Positions 1 to 64,000 of a stretch of 64,000 nt of DNA are shown here, in pieces. The DNA is from Typha latifolia (taxonomy: Eukaryota > Streptophyta > Magnoliopsida > Poales > Typhaceae). Within the stretch, counting starts at the first letter, position 1. Every line of letters starts with the position of its first letter. The stretch spans positions 9,610,001-9,674,000 of the forward strand of contig CM034103.1 of the NCBI GenBank assembly GCA_019914945.1. Reading direction: 5' to 3'. The translations under genes were made by a program, and so were the position numbers. Below the pieces are notes generated by a model. That model was given only the letters and a program-made list of their open reading frames with translations, made no database searches and was not told the DNA's origin.

Positions 1-144
1 CCATACACTACTGTTAATTTGATTAACTACTATAGTTCCTATAGTTTATGTCAAATAACATCATAGTCTATAGTTTATGTAATTCTACTAATTAAATTAC
101 TAATATACCCTTAGAAAATTTCTAACTTTAACCCACTTTTTTTA

Positions 145-570
145 TGATACGATTCAGGTATAATCGAATGGGATCAAATCATAGGAACATTAGGCTCGAC
201 AGATCAAATCTATTTATCTTTTAATTGATTCATGTTTATCTCTTATATAAGCCCTTAAAGTAAGTCTAGTTATATTATGTACGCCCTTAAGACAAGTCTA
301 GTTAAGTTATGTAAGTTAGTAATACAAGTCCAATTAAAGTCATGTAAGCTTATAAAGTAAGTCCTAGTTTGAGTCGTATAAAATCTTACGACTAATTAAA
401 GTAGAATTCATTATACTTGACTTCTATATATAGAGGGGTTGAGCTTCTTTATTTAATCATTCAAATATTAAGAAATTATTTTAGCCTTGAGCTTATTTTA
501 GGAGTAAGAGCAAGATAATTTAGGAATAGAAGTAAATTAATCATACACATTTATTTTCCTAACTCAACCT
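145..570 (+). mobile_element. LTR of a small Ty3/gypsy-like element, copy 1 (3' part missing)
   Basis: The segment starts TGATACGATTC and carries stretches (cattagGCTCGA-like, AAGCCCTTAAG repeats, a TATATATAGAGG promoter-like run, then the leader TTGAGCTTC) that recur in the same order at 841-1045 and 5983-6410. The TATATATAGAGG run about 290 bases into the repeat would suit an LTR promoter. It passes directly into gag-like internal sequence at about 570, so the 3' part of the LTR and the 5' internal region seem to be deleted. Boundaries are approximate at the 3' end. Confidence 0.6.
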
Positions 571-840
571 AGCCCATGCAGATAGGTCAACCCAAGTAGA
601 TCACACACCGATTGATACTCAATGACTTGGAGGAGCAAGGAAAGAAATACTTGCATTTTTACTACGATGACTGTTTTACCCTCGGTCTAAATGCAAGCGT
701 CAATCAGCCCATGTCATGTTCTTAGGTGATCACGAAGAGGGATGAACCTAAATCAACTAATTGGTATGATAAGCTCTATGAGTACAAGGTTGTCAAAGAT
801 TAGTCACCTTGAGGACAATGTGTTTGGAAACATGGTGGAT
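571..840 (+). pseudogene. Degenerate gag zinc-knuckle region of the same element
   Basis: This sequence aligns by eye with 5716-5982. In both copies a broken frame gives LEE..KKxLxFYxDD followed by a HKCK-like remnant, which resembles the CCHC knuckle at the end of plant Ty3/gypsy gag proteins (GLCFxCDEKFxxGHKCK pattern). Stops and frameshifts make it non-functional. A purine-rich GGTGGAT stretch precedes the next LTR start at 841, where a polypurine tract would sit. No protease or reverse transcriptase follows before the LTR, so the element looks gag-only. Confidence 0.5.
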
Positions 841-1045
841 TGATATGTCTCAAATTTGATTGGATTGAATCATGAAAACATTGGGCTTGCTGGATTAAGT
901 TTATTTATCTTTTAATTAATTTATATTTATCTTTTATGTAAGCCTTTCAGGCAAGTTTAATTATGTCATGTAAGCCCTTAAGGTAAGTCTAGTTATGTCA
1001 TGTAAGCCCTTAATACAAGTTTAGTTAAATTATGTAAGCTACTAA
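841..1045 (+). mobile_element. LTR of the small element, copy 2 (truncated)
   Basis: It begins TGATATG in the same context (GGTGGAT before it) as the LTR at 5983 and matches that LTR for about 200 bases. It then stops abruptly at about 1045, where gypsy gag sequence on the opposite strand begins. The far end of a related LTR may resume at 4113. Confidence 0.55.
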
Positions 1046-1501
1046 TGCAAGGTCCGGCATCAGGCGCTCAGTGGCTCTCCACCACTCTTCCGCCTCCCCA
1101 CGGAGAAGGAAGGTGGCAAAGTTCACCTGACGACTCTCCGGGCACTCAAAAGCGATCAGGATCTTCCGTATATCCACCATCCACCTATTAGCCTCCATGG
1201 GGTCTGTCGTGCCGCTGAACAAAGGGGGGTTAAGCTGCATGAACCGGTTCAGCGACCAGGCGGACCCGCCTCCAATCTGCTCGGCTGGAGTAAAATGCCC
1301 TGACGGCTCCCTCGGTATGTGCATCCCAGACATGGCTGCCGTGCGCTCTCGCACTAACTCCTCGATGAGCCTCTCTTGCTGTCTGACAAGCTGTCCCAGG
1401 GCCTCAATGCTAGCTGAAGCACCGGCTGCTGGTTCATCGACGGGGGCTGGAGCCCGTCCACGACCAGTCGCACGAACAGACCGAGCACGTCTAGGCGGCA
1501 T
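1046..1501 (-). pseudogene. Ty3/gypsy gag, N-terminal part only
   Basis: The reading frame on the minus strand opens with ATG at 1501 (MPPRRARS). It continues through a low-complexity Arg/Ala/Pro leader and a short coiled-coil (VRQQERLIEELVRER) into the start of the retrotransposon gag domain (NPPLFSGTTDPMEANRWM, then FLLRGEAEEWWRA). These are typical of plant chromovirus-type Ty3/gypsy gag. The frame is open for about 150 codons and is cut off at about 1046 by the junction with another repeat, so no knuckle, protease or polymerase remains. A longer open frame starting at 1516 would need a TTG start and was not used. The truncated element can make no complete protein. Confidence 0.85.
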
Positions 1502-1661
1502 TCCTGCTAAGTTCAAAGCAATTTAGCTCTTAATTCACAAGTATAGCACAAGTCGCGAGTGACTCTATTATTCATTACTCCTAGTTATTCATTATTATTA
1601 TTCATTTCCTATGTATTTGAATGATATCTAGGAAGACTTGCCGGATTTATGGTGAACCTAG

Positions 1662-1673
1662 GCTCTGATACCA
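1662..1673 (-). other. Primer-binding site of the gypsy element
   Basis: On the minus strand this reads TGGTATCAGAGC, the standard plant LTR-retrotransposon site complementary to the 3' end of initiator tRNA-Met. It lies three bases inside the end of the LTR (1677) and about 160 bases before the gag ATG at 1501, the expected order for an element on the minus strand. Confidence 0.9.
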
Positions 1674-1676
1674 AGT

Positions 1677-4112
1677 TGAAACACCCAAACCTCCAAATAC
1701 ACGTGTAAACCGCGTGGGTAAATCCCCCCACGCGGTGTATCACATGACCTGTCAGTACAAGGATTTCACAAGGCACACAACATCACAATTTCACTATAAA
1801 TAAACTCAATTATAAGAGTCCGGATACAAGTCCACAGGCCACAACAAGCCTTCCAAATATACATCCAAAATACAATGCTAAAGTCCAAGAAAATACAACG
1901 TCATCATCACACCCTCGCAGGGGCTTAATACACTAATATACGTACTGGAAAGAAAAGCGGCTACTCCCCACGAGGGGTGAGCTTACAGCCCAGCGAGTAG
2001 GATCCATACAATCTAAATTAATGACATCGCATGTATATATCCAATGTATGCCCATATTTGCTAACGATAACGATATGCTTATTGAAATGACTTACCACAA
2101 TTTACTAAGTCAATGCAATTGATAAAGATTACCAATCACTATCCTGGAACATGCTAGTTCCTAAACGTATTATGATAAGTTCACACAGATATAAAGCTTG
2201 AGACAATCTCTTTTCATACACATCTCAATCATAGGTTTTACATGTTATGCATAGCAATAAAATAGCAGTTTAGTCATCTCATGTCTACCAAGGCAATAAT
2301 CATACTTATCATCGCTCACCGAGCTATTCACTACACAGGGTAAATACTCTTAAGAAACAATCATCCATCATCTCATACATCGAGGGGGGATATATACACA
2401 TCTAGCTGTAATGTCACCTACACGTGTATGGCGACACTACATGTGACCGGTTGTCCGTGGCCATCGGACTCGGGACCCCTGGGCGTAAGCCCATATCTCA
2501 CTCTCTCTAAATCATCACTGCCCTCGGCGGGAGAATCGGGAGCCCTCGGCTCATCAACAAACGCCCTAACCCTGCGTCGTCGGGTACCGCTAGAGTTATA
2601 TCCCCGTCTCACAATCATATTCTTCTATCATCATAATCTAGTCCTAACTATGCAGTATAACTACCTGAATGCCACACAGGCTTCCCGACCTCAGGTGTAG
2701 GCCGCTAATAGTATAGACATATATGATACACTCTATCCTTAACCCTGGGCTGAGTGAGTAGGGGTACTGCCTAGTCCGAATTCGACTACTAATGATAGGT
2801 GGAAGTGGTGCAGTGTTTATGCGTGTATAAAGCATGTTATAGTCATCATGATCATTACATTCCATATTCACAGCAATCATACATCTATGCAATGTTATAC
2901 CATACAGGACACATGTAAAGCATTATCATACACATTAACATCCTCATGATACTATGATGAACAGGTTATAAATAACTACATATGCAAAAGATATAACAGG
3001 GAGTACCAATTGCATGCATTAATACTGACATTTCCTACCGTATCATGACAGGTATAATGACTGTAATTATGTTATTCTAAATTTGTATAACTCTACTCGC
3101 CTGGGGGGTCTTACGCGGTGTCAATCCTATTAATTCACGCAAGTAAAGTCATATGTAAGATTAGCCAACTAATAGAATCAATTATCTTATTAGCGTAATT
3201 ATGGTTGGCAATTACATGAGTCAAGGGTCTCCTAGGGCGGGTCTTATGTCATCCTACAATTCACATGATATTAGATCAGGCTAATTAAATCAGGTGCAAA
3301 AAAAGTAAACGGGGTTATAGGGTCCAAATAGTTCCCAAAGGGCTAGGCTAGGGGTATTGGGTTAGGCTCAAACCTAACCTAATAGGCAAGGGGCCAAGGT
3401 GGGCTGCAATTGGGCTGCAACCACAGCCCACCAAAGGCTTGGTTGGTGGGCTGCGGTCTGCAGCCCACCCAACCCAAGCCTAGTGGGCTGGGGGTCTGGA
3501 CCGCAGCCCACCAAGGGGCTCGGTGGGCTACGTCGGACCGCAGCGCACCAAGGGGCTCGGTGGGCTGCGTCGAACCGCAGCCCACCCAGGCTCGATGGGC
3601 TGCGTCTGACCGCAGCCCACAAAAGAAAAGGGGGAGGGGGATCACGGGGGGTTAAACAACCCCCCCCACCCACCCACCCCCCCTCGGTATTCCCCATCCG
3701 AGGGAGGAGACGAAGGGAAGGCGGAGAGGCAGATAGGCTGCGGCGGCGCGGCACGAGGCCGGCGGTGCAGCGCGGGGACGGCGACGGCATGGGTCCGGCA
3801 CAGCACGAGGCCGAGGAGGGGAAGGAAGAAGGGAAGAAAGGAAGGAGGGGAAGGAAAGCTTACCGGGGGGGGGGGGTCGGTGAGCTCGGCGGCTTCGGCG
3901 GCTGTCGGCAACCACGAGGGAGAGAGAGGAGAACGGAGGGGCTGCGGTGAGGGAAAGAAGAGATGAGGGAGATGGGTGGCGTGCACGGCAAAGGAAGGGA
4001 AGGAGAAGAAGAAAGGGAAGGGCAGGCTGGCAGGCTGACAGGCTGACGCACGTGCTCGGCACGTGCGTCAGTCAGGGTTTTTTTTTCTTTTTTTTTAAAT
4101 TGGGGTGTTACA
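1677..4112 (-). mobile_element. 5' LTR (2436 bp) of the gypsy element
   Basis: Read on the minus strand the LTR opens TGTAACACCCC at 4112 and closes GGGTGTTTCA at 1677. These ends are near-perfect inverted repeats of each other and obey the TG...CA rule. The primer-binding site follows immediately. The length suits large plant chromoviruses of the Tekay/Del kind, but that lineage call is an inference without a polymerase. The LTR holds a GC-rich repeat island (about 3390-3625) and a strongly CT-rich stretch near 3640-4060. No matching second LTR is present in the window, so this is one end of a truncated element. Short open frames inside it are low-complexity. Confidence 0.85.
3396..3625. repeat. 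GC-rich tandem repeat of self-complementary units inside the LTR
   Basis: About five units of roughly 45-60 bases each contain GGGCTGCG, a short spacer and CGCAGCCCA, so each can fold into a GC stem; they are joined by CCAAGGGGCTCGGT-type linkers. Frames reading through it in several directions remain open only because of the repeat composition. Confidence 0.75.
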
Positions 4113-4238
4113 ATTTTAATTTTAATTTTTTACCTTGACCTTTGATTCACATGATTAGAACCCTAACTCATGAGGCTACAATCCATAAAAATATTATAAT
4201 TTTCTTACTTCTAGGTCTTTACAAATCTAGTTCGTAAT
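4113..4238 (+). mobile_element. Possible 3' end of an LTR of the small element family
   Basis: The stretch with AACTCATGAGGCTACAA and a TTCGTAAT end resembles 6570-6700 and 42150-42250. It is followed by TGGCATCAAAG at about 4241, which looks like a degraded tRNA primer site. This places it as the end of an LTR whose beginning may be the truncated copy at 841-1045, with the gypsy sequence between them. Confidence 0.45.
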
Positions 4239-5982
4239 GTTGGCATCAAAGACGACATTCCTTGAATGATAGTTAACACGTGATCCAAGACAAATGAGGG
4301 AGGAGCAGGTGTTCATAGCCTGAGCTACCACATCTGAAACCTTCTTTGGACCACTCGCACCCAAGCCATTGCTTCGTTTGCGGTAACACCATCGAAAGAC
4401 CACCAATGACGGTGGTTAATGTTGCAAAAAAACCCTTGGTTGGTGGTTGTGGGTCCGGTACTTCCATGACCACCGATGGCCATGATTGGCTTCGTCGGGC
4501 TGACTACAGGCGGTGGTGGCCGCAGTAGCCTTCAACCACCGTTGGGTGGCCGAATTCGATGGCTACCACTATGAGGGGCTATCATTTCATTGGGATGGAC
4601 TCATTGGTGCTTCCTATCATCGCGACCTTCTAGCAGTGGGACTAAGGTCCCTTCGATAGCCATTGGTGGCCGGTGGACCAACTGGCAATGCGCCCTAGCC
4701 ACCATAGAACTAGCTCACGCTTGAGCATGATTCGACCTTTCATCACCACTCACTGCCACGCTGATCAACTAGATGGTGACTGTCACCGGCCACCTACCCT
4801 ACCTAGCAACCACCGAGGTTACAACGGCATGTGGTGGTGTTCCTAGGCCAAAATCTAAATTTAGCTCTAGGGTTAGGGTTGCACTTGCATAGAAAATAGG
4901 AAGTGTGCGAATTGAGAGGCAGGCCAAATTTTTGCGAATTAATTCGACCACCTCATGCAAACCAGTTTGAGGCTTATGTGCATGACCCTAAGCCCGAGTA
5001 CAAGCTTGAGGATGACTGGTAGAACGACTCGATGGGCTCATGCTATCAAATTGAGCTAAACTCGCATGCAGCCCGGGTGCAACATGAGTCAGACTCGTGT
5101 GCCCATGACCCACATGACCAGTCTCAACCACGAGGTTACATGGCTCGTGATGACATGCCACATTTTTGGATCCAAGCTTGGACAATCAAGCTTGATTTTC
5201 TAAAATCTCTAGAGGAGACCCATTGGACTGGACCTATTTGGCAAAACAGTTTTTCACAAAGCATGGCATGCCCGGCCACCAGATTGTCTAGCTAGCATCA
5301 TTCTACTTAGATGGCGTGATAATTAGGTGGTACTAGTCAGCTCAGCGGATACAACCATTCAAATTTTGGTAGGATTTTACGGATGCAATCTGTGCTCAAT
5401 TTGGTCTTATCCAATATGAGGACTTTTAGACCATGTTGACTAAGTTGACTTAGTTAACAATAGTTCAAGCTTACCGAGATGAGTTAGAATGAATCTGTAG
5501 TTGGGTTACTAATTAGTCAGACTCGACATTAAAGAGTACCTTCATTACTGGGTTTAGGCTTGACATTCAAACTAAGGTCAAGGCTCTACTACCCACTACT
5601 TCTGAGGAGGCCTCTTATTGGTGGTTCTGATGGAGTCTAAGTTGGATCAACTGAACAGATCTGCAAAGAGGAGCGAAGGAAGATGGCCTAAACCCACAAC
5701 CCACTAGAGACTACACCTACCCTAACCTAGCTCATGTAGGTAGATCATGCATCGCTTGATACTTAATAACTTAGAGGAGCATCAAAAGAAAGGCTTGTGT
5801 TTTTATTGTGATGACCATTTAACCTCGGTCATAAATACAAGCGCCAACCAACCCATGTCATATTTTTAGGTGGTCACAAAGAGGATGAATTTAAGTCCAC
5901 TAATTGGCATGATCAGCTCTACGAGTACAAGGATGTCAAACATTAGTCACATTGATGATAAGATGTCGGAAGCGTGGTGGAT
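4239..5982 (+). pseudogene. Degenerate internal region with gag remnant
   Basis: Broken frames near 5380-5640 still read like a retrotransposon gag domain: an FTDAICAQFG core, then QYEDF, a block of AYRDELE type, and FITGFRLDIQTKVKALLP. A knuckle remnant follows at about 5790-5860. Several stops and frameshifts interrupt it. The part from 4239 to 4900 has no recognisable protein and would be the untranslated leader. No protease, reverse transcriptase or integrase is seen before the next LTR at 5983, so the element was probably non-autonomous or lost its pol by deletion. Confidence 0.6.
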
Positions 5983-6704
5983 TGATACGATTCGGGTTTG
6001 ATCAAATCAAATCATGGGGACATTGGGCTCGATGGATCGAGTCTATTTATTTTTTAGTTGATTCATGTTTATCTCTTATGTAAGCTCTTAAGGCAACTCT
6101 AGTTATGTTAGATAAGCCCTTAATGCAGGTCTAGTTAAATCAAGTAAGCTATTAAGGTAATCCCAATCAAGTCATGTAAGCCTCTAAGACAAGCCATAGT
6201 TTAAGTCGTATAAGCTTTTACCCGTCCGAGTAAAATTCATTATACCCAACCTCTATATATAGAGGAGTTGAACTTCTTTGTTTAATCATCTAAGCATTTA
6301 AGCATCCAAGTATTAAAAAATTAATTTAGCTTGGAGCTTATCTTAGAAATAAGAGTAAGATAATATATGAGTAGAAGTAAATTAATCATAACCGTTTATT
6401 TTTTTAGGAGGAAATTTAATCTAGAACCATAATTCTACCTTCAAACTATAGCCATCATGACCTTCACAACCTACTCTATCTTACAACCATTCATCGCCAC
6501 TCTTGGCCATTTACCACCCTCCGACGCCCGCTGCAATGTTGGATAATTACTAATATATCCAACCCTTCCTTTATTTTTTTTATTTTAACTTTTAACCTCA
6601 TTTGATTAAAGCATTAGAACTTTAACTCATGACGCTAATTTTTTATATATTTATGTCTAGACCTTACCTGATCTGATTCATAATATTTTAAGCCATACCT
6701 CAAC
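5983..6704 (+). mobile_element. 3' LTR of the small element (copy 3)
   Basis: It begins TGATACGATTCGG directly after a GGTGGAT purine stretch. It shows the repeated AAGCTCTTAAGGC-type units, the TATATATAGAGG promoter-like run and the CTTAGAAATAAGAG leader shared with copy 1. The 3' limit (about 6704) is estimated from similarity to 4113-4238 and 41720-42250 and is uncertain. Total size would be about 720 bases. Confidence 0.55.
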
Positions 6705-8012
6705 ATATTAAATCAAAAATCTCTTCTTATACCAAATCCTTCCACAGATAATTTAAGTATTTTAGAAATTATCTTTAGTATTCCAATACAATATTTCTTA
6801 GTTGATATTTTTCTATTTGAAAATAGTTAGGTTTACTTAGCTTAGAATGTCATAAAAAAATAATAGAAAAAAAGAAGAGATCGGATTACAAAATTCAAAG
6901 ACAGTTAATCATAAAAGGATAAAAATATAAGGTGTTATTTAAAATCTCTTAGTTTTAATTAGACATGATCTTTTTTGTTGGAAGATAAAGCACACAATTA
7001 TTTATCTAATAGTTAAATTTTAGTCATTCGAGCAAGTGAAATTAGAAAAACCTCAAATGAGGCGGATCTATGGGTGTTGTGAGATGATCTTTTTATATAG
7101 TCATTGGAACAAAAGAAATTATATATGTTGAGATGGGCGCATGGGCCATAAAACAAGAGTCCCTAATAAGATCGAGATCCATATGATGAACAAGAAAAAA
7201 GAAGAAGAAAACCTAATGATCTCGATCCGAATATGACTCCTTTAACTATAAACATAACAATAACATAGATTAAGATCTTATTGCTATAACTACGTAATAG
7301 GACTCTATCTCTACTTGGTTTATATATCATATTTATTTACTCTTATCACCCTCTCCCAAGCTATGCTGATCTACGTTGGTCGACCATCTGAGATCATAAT
7401 TTGAAATTCTAACTAGTTTTTGGAATAAAGAATATGAATTTGAACTTTGAAGCTCTATTTTCTTTTAAAAAAAGTATATATTTTTTAAACTAAAATGCTC
7501 ATGGGAGCATAAGATAGATAAACATACCGATTTTATACAAAATAATAAGGAGAAAATAAAGAAGTTATGCTCTGAGAATTCTCTCTCTTTTTTTTCAAAA
7601 ACAAAAGGAACCATTTAGCATTTAATTTGTCAAAAAGGCAACTAATTTTGACACAGAATTATTAATTGGCTACTTAAATTAAAAGGACATAAAAAAAGAA
7701 AAACTTAAAAGGGCATCTGAGATTATTATTGATTTTATTAGGAACTCCGTTCCCAATTGAAAAGTAGATAAGCAAATTCAATCATGTCGATCCTAGAAAT
7801 CAACTCGCGTCGGGTCAATGCTGGTGCAAAATTGATCACAGATCATGAGATCAAGCTCGATAATTGTAGTGCAACATCGGACCCGATATAATCCGATTCG
7901 AACCTAAACCATTGAACCCGATTGGATCTGATCCATGAGCCATCTCAGGGTCAACACGTAGACTCACGTGACACCCACGAGCGAAAAGAATCCTCCCCCC
8001 ACTCCCCTTCCA

Positions 8013-8015
<3 letters not shown>
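6705..8015. other. Intergenic, no gene seen
   Basis: AT-rich sequence without a convincing coding frame or recognisable repeat. The last 200 bases should hold the PEX3 promoter. I saw no clear TATA box close to the leader. Confidence 0.5.

Positions 8016-8060
<45 letters not shown>
8016..8060 (+). repeat. (CT)n microsatellite in the probable PEX3 5' leader
   Basis: An uninterrupted run of about 22 CT units, followed by a (CTC)n run at 8113-8137. Pyrimidine microsatellites of this kind are common in plant 5'UTRs. The PEX3 ATG lies 233 bases downstream. Confidence 0.9.
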
Positions 8061-8063
<3 letters not shown>

Positions 8064-8292
8064 TTTTCTACCTCGATTCTTGAGACCCAAATCCAATAGA
8101 GTGAAATCCCTTCTCCTCCTCCTCCTCCTCCTCCTCCAAGTTTCTTCTCCAAAACCCTCAAACTTCTCTTGGATATGTGGAGGATTCAACAGTTACTTTG
8201 ACATTTCAAAATCCCTTACCTTGTCATCAGATTATGCATATCGGATATTGGCAATTATCCATGGCCTCCTAGGCTTGTTAACAAAAAAAGCC

Positions 8293-11200
8293 ATGTTTTC
8301 GTTGAGGTAATCTTTGTCTCACGTAGTTTCGATTCAAACCCATTCTCCTTATTCATCTCTTTTGATACAATTTTGTCACATAAGCAGGGGCTTCTGGACT
8401 AGGCATAAGAGGAAAGTCTTGGTTGCTGCTGGAGTATGTGGAAGTGGGTATTTGATTTATAAGCTCTATGAGGCTCAGAGGAGGAGGTTATATCATATGG
8501 AGCAGCAATTGCAAGGGGAGAGAGAAATCGATGAGATTATTAAGGCCCAGTAAGGAATCGAGACATTATTTTGCTACCATCTTCTAAAGTTTTACTTTTT
8601 TCTTGAAACTTGATCTTGTCTTTGCTTTTATCTGTTGTAGATTGCAGGCCCACTTTGAGAACATACAAAGAATTTCTGATACAACCACGCTGCCTTATGC
8701 CGTGCACTATCTGCGATCACGAATATATGAGGAGTTGGACCTTACTCATTTGACGGAGAAGCTAATGCAAGGGAAGGGCCAATCCAGTGCTCTTCCATCT
8801 AAGGAAAAGATTGAGCTTTGGGAAATGCTTAAAGTTCTAAGTTTGTAACTATACTCTAACTAAAATGCCCGTTAATTCTGTTCAATCTTGGTGTCTTCAC
8901 AGTTTATAGCATGATTGATGGAATCCAAGTTGCGTATGGATTCTTTGGTGCTACTTTGGGTGGTAATAGAACATGGGTAGGATTAGATATTCTAAACTTG
9001 TTTATTGTGATCCTTTCCTCTCAGGTTTCACGAGAACAGCTTCTTCTCTGTGGTCCGTTACCATGCTTAGCTTATATGTCAGGGTTCAGGTCAACATCCT
9101 AGGAAGACATCTCTACCTAGACGCTGCTCGCGGTTCAGATGGCTCACCTGTACTGGTAATGCCTAGGAAGACAATCTTTTTTTTTTCTGCAATCAATTTA
9201 TATTTTATTCTAAAGATGATTGAATAATTTGGATTTAATTAAATCCAACCAATTGATTTTTCTTCCTACATATGTATAATGTGATAATATCCATTTTTCA
9301 TAGATTGATTTGAATATGAAGTGTGGACTTTATTTAACTGAAACAAATGATGTAATAAATGTTTTGTGGGTTGTTACTTTTTGCATGAACAGTACTGAGT
9401 ACTGCTTGCAGGTATTTTTTCTACTCTTGTTTCTTTTTTTCCTTTCTTGATATTATTTATGAAACAATCTTAGTATTAGCCTATTAGGGCCTTAACCAAC
9501 AAGGTCTTTTTGGAGTCTTTTATTGGGTGATGATTACAAAGATCATTGTTGTCATCTTCTTCCTCTCTTAGTTCCTTGTTCTTCATTTTCTCCTGGAACC
9601 ACCTTTTCTTTGTTAATTTCTGTTAGATTCTCTGCTGAAATAAAGGTTTTCTTATGTCTCTTATTTTCTTTCCCAATAGAAGAAAAATATTCTTTTTAGA
9701 CAGTTTTAGAGTTATTGAGATGACTTGAAGAATAATTGGAGAGTTGGACAAAAAAATCAGTATCTTGAAAGGCACATTGCAGACTTCCAAGCCTTTAACC
9801 TGCAACATGAACATAGGTTCGATTTCAGAGTGAATGTTTCTGCAGAAAAAAACATTCCTTATCAAGTCCCAAGAAGGAAGAAGTACAAACTTCATATTTC
9901 TAGTTATAAGTGGATCCAAGAAACATACGTAGAGCAATGGATCGATTGGCCTTAGTCTCAGTCCTTCAGTCACAACCTTCCTTGAATCTAATAAACAAAA
10001 CCACATTTTGCTTGAATCCATTTGGAGGAGGAGACGAAGATAGCTTTGTCCCTAGAACCATCACTTAAAACTATAATAACCTTGATCTAGAGAGTAAGTG
10101 ACTAAGCTGATGTGTGTAATGACAATAATATGAGAATTGAGAAATGTATATGACCTCGTTAATGTGCAATATAAAGTTGAAACACCAAGGGGTTGTTAAA
10201 ATGAACGATATGTTGTAGAGTAAATTTCTCCAATTGATTAGGATCAATAATTGTTTCATTAATTTCACAAATCATAATTTCATCAGAAATAAGACAGCTT
10301 TTGATTATGCAGAGATATTATTGGGTATTGTAAAGAGTAGATTTCTTTCTAGCTAGATACCATGACTGCACATTCTGAGGTGATAGAGGTTGTGAGTATG
10401 ACTTACTATAGATATGCACACTTGATGAACTTACCAAGTTGCCATTCAAGTTGAAGGAAAATTTCATAGGATGAGAACAACAAAAGGGACCTGCAGCTAG
10501 GCTTTTGGTGGCATCACACATGTGCCAATTGGCAACAACAAGGAAATCCTTGTGCCTTATGATCTCACTAAATGATGCCCTCTTAAAGAATTCTTCTAGT
10601 ATAGATCTAAAAGCTGCAGGATCTTGTACCATGCAATATCTACCAGTGATATATATTGCTATCGTTTAAGTATTGGTGCCAGTCTAAAACATGAATTCCT
10701 TGAGTATAAGTATAAAAGTCAGCAACTCAGCATACACATTGGGGAACGGAGTTAGAGTTAACTAAGCGTTTGCACGTTGATTAGTTTAATTATTGCTTAC
10801 CGAGTACTTTTCCAACTTATTGGACAGAGTTCCCTAATGCTTCCTATGTTGAAGGGAATAGTCAGATGAGGCTTGTGATGCAATACAAAGTTTACAGAGC
10901 AGTGAACTGAGTTTGGACAAATTTCCACTTATCTGTCAAACAAAAATGGGCAGAATGGTTATGTAGATCTCCTATTTAGGGCTTTCAACAAGATTCAATA
11001 GTTATTAATTTGTTGGAACTTAAGTTGCATGCAAATTCTTAGTCAAATCTAGGTGGAATAGAGGCTTTTATCTCTTTCTAATGTGTGAATGGTCACATTT
11101 GTTGTGATGGCATTATTCATATCAGAACATGCCTAACAGACTGTTATCATCTGACTAAGGAGCACTAGTAGGCCCATCTTGTGCCCCATATTGTAATCAT

Positions 11201-14200
11201 CTTAGCAACTGACCCTAATGTGGCTCTTGGATACTATCAAGCCATTCTTTGTCATGCTACTTATATATAGAGTACAATATCAATATGTGTCAATAAGGTG
11301 AATTGACAACAGATAAATAGATCGTATCAGTCTACCAGAAGGAGCAACCATTGTCTCAAATGCCCATTAAGCATGCAGGGATCCTAGTCCATTCACAACA
11401 AGGTAGAAAAGGTAGTCTTAATAAATATAACATATTCAGCAAAGCTAATACATAAGAGAAAGAATAAATAAATAAAAGAGAGCTGGATGGAAGGTACTTG
11501 CTTGGGTTGTTGGCCAGTCTTTATGTATGATGTCTTCATGTTTATGCAAAACAACCTCCTCAATTGGCTTGCAATGTATTAGGCTAGTCAACAATGTGTC
11601 TATGATGTCGATTCCTACTTGTCCAATATAGTACAGGCAACTTGGTGTATGTGTTTGGAGATGATATGAAAAAGGGAGCATAGATAAACCAAGGTGAGAG
11701 TTAGGTTGAACAACATGCAGATGAATAGGTACACATCCTAGCATTGGGTAGGGAAAGTGAGAAAAGTGGGAGGGAGCGGAAGAGAGAATGATGATAGGGT
11801 TTAGAAATTCTGAAGATGGTAATATCCTTATATATATTAACGATGGATTCGAAAATTGACCGATCCTGAGTTGAATCGGCCAATCCGGATTGAGATTAGC
11901 CATATCGGCCGAATCGGCCGAAACTCGATCGTATCTAACCTAGGAAATATTAATAATTGATGTTATCAACTGCTTATTTTCAAATTTTAAATTTTTACTC
12001 TATCTCTCATACACACTCTCCTCTCACTCTCACACTTCATCGAGTTTATTTGGCAACTGTTTTGGTGAACCCGTCTGGCTAGTCCACACTTTGGTGAACT
12101 AGGATGAATTTTTTTCTTATTTTTTTTTCCTTTTTTCTCACCCACTTTTTAACTTTTCTTTTCTAACTGCTATAGAACAACAGTAAAGAGAGATATCCCT
12201 CTCATATTGTTCTACAGTAATAATCTACGAGTATAAAAATTTATCTAATTCAAATCGAAATTTATTATAGTTTTGAGTGAGTTTTTTTAGTTTTTAAAGT
12301 TTATATTTGACTAATTTTAATTTCTTATTTTTCTGTTATTTTTTATAAATTTTTAAAAAAATTTCTGTATTTTAAATAATATTTAGAATTTTACATAACT
12401 AAAAATAGTTCAATTTGATACGGGTGGCCGATACGATCGATACTGCCAATACAGCCAGTATGTATCATTTTTTTTTATAACGGCTGATCTTGATCCCAAT
12501 TCCAACACGGAGTTTTGAAACCTTGTTATTAAAATTATGCGGATGAGAAGAGAGTCATACACATAATCATATATATGTTGATATATTACAATACCTAGAT
12601 TTATGTAAATAAATTATAAACACACACACATATATATTTGTACATATCTATTAGTTGTATCTGTTTGTGATACATATTTGTTAAAACTTAAAAATGCTTA
12701 TGATATTCAGGGTGGTCAGGCCACCAAATATAGCAAATGCGGTATGGGCATGCCGATGTGGTCTAGCACTCTAGCCTACCAATTAAATATAAAGTATTAC
12801 TTATATAGTCCAAGTAAAGTACATTAGTATTTTGAATATTCTATCTGTAATAAACTAATCCTTAGGTAAAATATCTATAATAAGGAGAATCATGTTTTCT
12901 CAAATCCTATCAATAAATGTGATCATATTATAATCACATAATTACTCAAGTAAAGCAACAAGTTAGTTGATGATCACTAACAAAATACTAATCATGGAAA
13001 AGTGAAAAACATAATATTGATATATCAACAATATGACTTAAACTTATCATATGCATAACCCGGTGCATAGATATGCAGTCCATATAAGGGGCACATACGC
13101 ATATGCGGCCTATATCCATTGCTACATATGAGGGTCCATTTACCCGATGCCACTGCCTATGTGGCTGCTTCTATATATAAATATATATATCAGATCATAT
13201 GTTGCACAACAATTGCATAGCACACATAAGCAACATATTAGGGACTACTGTAATACTCTTTAGTAAGGAAGGTTGCCTGCGATTGAGAAACACACACATA
13301 GATTATCAACTAACTGAAGTTTCTGCAGAATGGTTTGGTATGGTACTTTGCAAAGAACATTTGTTTGTCAATGTAAGAATTATGATGAGAATAATGTTTG
13401 TACTTATAGACATTTGTGTGTTACATATATTCTAAAACACTGGAAAATTTCTATTCACTATGATGATTAATGGATAAACCTAATGGCATAATTGATCAGC
13501 AATAACCACTTTCTTGTGAACCTCACTGTTGATCTTTGTTTCTATTTACTTCAGAGAATACATGTTTTGGGTCATTGAAGTTGCTCTTATTGATCATTGT
13601 AGGGCGAATCAGACTCATTTAGCAAGCATGGCCAGCAAGATTTTCTGGCAACTGCTGATTACCTCTCCAGCTATGGCATCAATAAATTAATCACGAACAT
13701 GCAGTGTGCTTCTACGGCAGTTCTGAAAGAGTATGCATTTCATTACAACCATCTTTAAGCTTTTCCTAACACTCAGTTGTATAGTTGATATGCTTCTGCA
13801 GTTTAAGAACATATCTAATAATTAATGCCTGCCATATTCTGCATTCAACCATGGTACACAAACTTATAACTTGATTCATTTGCTTTAGTCTATTTCATTG
13901 GGCTCAATTTAATTAGTTTAGTATCTGCTCATTCTGTCTGCCTTGCTGGAACTTATCATTGACAACTTAGTTTAGGATAATGGCATTCTTGGTTTGCATC
14001 TAAATGAAAGTTTATTTTTCATTCCACAATGAACAGTTTGAATGAAGTTTGACGTCATATGCAGAAAACGGCTGAAGGATCCTTTCAGCATGGAACAACT
14101 CCATGAAACAATCATGGAAATATTGGAGTTGTTCATGACCATTGGTGAACCAAACTACTGGATGAGTTATTTAGTACCTGAAAATGCAACTGCATATAGA

Positions 14201-17049
14201 CAGCTGATGGTCATGTCTACTGATGGTTCTGATGACTCTTCATTTTTAATGGATGTGAGCAAGCTTGAGCAGCTAATTTCTGAGACTCGTGCAGTGCTGT
14301 CAAGGTATTGATGTGCTGTTCGTTGATTTTCATCTGTAGAGTTCTGTACCTGTTTCCATTTCTTTTTATGTGATTATTTGCTTGTAAAACCTCATACATA
14401 ATTTTGTCATAGAAATTCTTTTGATTTTCTATATCAACCAAAAGTCTGATGAAGCATCCTAGGATTATTGTTTTCTTGTCTAGAAATTGAAAGTTGGAAC
14501 CTTTATGTGATTATTTGCTTGTAAAACCTCATACAGAATTTTGTCGTAGAAATTCTTTTGATTTTGCATATCAACCAAAAGTCTGATGAAGCATCCTAGG
14601 ATTATTTTTTTCTTGTTTAGAAATTGGAAGTTGAAACCTGTCTTCTTGATGATTGATCTAGATTGAGAGGAAAGCACCTTGAGTGGGAGAAATTAGTACA
14701 CTGAATTATTATTTGAGTTATTGGAGATTTTAACGCACCAAGGAGGCGGCAACTAAGCAGGGGTAGAATTGTTGAAAATATCGAATAGAGAAGAAAGACA
14801 TTGGGAGATGTTGGAAGAGAGATGGGGTTCACCAGAAGGAAATATGTGAGAGAATTAAAGATGAGGTAGAATAGAAGTGCAAATGGAAGTGTGAGTTTTC
14901 TTGGGATTGTTGGCAAGAAACGTTAGAAGAACCTGAGGTGTTTTGGTGTATGGAGCAGGATCACTGAGAAAGCTCCTATAATAGTTCTTTGGTATTGTTT
15001 ATGTACTAGAAGATAGATTGTGATGGCAAATCTTTGAAGGACATATGAGGGCCAGAGGAAGGTCTACTTTTCTTTATTTTTTCAGAATCTTCATTGAAAG
15101 AAGCAAGAAAGGCTAGGTTGGACTCACAGGAGTTTGTGATGTCAAAATAGTGAAGGGATGGATTTCTGGAGAAAGTTAATTTCTGCAAATTAATAGAGAG
15201 GGGATGATAAATAAGATTGCAAATAACTATTTCTTTGTGGAGAACCTGGTGGAACTTCTTTCTGGAAGTTCTGTCAGTGGAATTTGTTTCTCTGAGGAGG
15301 CCTTGGCAGGAGTAGGTACAGTTTGCATGAAATCAAATTATTTTCCACTATAATGTTAACATAGATGTACTTGTGCTCAATTAGGTTTAAATATTGGTTT
15401 ATATGAATGGAATCAATAAGTTGATTGTGAAGAAGTTCAGAACATGAAGAGGGAAGATCATTTGTTAGTCGAAGAAAACTGTATGATACCATCTCAAATA
15501 AATATATGCAACTTGATCTATGAGGTGAGCAATACATTTTACGTTTACCCTCAACAGGAGAGAATGAAAATGGAAAAGATGAGCCGTATAATATTATAGG
15601 AATCAGATAAGAGGAATTGGATTGCAGATAATAGAACAAGATGGGAGAATATTATACAAGTTATAAGAAAAATGAAAAGAAGTGATACTTTTTAACATCT
15701 AAAGAAGTAAATTGAGAGTGGGAAGAGAGTAGACAAAGGTTGGAAATATGAAGATGGAAAGAGGAAGAAAAAGCTCTTCATGAAAGAGGGAAGATAATAG
15801 CTCAGTTTTAATCACTCAGCTCTTCTATGTATCAGGTTTTTAACTAACCAAGTGTTATCTTGGCTCTTCTCGACACTTTCACAGAAGGTCTGACTCCCTA
15901 CTTGAGGCACTTTTGAATAAATAACTCTTCATCGGTGCCTGTGTAGTCTTCTGATGGAATATGCTATGAAATTAAAGAATTCTGAGCTCGTGCTTGACTG
16001 CTCGACTCGAGCCAGTGATTCCTCAGCTTGAGCTCCACTTAATCTATTATTGAGCTTGGCTCATCGAGCTCGAAGTAGCCTTCAAAATGCTGGTGGTAAA
16101 CATGATGAACAAAAAGGATAGTGAAAAGGTGAGGATGGTAGAGGCTGACCATTATGATGGAAGGCGGCGAATATGATTGACTCGATCTATTATAAAGCTT
16201 GGCTGATTGGCTCATCGAGCTCGAAGTAGCCTTAAAAATGAGGGTGGTAAACATGATGGACAAAAAGCCTCGATAGTGCATTGTTGACAGGCCATCCCGA
16301 TAAAAAGGAAGGAGGATTTAATTGCCGAAAAGTGAATTGATAGTGTTGGACTAAAAAAAGAAATTGCTCCAAAGTGACAATAAAGATGGGGTTGAAGGTA
16401 GCAACCCGACCTAGCTCAGATGCCACGAAACGAAAATTGTATGAGGTGTCTAAATATGTCATCTCTAGTTCTTTAGGTGGAAAAGTGCTATGCGTGCCCA
16501 ATCAGAGTAGGCAATAGAGCTCGAGGTAATGTGTGAATTCAGGAGAATTATGAAGCCTTGGAAAGACTACATATGCTAGATATATACAATTGATTACATA
16601 TGTATGACTTGCATAAGATTTTCTTTTTTAATTTTACCTACCAAAATTGCTGCCAGCATTTTTGCAGCTCATAATATTTCCACAAATTCATAATTTGTCA
16701 AGTAATTTCTTATTTTCCCCTATGCTGCTGCATAAATATAATTTTCCTCCGATGATTGTAAACTTTTGCTGTTTTTTCTTGCAGCCCTGATTTTGGAAAT
16801 GTTGTGGAGATATCATTGAAGAAAGTGGTGGATTTTCTGGTAGAGACCATGAGTGCTCAATTTGGAAGGTCAGGGTCTAGTCCTCCCTCAGGAATACCCT
16901 TAGCCAAACTCTTGCCGCAAGTTGCACAATTGAGTCTGGCACTGCTCGAGGAGCCCAGCAGCAATAAGTTCATCCAGACTATCCAAAGTCTGCCCGAGGT
17001 TGAACTATTTTACACTCTTCTTTATGCAAACATGCCTCTAGAACCTTGA
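8293..17049 (+). CDS. PEX3: Peroxisomal biogenesis factor 3 (PEX3), 379 aa, seven exons
   Basis: PEX3 is the peroxisomal membrane anchor that docks the PEX19 chaperone carrying newly made peroxisomal membrane proteins. My exon join is 8293-8306, 8388-8549, 8641-8840, 9025-9155, 13603-13730, 14065-14304 and 16785-17049. It totals 1140 nt, all introns are GT-AG, and the frame holds throughout. Residues 1-35 show basic residues, a hydrophobic segment (VLVAAGVCGSGYLIYKLY) and more basic residues, the usual PEX3 N-terminal targeting and membrane anchor. Conserved plant PEX3 blocks follow: FENIQRISDTTTLP, VRVQVNILGRHLYLD, QQDFLATADYL, and the ending VELFYTLLYANMP. Length matches plant PEX3 (about 365-380 aa). 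Intron 4 is 4.4 kb and holds transposon debris; intron 6 is 2.5 kb with local duplications. The first exon carries only 14 coding bases, so the start rests on frame and on the RGFW motif across the junction. Confidence 0.95.
11800..12530. mobile_element. Non-autonomous DNA transposon-like debris in PEX3 intron 4
   Basis: Both sides of this segment carry repeated CGGCCGA/TCGGCC motifs (around 11875-11930 and 12420-12490). The far side reads, on the minus strand, AACAAGGTTTCAAAACTC, a start often seen in plant non-autonomous transposons. No transposase is present. The boundaries are approximate. Confidence 0.35.
14365..14638 (+). repeat. 137-bp tandem duplication in PEX3 intron 6
   Basis: TTTATGTGATTATTTGCTTG starts at 14365 and again at 14502. 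The following bases (CCTCATAC, TTTTGATTTT, CATCCTAGGATTATT) match closely in both copies. It lies 60 bases after the exon 6 donor site. Confidence 0.9.
16030..16290 (+). repeat. Imperfect 151-bp direct duplication in PEX3 intron 6
   Basis: The block CTCATCGAGCTCGAAGTAGC followed by GGTGGTAAACATGATG occurs at 16060 and again at 16211. The surrounding GAGCTCG-rich sequence resembles the ends of the hAT-like repeats elsewhere in the window, so it may derive from such a transposon. Confidence 0.75.
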
Positions 17050-18001
17050 GAGTTTTTATAGGGCGAAAATGGAAAATGTAATTGATGGTTTAGCTAGATG
17101 GATTATAATTTTTGATAGGATGCTGATATTGTTAGCAAAAATCAACACGAGATGTGAAATGCCCAGCAATCTGGGAAAAATAATGGTAGATAGGATATTG
17201 GTCGGAATTCTACCCATGTTACATTATATATGTTATTCTTTTTTAAACTTTATGGGTTGTGTTTTATACAACTGTACTGTAATTTCTGCATATTTTTTAG
17301 CTTTATTTTGCACTTGAACTCTTCAGAAGCTGGCTCCTTTGCTTATCCTTCAATTTGTGAACTTGATTTGAGCATCTCTATCTGTACTCCTATATGCTGC
17401 CTAAGAAAAGCAAACCTTCTGCAAGGAAATCTTCTCTTCTCTAGTAATTTGCATTTTGCTAGATCATCCACGCTGTTTCAATTCTGAATTACTACTATTA
17501 GCTCTTCGTCCTCTTTTTCTCTTTGGATCGTTATTGTGTTATCTTTGCCTCGTTTTATAAGTTCTTTAAATTTCTAAAACGTTATAGTTGTTCTCTGGAT
17601 GCTCTCTGTGCTGTTCTATAGGGTTTGTTCTAGGCAGTGGTTTGTGAATTGCTTTATGCTCGTTATCAAAGAAAGAAAACTACCACTTCTTAGACCTTAG
17701 TAGATGTGCATAGGGAGGCTAACAAAACTGTCAATATTTTAATCAGCTAATTATATTGTAAGATCATTAGCTAATTATATAGTAAGATTAACCAACTGCC
17801 ATCTTTGTGGGAGAGATTGAGAAATCCCAAGTAGCAATCCTAGCGAGAGAGATGCGACCAAATGTAATCTGTTGTAGTTATAAATTGTAAGCTTTTGGTC
17901 ATTTTTGGAGCTACGAATTTAACCTTTTCTTTCAAATAAGAAAAAAGAGAGGAGATAATATATTAACTCCTTGTTATCATTTATTGGTTGTTTTTCTCCT
18001 T
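17050..18001. other. PEX3 3'UTR and downstream, no further gene
   Basis: AT-rich sequence directly after the PEX3 stop. The open frames here are short, start at non-ATG codons and have no recognisable content. A poly(A) site should lie in the first few hundred bases, but I could not place it. Confidence 0.5.
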
Positions 18002-18007
18002 TATCTA

Positions 18008-18520
18008 GGGCTGTCTGGCTTGACGAGTGGCTTGGACTTGGCTCAGGCTCGGCTCAGGTGAAGCTCGAGTCCGGTTCAGCTCAATTAGAGACTAAGCCAA
18101 GCCGTCATAACAAGCTTGAAATTAATATCGAGCCGAGCCTGAGTTGGAGCCGGCTCGCTTAGGCTCGGCTCGATAGGCTCGATAGCCTCGATAGCCTGAC
18201 TAGCTATAACTAAGCCTCACCGATAACCCATTCAATATTTATCACCCTCACCTACCCATTCTCACCCATCACTTCACCCAGCCCATCATATCACCTTCCC
18301 CATCCTCAATTCCCTCACCCACCCCACACTCACCTTCGCCCTCACTCTCACCCTCATCCACCTGATCACCACTCATAACCTCACCCCACGCACCGCCACT
18401 TCCTCCCTCTCCGTCGGCCTCCATCGGCAAGCCACCACCACAGTGCCACGCCCTCCTCTCCGTCGACCTCCTCCTCCTCCTCGTCCTCCTTCTATAGCCC
18501 ATTTTGACATACCTTATTAT
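18008..18520 (+). mobile_element. hAT-like terminal sequence with CT/CA-rich leader, no transposase
   Basis: It opens TAGGGCTGTC and is packed with GCTCGGCTCAGG / GAGCCGAGCC units, then passes into a CCTCACC-rich stretch ending in CTCCTCCTCC. The same order (TAGGGCTGTC, GCTCGAGC units, then CT-rich leader) is seen at 39649-40200, just upstream of a hAT transposase pseudogene, so this is probably the 5' end of the same family. No transposase frame follows. Confidence 0.55.
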
Positions 18521-18559
18521 CATACTATGTCTTAGATTATTAATCGAAAACATCCAATT

Positions 18560-20730
18560 TTTGATGTTATTATTTTATACCTTCTTATCATTGAGATATT
18601 TATCATACTCTTACAATTACTAAAAATACCTCGAAAACACTACAGTTAGTTCTGCTTAACTATCTATAACTTATAGTTAACATATATGAGTTATTATAAC
18701 TATAAATACAAAATGACAGTAACATACTTAAAATATATTATTTAGGTCGAAATATAAATAAAGAGAGAACTAAATTTAAATCTAGGGAATTATTTTATTT
18801 TTATTTTAAAAATAATAAAATATTATGTATTAGTTGTTGCTAGGATAATATTAACTCAAAATATTTTTAAGACAGTAAAACCTACCGGCAAGAGTGGAGT
18901 TTATGATAAGATGTAAACGATGATAGAAGCAAAAAAGAAATGATTTTTTTTAATATTTGTTGATACTTTGAATCAATGTTAATAAAAAAATCAAATAACT
19001 ATTTTACTATCAACTTTTCTCTCTCTATTCTTTTTATTTAAAATTAATCACATCACATTTTTAAATAAAAAATAGCAAAACAAACATTTCAAAAGTTTTA
19101 TATGATTAACAAATCAAACTTTTCTCTATAAAGTTAGGCTTTAAGGTCCAAGTGTAATTATTCTGAAAAACAATAGCAAGAAGATGCAGAGTAATTCAAA
19201 AAACTTTCCGAATCCATAAATACAAAGATAATATATCAATAAATCCCATTGGAAGAAGGTCCAACGTAGCACTTTAATTGGAGAAATAAAATATTCATTC
19301 CAAGTTTAAGAATCTTGTAAAATAAAAAAATAAAAAAATAAAAAAAATAGAAATACTCTAAAATTATAACAATTGGAAAGCTTACAAGCAGCAAATTGAG
19401 TTGATGTCAACAATTATTGAAATCTTTCATATCTAGATATCACTTCATCAAAGCTATTTCCTTCTTTTTTTTTTAGAGATACTTCTTCTTTACATAGGAA
19501 GTTATAAAAGAAGTGCAAATTAACTTCTTCTTACAATCCCAGAAGAGAGAGTGAGTACAGAGTTTTTATAGCACAGAAACATGAAATGATCAGAAGATGA
19601 TAGAAAAATGCATAGCTCCCTTCAATTCAAACAAGGTTCATAGAGTGCTAATGCGGTTCCTGAGTTATGCAAACTATAAGCCTATCCCAAGAAGAATCTC
19701 AATCTCTATTGAGTAGTAAAAATGGAATAGGTCTCAATGCAATCCATAACCAAGCAGCTCAATCCACCCTTCTAAGGTCCCCAAAAGAATCTCTTAAGCC
19801 AAAAATATAAATATATCATCTAAATTCCAAAGGAATAAGTTAAACAAATCTGAAAAAGAAATAACCACATATCCACCAACAACACAGAGAAGAGGAGTTG
19901 CAAGGATATCTCATCTAAGAGCAAGCATAAGAGAGGTTGAGAGCATGAGATGCGTAATATTTTTTTTAACTCTTGATATGCATATCGTTGAAAACTGCAG
20001 CATACATTTTACATAGGCAATGTATATATTATATAGGTGATGTGTGACGTTTTTTTTTAAATTAGAGCGTACCTTTTGTATAGGCGATGTGTATAAATTA
20101 TATAAGTGATGCATAACTTTTTTTTAGAATCTCCATACGTATCTATAAAAAAATTAGAGCGTACATTTTACATAGTCAATACGTATAATATAATTGAGGC
20201 ATGTCGTTTTTAGGACACGATAGTCTTTTTAAAATTTGTTAGAACTAAATCAATAAAAAAAGCTTGAAATTATAATTTGATAAATGGAAGGCCTATTTTT
20301 GCCAATTAAAAAACATAAGGGCTTTTTGCTGCAAATTGCCCATTTTAAATAGAGGGGATTGTATATATATATTTTTTATTCATGGTGATATATATAATTA
20401 AACCTATAAGAGCTAACATCAATAAAATAATAAGGTTAAATATATTTGGGTGATTTTCAATAAAAATAAATATTAAAAATAATAAGCTATTACAGTCCAA
20501 TCTAGTTTGATTGGAAAATTTGCACCAAAAACACACTTATTTTCATTTTTGTCACTTAAACCTGTTTTTAGTTTTTCCTAGCAAGTCATTTTTAAAAAAT
20601 TTGCCCTTTTGTCATTTAATGCCTCATGGGACATTATAAAAGTAGAGAGAAGTGACGAGTATTCTTACTCTTTTTAGTATAGTAAGTCTAACAGTAGATG
20701 GAATAGAAACTGAAGCTTTGCTAGGAAAGC
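18560..20730. other. AT-rich intergenic sequence
   Basis: No coding frame that I trust. A motif around ATACGTAT/CATTTTACATAGGC recurs a few times between 19960 and 20190 and may be an old repeat. Nothing else is recognised. Confidence 0.5.
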
Positions 20731-20732
20731 TT

Positions 20733-22125
20733 CTATTTAATTATAAATGCTCGCAAATCTATGTTGCAGTCAGAGGTGATCCCCACTGTTGATAGGATAT
20801 AACTAGCCTTAGAGGGGGCAGGATGGATTTCACGATTTGGTTTGGTCTCCACAACCTTCACCATTATCGAGACTAGATTTTGCGCTCCCTCAATGTGATT
20901 TCGGAGAGTCTGATGACTATATTTGCCCTTGTCGACAAAAGCCTCCTCCAAAGTTTTGCTTGCATGCACCTGTGGAGAGGCGACACCCTCGCCAAGACAA
21001 GCAGGGCCAATTAACACGCCAGATGTGGTATCAGCATTGGTCAACACATTCGGCTTCTTTGATGTAACAAGTCAATTTTCACTATTAGAGCTTCCTAGTG
21101 AATGGAGAGGTCTAATGGGATCATCATGGAAAAGTGTCGGTGTCTTGGCCTCAGCCTCCCTTCACTACCATCGTCGGTGGTCTTTGGCAAGCCTTGGCTA
21201 GCTCCCAAATTAGCGAATTGCAGTATCAGGAGATCCATAAGCTTACTGTTAATATGCTCTAGGTGGTCCATTTTGATCTTTATTTTTAGAGATCCACACT
21301 TTGCACATTCTGCTTGGTCATGGTCTACACGACCGCAAAAGAGGCAGTGCCGAGGAAGCCTCTCATACTTGATGCCAATGTCTATAGTGGAGTCATTTAG
21401 CAAGGAGACTGTGAGCGAGCCAACTAACAGTTTAGTGATATCCACTTGATTTGCAAGATTTGGTGTTTTGCGATACACAACATTGTCATTATCGTATTAT
21501 CATATCGTTGTAATAAATCTACACCATTGCGCCGAGTCGAGGGCTTTAGAGGTTGCTAGGTACCTATCCGCTCAGCAAGCTTCCTTAATGTTTGTTTTTG
21601 AAAGGTTACTCCATGGGCAAACTATAGAACTGGACCCAAAACTCATTGTAGGTAAAACTCCAACTTTCTACCGACGTTTCTAGTCTAAAGGTCTCTGTTG
21701 GAAGACCACGGCGAGCCTAGCTAGACTTGCCACTTATCACTTTCCTTCTCAAAAGCCAACATGAAATATTTTTTTTTTTTTACCTTCAATGAACTCCAGA
21801 GACCTTGCCGTGTTCCAAGTTTTTTGCAAGAGCACTTTTCAATCCTATTGCCACTTATCACTTCTTTTCTCAAAAGCCAACATGAAAACATTTTTTATAG
21901 CTTCAATGAACTCCAGGGGCCTGCCGGGTTTCAAGCTGTTCGCAAGAGCGCTTTTCAGTCCAAAAACACTAAACTTCCTATCCCTGACGACCTTGCCGAT
22001 AAGGCAAAGCTCTGGGTTACTCGTAGGGACTATATTATCCTCCTGGAGAGGGATGACCTCTTTCATGTTTTAGCATGAGAGGAGAGCTACAAACTGCTTC
22101 AGAAGTAACTCCTCATTGGCCGACA
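20733..22125 (-). pseudogene. LINE (L1-type) ORF1, degenerate
   Basis: Minus-strand fragments line up in the order of a plant L1 ORF1. A start-like MSANEELLLKQF (about 22123) is followed by a DUF4283-like block (CLIGKVVRDRKFSVFGLKSA, 21845-22066). Next comes a KWISLNC/VDITKLLVGSLTVSLL block and a CCHC knuckle within YERLPRHCLFCGRVDHDQAE (21095-21478). A low-complexity C-terminal part follows at 20733-21047. In intact elements this protein binds the element RNA. Stops and a 121-bp tandem duplication break the frame. The matching ORF2 would be expected below 20.7 kb on this strand and is absent, so this is a truncated copy. Confidence 0.75.
21731..21972 (-). repeat. 121-bp tandem duplication inside the LINE ORF1
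   Basis: CACTTATCAC, CTCAAAAGCCAACATGAAA, TTCAATGAACTCCAG and CAAGAGC-CTTTTCA occur in the same order at 21731 onward and 21852 onward. Because 121 is not a multiple of three, the duplication shifts the ORF1 frame. Confidence 0.9.
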
Positions 22126-22299
22126 TTAGGAGAGGTGAAGCAAGTCTATTGGGGGGATGGGTGGAGGAAATTGAAGGAGAAAGAGGGTACAGAGAACAAG
22201 TACTTCTAGTCTTTAGGAAGGGTGGGGTGGCGCTTGCCAGCCAAACCTCATACAAGGTGGGAAACCCTAGTAGAGCTAGGAGAGAGATGCATAATCCTT

Positions 22300-24730
22300 A
22301 ACCATACCTTAGGAGACCAATTGTTATAAAAGAAAAAAAATGGTTAGTTAATAATAGAATAGAATAGAATAGAAAGAGAAAACTGAACTGATGGCGAGAA
22401 AACAAAGGCAGAGGAACGACTGTAATAAGTAGATTATAAATGGAAAGATGCAGATGATCTGGACTTGCGGGAGATCAGCAATAATTTTCAATTGAAAGGT
22501 AGATGTGGACTTGTTGGAAAACCTTATGAGGATGCGCGTATATTTTTATCCGGTTCGAATCCAACATTAGATTTTGTGGGGGGACTGCTACTGGCTTTGA
22601 CCGGTCAACTTTGGCTCCTCGATTTGCAACTGATCAAGTAATTAAGCTTAATTGTATCTTGTTTGAATTAGGCTTGGAATGAGATATACTTGTTTTTAAC
22701 TTTTAAGTGGTTTCATTTAGGCTTGAGCTCGAGCTCACAAAATCCCACTAAGAATATTTTTGAAAGTTTTTGGTGCCTTTTATGTCAAATTTGGATGAAA
22801 CAAATATGATACTTTCATATTGTTTTCAAACCACTAAGGCCTAATATTATGTTGTTCTTTTTCAATAAAGAGATACTTAGGAAGGAACCATATATTCCAT
22901 AAATACATATGATTACCATATATAAGTCCTTTGCTTCCATTTTCAGAGATATTGATTTGTTGCAAAAAGTTAAAACTACTAAGAAAGTTATTAGAGCAAT
23001 TGAAATTTTAGCAGGAGTAATTTTTTTTCTTTTAAATTAAAGGGTCTACGAGTTGGTTTTATTAGTGTAAAACTCCAGTTACTTTTACTAACTATACAAT
23101 ATGCGACGCGTTCTGATCTAAATTTTCGGAGGTAGTTATAGAGATATTTTTGCAGTCACCTTCTTAATGCCAGAGAAAACAAAGAGAGTTTTCTCTATGC
23201 CACTGAAAGCTTTCAAAATATTATAACTGCTACTATATTTCTTAAAATATTAAAGTTATCATTAAATTTTTGTTTAACCTTTTCAGAATTACTGTTTAGT
23301 TTTTAACAGAATATTCTTAACAGTTTATGATTAAAGTTAGCAATTACATGTAAATGACTAAAACACCTTTTTTAAGTTTAGAATATAAAATATTTTATCA
23401 ATAATTTTTTCTCATATAAAAGAAGATAAATTTTTTAAACTATTTTAAATACAATATACAAGTGTAAACAGTTTTTTAAAATCTAAGTTATGCTTTAATC
23501 ATAGTTAATTAGATTTAACTAATATAATAATATTTTTAAAGAATGTAGTGGTAATATGTTAAAATTTTATAGTGGCAATTATGGAAAAGAAAGAAAGAAA
23601 GAAAGAAGAAACCAACTTCCTCCATTGTGCTATCTTGTGGAATTACAACTACTCTGAAGGACTGAAAGCTGTGTGAATGTTCACAAGGAAGCAGTACTTA
23701 TCTCTTTATCTACATGCCAGTGGATTGTTCTTTAAAGTGGCTAAACAAATCATCAAATGGTACTCAGAAAAATATAAAGACAATTTTTTGTTAATATAGA
23801 GAAAAAAAATATCAAAGCAGTACTTGCTCCATTTTGCTATCTTTTTTTAATACATCTAATTATGATTATTTTTTTTATATAGAAAGAGAAAAGATACAAT
23901 ATTTTATAATTACTAGCTAAATCAGCAAACGTGATGGTAGGTTAAAGGCTGTCAAGTATCCCACCTGTAGAGGATTCATTGAGATGGCAATGTGGAGAAT
24001 CTACTGCTATTTTAATTATCAAATTATAGCAACTTATAACAATCCATCAAAGGATATATTAAATTAAGAATAACAAAAATCCATCAACGGATTTAAGACC
24101 TTGAATAGCTAGACTGGCGATGGTTTGAGATATGACAATCTATCTTTATAAGACTAGCAATTAAGTCACTTGAGAAATATATAAGCACTACTCCATTTCG
24201 AGGAGAAATGACCATGCATCGTTCTTAATCAGACAACTTCTGTTTACATACGACGTGTTCTTTGATTTCATGATTATGACCTATACATATCCAGATCAAA
24301 GTAATCCTAAGAGATCAATCTGTAAGAACTAAGTGATTACGTAGGAATTTAACATTTAAGCCCTCCCTAGTGGTAATTATATTCGAAGTCGTAGTATCTT
24401 GTACACTTATATATCCAGAACAAACCTTCTAGCTTTTGCTTTCTTACAGACTGGTATCCATGATATTCTAGACAAATGATTCAATACTATATATATATAT
24501 GGTATATCTACATAGAATAAGATAAAACGACAATAATAACAACCATAGTTTATTTATTGCAATAAACGTCATTTTATTTCATAGGCATGCATGTCATCAT
24601 CGCGTGCAACACGGTACTTATCGGTGCATGCTAATACATAGTACATAAGTTACAGGAAATTAAGCACAAATAGTTAAAGAAAACAAAAAAAAAATTAAGC
24701 ACAGAACAATCCACTGGCATATATTAGACT
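22300..24730. other. AT-rich intergenic sequence
   Basis: No gene seen. Short (GAAA)n at about 23590-23606 and A/T runs. A GAGCTCGAGCTCAC motif near 22725 resembles the hAT-like ends. Confidence 0.5.
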
Positions 24731-24733
24731 TTA

Positions 24734-25396
24734 TTAGTTTCCGAACTTGGACTTGAGGAGATTGATGATATTAGGCTCCACCAGGAATGTCTTCGTAAGG
24801 ACTTCGGTCGGAATAGCGGGGTTGGATCCGAATAAGGATAGGGGGGCTGAGAGCGTTCCAGGCAACTGGCTATCGAACACATTTAACTCAAGTGCCTTCC
24901 CATGCCCGACATTGAGCTCAAAGTGCATGAGCCCCCGAGGGATCACAAAGTTCTCACCGGCCTTGATGACTTTGGAATAGTACACGTTGGACGTGGTAAC
25001 AAACCCAACTAGCACCTCTCCCTTCACCACGAACCCTAGTTCGGTGGCTCGGGGATGGACGTGAAGAGGGTTGATGCCGCCGATGGCCAGGTCGACACGG
25101 TTCATCGACAGCCCCAGCGTGTTCAGGCCCGGGAAGCTGAGCACGTTCCCTGCCGTCACCTTAAACCCTGAAGGGTTGTTGGTGTCGCCCTCCTTGGAGA
25201 TGGCCGAGGAGAAGAAGTCGTCGGAGACGACCTCCGACATCGGCTTGCAGGGGAATCCGTTAATCGTCACGGCCGCCTTCATGTCCGCGACGCATATGTC
25301 CTGAACGGGATCAGAGTCGGCACCGCTCGACGTGGGGAGTAAGGTAGTTATGGAGAGCAAGAGGAAGAGTGTTTTTGCTAAGAGTTGGAGCTCCAT
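24734..25396 (-). CDS. Germin-like protein, 220 aa, single exon
   Basis: This is a secreted cupin of the apoplast; germin-like proteins bind manganese and some act as superoxide dismutases, but the activity of this one is not known. The ATG is at 25396, with a TATA box about 70 bases upstream. Residues 1-25 form a signal peptide (a hydrophobic Leu-rich core ending SSGA). Cys35 and Cys50 (DIC..., GFPC) are the conserved N-terminal disulfide pair. The first germin box contains HVH at 112-114 and Glu119; the second box contains His158 in VIPRGLMHFELN, so all four metal ligands are present. KGE at 125-127 sits where many family members have RGD/KGE. Length (about 220 aa) is normal. Many family members carry an intron early in the gene; none is needed here. 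It stands alone although germin-like genes are often clustered. Confidence 0.96.
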   Translation of the reverse strand: MELQLLAKTLFLLLSITTLLPTSSGADSDPVQDICVADMKAAVTINGFPCKPMSEVVSDDFFSSAISKEGDTNNPSGFKVTAGNVLSFPGLNTLGLSMNRVDLAIGGINPLHVHPRATELGFVVKGEVLVGFVTTSNVYYSKVIKAGENFVIPRGLMHFELNVGHGKALELNVFDSQLPGTLSAPLSLFGSNPAIPTEVLTKTFLVEPNIINLLKSKFGN

Positions 25397-25464
25397 GCTT
25401 GTAAATGATGAGATTATAGATAGAATTGATGAAGGATATGAAGCATAGTGTATCTATGCATGCC

Positions 25465-25472
25465 TTTATATA
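25465..25472 (-). promoter_or_regulatory. TATA box of the germin-like gene
   Basis: On the minus strand this reads TATATAAA, about 70 bases upstream of the ATG at 25396, giving a predicted transcription start near 25435 and a leader of about 40 bases. No other strong TATA box lies closer. Confidence 0.7.
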
Positions 25473-25942
25473 GTAGTTCATAGGACACCACCTTTGAATA
25501 TCTTTAAAGATTACGTGCTGCGAAAGTTCGGATAACTAGGAAGCTACTGTACGTCTGTGTCACATAAACTATGGATAAGGTCAAGAATCGAGAGTAGAAC
25601 AAGACTTCTTATCCGATAGTGCGGAGGTGGGTGCATGTAACGTTTCCTAATTTGCTGCGAATCTCTAGTGATATACTATATAATATTATGGATGCCAGTC
25701 TGCAACGAAGAACTAGGAGACTTTTGAACGTTAAAAGGACTCCTTTAAGATACGTCGGCTTCCAATAATTACAATTAGAGATGGATTTAAATGTTAAGAA
25801 ATTCTTAGAATGGACACGTCATACCTAAACCCAAGTTTGTCTCAAGATAAAGAAGGATAGTCATGTCCCCGTGATAGTGTGGTGGATCTTATGCATTCTC
25901 AAGCGTAGGAATTTGGTACTTTGGCAGCACCTTGTTTGGTTG

Positions 25943-27110
25943 TTAAACCCATTTGGCCACCCAGTCGGCCGCATGATTTCCTTCTCTTAAAACATGCAAC
26001 AAATGATAATTCAAAAAAGAGCTAAGTAGCATCCTGCACTCAGCAAGTAGACTGCGAAGTTTCCACGAGCAGCAGATCTCCGCCTTCATGATCTTCAGTA
26101 GCTCAAGGGAGTCAGTCTCGACCTCGACGAAGTTGAGCCCTCTTGCCCGGACCAACTCGAGCCGGAGGGCCCAACCCTCAGCTAGCAATGCTGAGCCCCC
26201 ATGCATGGGCTCCCAGGTCACCAGCAGAAGTGCACCCTGTGTTGTTCTCAGCACGGCGCCAACCCCTCCTTGGTAATCGCCCTTAGAGAAGGCGCCATCC
26301 ACATTTACCTTGACCCACCCCGGGGGTGGAGCTTGCCACCTGCCACCCTATCTTTTGCTTGGCAGGCTCCTGCTGTCGAGTGGTTTGGCATAATCCTCGA
26401 CAAGTTGCACAGCTCGACACACCACCGCTCTTGGTTGCTCAGTGATGCCACGAAAGACTTGGTCGTTGCGCTGCTTCCAAACCATTCAAAGAGTATCCAC
26501 AATAAGCGCCTTGCATGCCTCATCTTTGGCTTGATCACGGTGCCATTCCATGCAAAGCCAATTTGCATCAACCCGGCTCCCTCCATCATCCTCCTAGCCT
26601 TGGTTAGAGGCCAGCTAGTCCCACACTTCCATCACATATCTACATGAGAAAAAAAAGGTGGTTGATGCTCTCCTAGTGAATCCCACAGAAGGAACATGGC
26701 TCATTTGACCCGATCTGAAGCGCATGGAGGTGGGCCCTAGTGGGCAATCTTCCCCAGTAGAGCTTCCACATGAACATGCGGAGTCTCGGCACCATTGCAA
26801 GCCGTTACAAAGCTTTCCATCCTTCCCAGCTAGGCTAGTTGCAAGGAAGGAGAAAGGAATAGATGGCTTTGGTCTTTTGCTCGCCATTGTGATATGCCCA
26901 CTAGATCCATCCATCCGGCTCAGTGTTCGGTGCAGTTAGCTACTTTCAATGGCTAGGTCAGAACTTGCTTTTGTAACCAGCTTGTCCCTTGTCCAACCAT
27001 TCTCTAGGGTGAGCTCGCTCACCATCAGCTTCTCATCCAGCAGGCTGGGGTGAATGCAGCGGGGCTGCCTGATCCAAGGCACCGACGAGACCTATGGATC
27101 GATTGTAGCT
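25943..27110 (-). pseudogene. LINE ORF2 C-terminus: zinc-binding RT region plus RNase H
   Basis: Read on the minus strand from about 27110 down, broken frames give a PSLLDEKLMVSELTLENGW stretch. Next come a zf-RVT block (CSFCGIH then INHLFFSCRYVMEVWD) and a WKQRNDQVF-like linker. An open RNase H domain follows at 25943-26302, with VDGAFSKG, the LLAEGWALRLELVRA helix, VETDSLELL and GNHAADWVAKW. These carry the Asp, Glu, Asp and Asp of an RNase H active site. This is the usual end of plant L1-type ORF2. Several stops interrupt the upstream part and the polymerase core is missing. Confidence 0.85.
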
Positions 27111-27139
27111 CATGTTGAGCAACCGTCACCTACCAACTT

Positions 27140-27360
27140 GAGGCAACCCTAAATCCTAGCAAGAGGGGTCAACTTCATCAATGTCAAGACCGACTCCCTC
27201 GAACTGCTGAGGATCATGAAGGCGGAGGTCTACTACCCGTGGAAACTCCATCATCTAGTTGCTAAGTGCACGATGCTACTTAGCTCTTTTTTCAATTATT
27301 GTTTGTTGCATGTTTTAATAGAAGGAAACTATGCGGCCGACTAGGCGGCCAAATGAGGTA
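27140..27360 (+). pseudogene. Second RNase H fragment of the same LINE type, opposite strand
   Basis: The plus-strand frame reads LARGVNFINVKTDSLELLRI, then MKAEVYYPWKLHHLVAKC, LLHVLIEGNYAAD, a stop and AAK. It matches the RNase H at 25960-26160 almost residue for residue but in inverted orientation. It lacks the first catalytic Asp region and has a stop after the AAD motif. Confidence 0.8.
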
Positions 27361-27514
27361 AGTGTGAGTCTAAATCTATTTTGATGGGTCTTGGGTAATT
27401 GCCTTACTTTTGATGCCTTTTGTAATTGCCTTACTTTCAATGCCTTGACTCTAGCCAATGAATAGGCTAGCTAAATATAGCTTACTTTCAAAAAGAAAGT
27501 ATTTTTTTTCACAT

Positions 27515-28115
27515 CAATCAACTATAGTAGAGTTGGTAAGTACCTTCCTCATGGCTAAGGAGGTTATGGGTTCGACTCCAACCCCAAACAATATTGTGGA
27601 GAAATTGTTTAGTGGTTTAGTGGTTTGGTGACTTGACTCAATTCAGTTGATGGCTCAGACTAGACAGCTAAAAGCTCAATGGAGCCTAAGTGCCTCTGTA
27701 TCTATGGAAGATGGTCTTTGTTTAACCCATATCTAGCCTTCAAGCTCATGAATAATTAAAAATAAAAACTTAGCTCAGTTAGCTTTGTGGCTCGGCTCAG
27801 TTGATAGCTGAGAAGTATGATAGGTTTGGAGGAATAGCTTAGTAGCTCGATGATTTGGTCGATAGCTGAGAAGTGTGGTAGGCTTGGAGGAATAGCTCAA
27901 TTGCTCGACGATTTAGAGTAATGTCTTAACAGCATTTAGTTCGGTGATACATATGCTTGACGCCTAGACTAGGCAGTTTATTATGTTGGCTAAAATTTAG
28001 TGGGATCTTGGTGTCTTTATATCTAGAAAAAGTTAGTCCTTTGTTCAGCCTATATCTAGCCTTTAGGCTCTTGAATTATTAAAAAAAACTTAGGTTAGTT
28101 GGCTTAATTAACAAG
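27515..28115 (+). repeat. tRNA-headed SINE-like unit(s) with LINE-like tail
   Basis: The head (27520-27590) has an A-box-like AGTAGAGTTGGTAAG and a B-box-like GGGTTCGACTCC spaced as in a tRNA gene, followed by CCAACCCC. Roughly 200 and 520 bases later come tails reading ATATCTAGCCTT(C/T)A(A/G)GCTC, then an A-rich end (about 27725-27770 and 28045-28095). This head-to-tail order is that of a SINE. Related units lie at 30985-32215. Confidence 0.5.
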
Positions 28116-28189
28116 GTCAGTTAAAAACTCACCAATTGGAAGCACATCCTACTATCTATAGTAGGTAGAGTGACAATGATCAACTCCAC

Positions 28190-28640
28190 GTTACTGGCCA
28201 TTCCTACGTATTGACTCAGTTGCGTATGGGCTTCAGATATTATGTTAGAGGATATCATGAAGAAAGCAAGGTCTTTTCTTTAGGAATTGGACACAGGCAA
28301 AGAGCTTCATCTCATTAATTAGGATATTATGTCTAGAAAGAATGTCGAAGGTGGGCTTATAGTATGGAATCTCAAAGTTGCCACGATGCCCTCATGGATA
28401 AGCTTGTTCTCAAGATCCTCAATAGAAAGGATGGGCTTTGGACTCAAATCTTGCCAGCCAAATATAAGGTCTTAAATCTGCGAGATCCCCAATTCCAAAG
28501 TAGGCTTTCTAGTTGTGGCGAGTCTTGAGCAATTTCTCTAATGCTATTTGGATGGGCTGGCACAAGCTTATCGGCAATGGGTGGATCACTTTGGCAGTTG
28601 TCGAGCCTTAGTCCATGGCAATCCTTTGGAACTGTCAACC
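28190..28640 (+). pseudogene. LINE ORF2, region after the polymerase domain
   Basis: Plus-strand frames read DIMSRKNVEGGLIVWNLKVA, then ALMDKLVLKILNRKDGLWTQ, ILPAKYKV and an S(A/L)MGG-type block. These follow the plant L1 pattern after the reverse transcriptase (CRSK..GGLGVRNL, AL..K..W, W..VL..KY). The reading frame is shifted twice. It is interrupted by the LTR element at 28646-29625 and seems to resume at about 29760. Confidence 0.7.
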
Positions 28641-28645
28641 TCACA

Positions 28646-29625
28646 TGATACGATCACACCTCTGGCTATGGAGCTCTGATACCAGCTTGATACGATCTCT
28701 CCTTTAGGGCTAAAGATCGATCTTTTCTAATTCTCAGATCTGGACTAGATCTTGCACGGAACTTTGAAATAAGATCCCGAACTATTCCGCCGTCGGATCG
28801 ACGTGAAATTTTGATATGTTTTAGGCCCGGAAAAGGGCTTTCCAATAAATCAAGTTTCAGGTGAATCGGAGTTGGGGATCTCGAGATATCGTTCGTTTAG
28901 TGGACGAACGTCAGGATGCTCTGTTTTGGATCCGTGGATGGAGGCACGAGATCCTAGGTAATGGTGGATGGTGGAGGACCGACGTTAATGGGGTGGCACC
29001 GGTGAAAAGTGATGATGGAAGGGTTGTGGTTGATGGAAGGATTAGGGCAAGTGTTGGATAGATTGGATGAAGGGGGAGAAGAGGGCCACCCCTAAGGGAC
29101 TAGGGTGATTAGCCGGACGAGGGAGGTTAGAAGCGGCGTCGCCGGGGATTGAGAGAACGGGAGCGAAGAAGACGAAGGAGGCAAGGCAAAACTCAATCTC
29201 AATAATCAATGATAATTTTGGTTGCCTTACACATCCTTTTATAGGCTAACCAACAACTCACATTAACCCTAAAACACAATTTTCGCCGACCGCGTTCGAA
29301 CTCGCCCGACCGCGTTCAAACGCACTGAGTTCGCTCTTCTGGATTTGCGAACGCGATGCAGGCGTTCGAACGCGCAACCGAACGCGCTTGTCGGTATTTG
29401 CGAACGCGATGCAGGCGTTCATAGTGCGTTTGAACGCACAGTACATTCTTTTCACCACGTTCACAACCCCGTTCACAAACCGCATTCGAACTCACTCCAC
29501 CCGCGTTCGAATGCGACTTACAGAAAACTTATTTTAATGGAAATTAAACACTAAAATATGAAATAAAAACACTCCTACAGTGAATCCATGCTCGAGACGA
29601 CGTCGGTGAAGTCCGAATCGTATCA
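28646..29625 (-). mobile_element. Collapsed LTR retrotransposon: one LTR, primer site, tip of the second LTR
   Basis: On the minus strand a 938-bp LTR runs from TGATACGATTCG (29625) to GATCGTATCA (28688). Its primer-binding site TGGTATCAGAGC follows at 28684-28673. About 16 bases later comes a second GATCGTATCA ending at 28646, the same ten bases that end the LTR. So almost the whole internal region and all but the tip of the other LTR are gone, while the 5-bp target duplication remains outside. The LTR contains many GCGTTCGAACGC-type palindromes near 29280-29520. It sits inside a LINE ORF2. Confidence 0.8.
29280..29520. repeat. Palindrome-rich GCGTTCGAACGC cluster in the LTR
   Basis: At least eight variants of the palindrome CGCGTTCGAACGCG occur here. 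A 53-bp direct repeat (TTTGCGAACGCGATGCAGGC at 29344 and again 53 bases later) lies within it. The repeats create long open frames on both strands that I take as composition artefacts. Confidence 0.8.
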
Positions 29626-29759
29626 TCACATCATCCACTTGAGCCTTATGCTCGATACTTTGTTAGTTGCATATTTAGCAGTTGATGGCAACTGGAGGTC
29701 AAATCAGCTCATCAGCGAGGGTGGGTAGGGATCTCGCCTTCAACATCACGTCGCTCCAT

Positions 29760-30840
29760 TTAGGTGATGCCACCACCACCTTTACATGTTTGGTGGCCTT
29801 ACTCAGAAAGAGAACCTCAGGCTTCTTCCATTTTCTCTTTTTTTGTCCCCTACATTGATGTACATATGGCCAAGTTGGAAAGTGCTATGGAGTTTAGCTG
29901 TTGCACCTTGAGTGCGCGCACCTTTAGTTGGAAGCTTCTTTGGCATTAGGATTTCAACCTGCTCATATCTATACAACTTGAGGATCGAGAGCAATGTGCT
30001 CTTTGTGGGCTGCATAATGAGTATATTATACATCATTTTTGGGTCATACTTTTCCGTTCGATACCTGTATCTAGACCCTCATGATCAATAGCTAGACCCA
30101 TGCTTCCGGGACCGAGATCTAGCCCCTCCCACTCCACTAGTACCACCAATAATAGGCTCGTATGCATAGGAGGTTTGGGCTAAAAGCAGGTCCATGCACA
30201 GAGAGGTGAGCGACTTGGCTACTAGACTTGACCATGATTGAATTAATACTGTGTGGTTCATTGATACTAGCAAGAACAAGAGGGTCAAGAGTATGATTAC
30301 ATCCGGTTGGATTCTTTGAAAATATAAAAATGCAGTTTGCTTTGGTGGGACTGTAGCTCAGCCATGAGCTGCAGTACACATGACAATTTACTTGGTCGCT
30401 AACTACAAAGATAATATGTTGGCCCTAGTTGTTTTGGCCTTCCAGTACAAGCCAAGTGGGGCCATCCTGACCCAAGGTTGGTCAAGCTTAAGATTGATGG
30501 GTTGTTTGTCTTGGGAGAGTGTCAGAGTGGGGTGGGAGCTATCCTCTACTCTGAAAAAAGCACTATCATATCGGTTACTTGGGAATCTACTATGGGTGTC
30601 TCCACTTTGCTAGCGAAGGTGTAGGTGAGCTGCTTGGTTTGCGTCTTGTTAAACTGTGTTCTAGTATCTGTCTCAAGTATGATTCTAAGGAGCTAGTGCG
30701 AATCATGCGGAAGGAGATATCTATTCCTTGCCGCATTAGGAATATTATTCTAGAGTGTTTTACCCTTCTTTTTTTCTTAGCGAAAGTTAGCGTCTCCCAT
30801 ATTTTTTAAGAATGCAAGCGGTTTGCCAATTAGGCTGTGA
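29760..30840 (+). pseudogene. LINE ORF2 C-terminus (zinc-binding region plus RNase H), continuation
   Basis: At 29900-30070 the plus strand reads FSWKLLWH, then REQCALCGLHNEYIIHHFW, the zf-RVT pattern. At 30490-30830 an RNase H follows in shifting frames: KIDGLFVLGECQSGVGAILY, VTWESTMGVSTLLAKV, then SMILRS and a degenerate FAN*AVS end. The order and strand match the ORF2 part at 28190-28640, so one LINE copy has been split by the LTR element. Between 30085 and 30440 I see no recognisable domain. Confidence 0.7.
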
Positions 30841-30984
30841 GTCAGGGTAGAAGAGCTCCCATACTATCTTTTGGAGACAAGGCGAACCTATCCCTCTTGA
30901 GCTATGTAATCTGCTTAATTAGGACTATATTGCCAAAAGTCTAGGCAAAAATAATACTAATTGATCGTAACTCCTTTACCTCAA

Positions 30985-32215
30985 AGAAAGAAAAACTTAG
31001 CTCAGTTAATACCAACCCTTGTAAAGTTGGTAGGTATCTTCTCTATAACCAAGGAGGTTATAGGGCCGACTCCAACCCCAAATAATTTATGTAGAGAAAA
31101 TGTTCACTAGTTTGGTCACTTAGTTCAATAGCTCAACTTGGTTGATAACTTAGCGGTGCCGTGGCTTGGAAGAGCAGCTTAGTATCGCGATGACTTAGAG
31201 CGATATCTCAGTGGTATTTAGTTTGAAGTAATAGCTCAGCGAAGCACACAGCTTGAAGCCTAGGCTAAGCGGCTCAATATGTTGGCTAGAGCTTGGTGAG
31301 GCTTATGTGTATATGTATTTAGAAAGAGTTGGCATTTTGTCTAGTCCATATCTAGTCTTCAGGCTCTTAAATGATAAAAGATAAAAAAAACTTAGTTCAT
31401 CAAAACTACCCAACTTTAGAAAGTTGAGATAGTACCCACTTATGATCTAGGAGGTCATAAATTAAAGTCCAACTCTAAGGAAATTTGTTATGGCCAAGTT
31501 GTTTAGTTGTTGTTGCCTTAACTTGACTGTTTGGCTTGAGTTAGTTCATGACTTGGCGGTTTGTTGGCTTAAAGTAGTAGATTGATGGCAAGACTACATG
31601 GAGCGATGGCTTGGCGGTGATTAGTTAGGAGCAATAGCTCAACAACACAATGACTTAGAGCTTAGATTGAGTATCTTTGTATGTTGGCTAAAAGCTTAAT
31701 GAAACTCGATGACTCAGTAGTGATTAGCTAGGAGCAACTGCTCATCAACAATGACTTAAAGCTTACATTAAACATGTGTGTTGGCTAAAAGCATAGTGAA
31801 GCTCAATGACACAGTGGTAATTAGCTAGGAGCAATTGCTCAGCAGCACAATAACTTAGAGTTTAGATTAAATATCTTTGTATATTGGCTAAAAGCTTAGT
31901 GAGATTTGACTGTCTTTGTATTAAGGGATAGCTTATATCTCTAGCTTATATATATCCTTCGGGCTCTTCAATAAATAAAAAAACTACTTAGCTCAATTGA
32001 TGGTTCGACGATGCAGTTGCTTGAAAGAGTAGCTCGGTAGTTTAGTGGCTTGAAGCAATATCTCGACAGTGTTTAGTTTGGAACATTAGCTCAATAACGC
32101 ACACAATTTAAAATATAGATTATAAGCTTTAATATTTTTTCTAAAAAAATTTGGTAAAATCTAAGTGTCTCTATATCTAAGAATGGTTGGACTCTTTATC
32201 CACCTCATCTAAAAA
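30985..32215 (+). repeat. Series of degenerate tRNA-headed SINE-like units
   Basis: Two tRNA-like heads occur, at about 31010-31085 (AAAGTTGGTAGGTATC ... GGGCCGACTCCAACCCC) and about 31415-31480, each about 70 bases and alike to the head at 27520. Each is followed by 250-350 bases rich in GCTCAGNNG/GACTTGG words. They end with ATATCTAGTCTTCAGGCTC plus an A-rich tail (31345-31395, 31935-31985). The word TTAGGAGCAA.AGCTCA recurs at 31625, 31725 and 31825, about every 100 bases, giving an inner tandem repeat. No open frame is present. Confidence 0.5.
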
Positions 32216-32219
32216 AGCT

Positions 32220-33940
32220 TAGCAAGTGATTTCTCTGAGGGTGGAAATTGATCCAACACAATCTGACATCATCGAAAACATTTGTATCCAAAACTCTAGA
32301 AAAGAAGCTAATGACAAGCCAATTGTTGACCCAGGAGGTTCTAAGAAACAAAGAAAACAACAGCAATTCCTATGTTTTAGTGAAATAAATAAGCTTCAGC
32401 AGATCTTAAGAAAGATAGCATCTCAGATCTGTCGAATAATATCTCGAAAAGAAACAATTATGCAATTCTGTACTTAGAGAGTTAGAAAAGGATTCCCTTG
32501 ATGAAACCACACATTCCCAATTGAGTAAATTACAATAAAGCTTCATGTGAGATTAATATTAATATTGTCACTAAAATAATAGGTGCTATTTTAGGAATAT
32601 CATTCTGTTAGTTAAAGCTATCTAATCATGATTTAAACACAACTTAGATGTAAAAAGACTATTTAGTCTTGCATATATTATTAAAATAATTTAAAAGCTA
32701 TCAAATATTATACTCAATATCATAGTACAACGATATATCTCTTATTTTATATGAGATAAAAATTGTTGATAAATATTTTACATTTCTAAACTTAAAAAAG
32801 AAAATGAATTTCAGTCATTTGCGCGTGTTTATTGACTTTAATAATAATTTATTAGAAATATTCTATTAAAAATTAATTATAATAGCAATTCTAATCGAAT
32901 CAAAAGATTTTAGTGAGAATTCTAATATTGTAACATATGTAATGACAATTACGACAGTTTGAAAGTTTTCAATAACAATTATGTAAGAATCCCTTAATCT
33001 TTTCTAGTGACACCATTAATCCATTTCAAAATCTTCATATTTGTAACTTGGGGGTATTTCTACCTTTTTATTGCCTGAGATAATATTTTATCCTAAATAG
33101 TTCTTAGTAAAAAATTGATAGTTCATTAAAGATGTTTACTCATAAAAAAACATATTATCCCTGCATTTTAGATTGTCTAGTACCAATAATATTGAGTCAC
33201 AACTTACAAAAAGAGGAATGACATAACTTGGATTGCACAAATCTACCATAATAGACAAAATCATTATATCGTACATCATTCATAACAATTTCAATATAGG
33301 ATACTACATTTTAGAGTGATCGACTAATCTAGCCCTGTTCTAAATTTTATTTATCAAAATAGATTGCTCCTCAAACCTTAACTAAAACACTGAACTCATA
33401 AGTGTCTTACATTTAGCATTTTTATTTTACACTAACAATTTAGCATTTTATTTGTAAGAATTCGTTAAAATTAGTGTTTTAGCAGTTTAAATTAAAATTT
33501 TACTTTTATATAAAAATGCTTATCTTAATAGAATTCTTACCCTAAAAGAGAAACGCTTATGAGTTCAACTTATATTATCGAGTTACAGTAAAATAGACCC
33601 CTATAAGTTTGAGAGGCAATATAAATTGGTAAATAAAATTTGGAACATAACTAATTTGGTCAAAAGCTCCTAAATTTTGTAAATAGAATAAGACGGTTTT
33701 GTACAGTCTACAATCCAAAGGAGGAAAATGCACAATTGGATCTACCAAGGACTTTTTGGAATTAGATATCGCCAATAATTGCAACACAGAAAATAGGATT
33801 GACTAGTTAGCCTTTCAATGCAAAGGCTAGCAAGGGCTTCCTCAAGCAACAACAGAATTGAGAGTCTTCTATCACTATGGTGTGACAAATTTGGGCTTTT
33901 GTAACACACTTTTTACCAGCACAAAAGAAACTATAAATAT
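32220..33940. other. AT-rich intergenic sequence downstream of the transporter gene
   Basis: No coding region recognised. The 3'UTR of the minus-strand transporter gene should occupy the right-hand few hundred bases. Confidence 0.5.
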
Positions 33941-33943
33941 AAT

Positions 33944-34996
33944 TTATACACTAGAATCCTTACCAGATACACCCAACAGTTGATCCTCAACTTCCACCTC
34001 ATTGGTTCCTCCACTAATATTTGTTTGCTTAGAAATTGGTGTCTCCTGCTGGGACGAAGGGCTTCCCTTTCTAGTAACTGATTGCTGATAAAGGATTCCC
34101 CCCAAAAGAGTAAAAAGCAAGCAAAGCAAACCAAATGGGCTTGCATGCTTATCCCAAATCAGTACATTTATACCAACCGTAAGAAACTTGTTGACAACAC
34201 CTGTCACTGTAAATGCTGTGGCGGAAATTGCTTTCCGTGCCGCAAAACCAAAGAAACTGATGAGCAATCCAAAAACACAAGACAAAGCCACAGCTAAAAA
34301 GGCATCAAATTCAAACCAGTGTTGGGACCTTGATTTTATGGCTGCAAATACATCTGCATGCTCTCCGGTCAAAAACCAAAACACTGGTGCCATCATCAAT
34401 GAAAGAAGATTGTTGTAGAGTACAAAACCCCATGTGTTCAGCCCCAGGTTTGTTACCATATGTTTTATGTACACCATCTCAGTCGTTATTGTCACCAAAT
34501 AAGCAACTGCCCAGGAGTATGCTGTGAGGTTGAATCCTGAATCTGTCATCACATATCCAACAGCGCCTCCCAATATAATAACAAGAGATAAGAATGTAAG
34601 TCTTGAAGGACAAGGCTGCTTCCTGAAGGTAGTGTCGGCAATAGCAACCAGAAGTGGTGTCAGTGATCGGAACACTATAAATGTGTCGACATTGGCATGG
34701 CGGAGGAGATTGGTGTTCGTGAATATGGCAAGATAGAAGACAATGGCAGCAGGCAAGAATTTCTTGGCTGTCTCGAAGGTAAAGGGATCATGGTAAAGAA
34801 AACCCAACTTACCGAGAAACCAAACACCAAGTGCAGAGGTCAAGTACTGTAATGCAGTCAAGAGACCAGGATAACTGAACTTTGTGATGGCATATTTGTT
34901 AATGATGGCGAGTAAGCTCGAACAGAGAGCATATCCTACAACAAGGCTACTGGTTGCATAGTACTGTTTGGAAGCTTCAAGCTTGATGGGAGTCAT
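33944..34996 (-). CDS. GFT1: Golgi GDP-fucose transporter, GFT1/GONST4-like, 350 aa
   Basis: This nucleotide-sugar transporter of the NST-KT/triose-phosphate translocator fold would import GDP-fucose into the Golgi for glycan and xyloglucan fucosylation. That role is known for the closest plant relatives and is inferred here. The protein has about ten hydrophobic segments. Conserved blocks include SYPGLLTALQYLTS, ANVDTFIVFRSLTPLLVAIA, YSWAVAYLVTITTEMVYIKH and GVVNK at 266-270, the GxxNK nucleotide-binding motif of GDP-sugar carriers. The tail after residue 310 is polar and variable. Length is normal. The ATG at 34996 has G at -3. The open frame extends 18 bases upstream to a splice acceptor (TTATTTCAG, exon starts 35014) with no ATG in that stretch. 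An in-frame ATG exists in a probable upstream exon near 38261, so the N-terminus may be nine residues longer. Confidence 0.93.
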   Translation of the reverse strand: MTPIKLEASKQYYATSSLVVGYALCSSLLAIINKYAITKFSYPGLLTALQYLTSALGVWFLGKLGFLYHDPFTFETAKKFLPAAIVFYLAIFTNTNLLRHANVDTFIVFRSLTPLLVAIADTTFRKQPCPSRLTFLSLVIILGGAVGYVMTDSGFNLTAYSWAVAYLVTITTEMVYIKHMVTNLGLNTWGFVLYNNLLSLMMAPVFWFLTGEHADVFAAIKSRSQHWFEFDAFLAVALSCVFGLLISFFGFAARKAISATAFTVTGVVNKFLTVGINVLIWDKHASPFGLLCLLFTLLGGILYQQSVTRKGSPSSQQETPISKQTNISGGTNEVEVEDQLLGVSGKDSSV

Positions 34997-35014
34997 GTCT
35001 GCCGATATCCTCAA

Positions 35015-38000
35015 CTGAAATAATTAGACAACGTTAGGTCTCCAACTACATGCTTGTCACAAATGACATGAAAAGACCAAACAACAAAAATAAAGTGATA
35101 TCATCATTACATGACCACATCCCTGTCAAAAAAAATCCACAACCTACTTTCTAGTTATGCTTCTCCTTGGAGCAATACAACAACGTTTGTTACATTTTCT
35201 GTTATTGTCCACCTATATGGTCAAAATATTCTAAATTACCAGTAAGTTAGTATGAATTACACATTGCGCACACTCCATAGCATCTTGATAGTACCACAAT
35301 CTGTTAAACATAATAACAGAAAGCCAGAAATATGTTGAGTTAAATGAGTGATTGAGTTCTGATTGTCTTTTCACAATTGTATCATTACAGCCTGCAATAA
35401 CACATGCTGCATAAATTACAGTAATGACATATGAATATATATATATATACATAAGCATTATATGTCTGTGCTGTTTAACGCATAACACCTTACATATGCA
35501 TCATGTAAACATAAATGTACATATACATATACATACAAATGGATAAAAAATCTGCACACAAGAACTACATGTGCACTTTACGGTTCTTCAAAGAGAAGTA
35601 TAAATAGGAAGTTTATCCTAGAGAACTCTACAAAATGCAACATTAGCATGGAAGCAGATCTTTATAACAGTCCAAGTTTCCATGTATTGGTTTTGTGATT
35701 AAAATTGACCACCCAAAAAACCAATACATATCGGACATTGTATCTGCCATTTCAATACCGGAGATTGTTATAAAAGCATGGTTTGATGTTTCAGTTTCGG
35801 TCCCTGAAAAAAAAAGAAAATCTCTCGAAGTTTTGGTCCCTGAAAAGAAAGTTTTGGTCTGTTTCAGAGTTTTGGATTGGCATTTCAGTTTTTTTTTTCT
35901 TATTTTGGCCTCTTTAAATAACAAAAAAAGTCTAGAAAATCCTGTTGGTTAAGAAAGCTCTCGATCTTTTTCATGAGAGTTGAGACTTGAGAGCTTTTAA
36001 TGGCTCTAAATCTCTTTTTACTTCATGTGAAAGGAAGGAGATGATAGAAGTATCTAAAGTTTTAAAAATAAACTTAATATTATGGATACTTCTCGGAAAA
36101 TTCTTAGATACTTTTGAGATTCCTACCAGTAAAAGCCAAATTGAAGGTAATTATAACCAATCATTTTTTTATCAGATTTAGAAGGTTTCCTTTCATGAAA
36201 AGATTGAGTTTGTTGTTCTATTTTATGATCTATATTAGAAAATTATGTTGCAATGGCCAATTTCTTTTCATTTATAGATTGAATTGCTTGTTTATCTTAT
36301 ATCTTAGTTAGTAATATACTACGTAATACTAGTTCATTGTTACGAAATGGTATTTCCTTTATTAAATTTATTTAAGATCTCTTTATATAAACTATCATAC
36401 ATAAAACAGTATAGAATTCCTCAATCAAGAAAATGAAAGTATAAAACTTCATTAAAAGTATAAAACTTCATTAATTCATATATGTTCTCTCTCTATATAT
36501 AATGAGCTAAGTATACTAGGCATATTGTATCCTTACATTTTAAGATTTATTGACGTCATATCTATATCTATATCCTGTATCTGTATTTGTGTTTCATAAA
36601 TTCATAAATTATAATTTATTTCCCATAAGAATTGACCTAGATATCCAATCTATATATCAGAGAGAGCAACCCAGTTATCCAATCTATATATCGAGAAGAA
36701 CTATCCTCTTTGTTTAACCTTTGATTAACATTTGGGTTCATGATATATCAAAAAATAAATATGTTTGGAGTAGGTAGTTGGTAGCAGTAGTATGACTTGG
36801 TAAAGAAAGGGGTCGGCATAAGCTTCTATAAGACTAATAAAGTAACCCAAATATTCACAATACATCAATTGCAAACCTATCAATTCACTCTAGTTGGAGT
36901 CCTTTCCACATAAATCATTTTGCGTAAATATACTATATTATTAATTTGACTTTTATTGCTTGGTGAGACTTGATCAGATGTTAACTGTGAGCATGCTTTC
37001 AATACTTGGCATCAAGTTGCACATGATAGGAACACTGAAGGCACAAGGGTAGACAGGGTTGTCAAAAGACTCAAACCCCTAGAGCACGACTGTGTGGCAC
37101 GCTCAAGCATAGTTTAAATTCAAATGAGCGGAGCTTGATCAGCTTCACAAGCTGAAAACTAATTTCAAGCCACAATTGAATAGTAAAAGGCAGATAAACA
37201 CAAGAAAGGCTATATTGGATAAATATTTAAGCTTGAATTATTTCAAGCTTGACTCAAGCTTTGCTCAACTTAAACTTGATAAACCAAAAAATAAATACTC
37301 AAAGCACGCCAAATGAAGCTTGGAAAAATTCAAGCTTGACTTGAATTTGTCTTCGCTCTTAGTTAACATTAACAATATTTTGTTACATCTTCTTATATTG
37401 TTTTATACGTAATGGTACGGTTACTTAGTAGATAAGTTATCATTGCGAACCCAGAGACATTATTACAAGAAGGGGCGAACAGCAAAGATCCAGAGTTCTA
37501 TTATTGCTATTGAGCAGCTTGTTATGGCTCATGTTTGGCTTTACTTCAAATTAAGGTAATGCTAGTCTCCCTTGAAATGTCCCCAAAATGTTATTGATGT
37601 CTAAGATTTCAATCTCCTTCCAATGCATTACAATCTCCTTCCAATGCATTACAATCTTACCCCTGAGTCCCTGACAATCGTACGTAGGAAATCCTAATCA
37701 CCAGCATAATGAGAGACTTCTAAGGAACCCCTATTATATAAGAGGTGCAATGAGATTAGACTTGTGATGTTCTGTGGTTTTACTCAGCACTCAACTTTAG
37801 ACGGATCAGCCGCTAGCATAACTCAAAATTTCCATACTTGGCTAAGTACATTTGAGATGCCTAAGTGAAACAGAAAGTTGCAACATTTAGCATTTTTACA
37901 AGCATCTTACCCACAATACTTTTCATCTAAGTAAAGGAGAATGGAAAGAAGATAGTGATGAGTGGTTAGAGCTCGATTCTCATGTAATTTATCCCAAACT

Positions 38001-38252
38001 GCCCAAGTTATGCCCCTAGTTTATAGCAAGAAAAAACCTATACCCACAAGATAATTTTGTGAGTTTTTCTCTTCTTCTTCTTCCTTTTCCCTTTAAGAGT
38101 GGTGTGTGGCAATATGTAACCCAACTACTGTCAGATCTACGAGCCTATCAAGAGTAAGAACCTAATCTAAAGTTCACTTGTACATATTGCAAGAATAACA
38201 GCACGCGGATCTCAGGTCATATCCAATATCCAGACACCAAATCTTATCTTAC
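35015..38252 (-). other. Probable 3.2-kb intron near the start of the GFT1-like gene
   Basis: Read on the minus strand it would run from GTAAGATAAG at 38252 to TTATTTCAG at 35015. It is AT-rich, with a (TA)n/ATACAT run near 35435-35540. The open frames in it are short and unconserved in appearance. The acceptor is well supported by the coding frame; the donor choice is an inference. Confidence 0.55.
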
Positions 38253-38430
38253 GACAGACATTTAGATTAGAAAGTGAAGAGAGGGAGAGGGACTGGGAGT
38301 GGGAGAATGAGAGAGACGTACTGGCTAAAGAGATCTTAATGACCAACAACTAGGGAGGCCGAGGGGTTGACCAATCGGAAGCTTGGGATGCGGCGCCGAA
38401 ACAAGTGAGAGGTGCCGTTGGTGCCGGTGG
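38253..38430 (-). other. GFT1: Probable first exon of the GFT1-like gene
   Basis: This GC/CT-rich stretch (CTCCCAGTCCCTCTCCCTCTC on the minus strand) looks like a plant 5' leader in otherwise AT-rich DNA. It ends with ATGTCTGTC and a strong donor GTAAGA. Joined to the exon at 35014, the ATG at 38261 is in frame with the transporter (MSV then LRISAD then MTPIK). The upstream boundary is a guess; GC-rich sequence continues to about 38510. Confidence 0.5.
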
Positions 38431-38519
38431 AGGAGTCAGTGACGAAGGCGGAGCGGGATGTAGAGATCGGGCGTCGGCGGATGGATGGCACGCAGAAGAG
38501 AATGTTTTAGAGGTGCGTC

Positions 38520-39640
38520 TTTGTCTGCTTTACATATGCAAATTGTCCTTTCCAAGAAAAAAAAATACTTTTTTTAAACCGGCTAATTAAATATTTTTTC
38601 TTCTTGGATTTTCCTTAATAGCATCCTGTCTTGCCATAATTTATCTTTATAAACCCATGCTCTAAATATATAGAAAATGCCCAAAATCAGTATGAAATGT
38701 TCTAAATCTATAGAAAATAAATACTCTAAATCTGTGGAGCAAATACATTTCTTTTTTCAAGTTGTCTATGTTCCAACAAATTGTTAGCCCTTAAGAAGTC
38801 AAATTTTAAAATCATCGTGAAAGATAAGATTATAGAGGATTGACAAAAAAATTAATGTGTTTTAAATAATAATAATTGGAGTTCCGATAATAAAATTATG
38901 GCCAAGATACTATTCTTGGGTGTCATAGAGTTAATTCTTTATTAATCAGTTTGATAAAGATCTAACAGTTAAGATCTTTAAGGGTATAATAGGAATGAAA
39001 GATATAATCTTGCATATTATTTTTTAATAATTATATTATCTTAATATTTTATCAAGTAAAACACATATATATCATTAATGTATATATATCAAAATAAGGG
39101 TATTGATGTCTTTTATAATTAACTTGATGAAAATTTAATTACGTTTTATCTTTTTGATTATTTTTGATTATTTAAATATATCTCTCATTAGTTTAAGATT
39201 GATTTAAATTAAAATTTAATAGATAGAGATAGAGAATTATATTTAAATTGAAGTTTATCTTCAAATAATTAAATTTAAATTATTTAATATTAAATAATAT
39301 CTCCTATAATTAAGGCATAATTATATTTAAGAGAGAAATCTTAACGAAAGAAAAAAAAACGTGTAGAGAGCTTCTTTCGTACTATAAAGTTAATTATTTA
39401 TCAATTAGTTTGATTAAGATCTAATGGTTAAGATCTTCAAGGGTATAATAAGAAAATTGGAAAGTTAGGCACACGTAATTAAATCTTCTTAATTAATATT
39501 CTATTTTTCTTATATAAAAACTAGCTATTATAGCCGTTGGATTAAGATTTTAATTTTTAAAGGTGCATTGAAGTATTTGCCTTTTTTATTTTATTTTTAT
39601 GCAGTGGATTAAACTTGCCTCTATCTCATTCTCTCATTTG
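38520..39640. other. AT-rich intergenic sequence
   Basis: No gene seen. A block with ATTAATCAGTTTGATAAAGATCTAA..GTTAAGATCTT.AAGGGTATAATA occurs at about 38940-38990 and again at about 39390-39450, a dispersed direct repeat. Confidence 0.55.
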
Positions 39641-39648
39641 TAGGGCTT

Positions 39649-40635
39649 TGTAGGGCTGTCAAAATAAATGAGCCCTCGGGCTTGGCTCGAGCTCGGCTTG
39701 ACTGAAGCTCAAGCTCGATTGGGCTCCGCTAGAGCTAAGCCTAGCCTGAGCCAGGTTAGAATGTTTAAAAATTATTTTGAGCCAAGCCTAAGCTAGAGCT
39801 GGCTCGCTCAGTCTCAATTCGATAGGCTCAGTATAAAAGGGATTTCTTAAGTCAAACCCTAAATTCCTAATTCTCAATCTTTCTATCCCAAGTCGACCCA
39901 TAGCCGCTCAAAGCCTCACTCTCCCTAGCTCTTCCTCCTTCTAACTCAGCTCCTCCTCATCCTCCTCCACCTTCTCTAACCAGCCTCCTCTTCCTGAAGC
40001 TACCGCCTCGTCCTCCTCAAGATGCCACCTCGTCGTCCTCCTCTTTCTCCAAGTCCAGTCGCCTCATCCTTCTCTACCATAACCCGCCTCCTCCTTCGAC
40101 AAGCTGACTCCTCCTCAAGCTTCCATCCCGTGCTCGTCTAACTCCTCAAGCTGCCCCCTTGTCATCCTCCTAGCCGCCTTGTCCTCCTCCATCGGTTGGC
40201 AAGAGGTATTCTTAAGTATTAATTAATATTATTATTTATATCTTAATATTCTCGCTGTTTTGCAAATTAGATCATTATTTAACTAATCATTTATTTTAGT
40301 CTAAAGATGTTCAATAAACCATTTATTTTAGTCTAAAGATTTTCAAGTGAGGGTCTATTACATCTTCACTTGTGTTAAATTGTGTTAAAGATGATTATAT
40401 TTTAGTTGCTTGGTAAATCTATTTTTTCTTTATTGTTGCATGTGAAGGACTGAAGACTTAAGTTTCTCGCTTAGTAAATATAATACTTGCTTAGTAAACA
40501 TGATCCTTTAAGACAAGTACCCACCCTACTTCTACCATATCCTTAGCCTATTAGCCATCTATTTTTGTTTTGTACTAATTAAATATTACAAGAATTTAAG
40601 TTATACATCTATTTTTATTTTTGTTTTTTATATAG
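39649..40635 (+). mobile_element. 5' end and leader of a hAT element
   Basis: It begins TAGGGCTGTCAAA, continues with GCTCGAGCTCGGCTTG-type units, then a CT-rich leader (CCTCCTCCACC, 39900-40200) and an AT-rich intron-like stretch. A transposase-like exon starts after a TATATAG acceptor at about 40635. The same layout at 18008 lacks the transposase. Confidence 0.6.
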
Positions 40636-41690
40636 ATATCAGAGTCAATAACTAAAAATATTTCTCAATCATTTGATGTTGTTAGTGAAAATGAACCTTT
40701 TGAAATTGATATTGATGAAGAGGGTAATCAAACTAATAAGGGAGAAGAAAGTAATAGTCAAAAGAAAGGGAGGAGAAGAACTTTAAATGTGTGGTTGTAT
40801 GTCAAGCAGATTAAAGTGAAAGAAAATGGAAAAGAAGTAGAAAAGTATCAATGTAATACTTGCTCGTCAATATTTAATATTTTTAAGCAAGTCATCGCCT
40901 CACACATAAAAAAATATGTAGAATTTTGCACTGCTTTGTTAAGCAAAGGATAAAAAAGCAAGTTTTTTTTTGCTTCTACATCTAGTGTTACTGGAGCTTC
41001 AACTATAGAAGAAAATTATCTCAAAATAGTTTTATTAGAATACAACCAAACTGTGGTCTGAGAAATAATGGCAAAAATGATAATGGTACATGAGTATCCT
41101 ATTAATATGGTTAAGCATACATTGTTCACTATTTTTTTGAAGGTTCTTAATCCGCATTATGAATGGATTTCTAGAAACACAATGAAGAGTGATGTTAATG
41201 AAAGTTTATGAATCTGAAAGAAGAAGTGAAATTGATTTTGAAAATAACTAATAGAATTAGTTTGACTTTAGATTTATGGATCTCAAATTAAAATATTAGG
41301 TATATGTCTTTGATTGCTCACTTTGTTAATTCTAATTAGATTTTATAAAAACACATTATCAATTTCTGTCAATTGGAACCTCCACACATTGGAGTTGCTA
41401 TTTCAAATGTTATTACCGATTGTTTAATTGCTTGGAAGATAGAGGATAAAATATCATCTATTACCTTAGACAATAACTCCACCAATGATGTTGTTACTAA
41501 GATTATTATGAATAACTTTTAAGTTAAAGGGAAGTTGTGCTTCAAGGTTTTTTTTATGTTAAATGTTGTGCTTACATTTTAAATCTAGTTGTTCAAGATG
41601 AAATCTATGTTAATTATTCAAGATGTCATTGAAAGTGATATATGTAGTGTTACTTAAAAAAGAGTCATTCGTGTATGTATAAGTTTGGTA
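40636..41690 (+). pseudogene. hAT transposase, ricesleeper-like with BED zinc finger, broken
   Basis: A first open stretch of about 105 codons holds an acidic leader, then the BED-type finger: RRRTLNVWLYVKQIKV, YQCNTCSSIF and a degraded HIKK end. It stops at about 40950. Shifted frames continue with the hAT body: MIMVHEYPINMVKHTLF, VLNPHYEWISRNTMKSDV, RISLTLDLWISN, YMSLIAHFVNSN, LEPPHIGVAIS, and ISSITLDNNSTNDV, where LDN is the usual SLDNASAND-type block. At least four stops or shifts break it. The C-terminal dimerisation region is missing, being cut by LTR-like sequence from about 41690. It cannot encode an active protein. Confidence 0.85.
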
Positions 41691-42275
41691 AAAATGCAAG
41701 ACAAAAGCACAGTGGATTATTATGATCTAACCACGTGGGTCGAGTTGAGTCTAGTTAGTCTAATTTACTTATTATCTTTAATTTTAAATTAAAGCGCATA
41801 ATTTATATGTAGACTCGATTTGCTAGGACTCTACTCCTATAAGTAGGAGTGGTCATAGATTAATTATCATAGTGGAATAATTATTGAGTTAAGTTATTCT
41901 ATTACCTTGTATTTATTATTTTATCTTAGCTGTTAGATCATTTTACTTTTCTAGGAGTAGATCTTAACTTTAGAATCCTTCAAAGCTTCCAAACTCTAGC
42001 CACTATTACTCTCCATGAGCCACTCTACTCTACGACCGACCTCCATCATCTCATGGTCGTCCAACATCAGATAGTTCCATTTTTGTCCTAATCTGACCTT
42101 CCTCCACTATTTCGATTATATATTTTGACATCAACCGAAGAATCATGTGAAAACTAAAGCTAAAAGATTCATAACTCGTGAGGCTACCACTTATAAAAAT
42201 AATAAAATTATTTTACAAATAGATTGGTCCAGAACTAATTCGTAATAATAGGTGACATTGTACATTAGTTATTTA
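41690..42275 (+). mobile_element. LTR-like sequence truncating the hAT pseudogene
   Basis: It opens with GCACAGTGGATTATTATGA, like the GGTGGATTGAT that precedes the LTRs at 841 and 5983. It has a CCTATAAGTAGGAG promoter-like run and a TTATCTTAGC leader, and ends in the GTGAGGCTACCAC ... TTCGTAATA block also found at 4160-4235. TTGGTGTCAAG at about 42284 may be a decayed primer site. No internal region follows, so it is a solo LTR or a fragment. Confidence 0.45.
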
Positions 42276-42284
42276 TTATTATAT

Positions 42285-44100
42285 TGGTGTCAAGTTGTAA
42301 ACTTGATGATCCTATGTAGGCCATGTTAAATTTTGTGGTTTAATATTGTTCTAATATGTATGGGATTTTGTGTTAAGAAGTTTGTTTGGATTATGACATA
42401 GTTATTTTGGGAATAGATTTTATAGTGACAATTATTTTTTTGGTATTGACGCATGTCTATCTTGTAATGTACATCACTCATGCTATGTGGGCAGTGGGAT
42501 GCACGAGAATAAGGGGTGAGGATTACACAAAACACCCATGCGAGTTTAGTTTGATCCATCCTAGTGGAGGTATAATTTATTTGACCATTTTAATTCCCTT
42601 GTCTCGGCCATCAACTCCTTTTCAATCAAAATATTCATTTGATATTCGCATGCTCTTCTTCCATGTGCCACATTTGGAGAATCCAATTCCTTCCAAAAAC
42701 CTTACCATTTCTTGCTTTCTAAATCAACCAAATGTTGGATGCTACTATAAACCTTAAATTTGATTAGGTCTCCCTATGGGAGCATTAGCCAAATCAACTC
42801 AATTGCTGATCAACCAATTGCTTTCTAAATCAACCAAAAGATTAGTGCCGACTCCCTAGAAGCTTCTATTGCTGATCAAAGTGTTTCTTTCTTATATCCC
42901 AATACATAGTGTTGAGCATACTAACCAAAAAGCAAATCAAGCAGCATATTGATTTGCTAACACGGGTAGACATGCAGGTTATGGATGTACCTGACAAGGG
43001 GCTTATCTCCTGTATTTTGGTATGACTCCTGTATTTTGATGCCGTGGGTACTATAGTACCACATACCCCTTAATTAAAACCGTGGTATTTATATATGTAT
43101 ATAAAGAGTTAAGCACTTTTAGAATCACTTTACCTGTCATAGCCAATCCTCATTCTAATTAAAAAGAGTTCAGCACTTTTAAAACAACTTTACCTGTCAT
43201 AACCAATGATTGAAGATGAAAATTCTAATTAACAGGTTAAGCCTCTTTCTAGAGGTCCTCATTCTCTGATATAGAACTCCTTGACAGCTTAGTGGTCTGG
43301 TCCAAAACAGAGTTAGGAATCCAGCTAGAAATTGGGAATTAAATGAAGGATGGAAAAAGAAAAAGAAAAAGAAAAAGAAAAAGTAAGGTAAGTCCTTAGG
43401 AGTTCAAAGGTAAAATAGCCAGCCAGCAATGGATAGGTTATTCATGTTTCCAACCCACCAATTTGCAAACAATTTGGTTTACAAGTCTCTATGGATATCC
43501 ACCTTGATACAATTATAGAAGATCTTAGTGCCTACATAGGTAAAATGAACTGTTTCTTTCAAGACATCCAACCTTCTGTAGATCCTAACTTCAGATCTAG
43601 TACCAAGCCAATAGGGAAAATAAGTATAACATTTGGCCACATTGACATCTTGGTTGGTAATTCAACAATAATGATCCAGAATGGATCAAATTCCCTAGAA
43701 AAAGAACATTATATTATTGACGTACGAACCTGGGATCTACATAGCATGCAGTGTTGGGGTGGTCAACTAAGAGACCACTCAAGGAATTATTCTTAGGATT
43801 ATTATCTGGATGGAGTGTTCGGGTTTCGTAAGAATACTTGTAGATTTTAGTAGTCTGAAGAGAGGAAATTAATAGATTCTTCGAATAATCTCTGGCATAA
43901 CAGCAATCCAGAAAGGCAATTCTTATTACACTTGATAAATCTAGGACTATAAATCATAAATCTTTAGCATTCTCGTCTCTCGAACCACAGTTGTGATGCA
44001 AACTTCACTATGAATAGAAGAACATCTTTATACATTATAGCTAGGATAACTTCAGCTTAGATGTCACCCATGACCAGCTCGGACTCAAGCGGGCTTCAAG
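42285..44100. other. Intergenic region upstream of eIF5
   Basis: AT-rich sequence. A 47-bp imperfect direct repeat (AGAGTTAAGCACTTTTA.AATCACTTTACCTGTCAT) occurs at about 43108 and again near 43165, and an (AAAAAG)n microsatellite at 43353-43384. An open frame of 101 codons with a true ATG at 43491-43796 has no recognisable domain; I do not call it a gene. Confidence 0.5.
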
Positions 44101-44103
44101 GAT

Positions 44104-44163
44104 GGTCCAGCCCAACAAACATCATTGGGCCCACGTAAGCCCTAACAAAGTGGGGCCCAACCC
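44104..44163 (+). promoter_or_regulatory. Cluster of GGCCCA / TGGGCC (site II type) elements
   Basis: CAGCCCAAC, TTGGGCCCACG and GGGGCCCAACCC lie within 60 bases, about 200 bases upstream of the eIF5 TATA box. Such site II/UP1-like elements are known in promoters of plant translation and growth genes. This fits eIF5, but function here is inferred. Confidence 0.6.
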
Positions 44164-44363
44164 AACCACCAATCCGACGACTACATTAGGAAGTGGTGTC
44201 TATGGGCGGATGCCAATCCACCAGCACCGCCTTGGAAACCTACAGAGAGGGCAAACCTGTAATTTACCTGAAAAAAATGAAGGGTAAATGCGTCAACCGC
44301 TGGTGCCCTAAATCGTAATCCTTGAAACGAAGGGCTTCCTTCCCCTTTCTCCTTTTCCACTCG

Positions 44364-44371
44364 TATAAATA
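44364..44371 (+). promoter_or_regulatory. TATA box of the eIF5 gene
   Basis: TATAAATA in a CTCG-rich context, with the first exon beginning about 25-35 bases later (around 44396). Confidence 0.75.
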
Positions 44372-44395
44372 CTCCGATCTCGCTACCAATTCCCC

Positions 44396-44468
44396 ACAAA
44401 TTTCCAGAGAACGGAAGAGCGTTTTGCAGTTTGCGGCTAAGAAGTTCTCCTCCGCGATCCCATCAAAG
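44396..44468 (+). other. eIF5 non-coding first exon
   Basis: A purine-mixed leader from about 44396 ends at CATCAAAG with donor GTGAAA at 44469. The matching acceptor is GATTCAG at 46327, giving an intron of about 1.86 kb inside the 5'UTR. The intron is T-rich, with an (AT)n run near 45863-45898. No ATG lies in this exon. The start is set from the TATA box. Confidence 0.7.
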
Positions 44469-46397
44469 GTGAAATTTCTCATCTCGATCTCTCTCCCTAA
44501 TCGGTTTGGAGTTCTTTTGATCGGTTATCCCATAAATGTTGGTGTTGTTGCATGGAGTTTTTATTTGCGTATCATCGGATCGGATCGGATCTGTGGTGAT
44601 TCGTTTTCTTTTTTCTTTTTTTTTATTTTGTTTGATTCAGTGTCGTCAGGGTTGTCTTTGTGCAATTTTTTTTTTCTGGTGGTTAGATCGGAGGTCGATG
44701 ATTCTTTGTTTATTATTTCTTCTGTGTAATTGAAGTTTGAAGTGTAGTTTGGCTTTGGATGAACATGAGGGCTTAACTTTCCTAGTCATTAGAGTTTAAA
44801 GGCATTGATAAATTTAACTACTCGTTGATTTTGTTGGATTTCAATGATGAGAATACATGCTGGAATCTGCTATCATTTGTTTGAGCTCTATTCTTGTTTT
44901 ACGATAGATTTTTCTTGTCACTGTTTGTGTTCCAAAGTTTTTTTGTAATTGGATATAAACATGAGCATGAATTAGTTCTATCTGCGTATTATTCTCCATT
45001 CAGGTAGGTCTCTGAGGAAGCTGATGACAATTAATATGAAGTGTTGGTCTATTGCTACTTCTTTATATTCTATGTACCATATACTTTTAAGAGGTTTAGC
45101 CATTGTTAGATTTGGTGTGAAAGATCAACTTTATCTGGCATTTATTTCTGCTGGCAATTCACTTAGGCATGATGATTGAATATAATTATTTACAGATATT
45201 ATAAATTGTACTTAAAAATTCAACATTGGGTACAACCTGGATAATGCCTGGACGGAGCCTTTCTCCTATGATGAAAACAACAATTGGAAATGGTTAGGGG
45301 TTGAGAACCTTGCTACTATGTAATAGGCCCTTGGATTGAGAATAATAAGTGAAATTGTTGTTAATATTTCATATGCTGCTAAACAAAAGGAGGAATAACC
45401 TGAGGAGGAGTTCAACAGTCGAGTCTGATTCACTATGGTTAGGGAATGATTGACCAAGACATTCTGGAATGTTAATAACTTTTGAAATGACAATTACAGA
45501 ATCAAGGCATCACAGAATGCTTTGAAGATATAAGTAATGACTTAGAAAATATTATTTGAATTCAGTATTGTAATTTACTTTAGCCAATATGAAATGTTTT
45601 CATTTTACAAGTTCATATACAGTAGGAACATGTCTTCGTGTGAAACAATATTAGTGTGACAATTGATGAATTGCTTGCTGAGGAGAAATTAGTTATGAGT
45701 AGTGAAAAAATATAACAGTACTTTTTTTTTTTCGTGCTGCTTCCATGAGCTTAGTTTTGCTTTTTTATTTCATTTGCCTTCTTTTGTTGTTATTCCTGAA
45801 ATGGTGGTCATCATCTAGATCTACTTTTTTTGGTGGTTTAGTGTTTGATGCTCTAATAGTCTAATATATATATAAATAAATATATATATATATATATAAT
45901 GAGGTAATATGTTGTGATCTCTTTTTTCTTTTCTTTTTTCCCTTGCTCTGCTCCAGTCGCCTGGTCAGTGGCATGGCGAGTTGCTTCTGAGCAGTAACCT
46001 AATAGGAAGAATGCTTGTGTTTGGTAAAGTGAATGTTGTTTACCAAACAGTCAAGGTGTTAGCTAATGTATCATCCCTTGCTTCATGAAGTCATGAAGAG
46101 AGCTAGGAGCTTTCTTTAGCTAATATTAATGTTCCCTGTCAGAGTGAGGAATGACTTATTCATGAGGTCATGCTATTTACAGGATACATCAAGATGATCA
46201 ATATGCTTTTCTTACAGTAATGTATCTTGTTATAATAGTTTGTGTGAAAAATCAGTTATTCCGCTTATAGCCAATAATTTAGTAGTTTTCTCCTCTTTAA
46301 TCACATATTATCTGTGTTCTGATTCAGGAAGTTCACATTTCAAGTCTTCTTGTTGCACCTTGCCAAGGTGAAGGGCGTTAAGCTTGAAGTTTCTTTT

Positions 46398-46631
46398 ATG
46401 TCTGGACAAGTCTCTGTCTATTTGGGATCAGTTGGATTGCTTGGAGAATACTCTCCTTTATCAACAAAAAGGCACGGGCTCTCCTTCGAGAGTTTTGGCT
46501 GCATGCATCACAAGCCTCTTTGGCATTTTAGAGAAAGGGTTGGTTGCTGCTGTAACCGACCTCTTGTCTTCGCAGAATATCAGACTGGTGTTCTTGGAAA
46601 CAACACTACTTTTGCTTCTGGTTATTGCTAG
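46398..46631 (+). CDS. Upstream ORF in the eIF5 leader, 77 codons
   Basis: In the second leader exon (from 46328) the first ATG opens a 77-codon frame (MSGQVSVYLG...) that ends 47 bases before the eIF5 ATG. Its ATG has T at -3 and T at +4, a weak context, so scanning ribosomes may often pass it. A conserved-peptide upstream ORF has, as I recall, been described for plant eIF5 genes; whether this is that peptide needs comparison. A second, overlapping frame (about 46372-46656) without ATG is also long and looks more protein-like: it holds CLENTLLYQQKG and a hydrophobic end LLLLLVIASAYIL. Confidence 0.6.
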   Translation: MSGQVSVYLGSVGLLGEYSPLSTKRHGLSFESFGCMHHKPLWHFRERVGCCCNRPLVFAEYQTGVLGNNTTFASGYC

Positions 46632-46678
46632 CGCTTATATCCTTAGCATCTCTTGATTAAAAAAAAAACTTTGACCTC

Positions 46679-48058
46679 ATGGCGCTGCAAAATATTGGTG
46701 CTTCAAACAGCGATGATGCCTTCTATAGGTATAAGATGCCCAAGATGATAACTAAAATAGAAGGACGGGGGAATGGCATCAAGACTAACATTGTGAACAT
46801 GGTGGATATAGCAAAGGCACTTGCCAGGCCTGCTTCCTACACCACAAAGTATTTTGGTTGCGAGCTTGGGGCACAGTCCAAATTTGATGAAAAGACTGGG
46901 ATTTCCTTGGTAAATGGGGCCCATGATACTGCTAAGCTGGCTGGTCTTCTTGAAAATTTCATCAAGAAGTATGTGCAGTGTTATGGATGTGGCAACCCTG
47001 AGACCGAGATTATCATCACCAAGACACAAATGATCACACTGAAATGTGCTGCCTGTGGCTTTTTATCTGACGTTGATATGAGGGACAAGCTGACAACATT
47101 CATCCTGAAGAACCCACCTGAACAGAAGAAAGGAGGGAAAGAGAAGAAGGCATTAAGAAGGGCAGAGAAGGAGCGATTGAAGGAAGGAGATGCTGCTGAT
47201 GAGGAGCAGAAGAAGTTGAAGAAGGAAGCAAAGAAGAAAGGTGTCACTACAAAGGATGGCACTTCTGCAAAGGCTGCGGCTGTGAAGAAGAAAGCTAGTG
47301 GTGGCTCTGATGAAGATCGTTCAACTTCACCTGGTGGGAGTCAGAATGGCGATAATGGTGTTGCAGATAATGACGATGATGATGACATCCAGTGGCAGAC
47401 GGATACATCATTGGAGGCTGCAAAACAGCGAATTCAAGAACAACTGAGTGCTGCAACTGCAGACATGGTAATGCTCTCAACTAGTGAGCATGAACAGGAA
47501 AAGAAAAAGGAGGCAGCAAAGAAAGAGGTACCTACTAATGGGACCACAAAGTCCCAAGAAAAATCTGGTGCTGGACAAAATGGTGTTAAAGCTAATACTT
47601 TTGTTAAACTGGTTGAGGAGATTAAGGCTAATTTGAAAAAGGGTTGCAAGCCGAGGGAAGTCCAGAGTGTTCTGAATTCTGTAGCTCAACCTCCTCAGGA
47701 AGTGATGAATGCCCTGTTTGAGGCACTCTTTGGTGGTGCTGGCAAAGGATTCGCGAAGGAGGTGGGCAAGAAAAAGAACTATCTTGCTGCTGCCGTGCAA
47801 GATGAAGGATCTCAGAAGCTTCTGCTCCAAGCTATTGAATCTTTCTGTAGCAAATGCAGTGCAGATGCTATGAAGGAGGTGGCACTTGTTCTCAAGGCCC
47901 TTTACGATGGAGATGTGCTTGAGGAAGAAAACATAGTTCAATGGTACAATGAAGGTGCAGCAAGTGGCAAAAATGGCAAAAGCACTCAGGTCTTGATGAA
48001 TGCAAAACCTTTTGTGGAATGGCTGCAGAGCGCTGAGTCTGAGTCAGAGGAAGAGTGA
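46679..48058 (+). CDS. EIF5: Eukaryotic translation initiation factor 5 (eIF5), 459 aa
   Basis: eIF5 is the GTPase-activating protein for eIF2 in the pre-initiation complex and controls start-codon selection. The N-terminal domain carries FYRYKMPK, whose Arg17 corresponds to the catalytic arginine of yeast and human eIF5. The block GRGNGIKTNIVNMVDIAKAL follows. A zinc ribbon has Cys101, Cys104, Cys123 and Cys126, and TFILKNPPEQ closes the domain. A Lys/Glu-rich linker (about 140-310) leads to a C-terminal W2/HEAT domain (about 315-455) with the two acidic/aromatic boxes EEENIVQWYNEG and FVEWLQSAESESEEE. The CDS has no intron. Length is right for plant eIF5 (about 430-460 aa). The ATG has C at -3 but G at +4. 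The leader holds long upstream frames, which suggests translational control. Confidence 0.97.
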   Translation: MALQNIGASNSDDAFYRYKMPKMITKIEGRGNGIKTNIVNMVDIAKALARPASYTTKYFGCELGAQSKFDEKTGISLVNGAHDTAKLAGLLENFIKKYVQCYGCGNPETEIIITKTQMITLKCAACGFLSDVDMRDKLTTFILKNPPEQKKGGKEKKALRRAEKERLKEGDAADEEQKKLKKEAKKKGVTTKDGTSAKAAAVKKKASGGSDEDRSTSPGGSQNGDNGVADNDDDDDIQWQTDTSLEAAKQRIQEQLSAATADMVMLSTSEHEQEKKKEAAKKEVPTNGTTKSQEKSGAGQNGVKANTFVKLVEEIKANLKKGCKPREVQSVLNSVAQPPQEVMNALFEALFGGAGKGFAKEVGKKKNYLAAAVQDEGSQKLLLQAIESFCSKCSADAMKEVALVLKALYDGDVLEEENIVQWYNEGAASGKNGKSTQVLMNAKPFVEWLQSAESESEEE

Positions 48059-49380
48059 AGTATCTGACATCATCCTGGACTGTTAGACTATTACTGTGTT
48101 TCTATGAGAGTAGTCGATATATATATCCGTACTGGTCTGCATGCTTTTAGTAAGTAGTATGTGTGAGTTTTATTTAGTTGGGAATGTTCTTGTTATCGTT
48201 GGTTCTACATTTTAAGGTTGTGGGTAGTAAGTGCTACGTGAGTTTATCCTTTCGACTTGGCATGCGTCCTCTGTTGTTGAATGAACTCGAAATACTGAAC
48301 ACTTTAAATAAATATTTGCATATTAGTTGAAATATTCCAGTATTATGCTGTTCATCCGATTACTGCTAGTGCTAGTGCTAGTGCTAGTGCTAGTGCTGTT
48401 GGCAATTTTATGCAGAGATAAATTTTGTGGGCTCGAATGGCAGAAGCCGGCAGCCTTCAAGATTACATAATTTACATGAAATGTAGATTTCTGTTGTAAA
48501 ATTGCAGATGTAAGTGTTGAGTGAATCTTTGGTAAGTTAGGCAGTGGCAAGGACTTTTACTAGTACAGGATCTGGGAGTATTAGCTGTAGCCTGTAGGCA
48601 GTCTCATCCTCGTTATATTATATAAACTCCTGATTCGTCTTCTATCATTTGTAGCAAGGGTTTTGCTGATTATGGGTGATCTAGGGAGGGCAATTCTAAT
48701 TTTATCATATGCAAACTTAGACGAGGGTTCAGGGAATACATGACATAGGCAATTCTAATTTTAGAACTCAGGCTTCATATTGAGGCTGCGTCTAGGCTCG
48801 TTACATCTCAAAAGAATTAAGTTGGATAACTACGCCAATCCACTTGTAAGAAACCGGACATGATGGCCAACCTAGGACGCGTAACACTCACACCGGGCAT
48901 CTCATTTTGACTAAGATTGCCCACGTTTTGACTATATTGTGCACGTCCTTATTACCCAACATTTAAAACCTTGCAACGAACTATTAGTTACAAAATCATG
49001 CTAAGAATCCAGGGTTAAGTTTCAACCACATCATTTAGTTTCTGAATTTCCAATGCAGAATTAAGGAAGTAAACAATTTCCAACTCTACAATGGATCAGA
49101 CTAGAGAAATACTCCAAACATAAAACACAGAATATGTAGTTTTGAAGTGCTTGTCATCTTGATGCAACAAGTTAAACAAATCCCAAATTATTTATTGGGT
49201 AACAAGAACTCCTCAGAGCAAGCACTTGCTCTTATGCTAAAAGCAAAAAAGTTCGGAGACAACTGACGGAGGAAAATGAAAATCATTATAGAAAAAAAGC
49301 CGGCGTGAAAATGGAACTAGCAGGATACAGGTATCATCACCTGCGTGATATAAATTATTGTTTAAAGAAAAAGATCTTTA
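48059..49380. other. Convergent intergenic region, eIF5 and ATP synthase beta 3' ends
   Basis: It holds both 3'UTRs. No gene is seen. A GCTAGT hexamer is repeated five times at 48365-48394, and AATAAATA at about 48307 could be a poly(A) signal for eIF5. Confidence 0.6.
48365..48394 (+). repeat. (GCTAGT)5 hexamer microsatellite
   Basis: Five perfect units followed by GCTGTT, about 310 bases after the eIF5 stop, in or just past its 3'UTR. Confidence 0.95.
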
Positions 49381-55485
<6,105 letters not shown>

Positions 55486-55499
55486 GGCCGGATCGGGAG

Positions 55500-57320
55500 G
55501 AGGGGATGTAGGGTCTGGGATTTGGTGCTCAGTTGCGGCTAGGGCTGCAACCGGTGAGAGAACTCCGCATGAGGAGGGGTTGAAGAAAGAGAAGTGGAGT
55601 GGATGTCAACGGTGTATGTGATTTGAGCCTTTTGACAGCGTGTCGAGTGCAATTATTTCCCCAGGGATTTGGAGGGGTTTTTTTTGGAGAAAAAATGGAA
55701 AATAAATTTAAATTTAAATATTATTTCATTTTATAATTGTTATATTATCTTCTCATGATTAAATTTTGTAATTCTGAGTTAAAATTTAATTTGACTTAAT
55801 CCATTTTATACAATACATAAAGACCATCACAAATAGCATTATTGATAAACATTTTGTATCAAAATATTTTTACTACAAAAATACTCTAATATTACTAAGT
55901 CTATTATAGTCATAATACAAAAGAGATATTTCTATTGTACTATTGGATAGCTTTTATTGATCTTTTCAAAAAATTATAGCTTTTAAAACTATTTTAAATA
56001 ATTTATGAATGTTAAGAATCAGATCTAGACTAATTTGGAAGTAAGAAAATTATAATACTTTTATGAGCGGCATACTCGTGAGTAAGGGTTTCAGTAGTTT
56101 TGGTGTCACATAAATCTCATGTGAAAACTTAAAAATAAAATAGTAAAGAAAGATTAGAATAGAGCAGAATTATGATGAAGCTCAGAAGAATTCTACCTAA
56201 TAAATTGATCAATTTCAGGATAATAATCAACCCATGTCCACTTATGAGTTAAAGTCCTAGCGAATTGAATCCACATATAAATAATATATTTGATTTAATA
56301 TTTAAAGTCATAAAATAAAATTAACTAACTAAATTAATTTGACTTATTTAACTCATGCAATCAGATCGTAACAATGCAACGTAAAATAGTATTTCTAAAT
56401 CCACATTTAGTTTCAATCATAATTAGTTAGATTTAATTATTAGAATTAATGTAAAATTATTGAGAGAACTATGTAATTATCAAAATTAGTTAGATTTAAT
56501 TATCATGAAATTTGTATTTATTTAAGAAAAATCATTCATTGAAATTATTTTGTTATCTCTATTAATAACATTTTCAGAAGATAAAATAATTTTCATTTAG
56601 TAGACAAAACAATTTTCATTCAAGGTTCCAGAGTGAAATATAGAGAAATTGATCAAAAACACTTTTCATTTAGTAGATAAAATAATTTTCATCCAAAGTT
56701 CGAGAGTAAAATATAGAGAAATTGATCAAAAACACTATGCATGTTGTTTTTGTTATCATTTGCATCCTATTATAGATGATTTATCATTTAAGCCCAGCAT
56801 TTTGGGTTTAGTTATTAAAAACACTTTAAAGTGGTTTTTTAAAACTAAAAATAATTATCTATATTAGTTAATTTAATTATATGTAGAAAATGATCAAAAT
56901 ACCATCACCACCAAGTCAATAAAAATGAAAAGATGGGCACGACTCAAAGTATTTTTATTCCGCCCCCTCATTTTGTCTTATTTTTATTTCAACTCTTTTT
57001 TTTCATCTGTCTAAATTGACCCTATTTTTTACAATTACTATATACTAAAGCCAGTACCATTAGTTTCCTTCATATAGACTAACCAACCTTCAAATTTAAT
57101 TAATTTATAATATAAAAATTACTGGTATACCCTTAGGTATCCATACTCGTAGCAAACCGAACCGTCGAGTAATGCAATGGCTAGTGACAAGTTGTTGCTG
57201 TCATATACATTCGACACGCGGGGCACTATATGCTTGCGACTCTCCATGGTGATCCGCACATGGGTAGTATGGCACCCATTGAGGCTCCTTTGCCTTTGTC
57301 ACTACCTTTCATAGATGAAC
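55500..57320. other. ATP synthase beta promoter side and AT-rich intergenic sequence
   Basis: The first 130 bases would be the leader of the minus-strand gene. Beyond about 55660 the sequence is very AT-rich with no gene seen. No clear TATA box is found near the GC-rich leader. Confidence 0.5.
56611..56750. repeat. 73-bp tandem duplication
   Basis: AATTTTCAT.CAA.GTTC.AGAGT.AAATATAGAG followed by AAATTGATCAAAAACACT occurs at 56611 and again at 56684. Confidence 0.88.
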
Positions 57321-57329
57321 CCAACTTAA

Positions 57330-59180
57330 TTTTGATAGTGGAAAATAGTTTGTGAAATTTTTTATTGATAAACATAATCATGATCTTGCTAGCTTAGATG
57401 AAATTTCCTTTTTATGTTCTCATCGTAAAATTAATGATGTTTAAAAATCTAATATTATTTTTGTTAGAAGTAGTAGGATTTCGAAAGCACCAAATAATGG
57501 ATGTGACGAAACATCAACATAGTGATTTTGGAAATGTTGGATTTGTGTCAAAGGACTTAGATAATTTTTTCTATAAAAATAAAAAATTCAAGATTGTTGA
57601 AAGTGATGTATATACAGTGCTTAAACTTATGCGAGAGAGGCAAAAAGAGGATGTTGAATCTTTTCTTAATACTAAGTCAATACAAAAGGTCATTTAATAA
57701 ATTTATTTTGGTGTAATTGCCAATCTCAAATTGACAAGTATTTATTGACACTGTTGTGTTTGGTAGTATCTACCATGTGAATTGATATAAAATATTTTTT
57801 ATTCTTTTTATCGGTGTTAATTATCATCATTCGACTATTATTTTTATACGTAAGATTATTTCATATGAGACTGTAGATTTATATAAATAGTTGTTATTTA
57901 TAATTTTAACAACAATGTATCAAAGGAGTTCTAAATCTATAATTACAGATGGTGATAAAGTAATGCGAACAGCTATAAAAAGTATACTATCAAGTACTAT
58001 TAATCTATTGTGCACATGGCATATTGAACACAATATTACTCGTCACTTATGTTCTTCAAATGTAAATGATTTTAAATCATTACCTATGTGACCTCAACAA
58101 TTCAATTATTTTAAGCAAAGATGGAAAGACTTATGACTTATCAAACATAAAATTTCTTAAGATCATAAAATGGTTGAGTCAAATATATAAGATTAGAAAA
58201 TTATAGACAGCGACATATTTACAAAACAAATCTTTTCCTAGAATGAGAAGTAAACAATGAAGTGAGAATTTTAATTGTAGATTATATAAGCATGTTGACC
58301 AAATTATGTTATTATTTGATCTTGTAGAACACTGTGAATATTGTTTATCTCACATACACAGAAATAAGACTGAAAATAGTTGTATAGCATCTTAAACTAT
58401 TCTAGTAAATAAAATTGATATGATTGAAATAGAAAATTTTATTGCACAAATGTATACTCCAAATTTTTTTTTGTTTGGTACAGGCTGAGATTATATTGAT
58501 GGAAAACTATAAAGTTATTAATATACTAAATTCTGATGAGTCTTCAAAGTTCATAGTAACTTCACTTAGGTATGTCGATGATTTATTTTTTGTTGATGTC
58601 ACACAAAATACTAGTATCAACAATATTATTTGCAATTGTTTGAAGTTAGAACGTGATGGTATTCCTTACACGCATACTTTCCATACTTTTACTATTTAAA
58701 AAAACTTAATAAAGTAATTATTTCAAAGTGTTGAATTTGAAAAGGATACAAAGAGTGCAAAGTCAGGTTTTATTTTTGATAGAAAGGGTGGTACAATCCA
58801 ATGGAATGAATAAATGTCTAGATTCTATGTTTTAACTAGTCTTAACAATGAAGTATTTTTTGAAGCATTAAAGTCAGAAAAAGAGTTTTAGAACTGGATG
58901 AAACGTCTAAGTTATAAAAAGAAAACAAAAAGGAATATCTAAGCATGATTCGAGAGTTGAATTTCATAATGATATTGAAGTAGATGGATAATCAAAAGAA
59001 AATATCGCTCTATTAGATAAAGTTCTTGATCTTATGGTTGTGACATCTAAGGGTGCACTTAAAAAGATAATAAAATCTTTTAATGAGATTCGAAGATATA
59101 AATATAAACTTTGTAATAAAGTAAGACATTCAAGACGTACATGTCCCACCATAAAGAAAGATGCAATCAGAGTTTGAGCA
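57330..59180 (+). pseudogene. FAR1-type Mutator-like transposase pseudogene
   Basis: Domains appear in the right order for FAR1/FHY3-related MULE transposases, in shifting frames. First come FVKFFIDKHNHDLASLDEIS and FLCSHRKIND (57350-57430), then QHSDFGNVGFVSKDLDNFFY and VLKLMRERQKEDVESFLN. A DDE-region block follows with KSIITDGDKVMRTAIKSIL and LLCTWHIEHNITRHL (57930-58060). A SWIM-like block has ICNCLKLERDGIPYTH (58630-58670), with Tyr in place of the expected Cys. The C-terminal part holds CNKVRHSRRTCP (59110-59150), the FAR1 GHNxRTCP tail. Many stops and a gap in the middle of the transposase show it is dead. Such elements gave rise to the FAR1/FHY3 regulators. Confidence 0.8.
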
Positions 59181-59909
59181 AAATTCTTTTTTCCAAATAA
59201 ATGAGGTAATATTTGTGTTATTTTTTGAATTGATAATAATATTTATTGATGAAAAAACTTAACATGTGTTTTTAGACTATTATATATTTTGTAGGCAATA
59301 ATTGAAGTGAGGGCTTCATGCAATATGGATCGTGAATTTAGTTGCTACACGACATAGGAAGACGACAAACCACTACAGTAAAGTATGAGACTGTAGATAT
59401 ATCGCTAAAAAGTTTTTTGAACTATATATCTAATGATGCATTTTTATATGTTTGTAGTTTATCGAAAGACAGGGAACTAGAATAGTTCTCATCCTAACTC
59501 TAGTTTATGTTGAAGCTAGTACTAGCATTAATGCTGTCATGATCAACTAATGGATGCAGAGGTTGCGTTTTCTTAGAAAACTTTGTGCCAGCATGTCCTC
59601 CTATTGACCTTATGTTTTAATTTTGTATTTTCCTCTTATTAAGAGAGTGATCCAGCTTTAAAGGGAAGGGTTAAACTAAGTGATTTTGGAAAAAATACAG
59701 AGCTACTATCAACACTATTATAAACAATATATTTAAGCTCTTCAAAATGTTGCTAATAAAGCTAATCGGTGAGTAAATCCTGGAGAGTGATATTTGACAG
59801 TATACAAATATAGATTATAGATGATGTTGCTTTTATTGCATCCGGGCAGTTCCAACTGCAATAGGACAATCACTTGCTGATGAATATGGCATCGAGTAAT
59901 TATTTTTAG

Positions 59910-59974
59910 GAAGCCATTCTTCTATGTTAGCTAGGCTGTATGCATGGGAGAAAAAACTCTATGATGAAATTAAG
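59910..59974 (+). pseudogene. Exon fragment of a DUF632 (NRG2/REL2-like) host gene
   Basis: Sixty-five bases bounded by a TATTTTTAG acceptor and a GTACTT donor encode SHSSMLARLYAWEKKLYDEI plus K. The pattern S-x-S-x-L-x-RLYAWE(K/R)KLY(D/E)E(V/I)K is a hallmark of plant DUF630/DUF632 proteins such as the nitrate-signalling factor NRG2. Only this exon and a second piece 310 bases on are present, so it is a gene fragment, not a gene. Confidence 0.75.
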
Positions 59975-60283
59975 GTACTTAACTCTCTATGCATTGTGAT
60001 CTTATTTGAAGTTATGTAAATCCATGTTGTACTTTTTGGTAGTCTTGTTATTTGTCAGATTTCATATATATTTAACTCTTCTCTACTATGGATAAAATGG
60101 CTTTGATTATTGGGACTTTAGAAATTGATTGTGTAGTTTAGAATATTTACTCTACTTTGATTTAAAGAACATGACAATCTGTTAATACCATAGTATTGTT
60201 TTGTTGCAATCCTGATTGAAATCTATAAATCTCATTTAGTAGTAACCATATCTAATACGGGACATCTTGTTTAGACTTCCTGT

Positions 60284-60470
60284 GAACTCAATTTATATAG
60301 TATCTATAGATTAATCAGGATATGGAAGACTATGCTTGAATGTTGTCGTGCATAGTTTATCAATTTGTCTTTAGCATTTTATGTGAAAAACTTACCAGCA
60401 ACATCGACAAGCAAATCTCGCAAATAGACTCTGATGCTCCTATGGAATGAGTACGAAAAGCTTAAAATTG
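60284..60470 (+). pseudogene. Second DUF632 gene fragment
   Basis: The plus frame reads ELNLYSIYRLIRIWKTMLEC, then CRA, a stop, FINLSLAFYVKNLPATSTS and a decayed LMLLWNEYE. It follows the family pattern in which a LIRMWKxMLECHxAQ helix leads to ITISLAYH and a TP/TS-rich loop. It lies downstream of the RLYAWE exon as in the real gene, but the intervening coding part is absent. Confidence 0.7.
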
Positions 60471-60479
60471 CTATAAGTT

Positions 60480-63400
60480 TTAGTTGCCTATAGACAAGCT
60501 CAGCAAGGTTATTCGATAGGATCAACCGAGTTCTAGAGTTGTTACTAAAAGTTCATGGAGATGCCTATGGCTCAAATTTGCACATAAACAATGAAAATGC
60601 ATTCATTCAAATTTGTTATTATATATATTCAAACTATCACATATAATAATGTATAGGGGGAGAATCAGCAAATTTATTAGCATCATTTACTGTAGAATCT
60701 AATATATAGTATTTGTATGATTGAAATAATTCATAATGATTGTAGTCATAGATAATCAAGGAGAAAAAGTTCTCTTATTAAAATTGAATATCTAAAAAGA
60801 AACTATCAAACCAGCTGTATTGCAAAGCTTTCAAGTGCTAACATAATGAAATAATATACTTAGAGAACTGGGTGCAACTAAGTGAGAATGAGACAAATGA
60901 GATAAATAACTACTCACACCAAAGAATAAGTTAGTTGTAGCAATAATTATAGTACCATGACATTAAACATAATAAATTAGATTATACTTATGTGGTATCA
61001 TCAAGGCTTAGATAAAAGTGTAATCTAAGGACAGTCCATAATACAATAGTTGAAATCATCAAATGGAAGTATAAAAAACTTGGTGTTCATTGTCGCCCTC
61101 TTTGGACTGCCTTGGCTCAGGATGCAAACAAACTTTAAGTCACTTCGAATCAAGTCTCTAATAAGTTACCGAATTCAACCATCTTCTTTTACTTTATTAT
61201 CATCTTTATTTCATGTTTCACATCGTTCCTTTCATTTAGTGTCAAAAATATTAATTATGTAGTGTCATGTATTTTCTAAAATACTCCATATCTGCCTAAA
61301 CATCAAATAAAAGTAAATAAATATTTATTATACTAACTAGTTGAAATGGCTATTATATAATATATAAATGAACAAAAAATGTTATAATAATACTTGTAAA
61401 ATTATCAATCAATTTTAATCCATCCGAAAATTGCATATATTTTATTGTAAATATACCACATGAGCAATAGTACAAAAAAACAATATATCTATAAATTGGA
61501 TTAAAATATAACTAAACAAAATAGAAAATTTCTAGAAAGAACCTATCAGTTGTTGTGGAATATTCTTAATGACATCAATTGGCCATTCTATAATATTGGG
61601 ATGGCCATATTTTTTTTTCGATTTAAAAGATCTACTAATTACTACCTCCATGCAATATTATATGCCAATTCTCTATATAATAATTATTAGTTTTTCACAA
61701 TAACATCTTTGAATAATTTTACAAATTTTAGTATATAAAATATATGTACCAAGTCCTATATAGCTTCTTCATAATAATTTATACCAAAGGGTAATGATTT
61801 CAATATTTGAAACTCCTTACATAAGATATGTAGGATAGCAACAAACTAATAATTGTTATCTCGATTCGTAGGGATAAAGACTTGCAAATTGAATCAATGA
61901 TTAAAGACACTATAAATAGGTTAAAAAGTAAAAATTGAATTTACCATGTCACATCTAACATAACTATCACCAATCTTCTCGATTCATTATTCTATTCTTT
62001 TACTACATTGTTGATTATTTTCATATTTTTTCCCAATCCATGCAACCATTGATATTGATATGTGCTTTCGCATAAAACATGTGACCTAGCCGCGCTTTTC
62101 TCATAGTTAAAAAATTATATATATAAATTAATAATCTAACAATAATTAAATAACTAATTAGTTTATTGTGCTAGAAAATTAGATATAAGAAAAAATTTAT
62201 AGCTAAATACTGATATCCATTTATTCATATTATCTTCTTTAACATATGTAACGAGACATTCCATTCATATACCTTTCAGCATAATATTTTCCATAATAAT
62301 AATATATTCATCTAAAAAAGTATGCATTATCATGTATTTGATAGCAACAATTTCTTTGAACGTAATGATCTTGGAACATTAAGAACTTGTATCTTTTGCA
62401 TCGGTGCTTTATAATCTATTCTAATTCTCTGCATTATCTTGACATTCTCAAATTCAAATATAAAATCTTTGCGTACATTTATAATATCATCAAATTCTTC
62501 ATGTGGACTAACTTTATGCCCAACCAATAAATATGATGATCTATGATATCAACTTAGTTCTCGATGCCTTCCATATAATTTTCACTCTTTTTGCAATTGT
62601 TGATTATTTGACATGGTTCTTTGGTTCTTGTAGAACCTCAAGTTTTTCATTTAATGAATTATTGTGTGATGAAAGCTTCGTAATATGCTTGCAACTATTT
62701 CTGACACTATCTACATTATTTTCATGAACATATTTTTGGCAAATACATTCATTTCTATTGCATCTAGTGTTTGAAGTATTTCCTATATTCAAATATGTAA
62801 ATTTTCATACCATAAAAGTATAGGATAATCATGCTAAACTAATGAGTATATTATACTGACATTTACATCATCTTTCATATTCGATATTCTATTACTATTA
62901 TGCTGTTGCATGGACTGCTCTAAGCTTGATAGATATTTTATAAGATTTCTAGAGCATTTTACAGTAAATAAATAGTATTTAACAATAATAATTAGATGTA
63001 TTAAAAGAAATTTATACCATAAGTATGAAAATTATACCAAAAGTTATTTTGTTGTAGTGGTTTCATTTTAGTTACTTGCTTGAATGAGTCTTCAAGGGAT
63101 ATACATCTCTTCTCCAAATTATTCTTTTTGATCTCACTACTACCTACTTCTGATATGTTAGTCGCATAATTGGGAATCTCAAATAATATCAACATCATCA
63201 TTGATATTTACTATGTTCTTCTTATTCTACAATAATATTTTAAGAAAAATAAAATTAGACAAAGTAAATTTGTCTAGCTAAATTGGTCCTTTTTTTTATA
63301 TTTCCCATCATATGATCTTTTTTTAGAATTTCATTACCATCACAATCCACCATTAGTGAATACTTATAACTACTGTATTCAAACTCATCTCTAATAGCTC

Positions 63401-64000
63401 TTAAATATTATAAATACTAATACTATATTTAATAATTAAAATTTAGTCAGAAGATGTTAATTAAATATACTATAAATTAGAAAATTCTACATTTACCACC
63501 ATACTCTTTTAATTATTTATACTTTATATCCTACCTTGTCAATACATACAAATATTTCCATGTATTTTACCAAATATATAGAAAAGAGGGGTGTTAAGTG
63601 TAATTTTTCATATATATATATATATATATGAAAACTAACAAAGCCAAAAAAATATCTAAATTAATGCCAAGTTTCCTATTAAATACTTACTTTCTTGGGA
63701 TTTGTACAGTGTCAAACTATCAAGCAAATACTCAAGCATAAAATTAACCCAATTGAGAGTTTGAATACATGAAATATCTTTCAAAAGGTTTAAAAATCAA
63801 GATCATACTTTATTTTTTTTAGATTTGGTGACAATATCGTACCAATTATTATTAACATAAATCGATGAATAAAATATTCATCAGCAACACTGTTTTCTTC
63901 AATACATTTAGCTAAGTGACCAAGAGTAGTATTTCCCTTAGTTTGGTCCATATAAAGATTATGTAAATTTTTATTTGGTCATTTTTCCATTCTTTTTATC
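60480..64000. other. Very AT-rich sequence with no firm gene
   Basis: Minus-strand frames at 62330-62527, 62604-62792 and 63001-63201 run in a loose series. They have some protein-like character (acidic and Lys-rich, EIKKNNLEKRC, NNSLNEKLEVLQEPK), but the openings use non-ATG starts or are interrupted, and I recognise no family. An (AT)n run lies at 63608-63630. Most of this could be the remains of further transposons. Confidence 0.4.

Follow-up and report, generated by a model that had tools for sequence, protein, structure and literature searches.

An upstream open reading frame ahead of eIF5 in Typha latifolia assigned to the plant eIF5 conserved-peptide uORFs, with an overlapping ATG-less frame read as incidental

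The upstream open reading frames of plant eIF5 genes are listed among the conserved-peptide uORFs (CPuORFs) as homology group 7 (PMC2075485, PMC3426882). For the Arabidopsis gene At1g36730, CPuORF19 is placed in homology group 7a and in class II, in which the N-terminal or middle part of the peptide, or the whole peptide, is conserved, and it is said to have been conserved since bryophytes and angiosperms diverged (PMC9305500). As that source describes, mutation of the CPuORF19 AUG gives higher reporter activity both in wheat germ extract and in plants, also in the native 5' UTR, and the reporter rises about 19-fold with mannitol and falls with heat. Ribosome profiling cited in the same paper describes CPuORF19 as translated and stalling; PARE reads from Arabidopsis, however, show no stalling where CPuORF19 terminates, so a peptide-specific mechanism is no more than a possibility (PMC9305500). 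Ribosomal-protein mutations that raise SAC51 translation leave an At1g36730 reporter unraised, according to PMC11913374.

Feedback by eIF5 on its own synthesis through poor-context uORFs is described for human cells (Loughran and others 2011, as cited in PMC3426882 and PMC5823381), and feedback through a uORF in plants is put forward as a suggestion in PMC3426882. Near-cognate start codons are also said to respond to the level of eIF5 (PMC5823381, PMC5487733).

Here we analysed a window of 64,000 nt from Typha latifolia, a monocot of Poales with a 214-Mb, 62-contig assembly. The eIF5 protein encoded in the window is 99% identical to the Typha angustifolia eIF5 record (P0001), and the features of the locus are collected in Table 1. 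Judging from sequence signals, a single intron appears to interrupt the eIF5 leader, with its donor (CATCAAAG/GTGAAA) after 44468 and its acceptor at 46327/46328; these splice signals agree with the second 5' exon of the original prediction, which stays an inferred exon. A TATA-like TATAAATA lies at 44364, and the start of exon 1 is a guess, set 30 bases past this site. Every exon 1 limit, as well as the exon 2 start of one paralog (gene C below), was read from splice and TATA-like signals. The first ATG of the inferred leader is that of the uORF, and the only other leader ATG, at 46503, shares its frame, which leaves the overlapping frame without an ATG.

Table 1. Features of the eIF5 locus, in window coordinates
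Feature	Position	Strand	Basis or remark
Leader exon 1 (inferred)	44394..44468	+	Sequence signals alone; no ATG inside
Exon 2, leader part	46328..46678	+	Acceptor GATTCAG/GAAG at 46327/46328; alignment with two paralogs
Candidate N-terminal extension of the uORF, 12 codons	46362..46397	+	Paralog frame test; Tetracentron and Dichanthelium matches; Dioscorea decoding
In-frame GTG, codon -10, candidate near-cognate start	46368..46370	+	A at -3
ATG uORF, 77 codons and stop	46398..46631	+	Plant eIF5 CPuORF, homology group 7/7a type
Overlapping ATG-less open register, 94 codons stop to stop, +1 to the ATG frame	46372..46656	+	Read as by-product
eIF5 main ORF	46679..48058	+	459 residues, read without intron; Pfam PF01873 and PF02020

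Several other features stand near the main ORF. A run of ten A occupies 46659-46668, just 5' of the main ATG, and is absent from the aligned sequences of the two paralogs. A short tandem repeat of GCTAGT units lies at about 48364-48398, 3' of the eIF5 stop codon. The end of a reading frame on the minus strand, 37 residues at about 49381-49494, presumably encodes the C-terminus of mitochondrial ATP synthase beta. The Musa banksii eIF5 record (P0066) carries a stretch much like this frame end, fused ahead of eIF5, so both genes may adjoin in Musa too.

The ATG frame that had been predicted at 46398-46631 holds at these coordinates, and the start contexts claimed with it are confirmed, position -3 being T for the uORF ATG and C for the main ATG; the bases at +4 are T and G, respectively. 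A Pfam PF01873 search of the genome found three full-length eIF5 genes, namely the window gene (A) and the paralogs B (L009) and C (L008), together with four partial domain matches at two further places. The context of the uORF ATG, TCTTTTATGTC, is poor and conserved, being identical in all three genes. In a six-frame search of the genome, the uORF peptide matched three places, each ahead of one eIF5 gene (E values of 9.2e-67, 3.9e-23 and 7.8e-12), and across the whole genome it was found nowhere away from the three full eIF5 genes. The ATG frame is beyond chance, since it recurs in all three full eIF5 genes of this genome. Scans with the uORF alignment returned 22 pattern matches in the genome and 26 in viral contigs, none of them confirmed as a relative. 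Pfam matched neither upstream peptide, and a protein search with the 101-residue ATG frame (46326-46628) returned no candidate with three common words; the database searched does include plant eIF5 proteins, and blank protein searches of this kind say little because leader peptides are rarely annotated as proteins.

Alignment of the three paralogous uORF peptides gives 20 invariant columns, 17 of which fall within the first 37 residues, and the remainder is variable, which is the pattern of class II. Over the first 40 codons of the ATG frame, dN/dS is 0.31 between A and C and 0.27 between B and C. Two results speak against a CPuORF: peptide selection is slight in A-B, the closest pair (dN/dS of 0.80), and divergence is quicker in the uORF than in the main ORF (A-B dN of 0.34 versus 0.11).

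Five eIF5 proteins longer than 500 residues were present among the 120 matches listed of 4374, and all five were inspected. The ATG-frame peptide precedes eIF5 in the gene models of Tetracentron sinense (P0067) and Dichanthelium oligosanthes (P0072), and in Dioscorea zingiberensis (P0016, 601 aa) the overlapping register is joined to eIF5 as an N-terminal extension. The other two records (P0005 and P0066) contain neither the ATG-frame peptide nor the overlapping register. We take the N-terminal extensions of these records to be gene-model artefacts that preserve leader sequence, as that of P0016 probably is. The frame, the start context and the peptide core recur in the three Typha paralogs, and the core is also present in other plants.

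On the basis of its gene, its position in the leader, its conservation pattern and its presence across lineages, we assign the ATG frame to homology group 7/7a, the published peptides having been compared by description and not letter by letter. The uORF lies in an eIF5 leader, and its peptide is conserved among homologous eIF5 genes. The conserved-peptide uORF that the prediction mentioned for plant eIF5 is in print as homology group 7, and the Typha ATG frame fits it. The Typha uORF shares with CPuORF19 and homology group 7a the main gene, the place in the leader and a conserved N-terminal and middle part; the published accounts find the group across land plants. It differs in that gene A carries C at -3 of its main ATG, where its two paralogs carry A (46676-46681 compared with L009 and L008), so gene A may be the most strongly held back of the three.

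The best joint explanation, to which we give a probability of roughly 0.85, is that the ATG frame is the Typha eIF5 CPuORF, working through leaky scanning and feedback, and that the overlapping frame is incidental. Scanning ribosomes would reach the uORF ATG first, and its poor context (U at -3 and +4) would let only some of them initiate there. The ribosomes that initiate on the uORF would mostly be lost to the main ORF, having 77 codons to translate and then just 47 nt before the main ATG, and those that leak past the uORF ATG would make eIF5. A rise in eIF5 would favour poor-context AUGs, leading to more use of the uORF and less eIF5. Such negative feedback may be tuned further by water status and by the conserved peptide, with relief under certain conditions. 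For Typha, we infer all three of uORF translation, leaky scanning and feedback; repression of the main ORF by the uORF and a response to mannitol are published for Arabidopsis. The arrangement resembles the autoregulatory uORFs of animal eIF5 in having a poor-context uORF start ahead of eIF5, which suits feedback through start stringency. It differs from them in that the feedback was tested in human cells, and the sources consulted describe no such experiment for the eIF5 uORF of a plant.

It is possible, if rather unlikely, that the CPuORF also has a longer form, in which ribosomes start upstream at an in-frame near-cognate codon, likeliest the GUG at 46368, and make an N-terminally extended peptide. 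Both starts, the near-cognate one and the weak AUG, would then sense the level of eIF5. The ATG frame is conserved for about 12 codons 5' of its ATG in six sequences from four plant genera, and upstream of the ATG it is the only frame open through exon 2 in all three Typha genes (its open lengths of 48, 30 and 41 codons in the inferred spliced leaders were given no weight). The last 12 upstream codons read AKVKGVKLEVSF in A, AKVEAANIEVSF in B and ARVEGVKCRKSF in C, and the corresponding residues are VKVDRVYFEASF in Tetracentron and DKVEGLGVAASF in Dichanthelium. Codon -10 is GTG with A at -3 in each Typha gene, Val follows Lys at this codon in Tetracentron and Dichanthelium, and the Dioscorea codon, decoded from protein, must be GTG or ATG. 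The +4 base of this GTG is G in B and C; gene A, against a start at this codon, has A there.

Over these 12 codons, the BLOSUM62 sum for the three paralogs is 90 in the ATG frame versus 35 and 41 in the other frames. Over the 39-codon core, the same measure fails to separate the frames (325, 270 and 315) and was therefore not used there; since this failure also weakens its use upstream, shuffle tests were added for the 12 upstream codons. Column shuffles reach 90 at P = 0.024 (0.020 without the last two codons), but among shuffles open in all three genes P is 0.067 (0.058 without the last two codons). Tetracentron and Dichanthelium resemble each Typha gene in all six comparisons, with shuffle P values of 0.0001-0.0022, or 0.006-0.038 when the last two residues are left out. 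For Dioscorea, the DNA deduced from the protein allows a Typha residue at all 12 upstream positions, compared with a mean of 6.4 for shuffles (P = 0.001). Against an extended peptide, the DNA-level comparison covers three related paralogs alone, upstream differences lean weakly to third positions (2, 2, 4; 4, 4, 6; 3, 6, 6), and the conserved TCTTTT may be retained as poor start context. In Arabidopsis, moreover, mutation of the uORF ATG itself is described as sufficient to raise the reporter, native 5' UTR included (PMC9305500).

Neurospora cpc-1 offers a parallel in its published description, in that a frame is open and conserved 5' of an annotated AUG and contains near-cognate codons (PMC5487733). 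In that gene it is the main ORF that gains the extension, with initiation demonstrated in cell extracts, whereas here a candidate extension of a uORF is read from sequence. A non-AUG start of a plant eIF5 uORF is not reported in the titles and abstract openings of the papers listed, an incomplete survey from which we claim no novelty. A non-AUG layer, should one exist, would on this evidence lie in the ATG's own frame rather than in the overlapping frame.

There is a slim chance that conservation acts on the RNA or DNA, through structure, splicing or binding signals, and not on a peptide. The A-B differences in the uORF are spread evenly over codon positions (8, 11 and 9), and synonymous codons are retained in this pair, as such conservation would have it. 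However, the RNA folding of exon 2 (46328-46700) is ordinary (z of -0.60, with 24 of 100 shuffles at least as stable), and an Rfam search of 44300-48100 gave two matches only, both far below their gathering scores. The low dN/dS of the two distant pairs (0.31 and 0.27) also favours a peptide, and the published descriptions treat homology group 7 as a conserved peptide.

The overlapping ATG-less frame had been predicted to end 22 bases before the main ATG, which we verified, and to read like a real peptide with a hydrophobic C-terminus. The frame is open, but this C-terminus is not common to the paralogs: counted from the uORF ATG, the +1 register stops at +256 in gene A and at +169 and +136 in its paralogs, so the hydrophobic end belongs to gene A alone. 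To assess openness, each uORF peptide was held and its codons were drawn at random. Over the first 40 codons, chance alone leaves the +1 register open in 25% (A), 45% (B) and 28% (C) of draws; for the full uORF the figures are 17%, 13% and 6%. The actual register runs without a stop through 40 codons in every gene and through the whole uORF in A alone. The third register has a stop at the second codon in two of the three genes.

The dN/dS comparison proposed with the prediction, made here on the three paralogs, goes against the overlapping frame, with 1.10 (A-C) and 1.07 (B-C) compared with 0.31 and 0.27 in the ATG frame; the closest pair, A-B, does not discriminate between them (0.67 versus 0.80). 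Over 38 residues, the overlapping frame is identical at 25 (A-B), 16 (A-C) and 15 (B-C) positions, and the ATG frame at 24, 22 and 21. A protein search with the 94-residue overlapping frame gave six candidates, none at E <= 10.

Translation of the overlapping frame as well, from a near-cognate start such as the TTG at 46384 or the CTG at 46402, has several observations in its favour. Its register is open over the 40-codon core in all three paralogs, and its A-B identity equals the level of the ATG frame. In the A-B core (46398-46517 compared with L009 3204-3323), synonymous codons are kept at 19 of 22 sites, while 13.7 are expected from the main ORF (P = 0.012), and the synonymous divergence of 0.269 is below that of all 83 overlapping 40-codon stretches of the main ORF. 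The Dioscorea eIF5 record also has the register, with 22 of 38 residues identical to gene A. However, codon retention is not raised in the A-C and B-C pairs (P = 0.28 and 0.27), where 8 of 82 and 13 of 81 main-ORF stretches are equally low in synonymous divergence, and in one paralog a stop lies 20 nt 5' of the uORF ATG. The Dioscorea sequence came to notice only because the overlapping register is open there, and at 33 of 38 uORF positions its implied DNA is consistent with a Typha residue of the ATG frame, against a mean of 11.8 for shuffles, so the ATG frame suffices to explain its register. Dual coding is therefore hardly tenable, given dN/dS near 1 in two of three pairs, unshared stops, openness attainable by chance (P of 0.17-0.45), a 94-residue peptide with no database match and a Dioscorea case explained by the ATG frame.

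A gene in the overlapping frame was rejected as the best reading, and we read this frame as an incidental by-product of the ATG frame; the extra layer of control once proposed for it is left unsupported by its chance openness of 0.17, its unshared stops and its dN/dS.

The analysis puts the eIF5 uORF of cattail, in this gene and in both paralogs, among the CPuORFs already known for plant eIF5, and argues against a tempting dual-coding reading of the leader. If the upstream conservation holds in a wider DNA alignment, CPuORF annotations that begin at the ATG would miss the true start, and eIF5 would then offer a direct test of plant near-cognate codons as sensors of start stringency.
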